Part shown: positions 1-64,000 of the stretch, piece by piece
How the letters are laid out: the number at the start of each line of letters is the position of its first letter
Numbering within the stretch: the first letter of the stretch is position 1
NCBI GenBank assembly: GCA_026415715.1
Contig: JAOAGO010000012.1
Coordinates: 1-64,000 of the forward strand
Source: Chitinophagaceae bacterium
GTDB taxonomy: Bacteria; Bacteroidota; Bacteroidia; Chitinophagales; Chitinophagaceae
Reading direction: 5' to 3'
DNA: 64,000 nucleotides
The notes under the pieces: model-generated
What the model was told of the DNA's origin: nothing
Databases searched by the model: none
Seen by the model: only the letters and a program-made list of their open reading frames with translations
Program-made: the position numbers and the translations under genes

Positions 1-5
1 GGTCT

Positions 6-39
6 AAAGGAAAAAAGCCCTTAAAAGCTTTTTTCCTTT
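6..39. terminator. Perfect 13-bp hairpin at the window edge
   Basis: AAAGGAAAAAAGC (6-18) and GCTTTTTTCCTTT (27-39) are exact reverse complements around an 8-base loop. A T/A-rich stretch follows on both sides. It probably ends a gene lying to the left of the window. The stem is AT-rich, so it is weaker than a classical intrinsic terminator and could act in either direction. Confidence 0.5.
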
Positions 40-243
40 CCCTTTTAAAAAATTGCACTTATTTGTTGAACACAGCTTTAATTATAATTTTTTTTTTGAA
101 AGTTACAAATTTTCTTAACTTCTGTAATTAAGTATTCAAAATCAAACTACTATAATTAAAAATTTATTTTAACTAGTTTTCGTAAATATAAGAATCAGAT
201 GGAGTGGAATAAGGTGGAAGCGAAATAAATGAAATTAATATTG

Positions 244-316
244 TGGTGTGGGGCGGAATCGAACCGCCGACACAAGGATTTTCAGTCCTTTGCTCTACCA
301 ACTGAGCTACCGCACC
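244..316 (-). tRNA. tRNA-Phe (GAA)
   Basis: On the minus strand the sequence folds as a cloverleaf: D arm GCTC/GAGC, anticodon stem AAGGA/TCCTT with loop CTGAAAA (anticodon GAA at 283-281), 5-base variable loop, T arm GGCGG/CCGCC with loop TTCGATT. The acceptor stem GGTGCGG/CCACACC has one C5-A68 mismatch. The discriminator is A, and the next bases are CAA, so CCA is not encoded. The gene lies about 70 bases from the 3' end of recQ on the same strand. Confidence 0.95.
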
Positions 317-385
317 GGATTTCAGAAAAAGAGCCGCAAATATAGGTTTTTTCTTTTGAGATATGAAGGAATTTAATACTTCATT

Positions 386-2680
386 TTACATACCGTATTT
401 TGTAAGGAATTTGATGCGCATCAGCTTAAGTTGCTCCCAGTTGTAGTTTTTGTCGGCCAGCTCTTCCTGAGCTACCTGCAGGCTGGAGGTCTCGCTGTTT
501 TTAAAGTATTCCATTATTTCTTCCTGATCTTCCGGGTCTAAAATTTCATCAATCGCATAATCCAGATTCAGGCGGGTTCCGCTGGCGGCAATGCTTTCCA
601 TTTCGTCCAGCATTTCATCCATGCGCCATCCTCTGTTTTTGGCAATGGTTTCCAGCGATATTTTTTTGTCCGTGTTTTGAATGATATATACTTTATCACC
701 GCTTTTGTTTACCACGCTTTTCATAACAAAATCATCGGGCCTTTCAATTTCATTTTCCTCCACATAGCGGGCAATCAGCTCAACAAAAGGTTTTCCGAAT
801 TTCAATGCTTTGCCTTTGCTCACCCCCTGGCATTTTTCAAGTCCCTCCAGCGTGATCGGATAATAAGTGGCCATGTCCTGCAAAGAACTTTCCAGGAATA
901 TGACAAAAGGCGGCAGCCCTCTTTTTTTGGCTTCCTGCGCCCTCAGGTCGAGCAGCATGGCCATAAGTTTTTCATCAACGGCCGCTGCACCGCCTGCTTC
1001 AGCGCCTTCATCGTCGTCGGCATTGGCATCGGCATAAATATTATTAATAATAACCTTGAACGATTTCGGTTTTTTGAGAAAAGCTTCTCCTTTATCGGTA
1101 ATTTTCAGCACGCCGTATTCTTCAACATCTTTTACCAGCAGGCCTTCCAGAATCATCTGGCGGATTAATGAGTTCCAGAAAAACGGCTCCTGGTGTGTTC
1201 CGCTGCCGTACGACTTCAACCCCTCGTGCCTGAACATTTGTATTTGAGGCGTGAGTTTTCCCGTGATAATCTGAACAACGTAATCGGTGGCAAATCGCTC
1301 ATCCAGTTCTTTGATGGCTTTAAGTACAATTACAGCTTCGTCTTTGGCTTCTGTTTTTTCTTTGGGGTTTCTGCAATTGTCGCAAAGCCCGCAATTTTCT
1401 TTTTCGTATTTTTCTCCGAAGTAATTCAGCAGAATTTTTCTTCGGCAAAGCCCGGTTTCGGCATAGCCCACCGTTTCGTCTATCAGTTGAGCCCCGATTT
1501 CCCGTTCGCTGAGCGGTTTGTCTCTCATCAGGTGTTCCAGTTTGCTCACGTCTTTGTGAGAATAATAAAGGATGCAGCGCCCCTCCAGTCCGTCCCGCCC
1601 GGCGCGGCCGGTTTCCTGATAGTAGTTCTCTATGCTTTTGGGAATATTGTAATGAATCACAAACCGGATATCGGGTTTGTCAATGCCCATACCAAAGGCT
1701 ATGGTGGCGCATATCACCTGCACCTCTTCGTTCAGAAACTGATCCTGACGTTCGGTGCGGAGTTTGCTGTCAAGTCCGGCGTGATAGGCTACAGCTTTGA
1801 TGCCGTTGGCCATCAGAATGTCTGCAAGTTCTTCTGTTGTTTTCCGGTTCAGCGTATAAATGATGCCGCTTTTTCCGGGCATGCTTTTTATAAACCGCAC
1901 AATACTTTCGTGTGTCTGCGACTTTTTGATTTTAGGCAAAACTTCGTAGTATAAGTTTGGCCGGTTGAATGATGAGATGAATACGTCGGGATTTCTCAGT
2001 TGCAGGTTTTTGATGATATCGCTTTGCACTTTAGGGGTTGCCGTGGCGGTCAATGCAATCATCGGAATATCCGGATTGATTTGTACCATCATTTCCCGTA
2101 GCCTCCGGTATTCCGGCCTGAAATCGTGACCCCACTCGGAAATACAATGCGCTTCATCCACCGCAAAAAAAGACACTTTCAGATCGGAAAAAAATTCAAG
2201 GTTTTCCTGCTTGGTCAGGGTTTCTGGGGCTACATACAGCATTTTGGTTTTGCCTTTCAGCAAATCATCATGCACTTCTTTGATTTCTTTTTTGCTGAGC
2301 GTTGAGTTCAGAAAATGGGCTACGTTTTCGTTGCTGCTGTAACTTCTTACCAGGTCCACCTGATTTTTCATCAAGGCGATAAGCGGAGAAATAATAATCG
2401 CTACGCCTTCGCTTACCAGAGCCGGAAGCTGATAGCATAGGCTTTTTCCGCCGCCGGTAGGCATAATCACGAAAGTATCTTTGCCGGAAAGCAGGGAGGT
2501 GATGGCTTTTTCCTGCTGATCTTTGAATGTGTCAAACCCGAAGTGTTCGTGCAAAGCATTGTAGAGTTCTTTTTTGCTGATTTCTGCAACAGGCCTTATA
2601 ACATGCTGTCCGTTTACTGCTCCTTTTAGGGTTGTTTTTTTAGTGGTCTTGGCTACTTTTTTGGTCTTCACTGATCCCAT
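386..2680 (-). CDS. recQ: ATP-dependent DNA helicase RecQ
   Basis: 3'-5' superfamily 2 DNA helicase acting in recombination and fork repair. After a Lys/Thr-rich tail of about 20 residues come Walker A TGGGKS (75-80), DEAH (175-178), the TATAT motif, and the motif VI segment QETGRAGRDG. A RecQ zinc-binding Cys set (CRR..., then CGLCDNC) follows, then the winged-helix region, an HRDC domain (around 575-650) and a C-terminal helical extension of the HTH_40 type seen in Bacteroidota RecQ. At 764 aa it is longer than E. coli RecQ (about 610) because of that extension. All helicase motifs are intact. The ATG at 2680 is the only good start. Confidence 0.95.
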   Translation of the reverse strand: MGSVKTKKVAKTTKKTTLKGAVNGQHVIRPVAEISKKELYNALHEHFGFDTFKDQQEKAITSLLSGKDTFVIMPTGGGKSLCYQLPALVSEGVAIIISPLIALMKNQVDLVRSYSSNENVAHFLNSTLSKKEIKEVHDDLLKGKTKMLYVAPETLTKQENLEFFSDLKVSFFAVDEAHCISEWGHDFRPEYRRLREMMVQINPDIPMIALTATATPKVQSDIIKNLQLRNPDVFISSFNRPNLYYEVLPKIKKSQTHESIVRFIKSMPGKSGIIYTLNRKTTEELADILMANGIKAVAYHAGLDSKLRTERQDQFLNEEVQVICATIAFGMGIDKPDIRFVIHYNIPKSIENYYQETGRAGRDGLEGRCILYYSHKDVSKLEHLMRDKPLSEREIGAQLIDETVGYAETGLCRRKILLNYFGEKYEKENCGLCDNCRNPKEKTEAKDEAVIVLKAIKELDERFATDYVVQIITGKLTPQIQMFRHEGLKSYGSGTHQEPFFWNSLIRQMILEGLLVKDVEEYGVLKITDKGEAFLKKPKSFKVIINNIYADANADDDEGAEAGGAAAVDEKLMAMLLDLRAQEAKKRGLPPFVIFLESSLQDMATYYPITLEGLEKCQGVSKGKALKFGKPFVELIARYVEENEIERPDDFVMKSVVNKSGDKVYIIQNTDKKISLETIAKNRGWRMDEMLDEMESIAASGTRLNLDYAIDEILDPEDQEEIMEYFKNSETSSLQVAQEELADKNYNWEQLKLMRIKFLTKYGM

Positions 2681-3173
2681 GTTAAATAATTGTACAATTA
2701 TTAAAGATAAAAAATTATTTATAAAATCCGAAATTCCATTATTGAAAATTCTGCTGTCTGTTTAATGGTTAATGGGCGGGGCAAAACGAGATTTCTGAAT
2801 ATGATTTGCTAACGGGTTTTAAAAGGGATGCGAATTTAATAAAAATTATTGTTTTGTTTGGGAGTTTCCGTCACCATCACACGCAACAGGATTTATGAAT
2901 TATTATTATGTTGGGCAAACGATTATTTTTGAACTCTTTAGTAAACCGAACGGGTTTCGTTCTTGTTAATTTTTACTTTTTTTTACAAATTCTCTGTTTG
3001 TTGGTCTGTAAAAAAATTGCTTGGCGGGTTTATGTTGAGTAATTTTAGCAATCTTCTTTTTGTTTTTTGATAATGAATTAGAAGTATTCTATTTTTGTTT
3101 TTTATAAATAAATGGCCACAGACAAATCCTCATTTCCGAATCAATTTGTGTGTCTGAAATTTCATTCTTAAAC
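2681..3173. other. Gene-free AT-rich gap between recQ and manC
   Basis: 493 bases between divergent genes. No ORF with coding character, no RNA fold and no strong hairpin was seen. It must hold the promoters of recQ and of the manC run, but I cannot place a clear TTTG-N19-TANNTTTG pair in it. Confidence 0.5.
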
Positions 3174-4256
3174 ATGAGCAATCATCAATATGTCGCTATA
3201 ATGGCCGGAGGAATCGGAAGCCGTTTCTGGCCGGTCAGCCGTGCAGGTTTTCCGAAGCAATTTCTCGACATTTTAGGTATCGGAAAAACTTTAATTCAGC
3301 AAACGTTTGAACGGTATGCCCGGCTGGTGCCCGTGGAAAATATTTACATCATTACGTCCGCAGAATATGTTCCCGTAGTAAAACAACAGATTCCGGATAT
3401 TCCCGGGCAAAATATTCTGTCCGAACCCTCACGTAAAAATACAGCACCCTGTATTGCTTATATTTCTTTTAAGCTGATACAGAAAGATCCCGAAGCGCTG
3501 ATGATTGCGGCGCCGGCCGATAATCTGATTCCGGAAACAGACGAATTTATCAAAACCGCCCGCAAGGCATTTGATTTTGTAAGCCACGTCAATGCGCTGG
3601 TCACCATTGGCGTAAAACCCACCTATCCGAATACCGGATACGGTTACATTCAGCATGATACACTGGAGGCTGCACCGGGCATTTATAAGGTGAAAACGTT
3701 TACCGAAAAACCGAACGAAGAACTGGCTAAAACATTTATAGCCAGCGGTGATTTTCTGTGGAATGCGGGAATTTTCACGTGGAAGGTGAAAAACATTCTC
3801 TCCGCACTAGAAAAATATGAGCCTGATTTATATGAACTCTTTTATACCGAAAAAGAAAAATTCAACACCCCGCATGAACACGAAGCCCTGCAAAGTATTT
3901 ACCCTCAGTGCACCAATATATCCATTGATTATGCGGTGATGGAAAAAGCCGATAATGTGTATCTCATTCCGGCCTCTTTCAGTTGGAGCGACCTGGGAAC
4001 CTGGAACAGCGCCTGGGAAAACAAGGAAAAAGATTATTTCGGTAATGCCGTAGTGGGTAAAAATGTAATGATTATTGATGCCGTGAACTGTATGGTTCAT
4101 GCGCCGGACAATAAGCTGGTTGTACTTCAGGGATTGAATGATTTTATTGTAATTGATACAAAAGACGTGCTGTTGATTTGCCAGAAAAACAAAGAGCAAG
4201 ACATCAAAGACTATGTAGCGGAAATTAAAAGAACGAAGGGAGAAAAATTTCTCTAA
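3174..4256 (+). CDS. manC: Mannose-1-phosphate guanylyltransferase
   Basis: Makes GDP-mannose from mannose-1-phosphate and GTP for polysaccharide and glycan synthesis; cytosolic. The N terminus has the nucleotidyltransferase signature IMAGGIGSRFWPVSR, and later FLWNAGIFTW and SIDYAVMEK typical of ManC/RfbM. At 360 aa it is the short single-domain form with no mannose-6-phosphate isomerase domain. A GTG at 3150 would add 8 residues, but the ATG at 3174 puts the signature close to the N terminus as usual. The next gene starts 9 bases downstream, so it probably heads a four-gene transcript. Confidence 0.92.
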   Translation: MSNHQYVAIMAGGIGSRFWPVSRAGFPKQFLDILGIGKTLIQQTFERYARLVPVENIYIITSAEYVPVVKQQIPDIPGQNILSEPSRKNTAPCIAYISFKLIQKDPEALMIAAPADNLIPETDEFIKTARKAFDFVSHVNALVTIGVKPTYPNTGYGYIQHDTLEAAPGIYKVKTFTEKPNEELAKTFIASGDFLWNAGIFTWKVKNILSALEKYEPDLYELFYTEKEKFNTPHEHEALQSIYPQCTNISIDYAVMEKADNVYLIPASFSWSDLGTWNSAWENKEKDYFGNAVVGKNVMIIDAVNCMVHAPDNKLVVLQGLNDFIVIDTKDVLLICQKNKEQDIKDYVAEIKRTKGEKFL

Positions 4257-4265
4257 CTTTATTCC

Positions 4266-5012
4266 ATGCCCGACGGAATTCTTCAGATACCCCCTCAGCA
4301 GATATTGTTTCTGGACATTGAAACCGTTCCCGGCTTTCCTTCTTATGAAGCCATGACCGGAGAGTGGAAAAATTTCTGGAACCAGAAAGCCGCTTCGTTA
4401 CTCCGTTATCACGAAGGTGAAACGGAAATATCGCTCTATCCCAGAGCGGGTATTTATGCTGAATTCGGAAAAATTATCTGCATCGGCTGCGGTCTTCTCC
4501 AAAATAAAGAAAACGATTTTTCATTAACGCTGAAGTGTTATGCCGGCGACGATGAAAAAAGCCTGCTTCTGTCTTTTACGGAAATGTTGAACCGTTGGAC
4601 AGGAGGGGATAACAAAAACAAATTTCTATGTGCCCATAACGGAAAAGAATTTGACTTTCCTTACCTGTGCCGCCGTATGCTCATTCAGGGAATTCCCGTT
4701 CCGGACATCCTGAATATCACCGGAAAAAAATCCTGGGAGGTTCAGCATCTGGACACCATGGAAATGTGGAAGTTCGGCGATTATAAAAACTTTACCTCGC
4801 TGGGTTTGCTGTCTTTGGCATTGGGTATTCCTACACCAAAAGACGATATGGACGGAAGTATGGTATATAAAATGTACTGGGAAGAAAAAAACCTGAAACG
4901 CATTTCAACATACTGTTTAAAAGATGTGGTAGCCCTGACGCAGGTATTTCTTAGACTGACTCATCGCCCGTTGATAAAAGCAGAAAACATATCTATTGTA
5001 GAAAATGAATAA
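4266..5012 (+). CDS. Predicted PolB-like 3'-5' exonuclease
   Basis: RNase H-fold protein resembling the 3'-5' exonuclease domain of family B polymerases without the polymerase (DNA_pol_B_exo2-like). Acidic motifs are in order: FLDIETVPG (Exo I, DxE), CAHNGKEFDFPYL (Exo II, HNxxxFD) and TYCLKDVVA (Exo III, YxxxD). The motif order and 248 aa length fit this small family; its physiological role is not known. The last 8 bases (ATGAATAA) overlap the start of the aminotransferase, implying translational coupling. Confidence 0.8.
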   Translation: MPDGILQIPPQQILFLDIETVPGFPSYEAMTGEWKNFWNQKAASLLRYHEGETEISLYPRAGIYAEFGKIICIGCGLLQNKENDFSLTLKCYAGDDEKSLLLSFTEMLNRWTGGDNKNKFLCAHNGKEFDFPYLCRRMLIQGIPVPDILNITGKKSWEVQHLDTMEMWKFGDYKNFTSLGLLSLALGIPTPKDDMDGSMVYKMYWEEKNLKRISTYCLKDVVALTQVFLRLTHRPLIKAENISIVENE

Positions 5013-6159
5013 GGTTATGGAGATTTCTTCCCGGCTTCCCGGAGTGAGCACCACTATTTTTACTACCATGAGCGCACTGGCCGCCGAATTCCATGCCGTA
5101 AATCTGGGCCAGGGCTTTCCTGATTTCCCGATGAACGACGAGTTGATTCGTTTGGTGCATCAGGCCATGAAAGACGGTTTTAATCAATATGCACCCATGG
5201 CGGGATATCTTCCGCTGCGTGAAGCCATCGCTGAAAAAATTTTCAACCTTTATAAAAATCCCGTTCATCCGGAAACCGAAATTACCATTACGCCGGGCGG
5301 TACATATGCCATTTATTCTGCCATCACATCTCTTATCCGAGAGGGCGATGAAGTCATCGTACCTGAACCGGCTTACGACAGCTATATTCCTAATATTGAA
5401 ATAAACGGGGGGGTTGCCGTAACCATACCCCTTCGTTTTCCGGATTATAAAATTGACTGGCGGGCAGTGAAAAATGCCATATCCCCGAAAACAAAAGCCA
5501 TCATCCTTAACTCGCCACACAACCCAACGGGTAGTATTTTAAAAAACGAGGACATCGAAGAACTCAGAACCCTCGTTAGAGATTCTTCGATTTTCATCAT
5601 AAGCGATGAAGTATATGAGCATCTGATTTTTGATGATCTTCCTCATCTCAGCATGCTGCGTTTTCCCGACTTATATCAAAGAAGTTTTGTGTGCTTTTCG
5701 TTTGGAAAAGTATATAACTGCACGGGCTGGAAGTTGGGGTATTGTGTGGCGCCGCCAAAATTAACCGCCGAATTCCGGAAAGTTCATCAGTTCAATTGCT
5801 TTTCGTGTTTTACCCCCGCACAGGTAGCGCTCAGCATTTTTTTGAAAAACAAGGATGCCTACCTTCAGCTTTCGGCATTGATGCAGGAAAAAAGAGATTT
5901 TTTTATCCGTATTATGAAAGACACCCGTTTCAGGCTGCTTCCTTCTTATGGAAGTTATTTTATTTGTTCATCTTATGATAATATCAGCGATGAAGACGAC
6001 AAAACCTTTGCTATCCGAATGACAAAGGAGGCGGGGGTGGCTTCCATCCCCTTATCTGCCTTTTACCGATCGGGAAAAGATGATAAAATGATACGGTTTT
6101 GCTTTTGCAAGAAGGAAGAAACGCTGCTGAAAGCGGCTGAGCGATTAATTAAAATGTAA
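5005..6159 (+). CDS. PLP-dependent aminotransferase (YbdL/KAT-like)
   Basis: Fold-type I class I/II aminotransferase, 384 aa. NSPHNPTG is the conserved Asn-Pro segment, ISDEVYEH carries the pyridine-binding Asp, and SFGKVYNCTGWKLGY has the PLP Schiff-base lysine in the context typical of YbdL methionine aminotransferases and kynurenine aminotransferases. By family it transaminates methionine or aromatic amino acids with a 2-oxoacid. The exact substrate cannot be read from sequence. It overlaps the exonuclease gene by 8 bases, and its stop abuts a possible ATG of the next ORF (TAATG). Confidence 0.85.
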   Translation: MNKVMEISSRLPGVSTTIFTTMSALAAEFHAVNLGQGFPDFPMNDELIRLVHQAMKDGFNQYAPMAGYLPLREAIAEKIFNLYKNPVHPETEITITPGGTYAIYSAITSLIREGDEVIVPEPAYDSYIPNIEINGGVAVTIPLRFPDYKIDWRAVKNAISPKTKAIILNSPHNPTGSILKNEDIEELRTLVRDSSIFIISDEVYEHLIFDDLPHLSMLRFPDLYQRSFVCFSFGKVYNCTGWKLGYCVAPPKLTAEFRKVHQFNCFSCFTPAQVALSIFLKNKDAYLQLSALMQEKRDFFIRIMKDTRFRLLPSYGSYFICSSYDNISDEDDKTFAIRMTKEAGVASIPLSAFYRSGKDDKMIRFCFCKKEETLLKAAERLIKM

Positions 6160-6185
6160 TGGATGACTGTTTTTACATGCATGAA

Positions 6186-6611
6186 ATGAAAAAAATAAAA
6201 GTGTTATTTGTTTGTGTGGAAAACTCCAACCGATCGCAGATGAGCGAAGCGTTTGCCCGGATGATCGGCGGCGAAAGAGTAGAAGCGTTTAGTGCGGGTT
6301 CTTCGCCTTCAGGTGTGGTAAATCCAAAAGCCGTTGAGGCCATGAAAGATCTGGGATATGATCTGTCTGCTCATCGGTCAAAGTCACTAACTGAAGTTGC
6401 GGCTTTTGCTCCTTTTGATGCCGTGGTGACCATGGGCTGCGGCGATGCATGCCCCTGGATGCCTGCCAAACAGTATATAGACTGGGATATTCCCGATCCG
6501 AAACATATGAACAAAGAAGAATTTAATGCTGTGCGGGATCTTATCAAACAGAAAGTGGAGGGGCTGCTTTCCGGATTGCTGGCTAATGAACATACTGATA
6601 AAGAAACCTGA
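6186..6611 (+). CDS. arsC: Arsenate reductase, thioredoxin-coupled ArsC type
   Basis: Low-molecular-weight phosphatase fold. The P loop CVENSNRSQ (CX5R) lies at the N terminus and the redox Cys pair in GCGDACPW is followed by DWDIPDP, as in thioredoxin-coupled ArsC. Starting at the ATG at 6186 places the nucleophile at Cys10, as in B. subtilis ArsC, and gives 141 aa. The upstream ATGs at 6159 and 6177 remain possible. It is the last gene of the manC run, and no arsB/acr3/arsR is nearby. It could alternatively be a protein-tyrosine phosphatase, but the GCGDACP segment favours arsenate. Confidence 0.82.
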   Translation: MKKIKVLFVCVENSNRSQMSEAFARMIGGERVEAFSAGSSPSGVVNPKAVEAMKDLGYDLSAHRSKSLTEVAAFAPFDAVVTMGCGDACPWMPAKQYIDWDIPDPKHMNKEEFNAVRDLIKQKVEGLLSGLLANEHTDKET

Positions 6612-6631
6612 GAGCTGATTTATCCCAAAAA

Positions 6632-7645
6632 TTACAAACCCGCTTTGGCGCTGATTTCCAGCATCCGGTCAATCGGTTTCTTGGCGGCCAGTCGTAGCTC
6701 TTCGTCTATCAGAATTTCTGGTTTTTCATATTGCATACACAAATATAATTTTTCCAGCGTATTCAGTTTCATGTGTGGGCAATTGTTGCAGGCACAGGAA
6801 TTGTCCGGCGGTGCAGGAATAAATGTTTTATGCGGAGAAGCTTTCATCATCTGATGTATAATTCCGGTTTCTGTAGCCACAATATATTCCATGGCATCGT
6901 CTGTTTGCGTAAATTTTAACAGGCCGGTAGTGGACCCGATAAAATCAGCATGCTTCAACACGGCTTCTTCGCATTCAGGATGAGCAATCAGTTTTGCCCT
7001 AGGATGTCTTACCTTTAGTTTGATGATTTTTTCCAGACTGAAAATTTCATGTACCATACAAGCCCCATCCCACAACACCATATTTCTTCCCGTAATCTTG
7101 TTTATATAAGCGCCCAGATTTTTATCCGGAGCAAATATGATGGGTTGCTCTTCAGGAAAACTTTCAACAATAATTTTTGCATTGCTGCTGGTGCATATTA
7201 CGTCGCTGAGAGCTTTGATTCCGGCGCTGCAATTTATATAACTGATAACTACATGGCCGGGATGCTTTTCTTTAAATTTCTTAAACAAAGGCGGAGGACA
7301 ACTGTCGCTCAGCGAACAGCCGGCTTTTAAATCCGGAAGCAGCACTTTTTTCTGTGGATTAAGAATTTTTGCCGTCTCAGCCATAAAATGCACCCCTGCA
7401 AAAACAATGATATCCGCATCCGTTTTCTGTGCTTGCTGAGCCAGTCCCAGACTATCACCTATGTAATCCGCAACATCCTGAATATCCGGCTCCTGATAGT
7501 AATGAGCCAGAATTACGGCATTTTTTTGTTTTTTCAGCTTTTCTATTTCTGCAAACAAATCCAAAGAGGGATCTAATTCCACATCCAGAAAACCCTTGTT
7601 CTCCAATTCTTTTTCTGCAACACGTAAAGCGCTTTCCTCAATCAT
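6632..7645 (-). CDS. nadA: Quinolinate synthase NadA
   Basis: Condenses iminoaspartate with dihydroxyacetone phosphate to quinolinate, the NAD precursor, using a [4Fe-4S] cluster. Visible marks are [21 protein letters not shown] near the N terminus, the Cys regions [20 protein letters not shown] and [15 protein letters not shown], and 337 aa, the normal size. nadB and nadC are not in the window; the later NAD step (nadD) is at 24.1 kb. Its end faces arsC 20 bases away, with no obvious terminator between them. Confidence 0.95.
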
Positions 7646-8195
7646 GTTTCAAAAAAAATTTAAAGTTTAGCGCAATATTGCGGTTCCGGCCGAATCTTTC
7701 CAAAAAAATTTTTTTATGAATGATTTCTTTTCTTTTACTATTAATATCATAATATTTAAAAAATAAAACTATTATTATTATGGGTGTGAATTTGTGGAAA
7801 AAGGAATTTACAAATTTACAAAATAACCAATATCCACAGGATTTCACCGTAAGTTCACATAAACCAAGTTTAACTTTTCTCTCGGAGTGTAACTTTTCTT
7901 TCAACAAAAAAAGAAAACGGAAAAAATTTATTCACAAAAAGAGTTTCGCAGAATACTTTGTTAAAAAAAAAGGAATTAAAAATTTTTTTACACTCAAAAA
8001 AAGGAAATAAGAAATCAAATTGTTTTTTTCCACTTCTCATATTCATTTCTTTCCACACAAATTATTTTAAAATTCACAGTTTTCTTAACTTATTCATATT
8101 GTAATGTGTAAAAAAATTTTGGAAAACAAATCAAAATTTTCAGAAAACAACAGGAGAATTATTTCATTAATTTTATTCTTTTAAAAAGAACCGCC
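7646..8195. other. oriC: Candidate chromosomal origin (oriC): AT-rich gap with DnaA-box cluster
   Basis: The longest gene-free stretch of the window (550 bases) lies between outward-facing nadA and the S46 peptidase gene. Exact TTWTNCACA matches occur at 7793-7801 (minus, TTTTCCACA), 7928-7936 (plus, TTATTCACA) and 8105-8113 (minus, TTTTACACA). One-mismatch copies are at 7830-7838 (ATATCCACA) and 8049-8057 (CTTTCCACA). A very AT-rich block at about 7696-7790 could be an unwinding element. dnaN lies 4.5 kb away, mnmG and two parS sites about 13-15 kb away. Lys/Phe-rich ORFs in this stretch look like low-complexity chance frames. The origin call is inference. Confidence 0.55.
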
Positions 8196-10358
8196 ATGAA
8201 ATTATCCGGAAAATTGATCTTATTTTTTTCTTTTCTGATTTTTTCAAATACCGTTTTTGCCGATGAAGGCATGTGGCTGCCGCAGCTGCTTGAAAAGCTC
8301 AATGAGAAAAAAATGCGTCAGCTGGGAATGAAGTTAACAGCAAAAGATATTTATGATATTAATAAAGGAAGTCTGAAAGATGCCATTGTTAGTTTTGGAG
8401 GATTTTGCACCGGCGAAGTAATTTCGGAAAAGGGGTTGCTCCTCACCAATTATCATTGCGGTTTTGATGAAATACAAAACCATTCTTCACTTGAAAACAA
8501 TCTGATAAAAAACGGCTTCTGGGCAAAGAAAACCGGGGATGAACTGCCAAATCCGGGGTTGTTTGTCACTTTCATTGTAAGAATTGACGAAGTAACATCG
8601 CAGGTGCTGAACGGCGTGTCTCCAACAATGAGTGAAAAAGAAAGGCAGTCTATAATAGATAAAAACATTGCAGACATCAGAAAAAACCGCAAAAAGGAAC
8701 CCTATCAGGATATTATTATCAGGCCCTTTTTTGAAGGAAATGAGTATTATCTGTTTGTAACCGAAACCTATCGGGATATCCGATTGGTAGGAGCTCCTCC
8801 TTCATCCATTGGGAATTTCGGTAAGGATACTGACAACTGGATGTGGCCGCGACATACCGGGGACTTTGCGTTGTTCCGAATTTATGCGGGCAAAGACAAT
8901 AAGCCGGCGGATTATTCTCCTGAAAATGTTCCGTTTACGCCCCGAAGATTTTTATCCGTTTCTACCGCAGGAGTGCGTGAAGGAGATTTCACCATGGTAT
9001 TCGGATTTCCCGGGCGCACCATGCAGTATCTGCACTCCTCGGCCGTGGAGCAAATCATGAAAATCAATAATCCGGTAAAGATTGCTATTCGGGAAAAAGC
9101 ATTAAAAGTTATAGATGAATTTATGCGCCGCGATGAAAAAATAAAAATTCAATATGCGTCTAAATATGCCGGTATTCAGAATGCATATAAAAAATGGCAG
9201 GGCGAACTGATGGGTTTAACGCAAACCCGGGCCGTAGAAAGAAAAAAATCCTATGAAGCGGAATTTCTGAAAAGAGTTAATGCTAACCCCCAATGGAAAG
9301 AAAAATACGGCACCTTAATTGATGAACTCACAAAATCATATCGCGAATTTGAATCTTTTGGGAAAAACCGGGATATTTTTAATGAAACTCTGAGCCGTAT
9401 TGAGGCCTTTTCTATGGCTGCACAGGTAAACCGTCTGTTAAATGCACTACAGAATAACGGAGAAAAAGGATTAATGGCCGCTCTTCCCGAAGCGGAAAAC
9501 AGGCTGGAAGAATTGTATGCCGAGTACAACAAGGAAGTTGACCGAAATCTTTTTTCCGTATTAATGCAACATTATCTGGAGGTCAGCGAAAGGGAATTTT
9601 TATCTCCTGAATTTCTGTCAAGGGTAGAAAAAGCGGGAAGCGTAGCGGCATTAGCCGAAAACATTTATTCCGAATCAAAACTGGTACAGGGACAGTTGCT
9701 GGATGACATTCAAAAAAACCCCGTTCAAAGCCTGCCGGTTTATGAAAAAGACCCGGTGATACAACTCTATCAGCAATTAACCGGCTATTATAACGAAAAA
9801 GTTTCCCGCAGACTTTCAGAAATGCAGTCAAACATAAACCGGCTTCAGCGACTGTATATGGAGGCGCAGAGAGAAGTGTTCAAAGAAAAAGTATTTTATC
9901 CCGATGCCAACGGCACACTGCGAATTACTTACGGTCAGGTGAAACGCTATAATCCCCGGGATGCCGTCATGTACGAGCACATCACATACCTGGATGGTGT
10001 AATGGAAAAGTATAAGCCGGGCGACTATGAGTTTGATGTTCCCGAAAAACTCATAATGCTTTATAAAAACAAAGATTACGGACCTTACGGAGAAGGCGGA
10101 AAGATGCCCGTATGTTTTATAGCCGGCAATCATACGAGCGGAGGGAATTCCGGAAGTCCGGCGTTGGATGCCTACGGGAATTTAATCGGATTAAATTTTG
10201 ACAGGGTTTGGGAAGGCACCATGAGCGATATTTACTACAACCCTGAAATATGCAGGAATATCATGGTTGATGTCAGATACATTCTTTTTATCATTGATAA
10301 ATTTGCCGGAGCGGGACATCTGATTAAAGAAATGAAGCTGGTTCGACCCAAAAAATAA
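8196..10358 (+). CDS. S46 dipeptidyl peptidase, DPP11-like
   Basis: Periplasmic or surface serine peptidase releasing dipeptides from oligopeptide N termini. A Sec signal peptide (1-22) precedes a chymotrypsin-fold S46 domain with His87 (TNYHCGFD), Asp223 (RHTGDFALF) and Ser652 (GGNSGSP). The residue 18 after the catalytic Ser is Arg (NFDRVWEG, Arg670). In Porphyromonas gingivalis that position is Arg in DPP11 (Asp/Glu at P1) and Gly in DPP7, so an acidic P1 preference is inferred. At 720 aa it has the usual S46 size. It probably supports growth on peptides. It is transcribed alone. Confidence 0.9.
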   Translation: MKLSGKLILFFSFLIFSNTVFADEGMWLPQLLEKLNEKKMRQLGMKLTAKDIYDINKGSLKDAIVSFGGFCTGEVISEKGLLLTNYHCGFDEIQNHSSLENNLIKNGFWAKKTGDELPNPGLFVTFIVRIDEVTSQVLNGVSPTMSEKERQSIIDKNIADIRKNRKKEPYQDIIIRPFFEGNEYYLFVTETYRDIRLVGAPPSSIGNFGKDTDNWMWPRHTGDFALFRIYAGKDNKPADYSPENVPFTPRRFLSVSTAGVREGDFTMVFGFPGRTMQYLHSSAVEQIMKINNPVKIAIREKALKVIDEFMRRDEKIKIQYASKYAGIQNAYKKWQGELMGLTQTRAVERKKSYEAEFLKRVNANPQWKEKYGTLIDELTKSYREFESFGKNRDIFNETLSRIEAFSMAAQVNRLLNALQNNGEKGLMAALPEAENRLEELYAEYNKEVDRNLFSVLMQHYLEVSEREFLSPEFLSRVEKAGSVAALAENIYSESKLVQGQLLDDIQKNPVQSLPVYEKDPVIQLYQQLTGYYNEKVSRRLSEMQSNINRLQRLYMEAQREVFKEKVFYPDANGTLRITYGQVKRYNPRDAVMYEHITYLDGVMEKYKPGDYEFDVPEKLIMLYKNKDYGPYGEGGKMPVCFIAGNHTSGGNSGSPALDAYGNLIGLNFDRVWEGTMSDIYYNPEICRNIMVDVRYILFIIDKFAGAGHLIKEMKLVRPKK

Positions 10359-10438
10359 TTACGTCCACACGTTTTAATTCGGGTAAAGTAAGGAATAGCC
10401 GCAACCCGGATAAGTTTCCTTATTTATATTTAAAATAC

Positions 10439-10446
10439 TAATTTTG
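10439..10446 (+). promoter_or_regulatory. Candidate -7 box (TAATTTTG) upstream of the PPIase gene
   Basis: TAATTTTG fits the Bacteroidota TANNTTTG element. A weak -33 match (TTTC, 10415-10418) lies at about the right distance. The start codon is 67 bases downstream, and a hairpin sits in what would be the leader. Confidence 0.4.
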
Positions 10447-10477
10447 CCGACCCTTTAAAAAGGGTTCGGGATTTTTT
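10447..10477 (+). terminator. Hairpin with T-tract after the S46 peptidase gene
   Basis: CCGA-CCCTT pairs with AAGGG-T-TCGG (one bulged base) around a 4-base loop and is followed by a T6 run at 10472-10477. It suits an intrinsic terminator for the upstream gene. It overlaps the expected start of the downstream transcript, so it could also be a leader structure. Confidence 0.55.
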
Positions 10478-10513
10478 GGGGGAAAATTTTTAAATAAAGA
10501 TATTCAAGGATTT

Positions 10514-12655
10514 ATGTCTATTATTCAAACAATACGGGATAAAGGAGCCACCATTACGGTTGTCATTGTAGCACTGGCTCTGTTGGGTTTTGTTTTAACC
10601 GACTATTTTTCCAGCCGTACACAAATGGCTTTTGGCAGCAGCTCCGATGTCATCGGCGTGGTAAACGGAAGAAAAATCAGACAGGCAGAGTTTAGCAAAA
10701 GAGTAAAAATGGCCGAAGACATCATGCGCCAGCAAGGCTACCCCTCAACGTCTGCCACTTCAGCCATGGCCGAAGACAATACATGGGATCAGGAAGTAAC
10801 CCGGATTATCATGGAAGAAGAATTTAAGAAACTGGGAATAGTGGTTAGTAAAAAAGAGCTGGGAGATATTCTGTACGGCCCTAACGCTCCGGAAGATCTG
10901 AAAAAACAATTCACAGATCCCAAAACGGGACAATACAACGCCCTGGAAGCAAAACGCCAGATAGATCAGATTCTGAAAAGAGGCGCTCCGGAAATGAAAG
11001 CCAGCCTGAATAATTACATTGACCAGCTGATTTATCAACGGCAGTATGAAAAATATATGTCGCTGTTTACCCATTCAGCCAATGTGCCCCGCTGGTATGT
11101 AGAAAAACAAAACGCCGATAACAGCCTGATGGGAAAAGCCTCTTTTGTAAAAGAACTTTACACCGCCGTACCGGATAGCGTGGTGAAAGTAGAAGACCGC
11201 GAAATAGCCGATTATATCCGAAAACACAGAGAAGAATATAAACAAGAAGAAAGCCGCACCATCAGCTATGTGATTTTCGATGTAAAACCATCGGCCGCCG
11301 ATACGGCAGAAGCGCTGAAAAGAATTAATGAACTGAAAATAACATTTGACACTACCACTAACCTTGAACAATTCTTTGCCCGTGAAGGCGTTGATGCTTC
11401 AGTTAATTACGACGGTTACAAAAGCGAAAAATCCATCACCTCTTCCTACAAAGATTCCATTATCAGAATGTCGCCGGGTTCTGTTTTTGGCCCTTATATT
11501 GAAGGCAACCGCTACTTTCTTGCCCGGTTGGAAGGCGCCAGAAGAATTCCCGACACCGTGAAAGTGCGGCATATCCTGATTGCTACTGAACAAACCGATC
11601 CACAAACCGGCCAGAAAAGGTTTGTTCGCGATACAACCGCGGCATATAAACTGGCCGACAGTCTGAAAAATGTTATCGCTAAGGGAGGAAACTTCGATTC
11701 GCTGTGCGCTAAGTTTTCCGACGACCCGGGCAGTAAGGACAAAGGGGGGGTTTATGAAAATATCTACTCCGGACAGATGGTGGGGCCGTTCAATGATTTT
11801 ATATTTCTGAACCCGACAGGCGCCAAAGGAATCGTAAAAACGGTTTACGGCTATCACTATATAGAAATTCTTTCGCAGAAGGGGAGCACAATGGGTTATA
11901 AAATTTCCTACCTGCCACAGGATATCATCATTAGCGGAGAGACTGAAAATAATGTAAACAACGAAGTGAATCTTTTTGCGGGAGAAAGCCGCGATTTAAA
12001 ATCCTTTGATGCGAATTATGAAAAAAATTTAAAACCCAAAGGCATTCAGAAATCAGCCGCATCTGTAACGCGGAAAGACTCTCAGATTCCCGGCATCGGA
12101 TTTTCAAAGAGATTTATTAAAAAAATTTTTGAAGCAAAAGCCGGCGAAGTGCTGAAACCGGAGCGCGTTGATGATAAATATGTGGTAGCTGTTGTAACGG
12201 AGGTGTTAAAGGAAGGACTTATGCCGGTGTACAAAGCAAGGCCTACCGTGGAAGTAATTTTGCGTAATAAGAAAAAAGCAGAAATTTTAAGACAAAAAGC
12301 CGGAAAATTCAACTCGCTTGAAGATGTTTCCAGGGCCTGGGGCGGAAAACCGATTGAAAAGGTGGACAGCCTGAAACTTAGCGGCAACTTTATCACCGCA
12401 TTGGGTTATGAGCCGCGAATTATCGGCGCCATATTTAATCCTGACAATAAAGGAAAGCTGATTCCGGCCGTACTGGAAGGAATCAACGGCGTATTTGTGG
12501 TAAAAGTTGACAGCATTACGACAACTCCTGTTACCACCGGAAGTATAGCCGATCAGCGTAAGGAACAAGCTAATCAAAGAAGAGGAATGGCTAACCCCGT
12601 TGAAGCATTACGAAAAGAAGCGAACATTAAAGACAGAAGATTGAAATTTTACTGA
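10514..12655 (+). CDS. Membrane-anchored peptidyl-prolyl isomerase, PpiD/SurA-like
   Basis: Periplasmic folding factor. One transmembrane helix (14-32) anchors a SurA_N-like region rich in charged helices. A parvulin/rotamase domain at about 349-455 (VRHILIA, FSDDPGSKDKGG, GYHYIEIL) follows, and then a second large region of about 250 residues that resembles a further degenerate rotamase-type fold. Length (713 aa) and layout match PpiD-type proteins of Bacteroidota. It probably helps outer-membrane protein maturation. It converges on dnaN across a bidirectional terminator. Confidence 0.85.
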   Translation: MSIIQTIRDKGATITVVIVALALLGFVLTDYFSSRTQMAFGSSSDVIGVVNGRKIRQAEFSKRVKMAEDIMRQQGYPSTSATSAMAEDNTWDQEVTRIIMEEEFKKLGIVVSKKELGDILYGPNAPEDLKKQFTDPKTGQYNALEAKRQIDQILKRGAPEMKASLNNYIDQLIYQRQYEKYMSLFTHSANVPRWYVEKQNADNSLMGKASFVKELYTAVPDSVVKVEDREIADYIRKHREEYKQEESRTISYVIFDVKPSAADTAEALKRINELKITFDTTTNLEQFFAREGVDASVNYDGYKSEKSITSSYKDSIIRMSPGSVFGPYIEGNRYFLARLEGARRIPDTVKVRHILIATEQTDPQTGQKRFVRDTTAAYKLADSLKNVIAKGGNFDSLCAKFSDDPGSKDKGGVYENIYSGQMVGPFNDFIFLNPTGAKGIVKTVYGYHYIEILSQKGSTMGYKISYLPQDIIISGETENNVNNEVNLFAGESRDLKSFDANYEKNLKPKGIQKSAASVTRKDSQIPGIGFSKRFIKKIFEAKAGEVLKPERVDDKYVVAVVTEVLKEGLMPVYKARPTVEVILRNKKKAEILRQKAGKFNSLEDVSRAWGGKPIEKVDSLKLSGNFITALGYEPRIIGAIFNPDNKGKLIPAVLEGINGVFVVKVDSITTTPVTTGSIADQRKEQANQRRGMANPVEALRKEANIKDRRLKFY

Positions 12656-12692
12656 TAGCCGCTGCACAAATTTATTTTCTCGGGAATAAAAA

Positions 12693-12727
12693 GAAAAAGG
12701 CGCCGGAAAAACGGCGCTTATTTTTTG
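12693..12727. terminator. Bidirectional terminator between the PPIase gene and dnaN
   Basis: GCGCCG (12700-12705) and CGGCGC (12712-12717) pair around GAAAAA. On the plus strand a T-rich run follows (TTATTTTTTG). On the minus strand the hairpin is followed by CTTTTTCTTTTT. It therefore serves both converging genes. Confidence 0.8.
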
Positions 12728-12731
12728 TTCT

Positions 12732-13850
12732 TTAAATGTTGTTTATCATTAGCGGCATAATCAGCAGCAACAGCTCCTCCTTTTTATCTTCGGACGTTTC
12801 GCTGATAATACCAGCTCTGGTGGGAGTAGAAAGTTCAAGACTGAACTCTTCACCTTCTACCGCGCCAAGCATTTCAATAAGAAACCGCGCATTGAATCCA
12901 ATCTGCATGTCGGCGCCGTTGTATTGACAACTCATGCGTTCATCGCCTTCAAAACTAAAGTCGGGATCCTGCGCGGTAAGATGAAGTTCGCTGCCGCTGA
13001 TGTTGAGCACTACCTGATGGGTGGTTTTATTACTGTAAATGCTCACTCTTTTCAGCGCCGATATAAAATCATGTTTATTCAGTGTAAGCACATAGGGATT
13101 ATCTTGCGGAATGACCACCTTGTAATCGGGAAACCGGGCATCTATCAGCCGGCAGCTCAACTGAACATTGTCGTGCTTCACAAACAAATGACTGTCGCTG
13201 TAGCTGAGCGTAACCGAATCTTCGCTATCCGGCAGCGCCGATTTCAGCAGTTGAAGCGGTTTGCGGGGAACTACGAATGAAGCTTTTTCCGGGGTTTTGA
13301 CCTGATTCAGTTTATAACAGACCAAACGATGCGCATCGGTGGCCACGAACTGAATAGATTTTTTTTCCAGTTCAAAAAATACGCCGTTCATGGCGGGCCG
13401 AAGCTCATCGGTGCTGGTAGCGAAAAGCGTTTTGGCTATAGCTTTTATTAATTGTGATGAGGTAAGCTCAAACGAAGAAGAGTTATCCTGTACCGGCTCT
13501 TTGGGAAAGCTGTCGGGATTCTCACCCGTAATTTTATATTTTCCGTTGTCGGTAGTGATTTCAATACCCAGGTTGCCGTCAATACTGAACGTAACCGGCT
13601 GTTCCGGAAGATTTTTGAGTGTATCGGTCAGAATTTTGGCGGGGATGCATATTTTGCCTTTATCGGTAGCCTCTACATCAAGTTCAACCCTGACGGTGGT
13701 TTCCAGGTCAGAGGCCAGAACGGTCAGCTTGTTTCCCTGAATTTCAAATAAAAAATCTTCCAGTATCGGCAATACGGTGTTGGCGCTGATGACGCCCGAA
13801 GCAATTTGCAGTTGTTTTAAAAGCGCTGAAGAAGATACAATAAATCTCAT
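12732..13850 (-). CDS. dnaN: DNA polymerase III beta sliding clamp
   Basis: Ring-shaped processivity clamp for replication. Its 372 aa match the family size, with the typical N terminus MRFIVSSSALLKQLQIASGV, then NTVLPILEDFLFEI and SDLETTVRVEL. The three-domain layout ends with a C-terminal LLLIMPLMI in place of the usual YxVMPMRL-like end. Its position 4.5 kb from a DnaA-box cluster supports an origin-proximal location. dnaA itself is not in the window. Confidence 0.96.
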   Translation of the reverse strand: MRFIVSSSALLKQLQIASGVISANTVLPILEDFLFEIQGNKLTVLASDLETTVRVELDVEATDKGKICIPAKILTDTLKNLPEQPVTFSIDGNLGIEITTDNGKYKITGENPDSFPKEPVQDNSSSFELTSSQLIKAIAKTLFATSTDELRPAMNGVFFELEKKSIQFVATDAHRLVCYKLNQVKTPEKASFVVPRKPLQLLKSALPDSEDSVTLSYSDSHLFVKHDNVQLSCRLIDARFPDYKVVIPQDNPYVLTLNKHDFISALKRVSIYSNKTTHQVVLNISGSELHLTAQDPDFSFEGDERMSCQYNGADMQIGFNARFLIEMLGAVEGEEFSLELSTPTRAGIISETSEDKKEELLLLIMPLMINNI

Positions 13851-14088
13851 GTTAGACGGCTTTGCGGCGAAACTAATGATTTTTGAATTATTTCTTGTAA
13901 AATATAATTAACAGGAAATTCATTCCGGAAAACAACGGTTTTCTTATAGAAATCTATAAAACACGGTATTTGATGATTGATTTTACTTAAGAAGATTTCA
14001 ACCTTTTGGTTAAAACATATCATTTTATAATCAAATCCCGAAACAATAAAACGGTTTTTTGTTTTGATGAAATAATCAAAATCAGTTT

Positions 14089-15591
14089 TCAATTACCGTC
14101 TCCCGCATTCCGGATAAGTTCGAAAGCTTTTTCCAGTTTAAAATCAGCGTTTCGGCGAATAGCATCCGTGGAAGGAAGTACCGGCACATCGGGCTGAATG
14201 CCGCTGCCGCTTTTGAGTCGTGTCCGGCTCATTACCAAACGAAATAAAGGAAGGCGAAACCGAACGCCTGTTTCGGGAAGCGTGACATCGGGAATCAGCC
14301 AGGCAGAATTTCCATAAGCGCTGCCCCCGGTTTCTTCACCTACAATCCTGACGTTTGACTGTCCGGCCAGCGCCGAACAAAACAAAGTGGCCGCCGAAAA
14401 TGTATTTCCTCCTGTGAGAATATATATCTTTCCGTCAAAATGATGCCTGCGGCAGGGCCTGAAGAAATGTTTTTCGTAGTAGCTGAAGTGATAACGGCCG
14501 TTTGATTTTTTTCGGGTGAAAAAGGTAATAAAAAGCTTGTTCCAGAAATGATGGCGAATATAACGGTCATAAGGTCCTGATTTGCGAACGGCATACAGCG
14601 AGTCGGCAATTTTAAACGGCTGTTTGACAAGATACCGGGTTAATGCGGTGGAGTTGGACACTATTCCGCCGCCATTGTTCCTGATATCAATAATCAGATG
14701 CGCAATGCGATGCTGATGCAGGGTTTTAAATGAGCGGCGAAAAAAAGATTTCAGTCCATACCCTTTGCCAAACGTGGCTACATTCATCATGGCGGTACGG
14801 TTTGCCGTATCTATTTTCAGCAAACGCATGGCATCAAGACTTTGCCGTCGTTGTTCCTTGCGGGAAACGCCTGCCGGAGGCCTGCCCGTTCCGGCGAAAC
14901 GAAGCGCCGTATCTTTAGATGGATCATACGCAGCCATGCGTACGGTTTTTAAACGATTATCTTCTGCCAGATATTCCACTTCGTACCAATCGGAACGACC
15001 GAAAATTAAACTATACAATGATCCGAAAGACCCTCTGTTGCTTAACGTTTGATATTTATGCGTGAGATTGCCACCGTCTGAAGAGAGATATTTGAACAGG
15101 CTGTCGGCGATGTATTGCAAACGAAGCCCGTTGATTTTTGTAACCACGGTTCCTCTTTTCAGCACCGTATCGTTTCGGTGAAGATTCTGAATCACGACAA
15201 ATGTATCGGGCCATGCCTTTAAACTCAAAGGAAAAAGCTTACCCGTGAAAGCCGTGTCGGCATAACGGTTCCACGCCTTTGAGGGACGCACTGTTGTATG
15301 TCCGCACCGGATGGATGAGGCGACGTAACTCAGTATTTTTCGGAATGCAGGCTCATTCAACGAATCGCTTAATAGTCGTTCGGCATCGGCAAAACGCCGG
15401 TTCAGCGTCTGGCTGTCGCAATACCAGTACAAAGAAGGATGATAGGTTTGAAGAATGTTTCGAAAAAGGCGAAAATCTCTTTGTAATTTTTCGGGACTGT
15501 ATTTCGTGTCTGCGGAAACAACGTTTTTTCCGGTAACACATCCGGTCGTGATGACAAATTCAAACAGGCAGAGATACCACAACAGTCTCAT
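14089..15591 (-). CDS. S41 family peptidase
   Basis: Tail-specific-protease-like serine peptidase of the S41B (Tricorn/IRBP-like) kind. An N-terminal hydrophobic segment ends in TTGC, a weak lipobox, so it may be a periplasmic lipoprotein. A CGHTT motif (His98) precedes a PDZ-like region around 130-200. The catalytic core carries DIRNNGGG (302-309), TGGNTFSAA with the likely nucleophile Ser399, and GEETGG (Glu420). It is 500 aa long. It starts 6 bases after thiL ends, so the two are probably co-transcribed, though no functional link is evident. Substrate unknown. Confidence 0.82.
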   Translation of the reverse strand: MRLLWYLCLFEFVITTGCVTGKNVVSADTKYSPEKLQRDFRLFRNILQTYHPSLYWYCDSQTLNRRFADAERLLSDSLNEPAFRKILSYVASSIRCGHTTVRPSKAWNRYADTAFTGKLFPLSLKAWPDTFVVIQNLHRNDTVLKRGTVVTKINGLRLQYIADSLFKYLSSDGGNLTHKYQTLSNRGSFGSLYSLIFGRSDWYEVEYLAEDNRLKTVRMAAYDPSKDTALRFAGTGRPPAGVSRKEQRRQSLDAMRLLKIDTANRTAMMNVATFGKGYGLKSFFRRSFKTLHQHRIAHLIIDIRNNGGGIVSNSTALTRYLVKQPFKIADSLYAVRKSGPYDRYIRHHFWNKLFITFFTRKKSNGRYHFSYYEKHFFRPCRRHHFDGKIYILTGGNTFSAATLFCSALAGQSNVRIVGEETGGSAYGNSAWLIPDVTLPETGVRFRLPLFRLVMSRTRLKSGSGIQPDVPVLPSTDAIRRNADFKLEKAFELIRNAGDGN

Positions 15592-15597
15592 ACTTTT

Positions 15598-16650
15598 TTA
15601 TTTCGGCGCTTGTCCCCGCCCGGTTGTAAATGCGTTCCAGCCTTGTGCGGTTAAGGGATATTTATTTCCTCCTTTGGTGATGAGGTGAGACCCTTCGGCC
15701 GCTTCGGTCATATAGCCGATGATACTGATGGCGGGATTTCCGGAAACTTTTTCATAATCTTCCTGCCGTATGGTAAACAACAACTCATAATCTTCACCTC
15801 CGCTAAGGGCACAGGCGGTAGGGTCAATTTCAAATTTGAAGGCGGCTAACCGCATCTCTTCGGCAATGGGAATTTTTTCTTCATACAGCAAACATCCCAA
15901 TCCGCTTCGTTTGCAGATATGCAGCAGGTCCGAGCTGAGGCCGTCGCTCACATCAATCATGGCGGTAGGCATAATGCCGGATTGTTCAAAAAAGTCAATA
16001 ATGTCTTTGCGGGCTTCAGGCTTCAGCAGCCTGCCGATAACATAAGCTTCCCCTTCCAGGTCGGGCTGCACCTCAGGGCTTTCCAGAAAAATCTTTTTTT
16101 CTCTTTCCAGAAATAACAGTCCGATATAAGCAGCTCCAAGGTCGCCGCTCACGCAAATCAAATCTCCCTTACGGGCAGAGCTTCGCTTTACAAATTTATC
16201 GGGGGTAACTTCACCGATAGCGGTTACCGAAATCACAAATCCTTTTAAGGAAGTAGAGGTGTCTCCGCCAATGAGGTCAACGCCGTAATTTTTACAGGCC
16301 AGATAAACACCTTCGTAAAATTCTTCCAGCGCTTCTACGCTGAACCGGTTGCTTACGCCGATGCTTAGCGTAATATGCGTTGGGCGGGCATTCATGGCGT
16401 AGATATCGCTGAGATTTACCACCACGCTTTTGTAACCAAGATGTTTGAGAGGCGTATAGATCAAATCAAAATGGATGCCTTCCAGCAGAAGGTCTGTGGT
16501 GATCACCGTTTGTTTTCCGAAATGATCAATTACGGCAGCATCATCGCCTACGCCTTCAATGGTTGAGGCGTTTTGCAGCTCAATGTTTTTGGTCAGATGT
16601 TCAATCAGACCGAATTCGCCGTAAGCCGATATTTCAGTTCGGTGACTCAT
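15598..16650 (-). CDS. thiL: Thiamine-monophosphate kinase
   Basis: Phosphorylates thiamine monophosphate to thiamine diphosphate with ATP. PurM-like fold marks are VGDDAAVID, TTDLLLEGIHF, NLSDIYAMNARP, GGDTS and VSGDLGAAYIG. The ATG at 16650 gives 350 aa and a start at MSHRTEISAYGEFGLIEHL as in other ThiL. An earlier start at 16692 would add 14 residues without family support. The gene overlaps the end of suhB by 17 bases, so translation is probably coupled. Confidence 0.93.
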   Translation of the reverse strand: MSHRTEISAYGEFGLIEHLTKNIELQNASTIEGVGDDAAVIDHFGKQTVITTDLLLEGIHFDLIYTPLKHLGYKSVVVNLSDIYAMNARPTHITLSIGVSNRFSVEALEEFYEGVYLACKNYGVDLIGGDTSTSLKGFVISVTAIGEVTPDKFVKRSSARKGDLICVSGDLGAAYIGLLFLEREKKIFLESPEVQPDLEGEAYVIGRLLKPEARKDIIDFFEQSGIMPTAMIDVSDGLSSDLLHICKRSGLGCLLYEEKIPIAEEMRLAAFKFEIDPTACALSGGEDYELLFTIRQEDYEKVSGNPAISIIGYMTEAAEGSHLITKGGNKYPLTAQGWNAFTTGRGQAPK

Positions 16651-17428
16651 GCCACTGGTTTTTATTGTTAATGACATCCAACATTTCATCATGTATTTTA
16701 CCGTTAGTGGCCAAAACGAAATGCTGGTAAACGGAAAAAGGGTTTCCCTGATGATCGGTCACCTTTCCTCCGGCCTCCGTCACCATCAGAAAACCGGCAG
16801 CGCTGTCCCAGGGCTCCAATTTATGTTCGTAAAAACCATCAAATCGTCCGGCGGCCACCCAGCATAAATCAATGGCGGCAGAACCCAGCCTTCTCACAGG
16901 AATTCCTTTCCGGACAAGTTTGGCGAAAATTTCCAGCGGCCCGTTAGGCATGTTGATATAAGTGTAAGGAAATCCGGTTACAAGACAAGAGTGAATGACT
17001 TTGTTCTGATTGCTTACCCGAATAGGCTTGTCATTCAGAAAGGCTCCCTTGCCCTTTTCGGCAAAGAAAAACTCATTCAAGTGCGGGTTATACACCGCCG
17101 CCATGATGATTTCTTTTTCATATTCAATAGCAATGGAAACGCAGTGTATGGGGATGCCGTTGGCAAAATTTACGGTCCCGTCAATCGGGTCAATAATCCA
17201 TTTGTAGCGGGAGTCCTGAATGATTTCTCCGCTTTCCTCTCCCAGAATCTGATGATCGGGGTAATTGCGGCGAATCACATCAATAATTGCCTTTTCAGAG
17301 GCATGATCAGCCTCGGTAACCAAATTATTTATTCCTTCCTTATGCCGTATGGCAAAATCAGATTGAAAAAAGCGCAGGATTTCCCGCCCACCGGCCAGCA
17401 CCGCTTCACATAGCGTATTTTTAAGCAT
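16634..17428 (-). CDS. suhB: Inositol monophosphatase family protein
   Basis: Mg-dependent, Li-sensitive phosphatase fold. GEES (with the metal-binding Glu), IDPIDGTVNFANG (DPIDGT metal site) and WDSAAGFLMVTEAGG (C-terminal metal Asp) are all present. Natural substrate could be myo-inositol-1-phosphate or another sugar phosphate. The ATG at 17428 gives 264 aa; a TTG at 17434 is possible. It heads a suhB-thiL-S41 operon. A TATATTTG box ends 3 bases before the ATG, suggesting a very short or absent leader. Confidence 0.9.
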   Translation of the reverse strand: MLKNTLCEAVLAGGREILRFFQSDFAIRHKEGINNLVTEADHASEKAIIDVIRRNYPDHQILGEESGEIIQDSRYKWIIDPIDGTVNFANGIPIHCVSIAIEYEKEIIMAAVYNPHLNEFFFAEKGKGAFLNDKPIRVSNQNKVIHSCLVTGFPYTYINMPNGPLEIFAKLVRKGIPVRRLGSAAIDLCWVAAGRFDGFYEHKLEPWDSAAGFLMVTEAGGKVTDHQGNPFSVYQHFVLATNGKIHDEMLDVINNKNQWHESPN

Positions 17429-17431
17429 GCG

Positions 17432-17439
17432 CAAATATA
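17432..17439 (-). promoter_or_regulatory. TATATTTG -7-like box at suhB
   Basis: Exact TANNTTTG match read on the minus strand, 3 bases upstream of the suhB ATG. No TTTG at the expected -33 position. If used, transcription would start at or inside the start codon region. Confidence 0.35.
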
Positions 17440-17533
17440 CTTTACACCCGCCAGCAAACCTTATGACCCGAAAAGCTGATTTTGCATCATGACAGAAAAC
17501 ATTTTATTTCGTGCAGCATCATGAACATTCCCG

Positions 17534-18406
17534 TTGCAGCTATCCGTCATCATAGTAAGCTATAATGTATGCCGCCTGCTGGAACAATGTCTATCTTCAG
17601 TACTGAGGTCCATGCAGGGAATCAGCGGCGAAATTATTGTGATTGACAATCATTCTGCCGACGAAACAAAAAATCGCCTGCCGCCTCTTTTTCCGAAAGT
17701 TCAATTTGTTTTCAATGATCAAAACAGAGGATTTGCCACCGCCTGCAATCAGGCACTTTCTCTGGCCAAAGGAAAATATATTTTATTTCTGAACCCCGAC
17801 ACCACGGTAACGGAAGATTGCTTCGGCAAATGCATAGCCTTTCTGGAACAAAATCCGGAGGCCGGTGCGCTGGGCGTACATATGGTTGATGAAAAGGGTA
17901 AATTTCTCAAAGAGTCAAGAAGAGCATTTCCGACTCCGTTGGTTTCTTTTTTTAAATTGTTTGGTTTAACCGGACTTTTTCCCTCCTCTCCGTTATTTGC
18001 AAGGTACTACATGGGTCATCTTCCCGAAAATAAAATTCATGAAACAGAAGTACTGGCCGGCGCATTTATGATGGTTCGTCGGGAAGCGCTGAACAAAACC
18101 GGAGGTTTTGACGAACGTTTTTTTATGTACGGCGAAGATATTGACCTCAGCTGGCGACTGATTCAGGCCGGGTACAAAAATTATTATTTCCCCGAAACTA
18201 CCATTGTTCATTACAAAGGGGGAAGCACCGTTAAAAACAAAAAATATTATGATCGTTTTTTCGGCGCCATGAAGTTGTTTGTAAAAAAATATTACGCGAA
18301 AAACCCGTTATTCATGTATTTTCTGCTGGCCGGAATAGAAATTCGAAAGCAGCTCTCGTTGTTTGTTTATTTCTTACGGAAAATTATCAGGAAAAAATTC
18401 AAATAG
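17534..18406 (+). CDS. Family 2 glycosyltransferase
   Basis: Transfers a sugar (perhaps rhamnose) to a glycan acceptor at the inner membrane face. The GT-A core starts at once (MQLSVIIVSYN), followed by IIVIDNHSAD, NRGFATACN, the DXD-like FLNPDTT, and GGFDERFFMYGEDIDLSWRL with the ED acceptor-side motif. WbbL/rhamnosyltransferase-like proteins have this layout. The start must be TTG: an in-frame stop (TGA at 17522) lies just upstream and there is no in-frame ATG before the core. The N terminus MQLSVIIVSYN is typical of the family, so this is probably a real TTG start. Confidence 0.85.
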   Translation: MQLSVIIVSYNVCRLLEQCLSSVLRSMQGISGEIIVIDNHSADETKNRLPPLFPKVQFVFNDQNRGFATACNQALSLAKGKYILFLNPDTTVTEDCFGKCIAFLEQNPEAGALGVHMVDEKGKFLKESRRAFPTPLVSFFKLFGLTGLFPSSPLFARYYMGHLPENKIHETEVLAGAFMMVRREALNKTGGFDERFFMYGEDIDLSWRLIQAGYKNYYFPETTIVHYKGGSTVKNKKYYDRFFGAMKLFVKKYYAKNPLFMYFLLAGIEIRKQLSLFVYFLRKIIRKKFK

Positions 18407-18498
18407 CTACCGTTCGTCAATTTCCTAAACCTCAAAGCTCGCTTGCTCTGTGAAAATTATCACTGATAAACAGGAAGAAAGGGGATTATAATTTTTGC

Positions 18499-19746
18499 TT
18501 AAAATATGTACCCCAGCAACAGGCAGAACAATACAATAACCGGAGGAGGAACCTTATGAAAAAAATACAGCAGAATAAAAGTACCGGCAAACACCACGAT
18601 ATTCACAACACTGATGGTTTTCATGTCAATCATGGAAACATCTTTCAGGATATAAAACGTGGAAGCAAACATAATAGCCACAACGGCAGCATTGATACCT
18701 TCCAGCGAACGATAAATGACTGCATATTTTTTTAAGTTATGCCAAACGGGATAAAAGAAAAGTACCAGTAAGGCGCTGGGCAGAAAAATGGCCACCAGGC
18801 CAATCAGACAACCCAGCAGTTGCATTTTAGTTCCCATGTCTTTAAGTGCCATACCGCCGGCAAATGCCGCTATGGAAAACACCGGCCCCGGAACTGCCCT
18901 CACAATACCCATGCCGGTGTACATATCTTCCGCATCAATTTGAATGGCATTCGGGTTTTTTATTTTTACCCGCTCCTCTTCCGGACGAACACTCCATTGT
19001 TCATACATTAGCGGAATCAGCACCTGGCCACCGCCAAACACCAGGCTGCCCATACGGTACGTATTTTCGAAAAGGTTAATCAGCTTACGGTTGGGCCAGT
19101 CATTTTTCCTAGCCGTTTCGCTGAGAATTCCGGCAGCAATAAAAAGAATACCGAAAAGCCAGATATTCCACCATTTTATCTTTCTCGGCTTTTGTTCGGT
19201 TTGAGGAATCCGCTTGCTGCTGAAATTGGTAACTATGCCCGCCCCAACAATCAGAGCAGGGAAAATCCAGGTATTTCCAAAAAGAAAATATGTGATGATG
19301 GTTCCCGTTACCAGAATGATTCGGGTTATGGTGTTTTTTATAGCCGAAGGGTAAGCCGATACCGCTGCATAAGCTAAAAATCCTGCTGCCATCGGAGGCA
19401 GAAACTTAAAAATATCGGTGCCCAGTTGTTTTTTGTCAATATATCCCAGCAAAAACGATAGCGAACCCATTAAGATTCCCGCCGGCAAAATCCATATCAG
19501 CAGGGTAAGCACGGCCAGGCTCACGCCGCCGCGTTTGTATCCGATCAATGTAAGGGTTTGTGTGGAAGAGGCGCCCGGCAATAACTGACAGAAGGCATTA
19601 AACTCCATTAGCTCTTCCACCGTAACATAAGCCCTTTTTCGAACAAAATTTTTCATCATTAATCCCATGTGCGCTTGTGGCCCGCCAAATGCAGTAATGC
19701 TGTGTAGGAATACCATTTTTAAAAAAGGAATATGGCGAAGCAACAT
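18499..19746 (-). CDS. chrA: Chromate transporter (ChrA, two-domain)
   Basis: Inner-membrane chromate-extruding CHR family protein. Two homologous halves are visible: FGGPQAHMG with [17 protein letters not shown] in the first, and [15 protein letters not shown] with [16 protein letters not shown] in the second. About ten hydrophobic helices fill 415 aa, the normal long-chain ChrA size. Some CHR proteins may transport other anions. It is a single gene with no regulator beside it. It converges on the glycosyltransferase gene; the 92-base gap shows no hairpin. Confidence 0.9.
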
Positions 19747-19834
19747 GGGCTAAAAATAAAAAATTTGGTATTTATGGCCTATCCGGTTTTTCATTCATCC
19801 AATTTCCTCTAAATTCACTCCTAAATTTCTATAC

Positions 19835-21151
19835 ATGAAAAAAATCCTTTTTTGTTCGGGCATTATCTTATTGACCTGTTTCGCGACGGCTCAAAAGCAA
19901 ACGACCGATAAACTGAAAATGAAAATCGATGAAGCAGCCCGGAAGATAGAGCCGAAATGCATTGCGTGGAGAAGGGATTTTCATCAGTTTCCGGAACTCA
20001 GCAACCGTGAATTCCGAACAGCCAAAATCGTGGCAGAACATTTGAAAAAATTAGGCATTGAAACAAAAGAGGGAGTGGCTAAAACCGGAGTAGTGGGCAT
20101 ATTAAGAGGAACAAAACCCGGGCCTTGTGTGGCGCTCAGGGCCGATATGGATGCATTGCCGATAACCGAAAGAACCCCGGTACCGTTTGCATCGCGCCAA
20201 ACGGCAGAATACAACGGCCAAACAGTGGGTGTTATGCACGCCTGCGGTCATGATGCGCACACCGCCATACTGATGGCCGTGGCCGAAATTCTTGCCGGCA
20301 TGAAAAATGAATTGCGCGGAACCGTGAAGTTCATCTTTCAGCCTGCCGAAGAGGGAGCACCCGAAGGCGAAGAAGGCGGAGCACCGCTCATGATAAAAGA
20401 AGGGGTAATGGATAATCCGAAAGTGGATGTCATTTTCGGGCTTCATATCGGGGCTGAGAGGCCCGCCGGATTGATTGAATATAAAAAAGGAGCTGCCATG
20501 GCCTCTTCCGATGTTTTTAAGATAGTAATTAAAGGAAAAGGCGGCCATGGTTCTCAGCCCTGGAAAGCCGTTGACCCGGTAGCCATCGCCGCACAGGTTA
20601 TTCAGGGGCTTCAGCATATCGTGAGCCGGCAAACCGAACTGACCAAAGCTCCCGCCGTCATTTCCGTGACGATGGTAGATGCCGGCGTCAGGCAAAACAT
20701 CATTCCCGAAGAATGTGTTCTTCAGGGCACCATTCGCACATTGGATAGCAAAATGCAGGAACAGATTCACGAAAAAATAAAACATACAGCAGAAAAAATT
20801 GCCGAAGCGGGCGGCGCCTCCGCCACCGTAAATATTGTTACCCGCACACTGGTAACGTACAATACACCCGAGCTGGTAGAACAAATGCTTCCAGCTTTAC
20901 GCAAAGCCGTGGGAGATGATTTAGTGAAAGAGGGTAACTGGGTTACGGGAGCGGAAGATTTTTCATACTACGGCACAAAAGCGCCGGCATTTTTCTTTTA
21001 CCTCGGCGGCATGAAACCCGGTGATGATCCGCAAAAAGCGGCTCCGCATCATACGGCAGATTTTTATATTGACGAAAGCGGATTTATCAACGGCATAAAA
21101 GCATTTTGTCATCTGGTGTTTGATTACATGAATAAATCGCAGGCCCGATAA
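19835..21151 (+). CDS. M20 family amidohydrolase, secreted
   Basis: Zinc/manganese-dependent N-acyl amino acid hydrolase of the IAA-amidohydrolase/carboxypeptidase Ss1 group. A signal peptide (about 1-19) is followed by the metal-binding MHACGHDAHT, FQPAEEGAPEGEEGG with the catalytic Glu pair, a lid/dimerisation domain, and a late metal His region (APHHTADFYID). It is 438 aa long and probably periplasmic. By family it trims acyl or aryl groups from amino acids. Exact substrate unknown. Confidence 0.9.
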   Translation: MKKILFCSGIILLTCFATAQKQTTDKLKMKIDEAARKIEPKCIAWRRDFHQFPELSNREFRTAKIVAEHLKKLGIETKEGVAKTGVVGILRGTKPGPCVALRADMDALPITERTPVPFASRQTAEYNGQTVGVMHACGHDAHTAILMAVAEILAGMKNELRGTVKFIFQPAEEGAPEGEEGGAPLMIKEGVMDNPKVDVIFGLHIGAERPAGLIEYKKGAAMASSDVFKIVIKGKGGHGSQPWKAVDPVAIAAQVIQGLQHIVSRQTELTKAPAVISVTMVDAGVRQNIIPEECVLQGTIRTLDSKMQEQIHEKIKHTAEKIAEAGGASATVNIVTRTLVTYNTPELVEQMLPALRKAVGDDLVKEGNWVTGAEDFSYYGTKAPAFFFYLGGMKPGDDPQKAAPHHTADFYIDESGFINGIKAFCHLVFDYMNKSQAR

Positions 21152-21390
21152 CAGCTTCCCGGCTTTTTTACTTGTTTTGAATTACCGTATAAGCAGTATG
21201 TGTTCAATGAAATACCTAAACCGTACACTATTACTCCTATATTAATTTTTTTCTGAAAAAATTGAAATAAATCTCGGTCGGGACATATCGAAACGGAACG
21301 ACTTCTGTTCCGGGATGCTGAAATTTATCGCAGAATTTTCAAAAAAATATTGTTGAAAAAATTTCAAATCAAAGCAAAAGATTTCACGCT

Positions 21391-23253
21391 TCACCTTCCC
21401 ATATACACCATCAAAATCTGAACATCGCTGGGGTTTATTCCTGAAATGCGGCTGGCTTGTCCCAACGTTCGGGGTTTGATGCGGGTAAGTTTTTCGCGGG
21501 CCTCATTGCCCAACGCAGTGATTTTTCCATAGTCAAACGTTTCGGGAATCGGCAGTTCTTCCAGTTCTGCCATGCGCCGCACCAGCTCTTTTTCTTTCTG
21601 TATATAAACGTCATATTTTATTTGAATGGCGGCCTGCTCTACTTGTTCCCTGCTGAACACCGACAACTCTTTTTTAAGTTGCGGTACGGCTTCGGCCAGA
21701 TCATAAATTTCCATATCGGGACGTAACAACAGTTTCTGTAATTTTTGTTTTTCCGCAACCGTCGAGCCGTTCCGTGATATCAGCCACCCGTTTATTTCTT
21801 CAGGAGTAACAGACATGTTTGACAACAGTTCTTTTATTTTTTCCACCGCCCTCTTTTTTTCATTTACTCTCTGCATCCGCTCTTCCGATGCCAGGCCCAG
21901 CCGATAACTCAGTTCGGTAAGCCTTAAGTCGGCATTATCCTGCCGCAAAAGAGTTCTGTATTCTGCCCGGGAAGTAAACATCCGGTAGGGCTCCTGTGTG
22001 CCTTTGGTAATCAGGTCGTCAATCAGCACACCGATATAAGCATCGCTTCGTTTTAAAATAAAAGGCTCTTGATTATTGATTTTCAAATGGGCATTAATCC
22101 CGGCCATCAGGCCCTGGCAAGCTGCTTCTTCATACCCTGTGGTACCATTAATTTGTCCGGCAAAAAACAAATTTTCAATAAGCCTTGTCTCTAATGAATA
22201 ATTTAGTTGGGTAGGGGGAAAATAATCATACTCAATGGCATATCCGGGCCTGAACATTTTAGCGTTTTCAAAACCCGGAATTCTACGAAGAGCTTCGTAT
22301 TGAATTTCTTCAGGCAATGAGGTAGAAAATCCGTTAACGTAAACTTCTACTGTGTTCCATCCTTCCGGTTCCACGAAAATCTGATGACGTTCTCTTTCTG
22401 CAAAGCGATTAATTTTATCTTCAATGCTGGGACAGTAGCGGGGCCCTACCCCTTCTATGCGACCGGTAAACATTGGGCTTCGGTCGAAACCGGTTTTCAG
22501 AATTTCGTGAACCTCTTTGTTGGTATATGTTATCCAGCAGCTGCGTTGTTTTTTTGGTTTTGGGGTTTCTGTAAATGAAAATCCGGTTATTTCCGCATCG
22601 CCCGGCTGCTCTTCCATTTTTGAGTAATCCAGCGAACGGCCATCTACCCTTGGAGGTGTGCCGGTTTTCAGCCGGTCGCTTTCGAAACCCAGAGAAACCA
22701 GCTGTTCGGTAAGTCCGGTAGCAGCTTTTTCGGCAACGCGGCCTCCTCCGAATTGTTTTTCGCCTATATGAATTACGCCGTTCAGAAAGGTTCCGTTTGT
22801 CAGCACAACGGCTTTAGCTTTGATTTCATGGCCCAGTCCGGTTACAACGCCGATGCATCTCTGGTCTTTTATGATAAGCCCCTTCACCATATCCTGATAA
22901 AAATCGAGGTTTGGGGTGAACTCCAGCATTTCTCTCCATTTCAGGTGAAAGAGCATCCTGTCGTTTTGAGCCCGGGGGCTCCACATTGCCGGGCCTTTAC
23001 TTCTGTTCAGCATTCTGAACTGGATGGTTGTATGGTCAGTAACTATGCCCGAATATCCGCCCAGGGCATCAATTTCCCTCACGATTTGCCCTTTTGCAAT
23101 ACCTCCCATGGCCGGATTACAGCTCATCTGGGCAATCGTCTGCATGTTCATGGTAATCAGTAAGGTGCGTGACCCCAGATTGGCAGCTGCTGCCGCCGCT
23201 TCGCATCCGGCATGGCCGGCCCCGACTACTATAATATCATATTCCGGAAACAT
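21391..23253 (-). CDS. mnmG: tRNA uridine 5-carboxymethylaminomethyl modification enzyme MnmG (GidA)
   Basis: FAD-dependent partner of MnmE that modifies U34 of tRNAs. FAD site GAGHAGCEAA (11-20 region), MSCNPAMGGIAKGQ, and the catalytic Cys regions are present, and the 620 aa length is exactly the family size. A C-terminal helical domain ends with TLGQASRISGINPSDV. mnmE is not in the window. mnmG is often near the origin of replication in bacteria, which fits the other origin marks here. Confidence 0.97.
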   Translation of the reverse strand: MFPEYDIIVVGAGHAGCEAAAAAANLGSRTLLITMNMQTIAQMSCNPAMGGIAKGQIVREIDALGGYSGIVTDHTTIQFRMLNRSKGPAMWSPRAQNDRMLFHLKWREMLEFTPNLDFYQDMVKGLIIKDQRCIGVVTGLGHEIKAKAVVLTNGTFLNGVIHIGEKQFGGGRVAEKAATGLTEQLVSLGFESDRLKTGTPPRVDGRSLDYSKMEEQPGDAEITGFSFTETPKPKKQRSCWITYTNKEVHEILKTGFDRSPMFTGRIEGVGPRYCPSIEDKINRFAERERHQIFVEPEGWNTVEVYVNGFSTSLPEEIQYEALRRIPGFENAKMFRPGYAIEYDYFPPTQLNYSLETRLIENLFFAGQINGTTGYEEAACQGLMAGINAHLKINNQEPFILKRSDAYIGVLIDDLITKGTQEPYRMFTSRAEYRTLLRQDNADLRLTELSYRLGLASEERMQRVNEKKRAVEKIKELLSNMSVTPEEINGWLISRNGSTVAEKQKLQKLLLRPDMEIYDLAEAVPQLKKELSVFSREQVEQAAIQIKYDVYIQKEKELVRRMAELEELPIPETFDYGKITALGNEAREKLTRIKPRTLGQASRISGINPSDVQILMVYMGR

Positions 23254-23261
23254 AATTTTTG

Positions 23262-23269
23262 CAAAGATA
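23262..23269 (-). promoter_or_regulatory. TATCTTTG -7-like box at mnmG
   Basis: Exact TANNTTTG match on the minus strand, 8 bases before the mnmG ATG. No clear -33 TTTG. It predicts a near-leaderless transcript. Confidence 0.45.
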
Positions 23270-23311
23270 AAATAACAAATCAGCAGATTTTACTTTCTGT
23301 AAAGCAGGTTA

Positions 23312-23327
23312 TGTTTCACGTGAAAAA
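23312..23327 (+). promoter_or_regulatory. parS: parS-like ParB binding site 1
   Basis: TGTTTCACGTGAAAAA matches the widely conserved 16-bp parS (TGTTTCACGTGAAACA) at 15 of 16 positions, with the CACGTG core intact. It lies between mnmG and ybeY, 24 bases from the second copy. Confidence 0.85.
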
Positions 23328-23332
23328 CGAAA

Positions 23333-23803
23333 TCATTCGTTCGGCCTGCGTGTTTCACGTGAAACTTTTTCCTGGTTTGCGAGATATTTATTAAGATAAA
23401 AATTTTCCTTTTCCCTCATTCTTAGTTGGTCTTTTGGGCTTTTGTCAGTATACCCGCACAAATGCAACACCCCATGAAATATAACTCTTAAAAGTTCACA
23501 GCGGAAGGATGTCTTATACGTTTTTGCATTTTCCCTTACGCGGTCAATACTGATAAAAATATCCGCAACCACTTTGGGTGAATTTTTGTATTCAAAAGTC
23601 AGAATATCGGTGTAATAATGATGCCCAAGATATTTCCGATTCATTTTCAATAAATAAGCGTCTGAACAAAAAACGAAATTAACCGCCCCGGGTTTCTTTT
23701 TTTCTGCCCGGAAAATTCTTTCAATAAAGGCTTTCAGATCGGTCGTTTTGTCCAAACGGCATTTTTTTTCGTAAAAAAAGCAAACAGCCCTGTTTTTCAT
23801 CAT
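23333..23803 (-). CDS. ybeY: Endoribonuclease YbeY (rRNA maturation factor)
   Basis: Metal-dependent RNase needed for 16S rRNA processing and ribosome quality control. The metal motif is HGVLHLCGYTDKS: the first two His are present, but the third His of the classic HGxLHLxGYDH is replaced. I believe Bacteroidota YbeY commonly show this change. YTDILTFEY matches the conserved DVLSFP region. It has 156 aa, the usual size. Its last codons (VSRET) are encoded by a parS-like site, so the 3' end is under double selection. Confidence 0.88.
   Translation of the reverse strand: MMKNRAVCFFYEKKCRLDKTTDLKAFIERIFRAEKKKPGAVNFVFCSDAYLLKMNRKYLGHHYYTDILTFEYKNSPKVVADIFISIDRVRENAKTYKTSFRCELLRVIFHGVLHLCGYTDKSPKDQLRMREKENFYLNKYLANQEKVSRETRRPNE
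23351..23366 (+). promoter_or_regulatory. parS: parS-like ParB binding site 2, inside ybeY
   Basis: TGTTTCACGTGAAACT matches parS at 15 of 16 positions and contains the perfect 14-bp palindrome GTTTCACGTGAAAC (23352-23365). It lies in the 3' coding end of ybeY. Two copies within 55 bases are very unlikely by chance. Confidence 0.9.
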
Positions 23804-23840
23804 TTTTCTAAAAGAGTAAGCAAATGTAAATCAATCATAT

Positions 23841-23848
23841 TAGTTTTG
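23841..23848 (+). promoter_or_regulatory. TAGTTTTG -7-like box at feoA
   Basis: Exact TANNTTTG match 7 bases before the feoA ATG. The -33 position lacks TTTG. It predicts a near-leaderless feoA-nadD transcript. Confidence 0.45.
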
Positions 23849-23855
23849 CCTTCTG

Positions 23856-24092
23856 ATGAAAATGACCATAAAACTATCAGAATTAAAGCCGGGACAGTCA
23901 GGTATAATCAAAGAATTCGGAACTTCAGACATTCATATCAAACTTCTGGAAATGGGTTTTATTCCCGGCGAAAAAATCGTTATGGAACAAATTGCCCCCC
24001 TGGGCGACCCGGTTTCCGTAACGGTGGCCGGTTATCAACTCAGCCTGAGGCTGGAGGAGGCCGAAAAAATATTAATTGAGATAAACAATTGA
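23856..24092 (+). CDS. feoA: FeoA-domain protein, orphan
   Basis: Small SH3-like FeoA domain (78 aa): LSELKPGQSGIIKEF, then LLEMGFIPGEKIVMEQIAPLGDPVSV, then YQLSLRLEEAEKILIE, all typical of FeoA. FeoA normally assists the ferrous iron transporter FeoB, but no feoB is nearby; nadD follows after 16 bases. It may act on a distant FeoB or have another role. The second ATG (MTIKLSEL) is also a possible start. Confidence 0.88.
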   Translation: MKMTIKLSELKPGQSGIIKEFGTSDIHIKLLEMGFIPGEKIVMEQIAPLGDPVSVTVAGYQLSLRLEEAEKILIEINN

Positions 24093-24108
24093 TTATCAAT
24101 AATTTATC

Positions 24109-24681
24109 ATGAATATCGGGCTCTATTTCGGCTCTTTTAATCCCATTCACATTGCCCACCTTATTATTGCCAACTACATTTTAAACGAAACGGATATTGA
24201 AAAAATCTGGTTTGTGGTAAGCCCTCAGAATCCCCTGAAGCCATCGGGCGAACTGCTCAACGAATATCAAAGGCTTCATCTGGTAAGACTGGCCGTAGAA
24301 GACGAGCCCCGCATGAAGGCTTCCGACATTGAATTTTATCTTCCTCGCCCCTCTTACACCATTGATACCCTAACGTATCTGAATGAAAAATATCCCGAAT
24401 ACAGATTTTGCATCATCATGGGCAGCGACAGCTATCAAAACCTGCCGAAATGGAAAAATTATGAGCAGCTGCTCCGACATTATCCGTTGTACATTTACCG
24501 AAGGCCCGGCTTTGATCTTACGGAATTGAAAGGCGCCGAAATTCATGTATTGGATGCACCGCTGCTACACATCTCAGCCTCGCTTATCCGTAAATATCTG
24601 CGCGAAGGAAAATCCATTCGCTTTTTCGTGCCCGAAAAAGTATTTGAAGAAATTATGCGTGCCGGCTATTACCGGAACTAA
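24109..24681 (+). CDS. nadD: Nicotinate-nucleotide adenylyltransferase
   Basis: Adenylates nicotinate mononucleotide to deamido-NAD. Nucleotidyltransferase signature GLYFGSFNPIHIAH at the N terminus, middle segments SDIEFYLPRPSYTIDTL and FCIIMGSDSYQNLPKW, and the C-terminal ISASLIRKYLREGKSI corresponding to the ISSTxIR motif. It has 190 aa, as expected. It is co-directional with feoA (16-base gap). With nadA at 6.6 kb it covers two steps of NAD synthesis. Confidence 0.95.
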   Translation: MNIGLYFGSFNPIHIAHLIIANYILNETDIEKIWFVVSPQNPLKPSGELLNEYQRLHLVRLAVEDEPRMKASDIEFYLPRPSYTIDTLTYLNEKYPEYRFCIIMGSDSYQNLPKWKNYEQLLRHYPLYIYRRPGFDLTELKGAEIHVLDAPLLHISASLIRKYLREGKSIRFFVPEKVFEEIMRAGYYRN

Positions 24682-24964
24682 GGATAAAATTCTGTATATC
24701 TCAATTTTTAACCTGGCAGATAAACAATCTTTCCCGCAAAGCCAAATTCAGTAAACTTTTAACCGGTATGGCAACGAACACAGTTTTTTCCTTTTTTCAA
24801 GAGTTCACATGAATTTAATATGGATTTTCAGCAGCTTCATACCAGGGTTTTATTTTCATATTTAAATAATTTCAGGATGCTAAGCGGGGTCATTGCTTGT
24901 AGTGAGATAAATCAGGGGACGCCTGAAAGATAATTTTTAATTTTATTAATCAAAACCAAATAGC

Positions 24965-25792
24965 ATGAAAGCCATTATAGTTTCCACCGATTTTTCTCCG
25001 GCCGCAACACATGCCATGCACTATGCCCTGGATATGGCTATGAAAATTCAGGCCAGCGTCATTTTTTATCATGCCTATCAGGTTCCCGTCAGTTATTCCG
25101 ACGTGCCCCTGATGCTGGTTTCGGTGGAAGAGTTAAAACAATCGGCCGGGGAAAAATTAGATGAGCTAAAAAACAATGCAGAACGGATTACCTCCGGAAA
25201 AATTAAAATTTATACCGAATTGCGGATGGGTGATGTGATTGATGAACTGCAGAACCTGTGCGAACACATCAAACCGTTTGCCGTGGTGATGGGTACAAAA
25301 GGCGCTTCGGGTTTGGAAAGAGTATTGTTTGGAAGCAATACGCTCACAGCCATTCGTCATCTTACCTGGCCGGTTATTTGTGTTCCGCCCGGAAAACTTT
25401 TCGGCGAAGGAATTAAAAAAATCGGTTTTGCCTGCGACTTTAAAAATGTAGTGGAAACCACACCGGCCGATGTGATTATAAACTTCACCAAAGAATTTGG
25501 CGCCGAACTGCATGTATTGAATGTAGATTATCGTGACAGAAGTTTCAGGCCCGACACACCGGAGCAATCTGCCCTGCTGCATACCCTGCTGCAGGAAGCC
25601 AATCCGCAGTATCATTTCATAGAGCATGAAGACATTGAAGACGGCATTAATGATTTTGCGGAAAAAAATAACCTGGACCTGATAATTGCCATCCCCAAAA
25701 AACACAAATTGCTGGAATCGTTATTTAAACCCAGCTCCACCCGCCAACTGGTATTTGAGTCTCGCGTTCCCGTCATGTGTATTCATGAATAG
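24965..25792 (+). CDS. Universal stress protein, two UspA domains
   Basis: Tandem Usp protein (275 aa). The first domain (1-145) begins KAIIVSTDFSPAATHAMHYA and has the ATP-binding loop GTKGASGLERVLFGSNT. The second (about 150-275) keeps the fold (LDLIIAIPKKHKLLE, VPVMCIHE) but lacks the glycine loop, so probably only the first binds nucleotide. It is cytosolic, and the role is stress survival by family. It stands alone after a 283-base gap in which I see no other feature. Confidence 0.88.
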   Translation: MKAIIVSTDFSPAATHAMHYALDMAMKIQASVIFYHAYQVPVSYSDVPLMLVSVEELKQSAGEKLDELKNNAERITSGKIKIYTELRMGDVIDELQNLCEHIKPFAVVMGTKGASGLERVLFGSNTLTAIRHLTWPVICVPPGKLFGEGIKKIGFACDFKNVVETTPADVIINFTKEFGAELHVLNVDYRDRSFRPDTPEQSALLHTLLQEANPQYHFIEHEDIEDGINDFAEKNNLDLIIAIPKKHKLLESLFKPSSTRQLVFESRVPVMCIHE

Positions 25793-25841
25793 CTTTGGGG
25801 CCGGGGCAGAAAAGCAGGCAAAAATTTTACAGGTTAGGATT

Positions 25842-25849
25842 TACATTTG
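25842..25849 (+). promoter_or_regulatory. TACATTTG -7-like box before the hypothetical at 25864
   Basis: TANNTTTG match 14 bases upstream of the ATG at 25864. It supports that ATG over an earlier alternative start at 25795. No -33 TTTG in place. Confidence 0.4.
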
Positions 25850-25863
25850 TAAAAAAATACTTC

Positions 25864-26418
25864 ATGAGTCAGGTAGATCAAACCACATTGGGTATAGGCA
25901 CCCGCCTGCAACATACATTACACGGCCCCGGGGTAATTGTAGGAATAAAATATGCCACCTATTTAATTTCATTTATTCATGTGGGCATAAAGGAAATAGA
26001 CAAAACAGACCCGCAGCTGGAAGAAATTATTCCCGAAAACGTATCGGTTGAAGTGGAAACCATGAGCCAGGTGGAACAGTCGCTGCTCAAAATCCTGAAA
26101 ATGTGGGGCGGCATCACGGAAACGGTTCCTCTGGGCGACAAGTGGGTAAAAGGAACCATGATTCTTCAGCCTTTCGACAAATCATTAAAACCCAAAGAAA
26201 TTCCGATTGAAGATTTCTTTCACAAAATCGTGATGCTGAGAGACCGGCTGCGGGTGCTGGAACAACATATCAACAGCAATAAAAAACTGACTGACGAAGA
26301 AAAAATTGACCTGCAACAATACATTACCCGTTGCTACGGTTCGCTTACTACATTTAATGTTTTATTCAAAAACCGCGAACATTGGTTTGTGGGTGAAAAA
26401 GGCAACAGGGAAGAATAA
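25864..26418 (+). CDS. Conserved hypothetical with an SH3/tudor-like N-terminal segment
   Basis: 184 aa, cytosolic, no named family recognised. Residues about 8-45 (GIGTRLQHTLHGPGVIVGIK...) resemble the small beta-barrel at the C terminus of UvrD/PcrA (compare VGKKVQHLRFGFGTVIKMEG in the helicase at 50.7-53.0 kb). The remainder is largely helical and charged, with a tryptophan-containing middle (MWGGITETVPLGDKW). Binding to nucleic acid or RNA polymerase is an inference from the barrel only. The ATG at 25864 is chosen because of the TACATTTG box before it. Confidence 0.6.
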   Translation: MSQVDQTTLGIGTRLQHTLHGPGVIVGIKYATYLISFIHVGIKEIDKTDPQLEEIIPENVSVEVETMSQVEQSLLKILKMWGGITETVPLGDKWVKGTMILQPFDKSLKPKEIPIEDFFHKIVMLRDRLRVLEQHINSNKKLTDEEKIDLQQYITRCYGSLTTFNVLFKNREHWFVGEKGNREE

Positions 26419-26430
26419 TTTATATCCGGG

Positions 26431-27090
26431 TTATTTCTTAAATATTTTTTCCATCCTCTCTTCGATGTTATCATCAAAAGTCAGGTTCCTGAAGCTGATT
26501 TTTTCAATTGTAACTTCTTCCGGGTGTTTTTTGGTTTTGTCCATCAGCATAAAGCCGGCGGCTTTAATTTTCACTACATCGCAGGTGCCGCTGATGCTCC
26601 ATTTATGTCCGCCGTATCCGTTATCTCCAAGGTCTTTGCATTCGGTAATGTTCATTTTATAATCGGTGATTTTCGACTTTCCGCCCAGCATTCCTCCAAA
26701 AACCTCTTCATTATCCCCTTTGCCGCGCATAAAACTCATGCCCACAACGGGATAGGTTCCGGGTTTTGTATTGAGCAGAAATTTAATTAAAAACGATTCA
26801 TTGTTATTCTTTGCATTGTTTGAGGTCAGTATACACAAATAAGGTGTGCCCGGCTGCAGTTTGTCCTCGTCTTTTGTCACCAGCAGCGAGGCGTAGTTCG
26901 TGATTTCAACACCATCTACCGTATAGTTTACGGAAGAATGGGTTGTGGCCGGTTCTGCAGAAGGGGCAGGCTGAACCCCCGGTTGCCGGTTGTTCTGTAC
27001 CGGGGTATTGTCTCCGCCGGAAGAAGATTTGTTTTTGTCTTTACACGAAAAGAGAAAAACAGGCAAAAGGAACAGAATAAATTTTTTCAT
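26431..27090 (-). CDS. Hypothetical lipoprotein
   Basis: 219 aa. An N-terminal signal with lipobox LFSC (cleavage before Cys16) is followed by a low-complexity linker rich in Ser, Asn, Gln and Pro, then a beta-rich domain of about 150 residues. Likely lipid-anchored in the periplasm or outer membrane. No family recognised. Its end faces the gene at 25864-26418, 12 bases away. Confidence 0.6.
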   Translation of the reverse strand: MKKFILFLLPVFLFSCKDKNKSSSGGDNTPVQNNRQPGVQPAPSAEPATTHSSVNYTVDGVEITNYASLLVTKDEDKLQPGTPYLCILTSNNAKNNNESFLIKFLLNTKPGTYPVVGMSFMRGKGDNEEVFGGMLGGKSKITDYKMNITECKDLGDNGYGGHKWSISGTCDVVKIKAAGFMLMDKTKKHPEEVTIEKISFRNLTFDDNIEERMEKIFKK

Positions 27091-27132
27091 ACTTTAAAGT
27101 TTAAATGGAATGTGAAGGTAGGTAAAAGCCTG

Positions 27133-27164
27133 AAAAAAAGCGGCAACCCCAATAAGATTGCCGC
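27133..27164 (-). terminator. Intrinsic terminator of the DUF2892 gene
   Basis: GCGGCAA (27140-27146) and TTGCCGC (27158-27164) form a perfect 7-bp stem. Read on the minus strand it is followed by T7 (27139-27133). It ends the two-gene unit to its right. Confidence 0.85.
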
Positions 27165-27195
27165 ACTCCGTTAAAAACGATAAAAAAATCCTGAC

Positions 27196-27405
27196 TCACT
27201 CTTTTTTTGCGGGACAGGTGTTAATTCCTACCAGCGTATATAACGGACAAAAGCCAACCACGCTGGTCAACACAAAAACAACGCCTAAAATAAGAAGAAT
27301 TAACCCCAACGTACCCCCTACCGTTTGGCTGAAATATAAATAAGCCAGTACAGCGGCAATAACGATGCGGATAATTCGATCTACGGTTCCCATATTTACT
27401 TTCAT
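27196..27405 (-). CDS. DUF2892 (YgaP-like) small membrane protein
   Basis: 69 aa with two hydrophobic helices (about 9-27 and 30-50). N-terminal NMGTVDRIIRIV and C-terminal GFCPLYTLVGINTCP match the DUF2892 family, whose members are also fused to rhodanese in YgaP. The two Cys near the C terminus are conserved in the family. Function is unknown; these proteins often accompany sulfur or metal stress genes. It shares a short transcript with the 30-aa ORF upstream. Confidence 0.85.
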   Translation of the reverse strand: MKVNMGTVDRIIRIVIAAVLAYLYFSQTVGGTLGLILLILGVVFVLTSVVGFCPLYTLVGINTCPAKKE

Positions 27406-27421
27406 AATTGTATGGTTTTGG

Positions 27422-27514
27422 TTAAAAATTTTTTATGAATAATGCTATACCTGCAACCAGGCCGATACAAAGAATGCAGGCCAATGCCAGCTTCACCCAT
27501 TTGTTCAGTTTCAT
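27422..27514 (-). CDS. Candidate 30-aa single-helix membrane protein
   Basis: An ATG at 27514 opens a 30-codon frame, MKLNKWVKLA then LACILCIGLVAGIALF and IKNF. It has a basic start, one transmembrane helix with two Cys, and a basic end. It ends 16 bases before the DUF2892 start on the same strand. Size and composition fit a small membrane protein. I have no homologue in mind, and chance cannot be excluded. Confidence 0.45.
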   Translation of the reverse strand: MKLNKWVKLALACILCIGLVAGIALFIKNF

Positions 27515-27549
27515 GCATTGTAAATATAATTCAAAGTTTAAACATTTAT

Positions 27550-27565
27550 AGTGATTTTCATCACA
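27550..27565. promoter_or_regulatory. CRP/FNR-family-like palindrome
   Basis: AGTGA-TTTTCA-TCACA differs from TGTGA-N6-TCACA by one base. It lies between the divergent 30-aa ORF/DUF2892 unit and the D-aminoacylase gene, 62 bases before the latter's start. A Crp/Fnr-type regulator is inferred; none is encoded here. Confidence 0.35.
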
Positions 27566-27627
27566 TCTTTTGGCATCCGGTAAATGGCGAGGAAGTCATT
27601 TATTACCAAAATTTCCGAAATTGCGGT

Positions 27628-29193
27628 ATGCGCTGTGTAATGGGTGTTTTAATTCTGCTGTTTATAGCTTCTGCCAGGGCTCAGCCGGCTTACGATATAG
27701 TAATCAAAAACGGAAAAATTATTGACGGCACCGGAAACAGCTGGTATTACGGCGATATTGCCGTAAAAAACGGGCTGATAGTCCGCATGGCACGTAATAT
27801 TTCCGGCGAAGCCGCAAAAACCATCAATGCCGAAGGACTGATAGTGGCGCCCGGTTTTATTGACGTTCACACTCACCTGGAAGGCGATGAAATCAAAAAT
27901 CCCGAAGCCACTAATTTTATTTTAGACGGAGTAACCACCTGCATTACCGGCAACTGCGGCAGTTCTCATACCGACATCAATAAATACCTCAGCTGGATAG
28001 ACTCTCTCAGGCTTTCAATAAACGTGGCAACCCTTATAGGACACAATGATGTGCGCAAAGCCGTAATGGGCAGGGCCAACCGCGAACCCACGCCTGAAGA
28101 GCTCAGGCAAATGAAATACCTGGTGGACCAGGCCATGAAAGACGGCGCCCTGGGATTTTCTACAGGGCTTATCTATATTCCCGGCGCATACAGCAAAACC
28201 CACGAAATCCTGGAGCTGGCCCGGGTGGCTGCCCGTTATCAGGGTGTTTATGCAACCCACATGCGGGACGAAGCCGACAGCATCCACTTTGCCATTCAGG
28301 AAGCCCTGACGATAGGTAAAGAGGCAAACATCCCCGTTCAGATTTCTCATTTTAAATGCAGCGGTCAAAATAACTGGGGCAGAAGCAAAGAAACCCTTGC
28401 TATGGTAGAAGACGCACGCCGCCGGGGCATTGAAGTAACCATAGACCAGTACCCCTACACGGCCAGCAGCACTTCGCTCAGCACTCTCATACCCGAAGAA
28501 ATTCTGGCCGACGGACAGGATTCTGTAAAGGCAAGGCTTCAGCGCCCCGAAATCAGAAAACAGGTCATCCGTTCTATTCTGGAACGCCTCAAAAAAAGAA
28601 AACTCAAACACCTCAGCTATGTGGTGGTGGCACACTACCCGCACGATACTACGCTCAACGGCAAAAGCATTGAAGAAATCAATCGCCTAAAAGGCCGTAA
28701 GCATAAAGCCGTTCACGAAGCCGAAACCGTAATGGAAATGATGATGCACGGCGGAGCCAGTTGCGTTTTTCACGGCATGGGCGAAGAAGATGTGCAGCGC
28801 ATCATGAAATATCCCTTCAACATGATAGCCAGCGATGCCAGCATACGGGTGTATAACGCCGGCGTTCCGCATCCCCGCGGCTACGGCACCAACGCCAGAG
28901 TGCTCGGCCGCTATGTCAGAGAGCTCAAACTGTTTTCGCTCGAAGAAGCCATACGCCGCATGACTTCCTTGCCGGCACAAAAATTTCAGCTAAAAGACCG
29001 CGGCCTCCTTCGCGAAGGCATGGCAGCCGATATCGTCATCTTCAATGCCGACGACATCACCGACCGCGCCACGTTTGAAAAACCGCATCAGTACCCGGCC
29101 GGAATTCACTACGTCATCGTAAACGGCATCATCACGGCCGAAAACGGAAAGCACACCGGCGCCAGAGCCGGAAAAGCCTTACGCCGCATGTAA
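27628..29193 (+). CDS. N-acyl-D-amino-acid deacylase (D-aminoacylase), secreted
   Basis: Amidohydrolase-superfamily enzyme that releases D-amino acids from N-acyl-D-amino acids. The ATG at 27628 gives a signal peptide ending ASARAQ; the open frame further upstream has no coding support. Metal motif APGFIDVHTHLEGD, then TGNCGSS, FSTGLIYIPGAYS, ATHMRDEADS, ISHFKCSG, and IASDASIR with the catalytic Asp. It has 521 aa, the family size. Likely periplasmic, perhaps in D-amino acid or wall-peptide recycling. The 3' half looks richer in G+C than its neighbours. Confidence 0.88.
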   Translation: MRCVMGVLILLFIASARAQPAYDIVIKNGKIIDGTGNSWYYGDIAVKNGLIVRMARNISGEAAKTINAEGLIVAPGFIDVHTHLEGDEIKNPEATNFILDGVTTCITGNCGSSHTDINKYLSWIDSLRLSINVATLIGHNDVRKAVMGRANREPTPEELRQMKYLVDQAMKDGALGFSTGLIYIPGAYSKTHEILELARVAARYQGVYATHMRDEADSIHFAIQEALTIGKEANIPVQISHFKCSGQNNWGRSKETLAMVEDARRRGIEVTIDQYPYTASSTSLSTLIPEEILADGQDSVKARLQRPEIRKQVIRSILERLKKRKLKHLSYVVVAHYPHDTTLNGKSIEEINRLKGRKHKAVHEAETVMEMMMHGGASCVFHGMGEEDVQRIMKYPFNMIASDASIRVYNAGVPHPRGYGTNARVLGRYVRELKLFSLEEAIRRMTSLPAQKFQLKDRGLLREGMAADIVIFNADDITDRATFEKPHQYPAGIHYVIVNGIITAENGKHTGARAGKALRRM

Positions 29194-29253
29194 CGGGTAT
29201 AGAATAAAAAATTTTTCAGGGGCTTTCACCGTCCCGTAATTCTGCTCAGCAAC

Positions 29254-29293
29254 CGTACCGGCTGCTACGGGCTACGGTACGCCGCAGGCGTAC
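29254..29293. other. GC-rich structured spacer with two mutually exclusive hairpins
   Basis: In the gap between convergent genes, CGTACCG (29254-29260) pairs with CGGTACG (29275-29281). GTACGCC (29277-29283) pairs with GGCGTAC (29287-29293). The two stems share bases 29277-29281, so only one can form at a time. The surrounding ~120 bases are GC-rich, unlike the other intergenic regions of the window. It could be a dispersed repeat (REP-like) or a 3'-end structure. Confidence 0.45.
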
Positions 29294-29418
29294 GCATTGC
29301 CCCTTCGCATCCGGCAGCCCGTCGCCGAAATCAACGCTTATCATCTTTTTTTTTGCGAAGCTTATACTATTGTGGTTTACGCCTTTTGGCCTTAAGCGAA
29401 ATATTTCCCGGCTTCAGC

Positions 29419-30399
29419 TTATTCATGGTCTCTGCCATAACCTTTTCCTTTTTTCCAGGCTTCGTGCAGCGCTTCAAACGCTTTCATTTCTTCAGCGGTA
29501 AATTCCTTTCGGTTTAGCTTCGTTAAATCGGGCTGGCCGGCATTTACCCAGGCCGTGTACCAGAAACTGGCTACTGCAAATACAGATTCTCGCATACGCC
29601 GCTCAATCATCCCGTTAAGCTTTTCCTGATATGCTTTACAATATGCCGTGGAATACTGACGTGTCACCACGCCGTTTCTTTCTTCAAACGAAAATTTCAA
29701 ATCGGGCGCAAACGCAAGGCTTAGTTCTTTTTCATAACGAAGTACGGTATCCGCCGCTGCCGCGCTTTCCAGTATGCGGTTCCAGATGAATTCGTCGGGG
29801 TGTTTCAGATATTCCGCTTTGCCAATCAAAAAATCCCATCCGTTTTTTTCATTCGGCTTTTCGGCAAACAGTTCGGGAATGCGGCTTTCCCAAAAAGCAT
29901 GAATACCCTTCTGGTCGCTGTATTGTCCGTCATGGTTAGAGCATGCGTGCAGGGGTACATGGGCATCCGCAATGTAATGCCCTATTTCGGCAGAATACTG
30001 CAGAATATGTGCCTGGTTTTTTTCTTTAAATGCCCGGGTAAGTTTTTTCAACATGGTTTGAACCCACCAGGGCACAATGCCGTATTTCAAAAGCGTATCT
30101 TCAGAATATTTGGCCACGGCCTCTTCCCATTTGCGGGGCAGCTCACGAAAAGGATAGGCGCCGTAGCGGTCAATATCAATGTAGTGACGCGGCGCCTCAT
30201 CGGGTATGGCATAACGGCGCTTGTCCGGGTCAACGGCATGTTCTGACAGAAATTCAATATACGGCTTATACAAAACCAGCATTTCCGGCGGCAATAAAAA
30301 CACTGCATAATAATTAATGCGGCGATGCGCATAAAATCCCCAGCAAAAACAGGAAACCGAAATGCTCAGAAAAACAACGATTCCGAAAATGCGCTTCAT
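29419..30399 (-). CDS. S1/P1-nuclease or zinc-dependent phospholipase C fold protein, secreted
   Basis: Tri-zinc hydrolase fold. The ATG at 30399 gives a signal peptide of about 20 residues that could be cleaved just before WGFYAHRRIN, leaving Trp at the mature N terminus as in S1/P1 enzymes. Other likely zinc ligands are in DEAPRHYID, GHYIADAHVPLH and HAFWESRIPE. It has 326 aa. Bacteroidota proteins of this type are usually labelled zinc-dependent phospholipase C family; nuclease or lipase activity is not decidable here. It starts 4 bases after the DUF502 gene ends, so they share a transcript. Confidence 0.78.
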   Translation of the reverse strand: MKRIFGIVVFLSISVSCFCWGFYAHRRINYYAVFLLPPEMLVLYKPYIEFLSEHAVDPDKRRYAIPDEAPRHYIDIDRYGAYPFRELPRKWEEAVAKYSEDTLLKYGIVPWWVQTMLKKLTRAFKEKNQAHILQYSAEIGHYIADAHVPLHACSNHDGQYSDQKGIHAFWESRIPELFAEKPNEKNGWDFLIGKAEYLKHPDEFIWNRILESAAAADTVLRYEKELSLAFAPDLKFSFEERNGVVTRQYSTAYCKAYQEKLNGMIERRMRESVFAVASFWYTAWVNAGQPDLTKLNRKEFTAEEMKAFEALHEAWKKGKGYGRDHE

Positions 30400-30403
30400 G
30401 CCA

Positions 30404-31063
30404 TTACCTGCTTTTTTCTTCTTCGGTAATAACCACACCACCCGTTACGGCGTATTTCATGGCCTCGGCGGCGTTTATTTTGTCAATTTTGCGGATGCGG
30501 TCGCGGGGTACCAGGTAAAGCTGTCCGGCCCAGTTATACGCCTGCGGCACATAAACGGAAACCATCTCAGCGCCGAGATTGAATTTCCCCAGCTCATCAT
30601 CGGTCAAAAAGCCCAGAATCCATACATCATCGGCAAAAATTTTTACCAGTACGGGCTTGTCAAATCGTTTTTTTTCGCCGGCTATCGCATTAAAAAAATC
30701 TCTGACGGAAGAATAAATATACTTCACGCCGGGGGCTTTTTCCAGCAGCGAATCAAAAAGGCTGTATATCCGGGTACGGATAAATACCGAGCTCAAATAG
30801 CCGATAAAAATGATGGAAATCAGTATGACCAGAAAGCCGGCCCCGTGATTTTTAACCCGGTAACCCTCTATTTTGCCATCGGCATTTACAATCGGCTCGC
30901 GGAAAATCGGTATCCAGCTGTCCACCGTGGAAACAATCCAGTACAAGGCATAAAATGTAACCGCAATCGGGGCAATAATCAGCATGCCCTGTAAAAAATA
31001 GTTTACCACCTTACGGAAACGAAAAGGTTCGTCCGGCAAAAAGCGGGAAAATCCTTTTTTCAT
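30404..31063 (-). CDS. DUF502 family membrane protein
   Basis: 219 aa with two transmembrane helices (about 22-45 and 73-94) flanking a short loop, then a soluble C-terminal domain with GVKYIYSSVRDFFNAI and VYVPQAYNWAGQLYLVPRDRI, characteristic of DUF502. Function is unknown. First gene of a two-gene unit with the S1/P1-like protein, and divergent from tetR; a 10-bp inverted repeat lies 8 bases upstream of its start. Confidence 0.85.
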   Translation of the reverse strand: MKKGFSRFLPDEPFRFRKVVNYFLQGMLIIAPIAVTFYALYWIVSTVDSWIPIFREPIVNADGKIEGYRVKNHGAGFLVILISIIFIGYLSSVFIRTRIYSLFDSLLEKAPGVKYIYSSVRDFFNAIAGEKKRFDKPVLVKIFADDVWILGFLTDDELGKFNLGAEMVSVYVPQAYNWAGQLYLVPRDRIRKIDKINAAEAMKYAVTGGVVITEEEKSR

Positions 31064-31070
31064 ATTCTAA

Positions 31071-31102
31071 ACTTTACAAACGCTTATACATTTTTGTAAA
31101 GT
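31071..31102. promoter_or_regulatory. 10-bp inverted repeat upstream of the DUF502 gene
   Basis: ACTTTACAAA (31071-31080) and TTTGTAAAGT (31093-31102) are perfect reverse complements separated by 12 bases. The spacing and the position just before the DUF502 start suit a dimeric regulator; the TetR encoded at 31.2 kb is a candidate. Confidence 0.5.
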
Positions 31103-31142
31103 AAACAATTTTTTAATGAAGCTTTTATAAAAAATCCGAAAA

Positions 31143-31168
31143 GAAACTTTGGCTACTAAAAAAGTTTC
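31143..31168. promoter_or_regulatory. Candidate TetR operator over the tetR promoter
   Basis: GAAACTTT (31143-31150) and AAAGTTTC (31161-31168) form a perfect 8-bp inverted repeat with a 10-base spacer. It covers the -33 element of the promoter, so a bound repressor would block it. Autoregulation is inferred. Confidence 0.55.
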
Positions 31169-31178
31169 CTTAGTTTTG
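31148..31178 (+). promoter_or_regulatory. Bacteroidota-type promoter of the tetR-efflux operon
   Basis: TTTG (31148-31151), exactly 19 bases, then TAGTTTTG (31171-31178). This is the full TTTG-N19-TANNTTTG consensus and the best promoter seen in the window. The ATG of tetR is 19 bases downstream. Confidence 0.8.
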
Positions 31179-31197
31179 CCCCCCTTTTGTTTTTCTC

Positions 31198-31836
31198 ATG
31201 AATCAAAAGCAGCGGATAATTCAAAAAGCGGAAGAGCTGTTCCGTCAATACGGCATACGGTCGGTTTCGATGGATGATATTGCCGGCCATCTGGGCATGA
31301 GCAAAAAAACGCTCTATCAGTATTTCAGCGAAAAAGACGAGTTGGTGCTGGTGGCGGTGAACATGCATATTCAAAAAATAGAAGAAGAATGTATGGCCTG
31401 CGAAAGAGAAGCTTCGGATGCCATTCATGAAGTGTTTTTGATGATGAGCAGAATACTGCAGGGTTTCAGCAACCTGAACCCCGTGGTGTTGTATGATTTG
31501 GAAAAATTTCATTACTCCGCCTATCAACGGGTGTTGCAGCACAAAGAAAAATTTGTGATGCAGCAGCTACGTAAAAATCTGAACCGGGGTATGCGGGAAG
31601 GGTTATACCGAAGCGACCTGAATATTGACGTATTGTGTAAATACCGCATTCATTCTATGATGTTGCCTTTTGATATTCACATCTTTCCACCCGGAAAATA
31701 CAATCTGGCAACCACTTCGGAAATCATTCTCGAAAATTTTATTTACGGATTGGTTTCGCCAAAGGGATATAAATTATTACAGAAATATTATGAAAACAGC
31801 AAAATTGCTCTCAGCCATGAGAAAAGAGAGTTTTAA
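31198..31836 (+). CDS. TetR/AcrR family transcriptional regulator
   Basis: 212 aa. The N-terminal helix-turn-helix (about 18-46) reads GIRSVSMDDIAGHLGMSKKTLYQYFSEKDEL, almost a textbook TetR signature when taken in two parts, and the remaining helical part would bind the ligand and dimerise. It is the first gene of an efflux operon: tolC-like, membrane fusion protein and RND pump follow. It overlaps the tolC-like gene. It likely represses its own promoter through the palindrome upstream and is released by a pump substrate. Confidence 0.9.
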   Translation: MNQKQRIIQKAEELFRQYGIRSVSMDDIAGHLGMSKKTLYQYFSEKDELVLVAVNMHIQKIEEECMACEREASDAIHEVFLMMSRILQGFSNLNPVVLYDLEKFHYSAYQRVLQHKEKFVMQQLRKNLNRGMREGLYRSDLNIDVLCKYRIHSMMLPFDIHIFPPGKYNLATTSEIILENFIYGLVSPKGYKLLQKYYENSKIALSHEKREF

Positions 31837-33250
31837 ATGCATTCTTTCCGCCATGCTGACGGGTTGGGCGGCTTTTTCCGGTGCTACGATGTACGCTCAG
31901 CAATCTTCACCCCCAACACCCGTTAAACATGCATTTTCCGTGAAGCAGGCAGTTGAATATGCGTTGAAGAATAATGCTTCGGTAAAAAATGCATTACTGC
32001 AAATCAAAATTCAGGAAGAACAAAACCGTGCCGTAACGGCGAGCGCATATCCCCGCATCAGCGCCTCGCTGGGTACCACATACAATCCTGCTGTTTTCAC
32101 TCAGGTGTTGCCCAACTTTATTTCTCCGGCCACCTATCAGGTGCTGATAAAGGAAGGGGTAAAAGACGGAAACGGAAATCCGATACAAATGCCATCCGAC
32201 TTCGGATTTGTTTCGGCTCAGTTCGGAACAAGGTTTTCGGCCAATGCCGGCGTAACTCTTACACAATTGTTATTCGACGGTCAGGTGTTTGTGGGGTTGC
32301 AGGCCCGTGACGCTTCCATGCGGTTACAGCAAAAAGCTGCCGAAGTTACCGAAGAAATGATTCGGGTAAATATTCATAAAATCTATTACCAACTGGTCAT
32401 AAGCCGGCTGCAATTGGAATTGCTGGACGCCAACATTGCCCTGGCCGAAAAAAACCTGAATGACACAAAAATTATTTATGAAAACGGATTCAGGGAAAAA
32501 CTGGATGTGGAAAAAGAAACGGTTCGTCTGGCAAATCTGAAAACGGAAAAACAAAAACTGCTCAACCAGATAGCCAACGGTTATTATGGCTTAAAGTTAC
32601 TCATGGGCATGCCCATGCATGAAGAACTGGTACTGACAGACAAAATCACCGATGATAATATCAGGGAAGGGCTCCCCGTTGAGGAGAAGTATGAGTACGA
32701 AAACCGGAAGGAATACCAGCAGTTTATGGTTTCAAAAGAACTGCTGGAATATAATGTTAAGCGTTTCCGGTTATCGCAGGTTCCTACAGTTTCGCTCACG
32801 GCAAGCTATGCGCAAAATGCGCAACGCAACAGATGGAATTTTCTGGGCAGAGGAGACTGGTTTACCGTTTCTTCCATCAATCTGAATATATCGGTTCCGA
32901 TTTTTAACGGTTTTTTTACCCGTTCAAAAATCAACGAAGCCCGCCTGGAGCTGGATAAAATAAAAAACCAAATGGAAAATCTCAAACTTTCCATTGACAA
33001 TGAAGTTCAGGTAGCCCGCAACAATTTTAAAAATGCAGTAGCCACTATGGATTATCAGAAAAAAAACATGGAACTGGCCGAAAAAATTTATCAGCAAACC
33101 AAAAAGAAATATGAAATGGGGCTGGGCTCGCAGATTGAAATTGTAGCGGCACAAACCGAACTGAAAGCGGCACAAACCAACTACATCACGGCGATGTATG
33201 ATGCCGTTATTGCCCGCATTGATTATCTCAAGGCCGTAGGAAAATTATAA
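31817..33250 (+). CDS. TolC-family outer membrane efflux protein
   Basis: Outer-membrane duct for the RND pump encoded downstream. The ATG at 31817 gives a signal peptide ending in MYAQQ and overlaps tetR by 20 bases; an ATG at 31790 would also be in frame. The mature part has the two OEP repeats typical of TolC (FSVKQAVEYALKNNASVKNA, long coiled-coil helices rich in Gln/Glu/Lys near 230-280 and 390-450, and GLGSQIEIVAAQTELKAAQ). About 477 aa. Confidence 0.9.
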   Translation: MRKESFKCILSAMLTGWAAFSGATMYAQQSSPPTPVKHAFSVKQAVEYALKNNASVKNALLQIKIQEEQNRAVTASAYPRISASLGTTYNPAVFTQVLPNFISPATYQVLIKEGVKDGNGNPIQMPSDFGFVSAQFGTRFSANAGVTLTQLLFDGQVFVGLQARDASMRLQQKAAEVTEEMIRVNIHKIYYQLVISRLQLELLDANIALAEKNLNDTKIIYENGFREKLDVEKETVRLANLKTEKQKLLNQIANGYYGLKLLMGMPMHEELVLTDKITDDNIREGLPVEEKYEYENRKEYQQFMVSKELLEYNVKRFRLSQVPTVSLTASYAQNAQRNRWNFLGRGDWFTVSSINLNISVPIFNGFFTRSKINEARLELDKIKNQMENLKLSIDNEVQVARNNFKNAVATMDYQKKNMELAEKIYQQTKKKYEMGLGSQIEIVAAQTELKAAQTNYITAMYDAVIARIDYLKAVGKL

Positions 33251-33270
33251 TGAAATAAAATAAAAAAACT

Positions 33271-34494
33271 ATGCAGAATGTTTTTAAACACCCGGTATTT
33301 TGGTTCACTGCTATTTTTATGTTATTGGCAACTTCGTGCGGAACGGGGGCCAAGGAAAAAAAAGCATCGTTGAACGAGAAAAAAATGAATCTCGAAAAAC
33401 TCAAAAAAGAAAAAATAAAGTTAGATGCCGAAATACGAAGGCTGGAACAGGAAATTGCTCAGGCAGATCCCTCGGCGGCACAACAATCCTTCCGTCTGGT
33501 TGCCGTAGATACGGTTAAAGCCGGCGATTTTACTCATTATATTGAACTGCAGGGCAGAATCAATGCCGACGAAATTGCATACGTTTCACCCTCCGGACAA
33601 GGCGGAGTGGTGAAGGCGATTTATGTAAAGCCGGGACAGCGGGTGAGTAAAGGCCAGGTGCTGCTGAAATTAGATGATGCCGTGGCGGTTCAGGCGCTGC
33701 AGTCCGCACGTCAGCGCATCGGAGAAATCAACACCAGGCTGTCACAGGCACAAACCATTTATCAGCGGTATAAGAATTTGTGGGATCAGAATATCGGCGC
33801 CGAAATTCAGGTCATCAATGCTAAGGCCGATGTGGATGCACTTACGGCACAGCTTAACTCGGCCCGGGCCGCCGTTCGTCAGGCACAGGAAGTGGTCAAT
33901 ATGTCTTTGGTGCGCGCCGGCATCAGCGGCATAGTAGAACAGGTGAATGTGAGAGTGGGTGAGTTTTTTACCGGCGCCAGTCCCGATGGTAGAGGGGCAC
34001 AGATACTGATTGTGAACAACTCCCGCCTAAAAGCCGAAATCCCGGTTCCGGATAATTATGTTTCAAAAGTGAAAAAAGGCGACAAGGTACAGGTCTTGGT
34101 TTCCGAAACCGGCAAACCGCCTTTTGAAACTACCATCAGTCGTGTAGGCGAAACCATTGACATGACAACCCGTTCTTTTATAGCTGAAGCGTATCTTCCT
34201 TATCATCCTTACCTGAAGCCTAACCAGAGCGCACTGATAAAAATTTTAGACTATGAAGCCAAAGGGGCCGTAACGGTGCCCGTAAATATTGTGCAATCCG
34301 ACGAGCAGAACAAATATGTTTTTATTGCTCAACAAAACGGAAACAAACTGATAGCCCGGAAAAAAATTGTTATTCCGGGTGAAGTTTACGGCGAGTTGAT
34401 GGAAATCAAAAGCGGCCTCAATGCCGGCGACATTATCATTACAGAAGGATATCAGAACCTTTACGATGGTCAGGCCATCTCTGTAGAAAAATAA
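33271..34494 (+). CDS. RND efflux periplasmic adaptor (membrane fusion protein)
   Basis: Links the RND pump to TolC. A lipobox (ATSC, Cys about residue 23) suggests a lipoprotein, as in AcrA. It is followed by an unusual Lys/Glu-rich coiled coil (about 28-65), then a biotinyl-lipoyl-like segment (VSPSGQGGVVKAIYVKPGQ, VLLKLDD), an alpha hairpin, a second lipoyl half (VRAGISGIVEQVNVRVGEF) and the beta-barrel domain. It has 407 aa. It lies 20 bases after the tolC-like gene and 23 before the pump gene. Confidence 0.9.
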   Translation: MQNVFKHPVFWFTAIFMLLATSCGTGAKEKKASLNEKKMNLEKLKKEKIKLDAEIRRLEQEIAQADPSAAQQSFRLVAVDTVKAGDFTHYIELQGRINADEIAYVSPSGQGGVVKAIYVKPGQRVSKGQVLLKLDDAVAVQALQSARQRIGEINTRLSQAQTIYQRYKNLWDQNIGAEIQVINAKADVDALTAQLNSARAAVRQAQEVVNMSLVRAGISGIVEQVNVRVGEFFTGASPDGRGAQILIVNNSRLKAEIPVPDNYVSKVKKGDKVQVLVSETGKPPFETTISRVGETIDMTTRSFIAEAYLPYHPYLKPNQSALIKILDYEAKGAVTVPVNIVQSDEQNKYVFIAQQNGNKLIARKKIVIPGEVYGELMEIKSGLNAGDIIITEGYQNLYDGQAISVEK

Positions 34495-34517
34495 CTATAA
34501 AAATCAGCAATACAATA

Positions 34518-37500
34518 ATGAAACGACTCACGGAACAATTCAGAGAATTTAAGCCAACCAGTTGGGCCATAGATAACCGAAAAGCCATGTACATTATTAC
34601 GGCGCTGATTACAGTATATGGGCTGATAACCTTTAACACGCTTCCGAAAGAACAGTTTCCCGATATTGTGGTTCCCACCATTTCGGTTACTACTGTTTAT
34701 ACCGGAAACTCGCCCAAGGATATTGAAAACCTCATCACCCGGCCGCTGGAAAAAGAAATCAAAGCCATAAGCGGAGCAAAGATTAACAAGGTGCAAAGCA
34801 CTTCCCAAACCGATTTCAGTTTAATTGTAGTGGAGTTTGATACGGATGTGCGCAGCGAAGTGGCTTTGCAAAAAGTAAAAGACGCCATAGACAAAGCCAA
34901 GCCCGAATTACCGAATGATATTACCTCGGGTCCGGATGCCCAGGAGTTTGCCTTCAGCGAAATTCCGATTATGTATGTCAACGTCAGCGGTGATTACGAT
35001 GCTCTGAAGCTGAAGGAATTTGCCGATAAAATCAAAGACAAACTGGAAGAGCTCAGTGAGGTAAACCGCGCCGATATAGTTGGCGCTCCCGAACGGGAAA
35101 TTCAGATTCTGGCCGACCCCTATAAAATGACGGCTGCCCGCATCAGCTTCCGCGACATCGAAGATGCCGTGACCCGCGAAAACCGCGACATCACCGGCGG
35201 ATTGATAGAAGTAGGAAACAGGAAAAGAACCTTACGCATCAAAGGGCAGTTTTCCGTAGCAGAAAATCTCAAAAACATCGTGGTGCGCAGCAGCGCTCAG
35301 GGCGCATCGGTTTACCTGAAAGATATTGCCGAAATCAAAGACACCGTAAAAGAAAAAGAAAGCTTTTCGCGGCTTGACGGCAAAAATGTTATCACCCTGA
35401 ACATCGTAAAACGGGCCGGCGAAAACCTGATAAATTGTGCCGACAAGGTAAAGGCCGCCATTGCAGCCATGCAAAAAAGCGAAGAACTGCCAAAAGACCT
35501 GCGTATTGAATTTACCGGCGACACCAGTATTCAAACCAAAAATTCTTACCGCGAACTGATCAACACCATCATCATCGGCTTTATTCTCGTGCTGGTAATC
35601 CTTATGTTTTTTATGGGTGTTACCAACGCCTTTTTTGTGGCTTTAAGCGTGCCGCTGAGTGTATTTGTGGCCTTTTTGTTTCTTCCGCTGGCGGATTGGA
35701 TTGTTGGCACAAAAGTTACGCTGAATTTTATTGTGCTGTTTGCGCTTTTGTTCGGGCTGGGCATTATTGTGGACGATGCCATTGTGGTGATAGAAAACAC
35801 TCATCGCATTTTTGCCAACGGCAAAATGCCTATCGTTCGTAGTGCCAAAGAAGCGGCCGGTGAAGTATTTATACCGGTACTGGCCGGAACAGCCACCACG
35901 CTGGCGCCTTTCTTCCCGCTGCTTTTCTGGAAGGGGCTTATCGGGAAATTCATGATTTATCTGCCAACAGTGTTAATCCTTACGTTATCCGCATCGCTGG
36001 TTGTAGCCTTCTTGTTTAATCCTGTTTTTGCCGTCAGCTTTATGAGGCCGGAACATACAGGCGGCAACAGGCCTCCTAAAAGCACCGTTTTCAGAAACAA
36101 ATGGTTTTTTACGTTTCTCACCGCAGGTATTTTATTTCATTTGCTGAAAAAGCCTGCCATCGCAAACTTTTCTCTTCTGATGGTACTGCTCATGATTTTT
36201 AAATCGTATGTGCTGGACGATGCTATTGTTGCATTTCAAAACAAAACGTTACCCGGCCTGATGCGTCGCTATGAAAAGCTCTTGCGTTGGATATTGCAGG
36301 GCCGGCGGCCTGTGGTTGCCTTTGTGTCGCTGTTTGTTTTGTTTATATTATCATTCGCTCTCCTCCTCATTCGGGGAAACAAGCAAACCTTTTTTCCCAG
36401 CGGCGATCCGAGATATATTTATGTATATCTCAAAATGCCGGTAGGTTCCGGTGTTACCTATACCGACAGTATAACCCGTGTGCTGGAAAAAAAGGTGATG
36501 GATGCATTGGGCAAGGAAAAGCCCGGTACGCCCGGAAGCCTGGTGGAAAGCGTAATAGCCAATGTGGCTGTAGCGGCTAATAACCCGCGGGACAATAACC
36601 GGAGCATTCAGCCGAATCTGGGACGAATTCAGGTTTCATTTGTTGAATTTGAAAAACGAAATGGCCGAAGCACGGCGCCCTATCTGGATAAAATACGTCA
36701 GGCCGTGCAGGGAATTCCGGGCGCCAGCATTGAAGTATCCCGCGAAGATACCGGCCCGCCCACCGAACCCCCCGTAAACATAGAAATCCAGGGCGATGAT
36801 TATGATAACGTTTCCCGGATTGCCACACAGCTGTATAACTTTTTAGATACGAACCGCATTTTCGGAATAGAAAACCTGCAGGCCGATGTGGATTTCCAAA
36901 ATCCGGAAATTACGTTGCAGGTAGATAGGGAAAAAGCCATGATGGAGGGGCTTACAACAGGCCAGGTGGGTTCAGAACTGCGAACAGCCGTTTTCGGAAA
37001 AGAAATCAGCAAACTGAAGGACAAAGACGATGAATATAAAATACAGTTAAGGTATAATTATCCCATCAGAAACAACATTAATGACCTGATGAACACCCGG
37101 ATAACCTTTATGGACATGAGTACCATGACGGTAAAATCCATACCCATCAGTTCGGTTGCCAATATTGAATATACCAGCACCGCCGGGGCGGTGAAACGAA
37201 AAAATTTCAAGCGGACCATTCAGTTGCAGAGTAATGTGTTTAATCCGACGCTGGTAGGGCCCGTAAATAAACAACTGCAGCAAAAGATTGAAGAATTCAA
37301 AAGCCAAATCAATCTTCCTTCCGACGTAAACATTCGTCTCAGCGGGCAGAGCGAACAGGAAAACGAAACCAACCGGTTTCTGGTGATGTCGCTGTTTATC
37401 GCCATAGGTTTAATCTTTTTGATATTGGTATTACAGTTCAATTCTCTGAGCAAGCCATTTATCGTAATAACGGAAATTTTCTTTTCGGTGATAGGTGTAC

Positions 37501-38072
37501 TGTTGGGCTATGGCATAACGGGAATGACTATTGCCAGCATTATGGTGCTGGTGGGCATAGTGGGCCTGGCCGGCATTGTCATCAAAAACGGAATTTTAAT
37601 TATTGAATTTATTGACGAACTGCGTAAAAAAGGATATCGCACCCGCGAAGCCGTGATTCAGGCCGGAAAAATCAGAATTATCCCCGTCATGCTTACGGCC
37701 GTTTCTACCATTTTGGGATTATTACCCTTGGCCGTAGGTTTTAATATAGACTTTGAAGGTTTACTCAGCCGTTTAAAACCAAATATCTTTTTTGGTGGAG
37801 ACAGTGTGGTATTCTGGGGACCGCTGAGCTGGACTATTATTTTCGGGTTGATGTTTTCTTTTTTTCTGACTCTTGTTATGGTTCCGGCCATGTACCTGAT
37901 AGCCGAAAGGCTGAAGAGGCCTATGGAAAAATTTTATGGAACACGCTGGGTGGCTATACTCGGTTTTCTGGGGCCGGCCTTCTTTATCTTAGTGGGAATC
38001 ATGTACTTAGTAAATAAAATTCGCGGTAAAAAAATCTGGATGGGAAATTTAAAACCCAAAGCAGCAAAATAA
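34518..38072 (+). CDS. RND multidrug efflux transporter, AcrB/HAE1-like
   Basis: Proton-driven inner-membrane pump. The N-terminal helix, periplasmic porter domains, FFMGVTNAFFVALSVPLSV, and TM4 with the proton-relay pair Asp-Asp (GIIVDDAIVV, about 419-420) are present. At 1184 aa it is longer than AcrB (about 1049). The excess is at residues about 515-590 (two extra hydrophobic stretches between the two halves), a loop before the last helix (RLKPNIFFGGDSVVFWG), and a C-terminal extra helix (ILGFLGPAFFILVGIMYL). Substrate range unknown. Last gene of the tetR operon. Confidence 0.92.
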   Translation: MKRLTEQFREFKPTSWAIDNRKAMYIITALITVYGLITFNTLPKEQFPDIVVPTISVTTVYTGNSPKDIENLITRPLEKEIKAISGAKINKVQSTSQTDFSLIVVEFDTDVRSEVALQKVKDAIDKAKPELPNDITSGPDAQEFAFSEIPIMYVNVSGDYDALKLKEFADKIKDKLEELSEVNRADIVGAPEREIQILADPYKMTAARISFRDIEDAVTRENRDITGGLIEVGNRKRTLRIKGQFSVAENLKNIVVRSSAQGASVYLKDIAEIKDTVKEKESFSRLDGKNVITLNIVKRAGENLINCADKVKAAIAAMQKSEELPKDLRIEFTGDTSIQTKNSYRELINTIIIGFILVLVILMFFMGVTNAFFVALSVPLSVFVAFLFLPLADWIVGTKVTLNFIVLFALLFGLGIIVDDAIVVIENTHRIFANGKMPIVRSAKEAAGEVFIPVLAGTATTLAPFFPLLFWKGLIGKFMIYLPTVLILTLSASLVVAFLFNPVFAVSFMRPEHTGGNRPPKSTVFRNKWFFTFLTAGILFHLLKKPAIANFSLLMVLLMIFKSYVLDDAIVAFQNKTLPGLMRRYEKLLRWILQGRRPVVAFVSLFVLFILSFALLLIRGNKQTFFPSGDPRYIYVYLKMPVGSGVTYTDSITRVLEKKVMDALGKEKPGTPGSLVESVIANVAVAANNPRDNNRSIQPNLGRIQVSFVEFEKRNGRSTAPYLDKIRQAVQGIPGASIEVSREDTGPPTEPPVNIEIQGDDYDNVSRIATQLYNFLDTNRIFGIENLQADVDFQNPEITLQVDREKAMMEGLTTGQVGSELRTAVFGKEISKLKDKDDEYKIQLRYNYPIRNNINDLMNTRITFMDMSTMTVKSIPISSVANIEYTSTAGAVKRKNFKRTIQLQSNVFNPTLVGPVNKQLQQKIEEFKSQINLPSDVNIRLSGQSEQENETNRFLVMSLFIAIGLIFLILVLQFNSLSKPFIVITEIFFSVIGVLLGYGITGMTIASIMVLVGIVGLAGIVIKNGILIIEFIDELRKKGYRTREAVIQAGKIRIIPVMLTAVSTILGLLPLAVGFNIDFEGLLSRLKPNIFFGGDSVVFWGPLSWTIIFGLMFSFFLTLVMVPAMYLIAERLKRPMEKFYGTRWVAILGFLGPAFFILVGIMYLVNKIRGKKIWMGNLKPKAAK

Positions 38073-38122
38073 AAAGCCATATTGTCTCTATATATGCAAC
38101 CAAATCAACATAAAGTCTCATT

Positions 38123-38146
38123 TCAGGCGATTTTCGGGGCGCCTGA
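38123..38146 (+). terminator. Hairpin after the RND pump gene
   Basis: TCAGGCG (38123-38129) pairs with CGCCTGA (38140-38146) around a 10-base loop, followed by CTTTTATAG. It is a weak T-tract terminator about 50 bases after the pump stop codon. Confidence 0.5.
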
Positions 38147-38236
38147 CTTTTATAGTTCTTCTTACATCTTACCCGAAACATGAAACGAACATTTGGTTTT
38201 GGTGGTGGATCCCGGCTGTTAAGCCGGAACATTCTG

Positions 38237-38267
38237 AAGCGGCTTCTTTTCAGAAGCTGCTTTTTTT
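38237..38267 (+). terminator. Strong intrinsic terminator downstream of the efflux operon
   Basis: AAGCGGCTTCT (38237-38247) pairs with AGAAGCTGCTT (38252-38262) with one G-U pair and a TTTC loop, then a T7 run. Another small stem (CCGGCT/AGCCGG) lies just before it. The 414-base gap 38073-38486 holds these hairpins and the ctaA promoter region, and no convincing gene. Confidence 0.75.
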
Positions 38268-38472
38268 ATCTTTTTACCATCTTTCTTTATTGTCTGTTTT
38301 AAAAATTTACACAACAGGCCCTGTTAGAGTTCTGTTTTAGCAAAATGAAGAAAACGCAAAGCGAAATGGTTTTTTATACTATTGAATCCATATACTCTAT
38401 AATATTTTTATAAGCGAATCATAAAAGAATTGAAAAGCTAAACAATCAATGCGGCACAAAATCATTCCATAG

Positions 38473-38480
38473 TATTTTTG
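38473..38480 (+). promoter_or_regulatory. TATTTTTG -7-like box at ctaA
   Basis: TANNTTTG match, 6 bases before the ctaA ATG at 38487. No -33 TTTG. It predicts a leaderless or nearly leaderless transcript. Confidence 0.4.
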
Positions 38481-38486
38481 CCTGAC

Positions 38487-39548
38487 ATGCAAGCACAAAA
38501 AAAGGCTCCTTCAAAAAAAATTGCCCTGTGGTTACTTTCAGGCGTGGCCATGATCGTTGTTCAGATCGTTTTGGGCGGCATCACCCGTCTTACGGGCTCA
38601 GGACTTTCCATTACGGAATGGGACATTCTGACCGGAACCATTCCGCCGCTGAATCATGAGCAATGGCTAAATGAATTTGAAAAATATAAACAAACCCCTC
38701 AGTACAGACTTTTAAATTTCGATTTTACTATTAGGGATTTTAAATTTATTTATTTCTGGGAATGGCTTCACAGGCTCTGGGCCCGATGTATAGGAATTGT
38801 TTTTATAATACCTTTTTTTTATTTTCTTATAAAAAAACGGTTTAATCGTTCTCTGGTCAGGCCGCTGATTATCCTTTTTCTGTTAGGAGCGCTTCAGGGG
38901 GCTGTCGGGTGGATTATGGTAGCCAGCGGACTGGAAGGCGATGCCATATATGTAAAGCCCGTAAGACTGGCATTGCATTTTGTGCTGGCTTTGCTTCTGC
39001 TTTGTTATACCTTTTGGTTTGCCTTATCATTGATTATTCCGAATGAGCAAAAAATTCATGCGCCGGGCCTGAGAAAATACCTGGTTGCTTTAACAATTAT
39101 TCTGTTCATACAACTGATGTACGGTGCATTGATGGCCGGCCACAAAGCTGCCACGGCCGCTCCCACATGGCCCGATATTAACGGTCACCTGATTCCACCC
39201 CGTATGTTTGAACAGCAGCCACCGCTTCTCAACCTGCTGGAAAATAAAATAACCGTTCATTTCATTCATCGCAGATTAGCCTATCTGTTTCTGATTCTGG
39301 TAATAATGCTCACCGTCCGGCTTTTCCGGCTCAATGGCAGCGCTTTGCTTCGGCGCACCCGATGGATTCCTCTTTTTCTTACGCTGCTTCAGATTTTGCT
39401 GGGGGTATTTACGGTTTTTACCAGCGTAAAAATTATCCCGAACAAATGGGGTATTTTTGAATGGCTGGCACAACTGCATCAGCTTACCGGTATGCTGTTG
39501 CTTCTGAGTCTGGTGTGGTTGTTGTATTTTACATCCCGAAAAAAATAA
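38487..39548 (+). CDS. ctaA: Heme A synthase, COX15/CtaA type
   Basis: Oxidises the C8 methyl of heme O to heme A for aa3-type oxidases. About eight transmembrane helices. GGITRLTGSGLSITEWD is the hallmark N-terminal segment of COX15. The heme-ligand His are in EWLHRLWAR, ALHFVLALLLL, HFIHRRLAYL and LHQLTGMLLL. The ATG at 38487 gives 353 aa, the long COX15 form rather than the 300-aa Bacillus form. No ctaB or cox genes are in the window, but a SCO-like copper chaperone is at 46.8 kb. Confidence 0.92.
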   Translation: MQAQKKAPSKKIALWLLSGVAMIVVQIVLGGITRLTGSGLSITEWDILTGTIPPLNHEQWLNEFEKYKQTPQYRLLNFDFTIRDFKFIYFWEWLHRLWARCIGIVFIIPFFYFLIKKRFNRSLVRPLIILFLLGALQGAVGWIMVASGLEGDAIYVKPVRLALHFVLALLLLCYTFWFALSLIIPNEQKIHAPGLRKYLVALTIILFIQLMYGALMAGHKAATAAPTWPDINGHLIPPRMFEQQPPLLNLLENKITVHFIHRRLAYLFLILVIMLTVRLFRLNGSALLRRTRWIPLFLTLLQILLGVFTVFTSVKIIPNKWGIFEWLAQLHQLTGMLLLLSLVWLLYFTSRKK

Positions 39549-39596
39549 CGTAAAGAATAGCCTTAATCCTGCAAAACGGAAAAGTATGAAGCGTCC

Positions 39597-41891
39597 ATGA
39601 AAGCCTTTTTAAAAGAAGTTTATTATTCTTTTCCCGTACAGCTGGTATTTCTTCATTTCAGAAAATACCAGGCGCTCATCATTTTCTGGGTTATTTTGTT
39701 TGCAACGGTGAATGGATCTTTCATGAAAATGTTTGGCGCCGATTCATTGTATCTGGCGCCCGAATACCTGGGCAATGTAAACTCATTGAGCATGGCATTT
39801 GTTGGCGGGGCTGTCGGTATGTTTATCATGAGCTGGAATATTGCTACCTTTATTCTCTTCAGCCGTCAGTTTCGGTTTCTTGCCGCCACTACCAATCCGT
39901 TTTTGAAATATTGCATAAATAACGCCATCATACCGCTGTGTTTCCTGATATTTTATATTTTCAAGGCTTACCGTTTTGAACAATATCGGGAATTGATGCC
40001 TTTTTCTGAAATCCTGTTTCTGCTCGGCGGATTTTTCAGCGGTCTGATATTGATTTTACTGTTGTCTTTTATTTATTTTTTTCGCGCCGATCGTACCATC
40101 ATGCGCAAAATGATTCCGGTCATCAGCGAACCGAGCGCATACATTACACACCTGAATCCGCAGAGAGAAATACATTATGTGGTGCCGCTCATAAAGGTGA
40201 AATGGTATCTCGAATCTTATTTCCGCATTAAACGGGTAAGGGATGTATCGCATTATACCGAAGAGTTTGTGGAAAATATGTTTAAGCAACACCATTTTGC
40301 GGCCATTCTGTCGGTGTTTACGGCTTTTGTTTTTCTGGTCTGCATCGGATTTCTTATAGATAATCCGGTTTTTCAGCTTCCGGCGGCAGCCAGTATTACC
40401 ATATTTTTTGCCATACTGCTGGGATTAGCCGCAGCCATTACTTATTTTCTGCAAAGCTGGAGTATTCCTTATCTGGTTTTGCTGGTGCTGTTGCTGAATG
40501 TTTTTTATAAGTTAGATTGGATTGATCCGCGAAACAAAGCCTATGGCCTGAATTATAAAAACAAAAAAGACCGGCCGCACTATTCGCCGGAAACCCTGCG
40601 CCGCCTCAGCAGCCCGGAGAATATAGAAGCGGATAAAAAAAACATGGAAGAAATTTTAAACCGATGGAAGGAAAAACAACAACAGGACAAACCCCTTCTC
40701 GTTATTCTGAATACCAGCGGGGGGGGGCACCGAAGCGCTACCTTTACCCTGAGCATCCTGCAACATCTGGACAGTCTGACCCGCGGCGAAATCATGAAGA
40801 AAATATTTATGATTAACGGAGCTTCCGGCGGCATGATAGGCGCAACTTATTTTCGCGAACTATATCTCAGAAAAATAAACGGCCAGCCGGTTCATTTGCA
40901 AAGCTATCAATACATTGACGATATATCCGGCGATTTATTGAACCCGTTGTTTACCTCGTTTTTTACCCGCGACCTGATTGCCCCCGCCCAGCGCTTTTAT
41001 GTAGGAGACCAATCGTATGTGAAAGACAGAGGCTATGCTTTTGAACAAAAACTCAATCAAAATACCCGGGGCTTTCTGAATAAACAACTCAAAGATTACG
41101 CCGAAGATGAAAAAAAAGCAAGAATACCGCTCATCTTGTTCAATTCCGTTATTAGCCGCGACGGGCGAAAAATGATTATCAGCACTCAACCAGTTCGCTT
41201 CATGATGCGATCCGCAAGAGATACCTCCCGGCTGCCCTATGCGGAACCCGATGCCGTGGACTTTATTTCCTTCTTTGAAAATCTGCAACCATACAACCTG
41301 CGTATTCTGACTGCACTGAGAATGAATGCAACCTTTCCTGTAGTGCTTCCAAACGTATGGCTGCCCTCCGTACCGGTGATTGATGTTATGGATGCCGGAC
41401 TTCGCGATAATTACGGTGAAGAAACCACGCTTCGCTTTCTCGGCGCCATGAGCAACTGGATTAAAAAAAATACCCGCGGTACATTCATCATACAGATTCG
41501 CGACAGAGCTTCGGGCGGCTGGGAATATCCTTTTGTTTCTGATAATATCGGTTCATTCGTCACCAAACCATTCTTTACGTTGCAACACAATTGGTTTAAA
41601 ATCATGGAATATCTTCATGCCGAATTACTTGGCGCTTACAGCGCCACCGAACCCTATCCGATTTATAAAGTTGTATTTGAGTATGTTTCAAATAATAAAG
41701 AAAATAAAGCCCCGTTAAATTTTCATTTAACCAAACAGGAAGAAAAAGATATTCTTTCATCCGTTTACTCCGATAACAACCGGAAAAGCTTTCAAAAAAC
41801 CCTGGAAATTCTGAATAAAAATCCGATAGCCGATACCGTTGAGCAAATTTTACGGTTTCCATGGAATTTTATTTCTCCGCCGGAAAATTAG
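39597..41891 (+). CDS. Membrane-anchored patatin-like phospholipase
   Basis: 764 aa in two parts. Residues 1-305 hold about six to seven hydrophobic segments. Residues about 360-700 form a patatin-like serine lipase: a glycine-rich oxyanion segment (NTSGGGHRSATF, about 373-384), the nucleophile elbow GASGG with Ser410, and the catalytic Asp599 in DAG. The Ser/Asp dyad is complete, so lipid acyl hydrolase activity is plausible; the substrate is not known. The membrane domain is not part of typical patatins. It follows ctaA after 48 bases on the same strand. Confidence 0.8.
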   Translation: MKAFLKEVYYSFPVQLVFLHFRKYQALIIFWVILFATVNGSFMKMFGADSLYLAPEYLGNVNSLSMAFVGGAVGMFIMSWNIATFILFSRQFRFLAATTNPFLKYCINNAIIPLCFLIFYIFKAYRFEQYRELMPFSEILFLLGGFFSGLILILLLSFIYFFRADRTIMRKMIPVISEPSAYITHLNPQREIHYVVPLIKVKWYLESYFRIKRVRDVSHYTEEFVENMFKQHHFAAILSVFTAFVFLVCIGFLIDNPVFQLPAAASITIFFAILLGLAAAITYFLQSWSIPYLVLLVLLLNVFYKLDWIDPRNKAYGLNYKNKKDRPHYSPETLRRLSSPENIEADKKNMEEILNRWKEKQQQDKPLLVILNTSGGGHRSATFTLSILQHLDSLTRGEIMKKIFMINGASGGMIGATYFRELYLRKINGQPVHLQSYQYIDDISGDLLNPLFTSFFTRDLIAPAQRFYVGDQSYVKDRGYAFEQKLNQNTRGFLNKQLKDYAEDEKKARIPLILFNSVISRDGRKMIISTQPVRFMMRSARDTSRLPYAEPDAVDFISFFENLQPYNLRILTALRMNATFPVVLPNVWLPSVPVIDVMDAGLRDNYGEETTLRFLGAMSNWIKKNTRGTFIIQIRDRASGGWEYPFVSDNIGSFVTKPFFTLQHNWFKIMEYLHAELLGAYSATEPYPIYKVVFEYVSNNKENKAPLNFHLTKQEEKDILSSVYSDNNRKSFQKTLEILNKNPIADTVEQILRFPWNFISPPEN

Positions 41892-42131
41892 CAACTGATA
41901 TTATCGCCCGATTTAGACCAATACAATATCTGTGCCTTACTTTTGAATTGCTGATTACATTTTATTATGCATTCATATTCTTATTATACTTTTTTTAAAC
42001 TTTTATCCCGACGAACTTTCTTTTTTATAACTGTGATAAAATGTTTTTTTTAAAATTAGCGTTCAATACTTGTTTATTTAAACTTTATATCTAACTTCAT
42101 TGAATAAATAAACAGGCTTAAAATACCATTT

Positions 42132-43802
42132 ATGAATTCAGGACATGATGATATGTCGGCGGAAAATTTTCTTCATGAAGCGTTTGAAGTGAAATACAAT
42201 CCGCATACTCAACAAAAAGGATTATACTCAAAAATTCCTTTCAAAAAAAGGGCCGTTATAACCGGATTTCGTGCTTCAAAATATTCAGCAACTCCCCAAA
42301 GGCTTACTTTACAGATTGCTGAAAACACGCATATTTATTTAATGCCTGAATTTCTGCAGTATGTAAATCACAGTTGTCGCCCCAATGTTTTTTTTGATAC
42401 CGAAAACATGCAGGTCTTTGCGCTTCGAGATATTGCAGCCGGAGAAGAACTGAGTTTTTTTTATCCGTCTACGGAATGGATTATGTCCGACCCTTTTATT
42501 TGTTGTTGCGGAAATGCCGAATGCCTAGGAGAAATGAAAGGGGCAGCATTTTTACCGGAACAGGTTTTAAAAAAATACAGATTAAATTATCATATCCTTC
42601 GCCTGGCCGGCCTATTCCAGAAATTACCTCCCGTAAACCCAAACCCAAAACACGAAATCTGGGAAAATATTGAGACTTATAAAATCTGGGTGTTGGCGCC
42701 GGCGCTGTCAACACCTGATCCGAATATCAGCTATTATTACGATTACAGCCAGAGTTTTCAGGAGCTCAATCAGGTTTTTTCCCGAATGGGGTGCGATTGG
42801 GAGTGGGTGGATGTCACTACAAAAAACTATAAGGAAATTATAAGGGCTTTATTGGAAAAACAGGATAAGATTCCCCTGTTTTTTAACCTTTGCGATGGAG
42901 ATGAAATTAACGGGGCACCCGGTATTTCGGTAATTTATGAGTTGGAAAAACGAAATGTCATTTACACCGGAAGCGATGCATTTTTTTACAGCCTTACCAC
43001 TTCAAAAATTCCGATGAAAAAAGCATTTCATAAAGCCGGAGTGCCTACACCCCCCTGGAGAATAGTTTCTTCCAAAACCGGATCCGTAAACGGTATGACG
43101 CTCAGATTGGGAACACCGATGATTCTTAAACCGGCCGTTTCCGGCGGAAGCATGGGTATTTCCGTTAAAAATGTGGTGCACTCGGAAGAAGAACTGCTCA
43201 CAAGGATTAAAGAACTGGAACAAGGTTATCGGGGATGGAAGCTTACGGGCGATGGTTTTATAGTGGAAAAATTTATTGAAGGAAGAGAGTTTACTACATT
43301 CATTACCGGATCGGCCGATGAGCCGAAGTATTGCAGGGTTTATGAACCTGTGGAAAGAGTATTTCATGACTCTTTACCCGAAACGGAAAAATTTTTATCG
43401 TTCGACAGGCTTTGGGAAATTTATGAAGAAGAATCTGTAATGCCCGGCAACAGCAATTTTTTTGAATATCAACCCGTAGAACCTGAGTTAGTAGCGGCAT
43501 TAAAAGAAATAAGCCTGAAAGCCTATCGGGCCTGCGGGGGCAAAGGTTATACCCGGATAGACATTCGTATGGATAAAAATACCGGGCAGTTGTATGTGCT
43601 GGAAGTAAACGCTCAATGCGGATTAAGCGAAGATGAGAATTTTACTTCTGTGGGAGCTATCATGCGGTTTTCAGGGATACGTTATGAATACATCCTGGGC
43701 GAAATTTTGGCGGACGCATTGCGAAGAGCTGAAAAAAAACAGGATACTGCCGGAAAAAAGAAAGGCCAAATCAAAATCCGTCATTCATTAAGTAAATCCT
43801 GA
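42132..43802 (+). CDS. SET domain - ATP-grasp ligase fusion
   Basis: 556 aa. Residues about 10-140 are a SET methyltransferase domain: NHSCRPN (79-85), ELSFFYP (106-112) in place of the usual ELTxDY, and a post-SET CxCx4C (Cys124, 126, 131). Residues about 185-535 are an ATP-grasp domain of the D-Ala-D-Ala ligase type: Lys333 (ILKPAVSGGSMGI), Glu379 (VEKFIEGREFT), Asp477 (TRIDIR), Glu491/Asn493 (LEVNAQCG). ATP-grasp enzymes form amide bonds through acyl phosphates; SET domains use SAM to methylate, usually Lys. The product is unknown. It pairs with the mirror-image gene 69 bases downstream. Confidence 0.85.
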   Translation: MNSGHDDMSAENFLHEAFEVKYNPHTQQKGLYSKIPFKKRAVITGFRASKYSATPQRLTLQIAENTHIYLMPEFLQYVNHSCRPNVFFDTENMQVFALRDIAAGEELSFFYPSTEWIMSDPFICCCGNAECLGEMKGAAFLPEQVLKKYRLNYHILRLAGLFQKLPPVNPNPKHEIWENIETYKIWVLAPALSTPDPNISYYYDYSQSFQELNQVFSRMGCDWEWVDVTTKNYKEIIRALLEKQDKIPLFFNLCDGDEINGAPGISVIYELEKRNVIYTGSDAFFYSLTTSKIPMKKAFHKAGVPTPPWRIVSSKTGSVNGMTLRLGTPMILKPAVSGGSMGISVKNVVHSEEELLTRIKELEQGYRGWKLTGDGFIVEKFIEGREFTTFITGSADEPKYCRVYEPVERVFHDSLPETEKFLSFDRLWEIYEEESVMPGNSNFFEYQPVEPELVAALKEISLKAYRACGGKGYTRIDIRMDKNTGQLYVLEVNAQCGLSEDENFTSVGAIMRFSGIRYEYILGEILADALRRAEKKQDTAGKKKGQIKIRHSLSKS

Positions 43803-43871
43803 GCAGAAATTCAATACTTGCAATATTTATGCTGCTTAGCTAACCTTTAAAATTTCTGGATAACCTGCTAC

Positions 43872-45299
43872 ATGAAAATCTGCGTATTACAGCCGGATTA
43901 TTCCACAACCGGGGTGGATTACAAAAATTATGATCCCCCCCGTAATCTTTCTAAACTGCTGCCCGAACATGAATTCCATCATGTATTTCTGAATAAGCTG
44001 ACTACCTACAGGCAGTTAAAAAATTTATCAAAACAAGGCTATGACATATTTGTGAATTTGTGTGAGGGGTATCTTGAGTGGGAGGTGCCCGGAATAGATG
44101 TCATCTATTCACTGGAAATGCTGAATCTTCCATTTACCGGACCGTCAAGCGCTTTATATGATCCTTCCAAAGAACTGATGAAATATATAGCGTATTGTGA
44201 AGGCGTTTTAACCCCTGCCTATGTTCCCGTGAGCAGCATGCAGGACATTCGTGAAGTTTTGCACACACTACGCTTTCCGCTTTTTGTAAAACCTGCAAAA
44301 GCCGGCGACAGTCTTGGCATTGATGAACTTTCTTTGGTAAGAAATGAAAAAGAGCTGGAATTAAAATGCATCGACATACTGGAAGAGTACGGGCCGTTGC
44401 TGGTAGAAGAGTTTATAGAAGGCAGAGAATTTACGGTGTTGGTTGCCGCAAATCCCGATGGTCACAGTTGCCGGGTTTTCCGGCCGCTTGAATATGTATT
44501 TCCCGAAGGAAAAACATTTAAAACATATGCGCTGAAAACATCCGAACTGCACCCGGAATGCAATAAGCCTTGTGATGATCCGGAGCTGGATTCCCGGTTG
44601 CGAAGCGCAGCAGAAAAAATTTTTAAAGGGTTTAACGGAGTGGGATATGCCCGGCTTGATTTTCGGATAAATGAAAAAAAAGAAATTTTCTTTCTCGAGA
44701 TAAATTTTACCTGTTCGGTTTTTTATTCAGACGGCTATGAAGGCTCGGCGGATTTTATATTAAAATATGATGGTATAGGCCAGGCCGGATTTCTGAAACA
44801 TATCATTGAGGAGGGCTTGGCAAGACACCGAAGAAATGTAAAACCGTTTACCATAAAAGGCAATGCCATTTCCGGTTACGGCATTTATGCCACAAGAGAT
44901 ATCAAAAAAGGAGAAATAATATTTCACGGTGAAGGCAAAGCGCAGCGGCTGATTACCCGACGGTTTGTAGAAAAAAACTGGAATGAGGAAGAAAAAATAA
45001 TGTTTCGCCGCTATGCTTATCCCGTAAGCCGTGAGTTGTATATATTATGGGCCGAAAACCCGCAGGAATGGTCGCCCCAGAATCACAGTTGCAGCCCGAA
45101 CAGCGCTTTTGACGGCCTTAACGTATTAGCTATAAAAGATATACGTAAGGGCGAAGAAATTACGCTTGATTATGCCGAATTTATGGATGAAAATATGGAG
45201 CCATTTGTTTGTCACTGCGAATCAGAAAACTGCCGGAAAATAATTACCGGTGTTCCCAACAATTCTTTAACAACCCGTGAAGTAAATTTGCAGAAATAA
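43872..45299 (+). CDS. ATP-grasp ligase - SET domain fusion (mirror order)
   Basis: 475 aa with the same two domains as the previous gene, reversed. ATP-grasp at about 1-320: NLCEG (62-66), Lys140 (FVKPAKAGDSLGI), Glu179-180 (VEEFIEGREFT), Asp263 (ARLDFR), Glu276/Asn278 (FLEINFTC). SET at about 330-460: GYGIYATRDIKKGE, NHSCSPN (404-410), EITLDY (429-434) and post-SET CxCx4C (447-454). The SET motifs are canonical here. The two ATP-grasp parts share VE(K/E)FIEGREFT and both have a Cys soon after the metal Asn. No signal peptide. Probably acts with its neighbour. Confidence 0.87.
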   Translation: MKICVLQPDYSTTGVDYKNYDPPRNLSKLLPEHEFHHVFLNKLTTYRQLKNLSKQGYDIFVNLCEGYLEWEVPGIDVIYSLEMLNLPFTGPSSALYDPSKELMKYIAYCEGVLTPAYVPVSSMQDIREVLHTLRFPLFVKPAKAGDSLGIDELSLVRNEKELELKCIDILEEYGPLLVEEFIEGREFTVLVAANPDGHSCRVFRPLEYVFPEGKTFKTYALKTSELHPECNKPCDDPELDSRLRSAAEKIFKGFNGVGYARLDFRINEKKEIFFLEINFTCSVFYSDGYEGSADFILKYDGIGQAGFLKHIIEEGLARHRRNVKPFTIKGNAISGYGIYATRDIKKGEIIFHGEGKAQRLITRRFVEKNWNEEEKIMFRRYAYPVSRELYILWAENPQEWSPQNHSCSPNSAFDGLNVLAIKDIRKGEEITLDYAEFMDENMEPFVCHCESENCRKIITGVPNNSLTTREVNLQK

Positions 45300-45418
45300 A
45301 CGCTTTGCCTCTTTTTTAGTCTGAAATAAAGGGTATTGTCGTTAAGCTTGATGATTTAGCCCTTTATTTACCCTGCACTTACTTACTACCCGTTGTTCGG
45401 CAAAAAGGATAAAATTTT

Positions 45419-46312
45419 ATGGCACGGATGACGATTCTGAAAAACATGGTTTGGGAGTACAGATACAGGCTGGCTCTTACCTATCTTTTGTTTACACTGG
45501 AAATGGGGGGCCATCTTCTTCGGCCTTTTTTTCTGGGGATGGCGGTAGATGACCTTATTAAGGGAAGTTATCGGGGTTTGGTTTTATTAACGGCCATTCA
45601 TTTGATTTGGTTAACGATAGGTACCATCCGTTTGCGTTTTGACACGAGAACCTATACGGCCATATACACTTCGCTGGTTACAAAATTTCTTTTGCGACGG
45701 GTTCAGAAAAATGATGTTTCAAAGCTCAGCGCCCACTCTTCGCTGGCCCGTGAACTGGTTGACTTTCTGGAGTACGACCTTATATACATCATTGAAGCTT
45801 TTTATAATATTGCCGGCTCGCTCATTCTTTTGTTTTTTTATGAGTCTTCCGTTGTGCTCATTTGTTTATCGGTATTATTGCCGGTTTTAGCCGTCAGTTA
45901 TTTCTATGGAAAGAAAATGAAGGTTCTGAACAAACAAAAAAATGACGAGCTGGAAAAACAGGTAGATATCATTTCCACTGGCAACAGCCGCCTGATAAAA
46001 AGGCACTATGATGCGCTGCGGCAATGGCAAATACGAATCAGTGATCAGGAGGCCTGGAATTTCGGGATTATGGAAGTTTTTGTCATTCTGGTAATTGTTT
46101 TTTCGTTGGTGGTAACCAGCAAATTCTCAACCGGAACACTTGAGGCCGGTATGTTAATTGGTATATACAGTTATATTCAGCGATTTGTTTCCGGGCTGGA
46201 CACCATTCCATACGTTGTTCAGAAATTTTCTTCCTTAAAGGATATTATCCGCAGAATTGAATGGGATGATGAAAAATGTTCTCAAGGTTCACTTATAAAA
46301 GAAGTGGCTTAG
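45419..46312 (+). CDS. ABC-type six-helix membrane domain without ATPase
   Basis: 297 aa with about six transmembrane helices and the layout of an ABC exporter membrane domain (FFLGMAVDDLIKG after helix 1, long cytoplasmic helical extensions, LEAGMLIGIYSYIQRFVSGLDTIP near the end). The protein ends where the nucleotide-binding domain should begin; no Walker or signature motif is present, and no ATPase gene is adjacent. It resembles the stand-alone six-transmembrane family (ABC_membrane_3). It lies 119 bases after the ATP-grasp-SET gene, same strand, so a shared pathway is plausible. Confidence 0.72.
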   Translation: MARMTILKNMVWEYRYRLALTYLLFTLEMGGHLLRPFFLGMAVDDLIKGSYRGLVLLTAIHLIWLTIGTIRLRFDTRTYTAIYTSLVTKFLLRRVQKNDVSKLSAHSSLARELVDFLEYDLIYIIEAFYNIAGSLILLFFYESSVVLICLSVLLPVLAVSYFYGKKMKVLNKQKNDELEKQVDIISTGNSRLIKRHYDALRQWQIRISDQEAWNFGIMEVFVILVIVFSLVVTSKFSTGTLEAGMLIGIYSYIQRFVSGLDTIPYVVQKFSSLKDIIRRIEWDDEKCSQGSLIKEVA

Positions 46313-46363
46313 CTTTCGCTTTCCGGTTTGTTCATTTTATAACCGGGTTGTTGAGTTCAATGT

Positions 46364-46798
46364 TTAAATACAGTTTTTGCAGGTGCCTTCGGCCACCACC
46401 TCAAGTCGGTTCAGCCGGTATCCTTTGGGCAGCTTGATATCCGGGGTATTTGTTTCATCAAGGCAATATGTGTTTTGACAAATGGTGCAGATAAAATGAA
46501 TGTGATGGTCAACATGCCTGCCTTCGGAGCAATTTTCTTTGCACAATGCATACAGCACGGAGTTATCGGAAGTGGGTATGCTGTGAATGATTCCTTTTTC
46601 CAGAAAGGTTTGCAGCGTTCGGTATATGGTGACCCGGTCAAATCTTTCCCCGGTCTTTTTTTCAATATCCGCATGGGCCAGCGCCCCCGGCTGTTCAATA
46701 AAGAGTTTTAAAATTTGTTTTCGGCTTTCCGTTACACTGAGCTTGTGTTTGCGCAGAAAATCAGAAATTTTGGCAATATGGCTTAACCTGGAGGCCAT
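46364..46798 (-). CDS. Fur-family metalloregulator (Zur/Fur type)
   Basis: 144 aa. The N-terminal winged helix (KHKLSVTESRKQILKLF, RVTIYRTLQTFLEKG) is followed by the metal-binding dimerisation domain with HHIHFICTIC and the C-terminal CKNC pair, giving two CxxC structural zinc sites. A zinc (Zur) or iron role cannot be decided; lack of a long His run and the neighbours (SCO, His-rich MerC) lean towards zinc or copper. It is the second gene after sco (25-base gap). A GCAAC-N3-GTTGC palindrome upstream of sco may be its operator. Confidence 0.88.
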   Translation of the reverse strand: MASRLSHIAKISDFLRKHKLSVTESRKQILKLFIEQPGALAHADIEKKTGERFDRVTIYRTLQTFLEKGIIHSIPTSDNSVLYALCKENCSEGRHVDHHIHFICTICQNTYCLDETNTPDIKLPKGYRLNRLEVVAEGTCKNCI

Positions 46799-46823
46799 AA
46801 TGAGAGTATAAAATTAAGCGATT

Positions 46824-47432
46824 TTATTCTTTTAACAGTTTGCGGGCATTTTTAATCAGTTTGTCCACTTCGCTTTGTTTTAACCCGTCATAAACAGCTC
46901 TCACATCGCCTCTTTTATCTACCAGTGCCCAGAATTGCGTGTGCAGAAAATCATCATCGGCGTTTTTCAGGTTGTTGGCAGGGTCATCAATGGTATAACT
47001 GAGCCGCGCCATGTAATAAAGGCTGTCTTTTCTTCCGGTCAGAAATATCCATTTTCGGGTATCTACCTGCAATGAGTCGGCGTATCGCTTCAGCACAGCC
47101 GGAGAGTCGGTTTCGGGATCGCAGGTGTGCGAAAGAATGAGAAAATCCTTTTCGTTTTTTAAAGCCTCATATACTTTTTTCATGTTTTGATTCATGAGCG
47201 GACAAATTCCTTTGCAGGTAGTAAAAAAAAACTCGGCTACAAACACCTTCCCTTCCACATTTTTTCTGGTTACGGGTTGTCCGTCCTGATTTATAAACCT
47301 GAACTCCCTGATGGAGCTGATAGGTGGAATTTTTTTTTGCCCGTATCCGGGAATCAATAAGGTCATAGTATAGTAAAAGCCCAGCACGAGGGCTGTAAAA
47401 AAAATAATATAAAACCAGGCTTTTTTAGACAT
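46824..47432 (-). CDS. SCO1/SenC-like copper chaperone
   Basis: Membrane-anchored thioredoxin-fold protein that delivers copper to the CuA site of cytochrome oxidase or handles redox. An N-terminal helix (about 5-27) anchors it; the copper motif CKGIC (Cys73, Cys77) and His164 (FLHTQFW) complete the ligand set. SHTCDPETDSPAVLKRYA is typical of SCO. It has 202 aa. First gene of a unit with the Fur-family regulator, and divergent from merC. Confidence 0.9.
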   Translation of the reverse strand: MSKKAWFYIIFFTALVLGFYYTMTLLIPGYGQKKIPPISSIREFRFINQDGQPVTRKNVEGKVFVAEFFFTTCKGICPLMNQNMKKVYEALKNEKDFLILSHTCDPETDSPAVLKRYADSLQVDTRKWIFLTGRKDSLYYMARLSYTIDDPANNLKNADDDFLHTQFWALVDKRGDVRAVYDGLKQSEVDKLIKNARKLLKE

Positions 47433-47448
47433 AAGCCTTTTTTCGTTG

Positions 47449-47456
47449 CAAAGATA
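47449..47456 (-). promoter_or_regulatory. TATCTTTG -7-like box for sco-fur
   Basis: Exact TANNTTTG on the minus strand, 16 bases before the SCO start. One GTTGC half-site (47445-47449) overlaps it. Confidence 0.45.
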
Positions 47457-47472
47457 GTTTACCTGAAATAAT

Positions 47473-47480
47473 TAATTTTG
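47473..47480 (+). promoter_or_regulatory. TAATTTTG -7-like box for merC
   Basis: Exact TANNTTTG on the plus strand, 34 bases before the merC-like start. Its last base is the first base of the GCAAC-N3-GTTGC palindrome. Confidence 0.45.
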
Positions 47481-47492
47481 CAACATAGTTGC
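47480..47492. promoter_or_regulatory. Candidate Fur-family operator
   Basis: GCAAC-ATA-GTTGC is a perfect 5-bp inverted repeat with a 3-base spacer, lying on the predicted transcription start of merC. A further GTTGC copy is at 47445-47449. The encoded Fur-family protein is the likely ligand; this is inference from location and symmetry. Confidence 0.45.
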
Positions 47493-47514
47493 TTTTAGAT
47501 AATTTGTTTTTTTT

Positions 47515-47907
47515 ATGAAACGGCGGATTAATTGGGACGCTTTGGGTATTGGTGCTTCGCTGGCCTGCGCCATTCACTGTGCGGTTTTGCCTTTGTTTCT
47601 GAATACGTTACCGCTTTTTGGCATCAATATTTTACACAATGTTTTTTTTGAAACAGCCATGATTGTACTGGCCTTGGCAATTGGGATTGTCTCGTTATGG
47701 CATGGATATCGCCGGCATCATCATCGGCTTATTCCGTTTTTATTCTTGGTATCCGGTTTTATTTTTCTTTTTCTGAAACAGTTTTTTTCTGAATCCTGGG
47801 CATGGCTGCTATGGCCGGCCGTTTTTTTAATTGTTTTGGCGCATTACCTCAATTTCAGGTTTTGCCGTTTACACAATCATGCGCATGAAGATGACTGCCG
47901 GCATTAA
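47515..47907 (+). CDS. MerC-domain membrane protein with His-rich tail
   Basis: 130 aa, four transmembrane helices. The MerC signature is at the N terminus, with Cys18 and Cys22 in LACAIHCAVLP at the first helix. The C-terminal tail CRLHNHAHEDDC is rich in His, Cys and Asp and could bind metal. MerC proteins import mercuric ion, but Bacteroidota chromosomal copies without mer genes probably handle zinc or another metal. It is divergent from sco-fur with a shared palindromic control region. Confidence 0.82.
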   Translation: MKRRINWDALGIGASLACAIHCAVLPLFLNTLPLFGINILHNVFFETAMIVLALAIGIVSLWHGYRRHHHRLIPFLFLVSGFIFLFLKQFFSESWAWLLWPAVFLIVLAHYLNFRFCRLHNHAHEDDCRH

Positions 47908-48010
47908 ATCATCACTGACTGATATTATGATTTATTGGTTTAAGTTTCTTCAAACGAAAAGGGCTTCATTATATTAATTTTTTTCTCTTTTATTTGGGCT
48001 ATTTTCCGGT

Positions 48011-48958
48011 TTATGATGCGGGTAACGGAAAGGCAATTCCGTTTTTCATTCGCCGGAATGATTTACGAATAAATATTTGGTTAAAAAAGGTTTGCTTTAT
48101 CATAATGTGCGGAAGCCGGTTTTGAAGTTGAATAATCTTTTCTACCGTGTCGGGTGTTTCGGGATAAAACTTCCTCATCTCACAAAGCGATCTGATTCTG
48201 AATTTTTTTATTAATGTCCAGATACCTGAAAAAATATATTCATTATGCAACAACTGATCTTCTCCGAGCTGACGAAGCAGACTGAGATATTCTCTGATTT
48301 CTACATCGGGGTTTTTGTAACATTGAGCGCTGACGGCTGATGAATCAACGCCTGTGCCCACCAACGGTTTATGAATATACTCAAAGCCCGGAACCAACAA
48401 GAGATAACGAATATAAAAATCAACATCTACAACCCATTTGAATTTGGGATTAAAAAACAATTCATTTTTTTTAAACATTACATTCGAAGGATGGCCAATC
48501 AGATTATCATAAAACAATAATAAAGGATCGTTCTGTAAACGCTTCAGCGCTTTGGCATCTAACCCCTTTTTTTGAACTCTGTTTTTTTCAAATTGAACCT
48601 CTGTAGTTCCGCAAAAAATAAAATTTGCTTTTTTTGTTTCTGAGGCAAATTCCCCTAACGAATCATGATGCAAAAACCAGTCATCATCATGCATCAGTTT
48701 GATCCATTCGTAGCGGGAATGCATGATGGCAGTATTCCAGTTTGTGGGAGTGCCGAGCGGAGCAGCATTTTTATAATACCGGATGGGCAACTCCTTTAAA
48801 TAAGGCAAAACCGCCCGCTCAACTTCTTTATTGGTTGAGTCATCGCAAATGACAATTTCATAGTTTTTATAGGTTTGTTTTTTTATGGAATCCAGAAGTC
48901 TTACAATTCCATAGGGCCGGTGATAAGCCGGGATACAAATGCTTATAAAAGTTGACAT
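48011..48958 (-). CDS. Family 2 glycosyltransferase
   Basis: 315 aa GT-A enzyme. The ATG at 48958 gives STFISICIPAYHRPYG at once, followed by YEIVICDDSTN, the DXD-type KLMHDDDWFL, and VVDVDFYIRYL. Donor and acceptor unknown; a surface glycan role is likely. An earlier TTG at 48976 would add 6 residues. It stands alone. The upstream gap to 49193 (235 bases) is AT-rich with no other feature seen. Confidence 0.85.
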   Translation of the reverse strand: MSTFISICIPAYHRPYGIVRLLDSIKKQTYKNYEIVICDDSTNKEVERAVLPYLKELPIRYYKNAAPLGTPTNWNTAIMHSRYEWIKLMHDDDWFLHHDSLGEFASETKKANFIFCGTTEVQFEKNRVQKKGLDAKALKRLQNDPLLLFYDNLIGHPSNVMFKKNELFFNPKFKWVVDVDFYIRYLLLVPGFEYIHKPLVGTGVDSSAVSAQCYKNPDVEIREYLSLLRQLGEDQLLHNEYIFSGIWTLIKKFRIRSLCEMRKFYPETPDTVEKIIQLQNRLPHIMIKQTFFNQIFIRKSFRRMKNGIAFPLPAS

Positions 48959-49193
48959 GAAGGCAAAATAGCTCAAACTTTTTTTTTATTGAAGAAAATT
49001 TTAATTAATACTATGCAAAAGTTTTCCCGTAGAACCTTTTGTTATTAAAAAAGTCAAGTTTTTTACCCTTTGTATGATAATGTCAGATTAAATATGATTG
49101 TCAAATTTTTCCGGTACATTATTTATGCTTTTGGTGAAATTTTCTTAAAATGATTTCGGACTTTTGAGAGGTCTTGAAAAAATTTGGCCATCT

Positions 49194-49619
49194 ATGAAAA
49201 TGTATATTTTGCCCCTGTTTTATTTTTTTATTTCCGTTATGTCTTTTGGGCAGAAAAAAAACGAGCAGCAAATCCGGTTGTTGCTGGAAAATCAGGTTGA
49301 GGCATGGAACCGTGGAGATAAGGAAGGATTTATGAAAGGATATTGGGAGAATGATTCGCTGATGTTCATCGGCAAAAACGGAATTACATACGGTTATAAT
49401 CAGGTTTTGGCCAATTATAAAAAATCATATCCCGATACTGCGGCCATGGGTAAACTAACATTCAGCGGACTAACGTTAAAACGGTTGTCGCCGCGTTATT
49501 ATTTTGTGGCAGGGCGATGGCATCTGAAACGAAGCATCGGCGATGCCGGCGGACATTTCAGTTTACTGCTCAGAAAATCGGGCAAACGATGGCTTATCGT
49601 GGCCGATCACAGCAGTTGA
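49194..49619 (+). CDS. Secreted DUF4440/SnoaL-like protein
   Basis: 141 aa. A signal peptide (about 1-19, ending SFGQ) precedes a cystatin-like alpha+beta barrel of the NTF2/DUF4440 kind (QQIRLLLENQVEAWNRGDKEGFM, then YYFVAGRWHL and GGHFSLLLRKSGKRWLIVADHSS). Such domains bind small ligands or act as dimer scaffolds; activity unknown. The end is 2 bases from the convergent small membrane gene. Confidence 0.75.
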   Translation: MKMYILPLFYFFISVMSFGQKKNEQQIRLLLENQVEAWNRGDKEGFMKGYWENDSLMFIGKNGITYGYNQVLANYKKSYPDTAAMGKLTFSGLTLKRLSPRYYFVAGRWHLKRSIGDAGGHFSLLLRKSGKRWLIVADHSS

Positions 49620-49621
49620 GC

Positions 49622-49843
49622 TTATTTCCAGATTTTATAAAAATACCTGAGCATTAAAATCAGAGCAAGAGTAATTCCCGAATAAAAGAGGATAGTATAA
49701 ATAACCGGTTTTCCCGAAGGATATCCGAGTTCAAAAAAAATGCCTCCGGTAATAGCGGCCAGCATCCAGAGAAAACCCAGGAATAATGAGACAGTAATTT
49801 TTCGCAAAAATTTTTTGACTTCCGGGTCCCATCCTCTTTCCAT
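49622..49843 (-). CDS. Small two-helix membrane protein
   Basis: 73 aa with two transmembrane helices (about 16-37 and 47-66) and a charged N terminus (MERGWDPEVKKFLRKI). Found as a hypothetical in Bacteroidota to my knowledge; no function recognised. Lies before the GH25 gene on the same strand, 54 bases downstream of it. Confidence 0.65.
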   Translation of the reverse strand: MERGWDPEVKKFLRKITVSLFLGFLWMLAAITGGIFFELGYPSGKPVIYTILFYSGITLALILMLRYFYKIWK

Positions 49844-49897
49844 AAAAAACGTTAAGCCGACAAGGTACTTTTTTTTGAATAAATCAACGGATTTTGA

Positions 49898-50662
49898 TTA
49901 AGGAATCAAGATGCGCCGGAAATCGGAAGAATCGCCGTTGAACACATTAAAATCAACAGGATGTTCAATACCGTTTACCCTGCCCTTGTCGCTATGTTGC
50001 CAGAAAAGCCAGCTTCGGGAAATTCGGGGCGCTTCGGGTCTGTAATAATGCGCCACCCATAAGGGATATTCATCAAACTCATTTCCCAGATAGCGGGTAT
50101 AAAAATCGGTGTTCGTATAAATAATCGGTTTTATGTTGTAATATTCTTCTACGGTTTGCAGCCATCGCTTTACTTCCCGCCGCAGCTGAGTTACTTCGGT
50201 TTCATTCAGTTGTTCCACATCCAGTACGGGCGGAAGGTCGCCTCGCTTTAATTCCACATGGCGTATAAAATTTTCTGCCTGCATCTTTCCGTCTTTTGAG
50301 GGATTAAAAAAGTGATATGCTCCACGAAAAATTCCGGTCTGCGCGGCTTTTTTCCAGTTACGCCTGAAATACGGGTCAAGATAACTAATGCCCTCCGTTG
50401 CTTTGATAAATACAAACCCGATGCGCACATCTTTCACCTTCATCATCTTTACTTCCTCCCACATGATGTATTTCTGATAGCGGGAAACATCAATGCCGTG
50501 AATGGAATAACCGGACGGAATATCAATTCCAAAAGCAGGGTATCGGATACGGCGCAACCGGAACGGATTTATCAGGAAAACGGATACGGCCACTGCAGCG
50601 AGAACAACCAGAAGCGCCCCTTTCCATATTTTGTATTTGCCGTTGGCAGTGCGTTTTCTCAT
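49898..50662 (-). CDS. GH25 lysozyme-like muramidase, membrane-anchored
   Basis: Cleaves the peptidoglycan MurNAc-GlcNAc bond by family. One N-terminal transmembrane helix (about 14-32) leaves the catalytic domain in the periplasm. The GH25 marks are GIDVSRYQ (Asp58), FVFIKATEG, RGAYHFF, and the catalytic PPVLDVEQ with Asp148 and Glu150. It has 254 aa. A GTG at 50686 would add 8 residues; the ATG at 50662 is preferred. No cell wall binding repeats. Confidence 0.9.
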   Translation of the reverse strand: MRKRTANGKYKIWKGALLVVLAAVAVSVFLINPFRLRRIRYPAFGIDIPSGYSIHGIDVSRYQKYIMWEEVKMMKVKDVRIGFVFIKATEGISYLDPYFRRNWKKAAQTGIFRGAYHFFNPSKDGKMQAENFIRHVELKRGDLPPVLDVEQLNETEVTQLRREVKRWLQTVEEYYNIKPIIYTNTDFYTRYLGNEFDEYPLWVAHYYRPEAPRISRSWLFWQHSDKGRVNGIEHPVDFNVFNGDSSDFRRILIP

Positions 50663-50719
50663 GATTTGGTTTCTCGTTGACGACACAAAGAAATCGAATG
50701 GTTTGATGAGAATAAAGTG

Positions 50720-53047
50720 TTATTCGTTTACGATACGGATACGGGCATAATTGAGCATGATTTTTTTCTCTCCCGCCTGTTCAAAAACGATAGTGGCAAT
50801 GGGGTTGTGTGCAGCGCCTTCCATTTTGATGACGGTGCCGAAACCAAAACGCAGATGTTGCACTTTCTTGCCAACCTGAATTTCTGATATGTCGGAAGGT
50901 TGAAAGTCCTGAGGAGGTGTTTCTGTTTTTGGCGAGGAGGGACGGCCTATTTCATTACGTTTCATTCCGGACATTCTGTTGCGCATTTCATTTTTCTCTT
51001 CACCTTTCTGTTTGGCAAAAAAATGGCTGATATCGCCGGTTTCAAAATTTTGCCAGTCGCTATATTGCGGAATTTTTCTGCCTGCTTTTGAAAAATCAAT
51101 GAGATGTTCCGGAATTTCGCTGATAAAACGGCTCGGCTCATTGGGCGTTAACTGGCCAAAACGGTAGCGCATATTGGCATAACATATCCAGACTTTTTCT
51201 TTGGCACGGGTAATGGCTACGTAAAAAAGCCTCCTTTCTTCTTCCAGTTCGTCCCGGCTGTTAACCGACATGGCGTTTGGGAACAACATTTCTTCAAGCC
51301 CTACTACAAAAACACAGGGAAATTCGAGGCCCTTTGCAGAATGTATCGTCATCAGTTTTACCGTATCGGCATGATAATCTTTTTCATCGGCATCGGTAAG
51401 CAGAGTGATTTGCTGCAGATAAGCGCCCAGGCTTTTGTCCACCAGTTCGCCTTCTTCATTGTCGGGCGAATCGGTCCACTCTTTTATGGAGTTCAGCAGT
51501 TCCTGAATGTTTTCATAACGTTGTATGCCTTCGTTGGTTTTATCGTTAAACAGCTCTTTGATGATACCGGTTTGTTTGCCCACATGCACGGCTATATCGT
51601 AAGCATTATGCTTTTGCAGCATGCTGGAAAAGCTTTTCATCATAATAACAAAATTTTGAATGGCTTCCAGCGTGGCCCCTTTAAAACCATAGCGGTCGGC
51701 CTGCTCCATTATATCCCACATTGTACGGCCGGTATCGTTGGCCGTCAGAATCAGTTTGTCCAGCGTTATTTTGCCGATGCCCCTGTTGGGGTAATTAATA
51801 ATTCTTTTCAGCGCTTCTTCATCTTTCGGATTTACGATGACTTTCAGATAGGCTACAAAATCTTTTATTTCCTTGCGTTGAAAAAAGCTGATGCCGCCGT
51901 AAACCGTGTAGGGTATGCCCATTCGCCGAAGCGCTTCTTCAAAAGCCCGGCTTTGCGCATTGGTGCGGTATAGTACGGCAAAATCCTTGTTTTGGTAATG
52001 GTTTCTAAGCTTTTGTTCCTGAATGCAGTCGGCTACGAATTTTCCTTCGTCATTATCGGTCATGGTGCGAACGAGCCGAATCGGCTCGCCGGGATGATTT
52101 TTTGTAAAAAGAATTTTTTCTATCTGGTTTTTGTTTTGTTTTATGACTTCGTTGGCGGCGCTGAGTATGCTTTTGGTACTGCGGTAATTCTGCTCCAGCT
52201 TAATGATTTTTACATCTTCGTAATCGTGGCGAAACTGCAGGATATTCTGAATGGTAGCCCCCCGGAAGCTGTAGATGCTTTGCGCATCGTCGCCTACCAC
52301 ACAAATGTTTTCATGCATGGCCCCCAGCAGTTTAATAATTTGATACTGTGCGGGATTGGTATCCTGATATTCATCTATTAAAATATATCTGAATTTTCTC
52401 TGGTATTTGGAAAGCGCTTCGGGAAAGGAAATAAGCAATTCATAGAATTTGAACAGCAAATCATCAAAATCCATGGCGCCGTTCCGGAAGCAGCGATGGG
52501 TATATGCCTGATATATTTGCCCGATAGCCGGCCTTTTCGCCCTCAGGTCCTGCTGTTGAAAAGAATAATCCTGTAAATATTCAGCCGGACCGATGAGTGC
52601 ATTTTTAGCTGAAGAAATACGGTTATATACAATGTTTGGCTTATAAAGACCTTCGTCCAGATGCAGTTCTTTGATAACCGTTTTCAGTACGCTTTTCGAG
52701 TCATCGGTGTCATAGATGGTGAAATGCCTCGGATATCCCATCTTATCGGCTTCCGAACGAAGGATGCGGGCAAATACCGAATGGAATGTACCGATATACA
52801 AATTTCTTGCATTGCTGTTGCCGAGCAGTTGTTCTACCCGCTCTACCATTTCCCTTGCGGCTTTATTGGTAAAGGTGAGCGCCAGAATATGAAAAGGCTC
52901 AACGCCCTGTGCCAGCAGGTGGGCAATACGTGTGGTAAGCACCCTGGTTTTTCCGCTGCCCGCACCGGCTACAATCAGCACCGGTCCTTCGGTTTGTAAA
53001 ACGGCTTCTCTTTGCTGTTCGTTGAGGCCTGCCAGATAATCGCCCAT
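50720..53047 (-). CDS. uvrD: UvrD/PcrA-type DNA helicase
   Basis: Superfamily 1A 3'-5' helicase for nucleotide excision repair and fork restart. Q motif LNEQQREAV, Walker A GAGSGKT (28-34), DEYQDTNPAQ, VVGDDAQSIYSFRGA, LEQNYRST, TIHSAKGLEFPCVF and VAITRAKEKV are all intact in 775 aa. The C-terminal tudor-like segment (VGKKVQHLRFGFGTVIKMEG) is the RNA polymerase-binding fold of PcrA. The gene is separated from GH25 by 57 bases on the same strand. Confidence 0.95.
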   Translation of the reverse strand: MGDYLAGLNEQQREAVLQTEGPVLIVAGAGSGKTRVLTTRIAHLLAQGVEPFHILALTFTNKAAREMVERVEQLLGNSNARNLYIGTFHSVFARILRSEADKMGYPRHFTIYDTDDSKSVLKTVIKELHLDEGLYKPNIVYNRISSAKNALIGPAEYLQDYSFQQQDLRAKRPAIGQIYQAYTHRCFRNGAMDFDDLLFKFYELLISFPEALSKYQRKFRYILIDEYQDTNPAQYQIIKLLGAMHENICVVGDDAQSIYSFRGATIQNILQFRHDYEDVKIIKLEQNYRSTKSILSAANEVIKQNKNQIEKILFTKNHPGEPIRLVRTMTDNDEGKFVADCIQEQKLRNHYQNKDFAVLYRTNAQSRAFEEALRRMGIPYTVYGGISFFQRKEIKDFVAYLKVIVNPKDEEALKRIINYPNRGIGKITLDKLILTANDTGRTMWDIMEQADRYGFKGATLEAIQNFVIMMKSFSSMLQKHNAYDIAVHVGKQTGIIKELFNDKTNEGIQRYENIQELLNSIKEWTDSPDNEEGELVDKSLGAYLQQITLLTDADEKDYHADTVKLMTIHSAKGLEFPCVFVVGLEEMLFPNAMSVNSRDELEEERRLFYVAITRAKEKVWICYANMRYRFGQLTPNEPSRFISEIPEHLIDFSKAGRKIPQYSDWQNFETGDISHFFAKQKGEEKNEMRNRMSGMKRNEIGRPSSPKTETPPQDFQPSDISEIQVGKKVQHLRFGFGTVIKMEGAAHNPIATIVFEQAGEKKIMLNYARIRIVNE

Positions 53048-53093
53048 AGTCTTTGCAAATTAAATAAAGTTACACTGCCGCATCCTGAAATTT

Positions 53094-55145
53094 TCAAAAA
53101 GGATGATAAATTCGGATAGCTGTTTTCAACACTTCTTCTTTGTCCATGCTCAGGCGTTTGGTTTGCTGTTTCAAAAACAAGGGCATCTGGTCTGCAAAAT
53201 GCGGTGAGGCGGGATTCATGGAAGCGCCGAATGTGTTTACCGATTCTATTTGAGGAAGGCTGCCGTCTTTCGGATAGCGTACAAAGCAGATATAGGCATC
53301 GCCTCCCGTTACCTTCCGAAGTCCCTTTTTGTAGGGCTCTGAAAAAGAAGGCGACAATACATCGGGAAATCCGTGCATCGGAAGTTCTTTTGTGCCCCGT
53401 ACCAGCTTTTGCAAATCACCCAGTGTTATGCCGGTAGTGCCGAAATACTTCATCATATAATCGTACACAAACTGAAACGTTTCCACGGCCTGAGCTTTGG
53501 AAAGCTTTCCCGGCGGGGCGCCTCTTAATTTTTCGGCCAGATAATAATAGGCTATCACAAAAATGGCAGCGCCTTTGCTGTCGACCGATGCGGATTTATC
53601 CCACTGCTGAAAGGTTTGAATTATATTTTCCAATGCCGGATAATCTTTTGCCGGCAAATTCAGCATGCTGTCTATCTGATAGGGGTACTGAAGAACACTG
53701 GGAAGCGTTATATCAAATTTGATTTTTTTAAATTGCTCATAATTGATTTTCTCTTCACCAATCAGTTCGGTAAGCCGAAGGCTTCTGTTGTTATGATGGG
53801 TTTCCCATCCGTCGTTTTTGTCAAAAAGGTTGCTGTCGAGCTGATATGGACGGGCCGTTGCCAAAAAGGGAGAATGATTGGTGTTGTAGAGATAACCGCT
53901 TGGCGGATTGACATACTGAGGCAGCTGATGAATTTTCTTCAGCGTTGTCCATAATGTGGCTGAGGTATTTCCCTGAACGGTTTCTTTCCAGTTCCGGTCG
54001 GGGTGATGGGGCCTTTCCGGTATTTTGCCATTGCTGATGTAAAAAATCGTATCATACCTGTCGGCATAGATGATATTAAACATTGGAATATGTATCGGCG
54101 CTATGGCCTGATAAAAGGTTGAAAAATTTACGGCTTTGTTCATACGGTACCACTGTTCCAGCGCCCGGATATCAGACAGAGCTGCCGTTCGGATGGAGAA
54201 AACTCCTTTTTTGGTTTTTACTGTGGGGCCGTAAACGCTTTCATATACTTTTTTGCGGATGGTAAATGGAAGGCCTTTAATTTTCAGACGTGCTTTTTTT
54301 ATTTCAAGAGGAATCCATTTTTCATCCCATTTATAAAGATTAGGCCTGTAAGGATGCATCTGAAGCTGGTAAATATCTACTTTGTCCTGATAATTGATGG
54401 TGTGAGCCCAGCCGAGATGCTCATTTGTGCCGTGAAGAATAACACAGGCGCCCGGAAAAAGCCCCCCCAGCGGATTCCAGCCTTGCTGGCTGCACAAATG
54501 CGCTTCATAAAAAGCAAAAGGCCCCGTGTTTGGCTGATGTGCATTGAGCACCAGAAAACTTTCACCCGAAATTGTTTTCTGCGAGTTCATGGCAATGGCA
54601 TTGGAACCTCCGGCCACAAAACCGGGTAATGTTTTTACGCCGCCGCTGTAGATTTTACGTAAAGCATCTTCTACGCCGCAGAAAAGCGTAACCGAAAACA
54701 AAGTAGCGGTCATGTAATCTTTTTCATCAAAGGGAAACGCTTTTTTGTATTTTACCAAACCGGGATTTTTTCGGGCGTAATCATTCAGCCCTTGTACATA
54801 TCCCTTTATCAAAGCCAGAAAGTCTTCGCTCAACGTTGGCCAAAGTTTTTCTACCTGCCGGCGGCATTGCAACAATTGAATAAGGTAATCAGCCTGCCCA
54901 CCGGTTTTGCCAAGTGCGGTACTAAGTTTTGCTTTACCGGACAAAATGACCCATTGCAGCGTTTCAAAATCATCTTCCGCATGAGCCCAGGCTAGTCCGT
55001 AAGCCACTTCGGGGTCGGTGGGGGCAAAAATATGGGGTATGCCAAAGCTGTCTCTGGCAATAACAATATTCCGCACGTCAATCTGTGCCTTGCAAAAGGC
55101 ATAAGGAATAACGGAAAGGATAATCAAAATGCAGGATTTCATCAT
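53094..55145 (-). CDS. Penicillin acylase family (S45) amidase
   Basis: Ntn hydrolase that cleaves itself into two chains and hydrolyses amides such as N-acyl-homoserine lactones, penicillins or N-acyl amino acids. A signal peptide (about 1-20) points to periplasm. The N-terminal nucleophile of the beta chain is Ser181 in VAGGSNAIAMN, preceded by the spacer. FGIPHIFAPTDPEVAYGLAWAHAEDDF is the typical start of the alpha chain. It has 683 aa. Substrate cannot be inferred. Confidence 0.88.
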   Translation of the reverse strand: MMKSCILIILSVIPYAFCKAQIDVRNIVIARDSFGIPHIFAPTDPEVAYGLAWAHAEDDFETLQWVILSGKAKLSTALGKTGGQADYLIQLLQCRRQVEKLWPTLSEDFLALIKGYVQGLNDYARKNPGLVKYKKAFPFDEKDYMTATLFSVTLFCGVEDALRKIYSGGVKTLPGFVAGGSNAIAMNSQKTISGESFLVLNAHQPNTGPFAFYEAHLCSQQGWNPLGGLFPGACVILHGTNEHLGWAHTINYQDKVDIYQLQMHPYRPNLYKWDEKWIPLEIKKARLKIKGLPFTIRKKVYESVYGPTVKTKKGVFSIRTAALSDIRALEQWYRMNKAVNFSTFYQAIAPIHIPMFNIIYADRYDTIFYISNGKIPERPHHPDRNWKETVQGNTSATLWTTLKKIHQLPQYVNPPSGYLYNTNHSPFLATARPYQLDSNLFDKNDGWETHHNNRSLRLTELIGEEKINYEQFKKIKFDITLPSVLQYPYQIDSMLNLPAKDYPALENIIQTFQQWDKSASVDSKGAAIFVIAYYYLAEKLRGAPPGKLSKAQAVETFQFVYDYMMKYFGTTGITLGDLQKLVRGTKELPMHGFPDVLSPSFSEPYKKGLRKVTGGDAYICFVRYPKDGSLPQIESVNTFGASMNPASPHFADQMPLFLKQQTKRLSMDKEEVLKTAIRIYHPF

Positions 55146-55170
55146 CTCATGTAAACATTTTATTTCTTGA

Positions 55171-56718
55171 TCAACGATGTTTGCTGTTCAGATACTTTTC
55201 GTAAACAACCTGTTGCATGGTTTTTCCGCTCAATTTGGATTCTATCCATGAAAGAATATCCAGATAAGCAAAAGACCGGCGTTGATATTTGTTATTTTCC
55301 AGTGCTTTTACAGTTGCGTGCAGATTTTCCAGTTCTGGTCTGAGTGACCTGGGGGATAACAGAAAGGCTCTTCGCAAAAATTTCAAAATGGCTTCTTCCA
55401 CGGCAGTTAAACTTTTCATTTTGACCATAAAACGATATACCGATTTGGTAAGCGATTCCATCAGCATGTCGTTTCCCAGTTCATAGTGTGCCATCAGGTG
55501 AAGGAGACGGGCATAACACTGCAGGTCTTCTCTGAGACTGGAGTCGTCGTAAAGTATTTTTTGGAGGTAGTTAATGGTTTCGCCAAATTGTCCGCAGCCG
55601 AAATGCATCATTGCAAATTTATAGTTGAGTACCAGTATCCGATGCCTGTCTAAAAATAATTCGTATTCTGAAAGATTTTTCTCAATAGAAGGAATAATCT
55701 GCAGGCCTTCCGAAAAGGTGCCTTGCATAAAATGGCGGTTAATTTTTGCCTGGCTGAGATAAATAAAACTCTGAATCCGGAAATTATCGTTTTCCTGAAC
55801 CCTGGGGGTTTGCGCAAATTCTTCCAGCCGGCGAATGGTGAGGTCAAACCCTCTATGGTTTCTGAGGTTAAAATGAGCATTGAGCAGGTAGTGCAATGCT
55901 CTGATGTAATGAGCGGTTTCCACTCTTTTCATCAGGGGCTGTTCGTCAAACAAACAAGTTAGTTTAAAAGCGTAGCGGTAATATTGCAGAAAGTCCTGCC
56001 GGATGTAAGCATACCACACGTAACTTAGATATAAATACATTCGCTCAAAAAAACCGGTTTCTTTATGAGCGCCGCTGGGCAAGTTGATTTTTAAAAACTT
56101 TTTAATGGCTGTTTCATCATCGTCATTTCGGGCATGACCATGCTGTACAAACCAGCTGAAAAGCTGAAGCGAGAGATTGGAAAGACGGGTGACTTTGTCC
56201 AGGTGATAGTTTACATCGTTAGCCTCGCGGGAAAGTGCTTCGGCTCTGAGATGTATGTTTCGGGTGATGTGCTGGCCTTCTATTCTTTTTTCAAGAGAAA
56301 TCAGTTGCGGCAGGAAATAGTATTTCTGGTTTTCTCTTGCCGTTTCCTTTGCTTTTTCAATGATACGAAGGCTTTGCATATACAGCCCTTTTTTGTAAAG
56401 AATATGGGCATAATCAAATTGCTCGTTGAGTTGCAGATCAAGGCTGTCGGCGCTTTTCTGTAATCGCAGACTGGCGAGAATTTCTTTGTATAAATGTGTT
56501 TTCAGGTTGGCCAGGCGGGATTTTGTGGTATTTCCCATTTTTTTCAGCAACGCCTCTTCATCGTATGTTTTTTGTTTTTCCAGCAGGTCAAACAGCTTTA
56601 CGATTTTCAGGTCTGCTTTTTCCGAGTTTCGGTGAATGTAAAGTTTAAAATATCTTTTTTCTGCTTTTTCAAGTGATTTTATGAGTTGAAAAAGAATATC
56701 CCCCTGACGGTTAGACAT
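55171..56718 (-). CDS. Uncharacterised helical-repeat protein
   Basis: 515 aa, almost entirely helical, no signal peptide and no transmembrane helix. The N terminus MSNRQGDILFQLIKSLEKAEKRYFKLY is followed by TPR-like pairs (for example KKGLYMQSLRIIEKAKETARE and FGCGQFGETINYLQKILYDD). No catalytic motif seen. It resembles the hypothetical TPR proteins common in Bacteroidota. It is 25 bases upstream of the penicillin acylase gene on the same strand, so they may share a transcript. Confidence 0.6.
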   Translation of the reverse strand: MSNRQGDILFQLIKSLEKAEKRYFKLYIHRNSEKADLKIVKLFDLLEKQKTYDEEALLKKMGNTTKSRLANLKTHLYKEILASLRLQKSADSLDLQLNEQFDYAHILYKKGLYMQSLRIIEKAKETARENQKYYFLPQLISLEKRIEGQHITRNIHLRAEALSREANDVNYHLDKVTRLSNLSLQLFSWFVQHGHARNDDDETAIKKFLKINLPSGAHKETGFFERMYLYLSYVWYAYIRQDFLQYYRYAFKLTCLFDEQPLMKRVETAHYIRALHYLLNAHFNLRNHRGFDLTIRRLEEFAQTPRVQENDNFRIQSFIYLSQAKINRHFMQGTFSEGLQIIPSIEKNLSEYELFLDRHRILVLNYKFAMMHFGCGQFGETINYLQKILYDDSSLREDLQCYARLLHLMAHYELGNDMLMESLTKSVYRFMVKMKSLTAVEEAILKFLRRAFLLSPRSLRPELENLHATVKALENNKYQRRSFAYLDILSWIESKLSGKTMQQVVYEKYLNSKHR

Positions 56719-56831
56719 AATATGAAAAATTAAATCAAATGCTTGAATGTTAATTCTTTACGTGCGTTGTACAGCTTTTAGTCATCATAAAACTTTACGA
56801 AAATTCAACACAGGCCCACCACATTGTAACT

Positions 56832-56839
56832 TATCTTTG
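56832..56839 (+). promoter_or_regulatory. TATCTTTG -7-like box before a candidate RNA
   Basis: Exact TANNTTTG on the plus strand in the gap 56719-57101. A start about 7 bases downstream (near 56846) would give an RNA of about 130 bases ending at the terminator at 56945-56979. No -33 TTTG in place. Confidence 0.4.
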
Positions 56840-56845
56840 CCACAG

Positions 56846-56979
56846 TTATTTGAATTCAAAAGCTCAAAGTTAGATACAGGGAAGAATCTTTCCTTTCAGA
56901 TAAAGGAAATTACATACTTTTTATATGGCAAGCAATCGTTAGGGGGCGGTCTGTTTCTACAGACGGCCTTTTTTATTTT
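56846..56979 (+). ncRNA. Candidate small RNA or 5' leader with attenuator
   Basis: A gap of 383 bases between divergent genes holds, in order: a -7-like box, a perfect 8-bp hairpin TTTCCTTT/AAAGGAAA (56889-56909), a 5-codon frame ATG-GCA-AGC-AAT-CGT-TAG (56925-56942) and a strong terminator. This is an autonomous RNA or a terminated leader of the asparaginase-like gene at 57102. I cannot assign it to 6S, tmRNA or a known riboswitch. The start point is inferred. Confidence 0.45.
56945..56979 (+). terminator. Intrinsic terminator in the 56.7-57.1 kb gap
   Basis: GGCGGTCTGT (56945-56954) pairs with ACAGACGGCC (56959-56968) with one mismatch and a TTCT loop, then T6-A-TTTT. The hairpin is stable, yet no ORF-sized gene precedes it on this strand. 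Confidence 0.8.
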
Positions 56980-57101
56980 GTATGCCCCGGAACTGTGAGC
57001 ATGAATTCAGATACTACATTTTCAGGTGAAACATTAAAATTAGCATTTTTTCAGCAAGGAAAGCAAGGGAATAATTAACTTCACGCCGTTTAAGTTCAGC
57101 T

Positions 57102-57596
57102 ATGCCTATTCGGATTTTTATTACGGGCGGAACATTTGATAAAGAATACAATGAAATTACCGGACAGCTTTATTTTAAAGATACTCATTTGCCCGATTTG
57201 CTGGAAATGGGAAGATGTCGTGTACCTGTTGAAATTCGCACCTTAATGATGGTGGACAGCCTGGAAATGACGGATGAAGACCGGCAGTTGATTGCCTATC
57301 AATGCGAGCAGTGCGATGAAGACAAAATCATCATAACTCACGGTACGGATACCATGAGCCTTACGGCCCGGTATCTTGGGGAAAGAATAAAAAACAAAAC
57401 CATTGTACTTACCGGCGCCGTTATTCCCATCAAATTCGGAAGTTCGGACGGGTTGTTCAATCTCGGCAGCGCCCTGGCTTTTGTACAAACACTGCCACCG
57501 GGTGTGTATGTGGCCATGAACGGCCGTTTTTTTCACTGGAACAATGTGCGAAAGAACAAAGAAACCGGAATATTTGAAGAAGAGTATAAAAATTAA
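57102..57596 (+). CDS. Half-length asparaginase-like protein
   Basis: 164 aa equal to the N-terminal domain of type I/II asparaginases. It has both threonine motifs: ITGGTFD near the N terminus and THGTDTM at about 86-92, plus VLTGAVIPI and SDGLFNLGSAL. The C-terminal domain of normal asparaginases (about 330 aa) is absent and not found further downstream, where the next gene runs the other way. Short forms are known in bacteria, so this need not be a fragment, but activity on asparagine is uncertain. A 25-codon frame at 57001-57078 precedes it. Confidence 0.72.
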   Translation: MPIRIFITGGTFDKEYNEITGQLYFKDTHLPDLLEMGRCRVPVEIRTLMMVDSLEMTDEDRQLIAYQCEQCDEDKIIITHGTDTMSLTARYLGERIKNKTIVLTGAVIPIKFGSSDGLFNLGSALAFVQTLPPGVYVAMNGRFFHWNNVRKNKETGIFEEEYKN

Positions 57597-57606
57597 CTCA
57601 TCCGGA

Positions 57607-57969
57607 TTACTTATCAGAACGCATGGCTTTTTTCAGAGCCTCTACTGTGCTTTTGGCGCTACCTATAAAAATCTGATTTCCCACAACAGCGGTGGGGCGT
57701 TTTAAAAAGGTATATTCCTGTAAAATCAGATTTCGGTAATCTTTTTCCGTCAGTTTTTTTTCATGCAAACCCATAGCACGGTATTTCAGCGATCGTTTGC
57801 TGAAAAGCGCCTCATAACTACCGGCCAGTTTCTTAAGTTCATCCAGTTGTTCAGGTGTTATTTTTTCATGTTTAATATCCTGAATAATAAAGCCCTTTTC
57901 TTTTACCCCCGTTTCCTGAATAATACGCTGGCAGGTGGAACAGGTGCTGACACAGTACATTTTTTTCAT
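57607..57969 (-). CDS. ArsC/Spx family thioredoxin-fold protein
   Basis: 120 aa. The N-terminal MYCVSTCSTCQR has the CxxC motif of the ArsC/Spx/YffB family. The rest (DIKHEKITPEQLDELKKL, FSKRSLKYRAMGL, RPTAVVGNQIFIG) fits the family fold. It could be a glutaredoxin-linked reductase or a Spx/MgsR-like regulator; a role in arsenate reduction is not shown. Convergent with the asparaginase-like gene (10-base gap). Confidence 0.78.
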   Translation of the reverse strand: MKKMYCVSTCSTCQRIIQETGVKEKGFIIQDIKHEKITPEQLDELKKLAGSYEALFSKRSLKYRAMGLHEKKLTEKDYRNLILQEYTFLKRPTAVVGNQIFIGSAKSTVEALKKAMRSDK

Positions 57970-58093
57970 AATCCCGTTTTCATCATAAAATTAAAGCATC
58001 TCGGAAAATATTGAAATGCAACGATCAATGTTTTTAAAAAACGAAAGAATTTTTTAAAAACAGAGTCAAATAGGAAAAAAAAACAAAAAAGCC

Positions 58094-58822
58094 ATGAAAA
58101 AAGATGATGTATATAACAAGGAAATGCCAAAAGTTTCTGATTTTGTTTTTAATCAAATCGTAGCAGAGGTGTTTGATGATATGGTAATCCGATCCGTGCC
58201 TTTTTATCAGGAAATACAACGAATGGTTGGTGAGCTCGCAGCCCGTTATGCCAAAGACGGAACAAATATTTATGATTTAGGATGTTCAACGGGAAACACG
58301 ATTATATCCATGGCTTTACATGTGAATAAAAACGTTACAATTGTCGGAATTGATGACTCGGCAGACATGCTGAAAAAATGCGACGAAAAACTGAAGACAC
58401 TTAATATTCCATTTCCCTATCATCTGATTCAGGCAAACCTGAAGGATGAACCAGAGATTGAAAATGCATCAGTTGCCGTATTATGTCTTACGCTTCAGTT
58501 TGTACGCCCGCTGTACCGCCATCAGCTGTTAGAAAAAATTTACAGAGGATTAAATCCGGGGGGAGTTTTGATTTTAGTAGAAAAAATTCTGACAGAGCAC
58601 CAGATTTTCAACCGGGATTTTATAGACTTTTACTATGACTTCAAAAGACGTAACCATTACAGCGAACTGGAAATTTCGCAAAAGAGAGAAGCGCTGGAAA
58701 ATGTTCTCATCCCCTATAAATTAAGCGAAAATTTAACCTTATTAAGTCAAAGCGGATTTGCTTCGGCAGAAGTATTTTTTAAGTGGTACAATTTTGCCGG
58801 AATAATTGCCATAAAAGAATAA
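58094..58822 (+). CDS. cmoA: Carboxy-S-adenosyl-L-methionine synthase CmoA
   Basis: Converts SAM and prephenate to carboxy-SAM, the cofactor for cmo5U34 tRNA modification. It follows E. coli CmoA closely: DFVFNQIVAEVFDDMVIRSVP, IYDLGCSTGNT (SAM loop), GIDDSADML, LTLQFVRP and NHYSELEISQKREALENVL. It has 242 aa, the usual size. Its partner CmoB is not adjacent; a membrane methyltransferase gene follows after 3 bases. Confidence 0.9.
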   Translation: MKKDDVYNKEMPKVSDFVFNQIVAEVFDDMVIRSVPFYQEIQRMVGELAARYAKDGTNIYDLGCSTGNTIISMALHVNKNVTIVGIDDSADMLKKCDEKLKTLNIPFPYHLIQANLKDEPEIENASVAVLCLTLQFVRPLYRHQLLEKIYRGLNPGGVLILVEKILTEHQIFNRDFIDFYYDFKRRNHYSELEISQKREALENVLIPYKLSENLTLLSQSGFASAEVFFKWYNFAGIIAIKE

Positions 58823-58825
58823 ATT

Positions 58826-59551
58826 ATGATTCGAATCGGACGCTTTTTTTTTAAATACAGAAATATATTATTCGGATTTTTTTATGCGTTTCTTTTTATC
58901 CCTTCGCCGCCGATCATTTCAATATATCCTTCAGGTAAAGCAAACTATCTGTGGCCTTTGACAATCGGCTTATGTATTACAATTACAGGACAACTGATAA
59001 GAGGCCTTACTATCGGACTGGCGTATATCATACGCGGAGGCAGGCAGGGAAAGCCTTTTGCAGAAACATTGGTTACGGATGGCCTTTTTTCACATTGCCG
59101 TAATCCATTATATGTAGGCAATATATTAATGTTATTGGGGATGGGAATACTGGCTAACTCGCTGTATTTTACAATCATGGTATTTCCTGTTTTTGTATTT
59201 ATTTATCATGCCATGGTTCTTGCCGAGGAAGATTTTCTAAGAAAAAAGTTCGGTGCAGAATACGAAGCCTACTGTAAAAGGGTGAATCGCTGGCTTCCTG
59301 ACCTGCGGAAGTTAAATCACACACTCAGCAGCATGAAATTTAACCGGAAGAGGTGGATTCGGCGGGAGCATACTACTCAATATATCTGGTTATCCGGTAT
59401 TGTTATCGTTTTATTTATAAAATATCCACAGCTTACAAATAATAATACTCAATTAAAGTTTTTATTGGCCGGATTTTTTATCGGACTTTTCACGGTGGCT
59501 TATCTTTATATAAGACATTTAAAATCAATCGGGGTATTAACAGACGAATGA
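58826..59551 (+). CDS. Isoprenylcysteine/phospholipid methyltransferase-like membrane protein
   Basis: 241 aa with about five to six transmembrane helices. The SAM-binding region of the ICMT/PEMT family is visible: GLFSHCRNPLYVGNILMLLGMGI and then AEEDFLRKKFGAEYEAYCKRVNRWLP. Substrate lipid or isoprenoid unknown. It begins 3 bases after cmoA, so the two form an operon, an unusual pairing. Confidence 0.8.
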   Translation: MIRIGRFFFKYRNILFGFFYAFLFIPSPPIISIYPSGKANYLWPLTIGLCITITGQLIRGLTIGLAYIIRGGRQGKPFAETLVTDGLFSHCRNPLYVGNILMLLGMGILANSLYFTIMVFPVFVFIYHAMVLAEEDFLRKKFGAEYEAYCKRVNRWLPDLRKLNHTLSSMKFNRKRWIRREHTTQYIWLSGIVIVLFIKYPQLTNNNTQLKFLLAGFFIGLFTVAYLYIRHLKSIGVLTDE

Positions 59552-59649
59552 AGCTTGCCTCCGCAAATCCTAAAAAACGCTAAATTTTCCCGAAAAGGAA
59601 AACAATTCTTTTTTCATTTTGTAATTTTGAAGATAAGAAAACCTGAACA

Positions 59650-60246
59650 ATGATAAAAACTGGCAACCCTGTAGTGAGCATTTATACCGAAATGACACCC
59701 AATCCGGAAACCATGAAGTTTGTGGCCAATAAATTGTTATATCCCGGAAAAAGCATTGATTTTCCCGATGCCTCCAGCGCCGGGCCTTCACCTCTGGCCA
59801 CGGAATTATTCGGATTTCCGTTTATCAAATCGGTTTTTATAGCCAGCAATTTTGTTACGCTTACCAAAACACCGGAAACCGATTGGCAGGATGTAATCCC
59901 TTCCATCCGAGAATTTCTGAAAGAATATCTGGAGGAAGGTAAACCGATAATTAATGAAGAAGAGTTGGCAGCAACTAAAAAAGAAACCGGGAACGAAATT
60001 TCACCCGATGATGATGACGTGGTGAGACGAATTAAAGAGCTGCTTGACAATTACGTTCGTCCGGCGGTGGAAATGGACGGCGGTGCCATACAATTCAAAA
60101 GCTACAAAAACGGAGTAGTGAATCTGATGCTGCAGGGCAGTTGCAGCGGTTGTCCCTCTTCCATGATTACGCTGAAAGCCGGAATTGAAAGCATGATGAA
60201 GCGCATGATTCCTGAAGTAAAAGAAGTAGTAGCCGAAGCCGAATAA
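59650..60246 (+). CDS. Nfu-type iron-sulfur cluster carrier
   Basis: 198 aa. N-terminal Nfu_N domain (about 10-95: IYTEMTPNPETMKFV, GFPFIKSVFIASNFVTL) and C-terminal NifU-like domain (about 120-195: VRRIKELLDNYVRPAVEMDGGAI, and the CxxC cluster motif GSCSGCPSS). It delivers [4Fe-4S] clusters to client enzymes; nadA in this window is one such client by family. Confidence 0.92.
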   Translation: MIKTGNPVVSIYTEMTPNPETMKFVANKLLYPGKSIDFPDASSAGPSPLATELFGFPFIKSVFIASNFVTLTKTPETDWQDVIPSIREFLKEYLEEGKPIINEEELAATKKETGNEISPDDDDVVRRIKELLDNYVRPAVEMDGGAIQFKSYKNGVVNLMLQGSCSGCPSSMITLKAGIESMMKRMIPEVKEVVAEAE

Positions 60247-60252
60247 GATTCA

Positions 60253-61395
60253 TTAAGGGGTCTTTACCTTCTCATTTTTTTCATAAATTAAAATTTCCGG
60301 AATTATTTTTCGTTTTCGTAAATAATTCAGGACAAAATCAAAACATTCTTTTTCTTCCGCCACCTGTTCCGGAGCAAATACGCCTTTTCCGGAAAATAAA
60401 CCCTGAACCAGAAGATTCACTGTGGCCGTACAGGTATATCCGGTTGTTCTGGCCATGGATGAAATTCCGGATTCGGGGTCGAATTCATCATAAAGATGAA
60501 ATACAACGGTGGCCTCAGCGCCGGTCAGAATAATTTTCATAATGGTAAAGTCGGGCTCACCTTCTTCATAAGCCCAAAGCGGCAGCAATAAACGGGAAGT
60601 TACTTCAAGCGGCGAGATTTTTTGCTGATGTATGGCGATGGGGTCGGCGCTGAAAAAACCGGCATCGCGTAAGGCGTAAATCACATCCAGATGCCCCGGC
60701 CATCGCAGGGTTTTTTCTTTCATTTCCGGCACATCCTTCAGCGTGTGCAGCAAACTGCGAAGTCCATCTGTATTAAACGCATCCAGCGTTCCGATGCCTT
60801 CAAAATATACCGACTCTCTTTCGCTCAGGGCCGGCTTTGTTATTTCTTTCCCGTTCTCTTTTAAACGGGCAGGCCGTGTATATTCTTCAATCACATCAAC
60901 CGGAGAAAACGGGGCTTTGTAAAAAAAGGGTGGTGAAGGATGCTTCGGCAATCCACCTACATAACAAACAAAAGATTTGATTTGCATTTCTTTGGCATAA
61001 CGACCGGCTATCATATTGCTCAGTCCGGGTGCAACGCCGCAATCGGTAATAACCGAAACCCCTTTTTGTTTTGCTGTAGCATCCAGTGCAAAAGCATCTT
61101 CCGCAAAAAATGAGATATCCACCACATTTTTCCCTGCCTCAATCAAAGCTTTCAATGTTTTAAATCCTAAAAAACCCGGTACGGCAGAAACTGCAAAATC
61201 ATATTCCGCAAACCATTTTTCAAAATGCTTTGTTTCCGATAAATCGGCTTGACAGGTAAAGATTTGGCTGTTTTTATTTTTTATTTTTTGCAAAGCCTGT
61301 TCCTCTTTGTCAAACACAGAAACTTCATAATCCTGTGCTAAATCAAGAGCAATGGCGCTCCCGACCATACCGGCACCCAATACGGCAATTTTCAT
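60253..61395 (-). CDS. Saccharopine dehydrogenase-like oxidoreductase
   Basis: 380 aa. Rossmann NAD(P) fold at the N terminus (MKIAVLGAGMVGSAIALDL) followed by the C-terminal half of saccharopine dehydrogenases (PGLSNMIAGRYAKEM, GGLPKHPSPPF, then TGYTCTATVNLLVQG). The ATG at 61395 fits this start; the longer frame to 61569 has no family support. It could act on saccharopine or another opine-type dehydrogenation in lysine metabolism; substrate not proven. Confidence 0.82.
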   Translation of the reverse strand: MKIAVLGAGMVGSAIALDLAQDYEVSVFDKEEQALQKIKNKNSQIFTCQADLSETKHFEKWFAEYDFAVSAVPGFLGFKTLKALIEAGKNVVDISFFAEDAFALDATAKQKGVSVITDCGVAPGLSNMIAGRYAKEMQIKSFVCYVGGLPKHPSPPFFYKAPFSPVDVIEEYTRPARLKENGKEITKPALSERESVYFEGIGTLDAFNTDGLRSLLHTLKDVPEMKEKTLRWPGHLDVIYALRDAGFFSADPIAIHQQKISPLEVTSRLLLPLWAYEEGEPDFTIMKIILTGAEATVVFHLYDEFDPESGISSMARTTGYTCTATVNLLVQGLFSGKGVFAPEQVAEEKECFDFVLNYLRKRKIIPEILIYEKNEKVKTP

Positions 61396-61480
61396 CGTTA
61401 TTCGTTTTAACAAATATAAAAATATGGTTTGTGGCAAAATACATACGGTTTGAGCTATTAGCAATGCAGGATAATCATGC

Positions 61481-62212
61481 TCAAATACGTTCAGCAACCA
61501 AACGCCCTTCGCGATAGACGGGTAAAACCGGTGCAACGTTTTCGCTAAGGCAGTACCGGATATCTTCAATAAGTCCGAAGCGCTCTACCAGCCGGTGGTA
61601 ATGGGTCATTTGAGGAGCGAAACCCAACAGGTCATTTTTGTTTTTTTCATACATTACTTTTGCCATCAGCGAACTGTCGCAGTGTATGGTAAAATATTTT
61701 CCGATATAATGAATCACGGCACCTGCAAAAAGAGCGTCTTCGAGATTTACCCGATCTTTCCATCCGGCACAACTCAGCAGAACTTTTTTTTGCCCGGATG
61801 CTAAAAAATCACACACGGCGGCAAGGTTGGGAAATGAACCCGAAATTATTACCTGCGCTGATTGATCAACGGCCATCTGCAACAGACGGGTTCCGTTGGT
61901 GGTGGTTAACACCAAAATTTTATCTTTTATAAAATCAGATGAATATTCAAGGGGCGAGTTGCCGTGATGCAATCCTTCGGCTATTTTGCCGTCTCTTTCG
62001 CCGGCGGCTATGCCGCTTATTTTTCGGCTTATCTCAATGGCTTTTGAAACCGAATCAACAGGAATAACATATTTTGCGCCATGGTAAAGAGCGGCCGCAA
62101 TGGTAGAAGTTGCCCGAAACACGTCAATAATTACTACAATACTGTCTTTGGGTTCATATAAATGAAGCAGGGCGGGAGAAAGAACCGTAAAGAGTGGGGG
62201 TTTCTGACTCAT
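61481..62212 (-). CDS. comB: 2-phosphosulfolactate phosphatase ComB-like
   Basis: 243 aa. Mg-dependent phosphatase of the ComB family: VVIIDVFRATSTIAAAL near the N terminus, AGERDGKIAEGLHHGNSP in the middle, LTTTNGTRLL as the phosphate-binding segment, LLSCAGWKDRVNLEDALFAGAV after that. In archaea it takes part in coenzyme M synthesis; in bacteria the sulfolactate product may enter other sulfonate metabolism. The ATG at 62212 is preferred over TTG at 62221. A TATATTTG box is 6 bases upstream. Confidence 0.85.
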   Translation of the reverse strand: MSQKPPLFTVLSPALLHLYEPKDSIVVIIDVFRATSTIAAALYHGAKYVIPVDSVSKAIEISRKISGIAAGERDGKIAEGLHHGNSPLEYSSDFIKDKILVLTTTNGTRLLQMAVDQSAQVIISGSFPNLAAVCDFLASGQKKVLLSCAGWKDRVNLEDALFAGAVIHYIGKYFTIHCDSSLMAKVMYEKNKNDLLGFAPQMTHYHRLVERFGLIEDIRYCLSENVAPVLPVYREGRLVAERI

Positions 62213-62218
62213 TGCCGG

Positions 62219-62226
62219 CAAATATA
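62219..62226 (-). promoter_or_regulatory. TATATTTG -7-like box at comB
   Basis: Exact TANNTTTG on the minus strand, 6 bases before the comB ATG. It overlaps an alternative TTG start, which supports the ATG. No -33 TTTG in place. Confidence 0.4.
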
Positions 62227-62245
62227 AAACAAGCCCTTTTTCTGA

Positions 62246-62722
62246 TTATACTTCCCGCAATATTTCAGCGGCGCTTTTTTCGGAAAACCGCTTAATGAGA
62301 AGCAGTTGCTGATCTATCCATTTTTTCACATAAGAATTGAAATAAAAAAAATTGAAACACTTTCCCGGCAGGCCCCTGTAAGTTTCATAATGCAGCAGAT
62401 GTATCAGAATGGTGCCGTTGGCACATGATTTAAAATACTGCTCATGACGAAACTTTCTGAATTCGCCGCGCCATTGTTCTTTTACTAAAAGTTCGGGCTT
62501 TCGTATTTCGGTTACTTTAAGCTGCAATATCCGGGTCTTCATTAAAAAGCGATATTTCAGCATTTCTGTTTCCCGCAAAGCTGCCTGAGCATCGGGCTCC
62601 GAATCTGCCTTTGCCGGTAAAACTTCACTCACCGGTTCTTTTTGCAACTGCAACTGTGTGCTGATGTCAAACACGATTTCCGCAGGCGCTGCTATAAAGG
62701 TTGTGGCATGTAGGGTAGGCAT
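62246..62722 (-). CDS. SRPBCC/START-like ligand-binding protein
   Basis: 158 aa. The N terminus MPTLHATTFIAAPAEIVFDI is typical of SRPBCC proteins (a strand then a helix), and C-terminal YVKKWIDQQLLLIKRFSE is the long helix over the pocket. A Glu/Ala-rich stretch at about 28-50 is an insertion. It could bind a hydrophobic ligand; function unknown. It lies between gcvT and comB, 30 and 33 bases from them, all on the same strand. Confidence 0.72.
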   Translation of the reverse strand: MPTLHATTFIAAPAEIVFDISTQLQLQKEPVSEVLPAKADSEPDAQAALRETEMLKYRFLMKTRILQLKVTEIRKPELLVKEQWRGEFRKFRHEQYFKSCANGTILIHLLHYETYRGLPGKCFNFFYFNSYVKKWIDQQLLLIKRFSEKSAAEILREV

Positions 62723-62752
62723 GGCAATCGTTTGGCAATCTGAAAAAATGGT

Positions 62753-63859
62753 TTATACAAAAGGGATTTTACTGACAAGGGCCGGAATACTTTTATCCCG
62801 TATGCGAATAAAAATTTCATTACCGATGTTTGCAAAAGCTGCCGGCACATAGCCTAATCCGATAGCTTTATTCAGCATAGGGGATTGAGAGCCGGAAGTC
62901 ACCCGGCCGATAATATTTCCCTCCCTGTCTGCAATTTCGTAACCCTGACGGGGAATTCCCTTGTGCAGCAGTTCAAATCCGATCAGCTTTTGGGTAATTC
63001 CTTCGTGTTTTTGTTTTTCCAGAATATCTTTTCCTATAAAATTCTTATTCAGTTTTACAATCCAGCCCAAACCGGCTTCCAGCGGGGTGGTGCTTTCGTC
63101 AATATCATTTCCATACAAACAGTATCCCATTTCCAGACGCAACGTATCTCTGGCGCCCAGGCCCGCGGGTTTTAATCCGGCATCGCGGCCCGCACTGAAA
63201 AGAGCTTCCCAGATTTTCTCAGCGGCATGATCCTGATTTTCAAAATAAATTTCCACACCGCCGGCGCCGGTATATCCCGTGGCACTGATGAGTACATTTT
63301 TTACACCGGCAAAAACTCCTTTTACGAATGTGTAGTATTTCAGATTCAGAATATCCATATCCGTCAGCGGCTGAATGATTTTGGCGGCATTCGGCCCCTG
63401 CACGGCCAGCAAACAGGTTCGTTCGGAAATGTCATGAAACTCGGCTTTTTCCTGAATTATTCCTCTTTCCGGGTTATTCCACTCTTCAATCCAGTTTCGG
63501 TTTTTTTCAATGTTGGCAGCATTTACAACCAGCAAATAAGCGTTGTTTTCTTCAAGGCAGTACACAATCAAATCATCTTTTATGCCGCCTTTTTCGTTGA
63601 TAAAGCAATTATACTGGGCTTGTCCTTTTTTTAATCTTGCCACATCATTACAGGTAAGCCATTGAATGAGCGGAAGGGCTTGGGGGCCTTTCAGAATAAA
63701 TTCGCCCATATGACTGACATCAAACACGCCGGCATTTTTTCTGACGGCCAGATGTTCTTCCTGTATGCCGCTGTAATATACCGGCATTTTATAGCCGGCA
63801 AACTCAATCATTCTTGCACCCAGAGCTATGTGTTTTTCATAAAACGGAGTGGTTTTCAT
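62753..63859 (-). CDS. gcvT: Glycine cleavage system aminomethyltransferase (T protein)
   Basis: Transfers the methylene from lipoyl H protein to tetrahydrofolate, releasing ammonia. Marks: N-terminal TPFYEKHIALGARMIEFAGY, MPVYYSGIQEEHLAVRKNAGVFDVSHMGE, GYTGAGGVEIYFE, and the C-terminal GRVTSGSQSPMLNKAIGLGYVP. The ATG at 63859 gives 368 aa. An earlier TTG at 63877 would add 6 residues and lies inside a TACATTTG promoter box, so the ATG is right. gcvH and gcvP are outside the window. Confidence 0.95.
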   Translation of the reverse strand: MKTTPFYEKHIALGARMIEFAGYKMPVYYSGIQEEHLAVRKNAGVFDVSHMGEFILKGPQALPLIQWLTCNDVARLKKGQAQYNCFINEKGGIKDDLIVYCLEENNAYLLVVNAANIEKNRNWIEEWNNPERGIIQEKAEFHDISERTCLLAVQGPNAAKIIQPLTDMDILNLKYYTFVKGVFAGVKNVLISATGYTGAGGVEIYFENQDHAAEKIWEALFSAGRDAGLKPAGLGARDTLRLEMGYCLYGNDIDESTTPLEAGLGWIVKLNKNFIGKDILEKQKHEGITQKLIGFELLHKGIPRQGYEIADREGNIIGRVTSGSQSPMLNKAIGLGYVPAAFANIGNEIFIRIRDKSIPALVSKIPFV

Positions 63860-63874
63860 CAGAAAAAGTTTCAG

Positions 63875-63882
63875 CAAATGTA
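63875..63882 (-). promoter_or_regulatory. TACATTTG -7-like box at gcvT
   Basis: Exact TANNTTTG on the minus strand, 15 bases before the gcvT ATG. It suggests a leader of about 8 bases. The remaining 118 bases to the window end are AT-rich with nothing else seen. Confidence 0.45.
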
Positions 63883-64000
63883 GGATATAATTACAGAGCC
63901 GTTGTATATGAACAGTTGAAGTATGTTTCTAAAATTCATTATTCATCTGGAAATTATTAATTAAAAAATCAGAATGACATAAGTAATAAAAAACCGGTTT

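Follow-up and report, generated by a model that had tools for sequence, protein, structure and literature searches.

What links two neighbouring genes whose proteins share two domains arranged in reverse order, and what might these proteins make? In the window, by which we mean the whole 64,000-nucleotide stretch of DNA analysed here, the ORF P0001 (42132-43802, + strand, 556 amino acids) encodes a SET domain followed by an ATP-grasp domain, and the ORF P0002 (43872-45299, + strand, 475 amino acids) encodes an ATP-grasp domain followed by a SET domain. SET methyltransferases are known mainly as histone enzymes. According to PMC7496086 (2020), the methyltransferases known until then to modify natural products all belonged to other structural classes. 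The initial annotation had regarded the two genes as a mirror-image pair and as a candidate for a pathway that joins and methylates a small molecule.

Pfam bore out the description of adjacent, co-directional genes with the two domains in opposite orders. It reported SET at residues 71-111 (38.9 bits, cut-off 22.4) and Dala_Dala_lig_C at residues 300-526 (70.7 bits, cut-off 24) of P0001, and Dala_Dala_lig_C at residues 124-278 (72.5 bits) and SET at residues 335-434 (50.7 bits) of P0002. We refer to these domains as SET1 and AG1 in P0001, and as AG2 and SET2 in P0002. SET1 spans residues 1-165 (42132-42626, +) and AG1, a D-Ala-D-Ala-ligase-like ATP-grasp module, residues 179-545 (42666-43766, +) of the first protein; AG2, also D-Ala-D-Ala-ligase-like, occupies residues 1-322 (43872-44837, +) of the second, and SET2 residues 323-475 plus the stop codon (44838-45299, +). 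SET matches in the 2.63-Mb genome were found only in these two proteins, one in each. AG1 and AG2 are related to each other (profile comparison, probability 100%, E 5e-44), and genome searches tell the two families apart despite their kinship.

The catalytic residues are conserved throughout. Both SET1 and SET2 contain NHSC and the post-SET CxCx4C, as had been noted at the outset. In the alignments of homologues every row (28/28 for SET1, 58/58 for SET2) keeps the Tyr, the three post-SET Cys and, within NHSC, the N, H and C. The S of NHSC is variable, with C in its place in 8 of the 58 SET2 rows. By their Pfam matches and the conserved NHxC, Tyr and post-SET Cys, both domains fit the SET-domain methyltransferase superfamily. 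The ATP and metal residues that had been read in the two ATP-grasp domains are likewise kept: every AG2 row (58/58) and every AG1 row (38/38) has the Lys, Arg-x-Asp, Glu and Asn, and nothing in the alignments suggests a dead domain among the four. AlphaFold2 models reached a mean pLDDT of 89 for P0002 and of 82 for P0001, the latter being built on an alignment with 6 AG1 rows. Foldseek found DdlB (8evz) as the best match of the P0001 model (E 2.8e-20), and VIA-align superposed the P0002 model on 7u9k with a Z of 30.3 and an rmsd of 2.7 over 298 aligned residues, showing the Ddl fold across residues 1-323. This alignment covered residues 1-327 only and its list holds no SET chain, so that it is silent on the SET fold.

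We compared the two gene fusions in a family sample of 147 genomes, each at least 90% complete, in a phylum sample of 247 genomes, and in the relatives found when an alignment of P0002 relatives was scanned against one genome per species (84,980 species), which yielded at least 527 relatives, of which the best 80 were kept. AG2-SET2 is a widespread fusion, present as one chain in 48 of the 147 family genomes and 12 of the 247 phylum genomes; one of the 48 copies ends at position 420 of 476, at a contig end. The SET-first fusion was seen only in the window genome among the relatives examined. Among the best 80 of at least 527 relatives, all 66 loci with both SET1 and AG1 encode them in two distinct ORFs, with a gap of -118 to 63 bases between them and a common frame in 23 of the 66. 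The SET1 open frame measures 158-219 amino acids in 48 of its 49 carriers in the family sample, and 564 in the window genome. In the three nearest carriers of our first sample (G115, G091 and G033), SET1 and AG1 again form two genes, and a P0002 orthologue of 63-67% identity lies nearby.

Within the window's genus, P0001 was matched in 36 of 42 genomes, its own genome counted. In 13 further genomes from this genus, SET1 and AG1 share a reading frame that is interrupted by one or two stops, so that the loss of a single stop could fuse them. From these comparisons, P0001 is best read as a pair of neighbouring genes that became fused in this lineage, which most simply would have happened by loss of the stop between SET1 and AG1. 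The junction-linker (residues 154-173; 42591-42650, +) has a pLDDT below 50 in the AlphaFold2 model, and residues 141-186 contain no in-frame ATG, GTG or TTG, which argues for a true fusion. Judged from the assembled sequence, a sequencing error is therefore the less probable explanation. The original argument had deduced a partnership from the two orders standing side by side; it is not supported, since the relatives examined encode SET1 and AG1 in two genes, and the mirror image is, as far as the compared genomes tell, a local accident.

The partnership itself stands on other evidence. AG2-SET2 occurs in 48 genomes of the family sample, SET1 in 49 and AG1 in 49; all three are found together in 47 of the 50 genomes that hold any of them, and the fixed partnership that had been proposed is thus supported. 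The three incomplete sets may be explained by contig ends, with SET1 and AG1 at a contig start without AG2-SET2 in G421, AG1 near a contig start and no SET1 found in G427, and SET1 alone near a contig start in G423. The association of SET1 with AG2-SET2 across the 147 genomes has a hypergeometric P of 8e-35, or 3e-24 by genus, neither value being corrected for shared descent. The names of the best 80 of the at least 527 relatives are all those of Bacteroidota groups, except for one 'uncultured bacterium', and many are Chitinophagaceae, including Terrimonas, Sediminibacterium, Ferruginibacter and Hydrotalea. The genes follow one another on one strand in the order SET1-AG1-AG2-SET2 in 62 of the 69 loci from these best 80 that have at least 2.2 kb of upstream sequence; of the 7 genomes departing from this order, 5 carry SET1 at another site. 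The other two, both Ferruginibacter (G452 and G454; L115, L120), carry AG1 and AG2-SET2, and SET1 was not found in them.

A similar association extends into the phylum. SET1 reaches at least 189 bits in 11 of the 247 genomes, all of them within the 12 that carry AG2-SET2, and G211 is the sole carrier of AG2-SET2 in this sample without SET1. AG1 exceeds 500 bits in 5 of the 247 genomes. Six carriers from a distant clade, f17, have SET1 and AG2-SET2, and AG1 was not seen in them; in G212, SET1 and AG1 are located on a different contig from AG2-SET2. Judged by gene content, the core of the system is SET1 with AG2-SET2, accompanied by AG1 in G212 and in the family to which the window belongs. The genes co-occur even when they are unlinked: the partnership is real, and these distributions give good support to the view that the genes serve one pathway. 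What had been presented as a pair does belong together, as members of a unit of three to four genes rather than simply as a pair. Homologues are not usually found alone, and no domain is degenerate. Seven stretches round SET1 genes that lie away from AG2-SET2 were also viewed: AG1 adjoins SET1 in L189, a gene read by eye as leucyl-tRNA synthetase adjoins it in L193, L194 and L195, and these unlinked SET1 genes look as if they sit in varied contexts.

A probable fourth member of the unit is an ABC-type membrane protein without an ATPase domain, which is encoded downstream of P0002 (45419-46312, +; ABC_membrane_3, PF13748, 153.1 bits). Such a gene directly follows AG2-SET2, mostly after 44-188 bases, in 38 of the 76 loci from the best 80 of at least 527 relatives that have at least 1.1 kb of downstream sequence, and it is not directly downstream in the other 38. 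We found no ATPase partner for this membrane protein. Five f17 loci with longer contigs (L038-L042) share a large ORF of one sequence cluster, which Pfam identifies as a full ABC transporter in L042, the one annotated. A third small SET gene, of 118-120 amino acids, adjoins the ABC transporter, SET1 and AG2-SET2 in the same five loci.

The remaining neighbours differ from locus to locus. Upstream of the pair, the window encodes a membrane protein (39597-41891) whose C-terminal half matches patatin weakly, with a score under the cut-off; we rejected it as a partner, as it joined no cluster among 12 loci and is in none of the 25 listed neighbour clusters. P0001 and P0002 matched none of the families in the PADLOC anti-phage defence models at E up to 0.1. 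A viral or plasmid origin was considered and rejected: one scan of viral contigs with P0002 found no relative, and none of the 473 records matched in a plasmid collection extended across more than 80% of the query, those listed matching its ATP-grasp part.

We consider it somewhat more probable than not that SET1, AG1, AG2-SET2 and, often, the ABC-type membrane protein form a biosynthetic unit whose product is a small molecule of the amino-acid type, made by ligation and methylation. This reading is based on the co-occurrence of the genes, the four intact active sites, the Ddl fold, and a nearest solved relative of SET1 that acts on a free amino acid. AG1 and AG2 would use ATP to activate carboxylates and would link free amino acids or their derivatives through one or two amide bonds, the product not being D-Ala-D-Ala. 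Methylation by SET1 and SET2 would fall on a nitrogen or a sulfur atom, either in a building block or in the finished product, and the latter could be transported by the membrane protein or, in the distant clade, by the full ABC transporter found in its place. In the window's lineage, SET1 and AG1 would have merged into one chain, most simply through the loss of a stop. We infer that both substrate and product are small molecules of the amino-acid type, and the early suggestion that these enzymes join and methylate a small peptide or amino-acid derivative still seems to us the best reading. The two proteins may also act as a complex, which had been put forward early on as a heterodimer.

The solved relative is BurB from Burkholderia thailandensis (PDB 9l4t, 9l4v), which converts free methionine into S-methylmethionine, according to PMC12542666. 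A profile of 28 SET1 relatives found BurB as its best match in the PDB (E 4e-19, 72 bits), followed at a distance by the next match (2.1e-8, 37 bits). Like SET1, BurB is a small SET protein with CxCx4C, and its Tyr124 and Ser126-Thr127-Glu128 stretch aligns with the FYPSTEW motif of SET1. Unlike SET1, it is a stand-alone enzyme of 172 amino acids in a sulfonium pathway, and a term search of PMC7496086 found no mention of an ATP-grasp partner. Identity between BurB and SET1 over the aligned stretch is low. For SET2, BurB (E 2e-10, first listed) and the histone methyltransferase KMT2D (E 4e-10) are about equally close. BurB sits on a long branch of the SET tree, and the fork that joins it to SET1 and to the third f17 SET is open, so that its exact place is unsure.

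As characterised SET enzymes are mostly protein-lysine methyltransferases, and as SET2 is about as near to KMT2D as to BurB, the system might modify proteins instead, its SET domains methylating protein lysines and its ATP-grasp domains adding amino acids, as the tubulin-tyrosine-ligase family does. TTL is itself an ATP-grasp-type ligase. A SET-like and a TTL-like domain are united in one protein in TTLL12, as described in the abstract of PMC3520985; TTLL12 is eukaryotic, and according to that abstract it does not methylate histones. Protein modification seems unlikely to us nevertheless, because the fold search places the ligases with Ddl and not with the protein-ligase type, the best relative of SET1 works on a free amino acid, and Pfam reported no protein-binding domain in P0001 or P0002.

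SET domains were also encountered in other company. A 617-amino-acid protein of G203 (L146:8468-10318, -) fuses SET with S-adenosylmethionine decarboxylase and spermidine synthase, a combination of SET with polyamine enzymes that fits a metabolic role. Beside it lies a SET protein of 483 amino acids with a further C-terminal domain. By eye this C-terminal part resembled an ATP-grasp, which Pfam, profile comparison (2%, 5%) and a PDB profile search do not confirm, and the protein was therefore kept out of the evidence. Stand-alone relatives of its C-terminal domain (~290 amino acids) adjoin a gene that looks O-methyltransferase-like by eye (L162:455-2647, L163:349-2292). Two further loci hold two overlapping stand-alone SET genes in tandem (L147:7323-8539, L148:6720-7963), followed in L147 by a UvrA-like gene.

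The ligases have relatives in other settings as well. We fetched 15 loci from other Bacteroidota, which either gave the best AG2 scores outside the system or held tandem ligases. GNAT genes are present in 6 of them, KamA-type genes in 7, and both stand beside tandem Ddl-like ligases in 5, as annotated by Pfam and NCBIfam in L172, by Pfam in L168 and by sequence cluster in the others. A RecG-cluster gene was observed in 7 of the 15. These arrangements are those of L168-L173 and, in part, of L167 and L174. The tandem loci resemble the unit in their two adjacent Ddl-like ligases, which the AG2 model scores at 73-106 bits in L168-L173, and differ from it in that no SET gene was seen and tailoring would fall to an acetyltransferase and a radical-SAM aminomutase; they fit a metabolic role for the unit. 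The pair of GNAT and KamA-type aminomutase recalls the synthesis of acetyl-beta-lysine, and the occurrence of these genes with related tandem ligases could indicate that the unit makes a compatible solute, a methylated dipeptide retained in the cell as an osmolyte, to which N-acetylglutaminylglutamine amide would be comparable. This explanation overlaps with the pathway reading and differs from it in the fate of the product. The ABC-type membrane gene linked in half of the loci and the full ABC transporter cluster in the five f17 loci (by Pfam in L042) speak against it, and we judge it improbable.

The fold of AG1 and AG2 and their ATP and metal residues are those of Ddl, and the ligases might on this ground be supposed to give peptidoglycan stems a different terminus, D-Ala-D-X. 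Their scores with the curated NCBIfam models are, however, far under the cut-offs (100.1 vs 243 bits for P0001, 81.5 vs 245.65 for P0002), and the positions of Ser150 and Tyr216 (E. coli numbering), which we take to be substrate-side residues of Ddl, are changed: the former is Asp in 58/58 AG2 rows and Gly in 38/38 AG1 rows, the latter Thr in 58/58 AG2 rows. A further Ddl-like ORF (G000:C55:63841) is probably the housekeeping enzyme, and the largest neighbour clusters contain no recurring cell-wall gene, as judged from the sequences shown. All this makes a cell-wall variant very unlikely. Even less probable is that the enzymes mature a ribosomal peptide whose gene lies close by, although ATP-grasp ligases do occur in such maturation systems: the 2560 small ORFs round the 80 loci, which are neighbourhood ORFs only, include no convincing precursor, their largest recurring group is present in only 12 of the 80 loci, and the groups inspected seem, by position, to be antisense to neighbouring genes. 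That P0001 and P0002 are two chance fusions of common domains with no functional link, as the occurrence of the SET1-AG1 fusion in the window genome only might suggest, is scarcely credible when 47 of the 50 carriers among the 147 genomes hold all three genes, unlinked cases included.

All parts of the proposed biosynthetic unit come from known families, and their combination as a standing unit appears to be undescribed in the literature searched, in line with the initial annotation of a candidate undescribed pathway. That search, with most subscription papers outside its reach, found no bacterial system of SET and ATP-grasp, TTLL12 being relevant by title; an earlier mention of the system is possible.

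We tentatively suggest, with less than even confidence, that SET methyltransferases are standing tailoring partners of D-Ala-D-Ala-ligase-like enzymes in an undescribed class of metabolite pathways. Its product would be a peptide-like compound that bears methyl groups, perhaps as a sulfonium or quaternary amine, and is common in Chitinophagaceae. BurB is the only small-molecule SET enzyme encountered in this analysis. A co-inherited SET and ligase unit in about a third of the family sample (48/147) lets one test directly whether a separate branch of the SET domains serves metabolism, and it hints at a metabolite still to be discovered in environmental bacteria of wide distribution.
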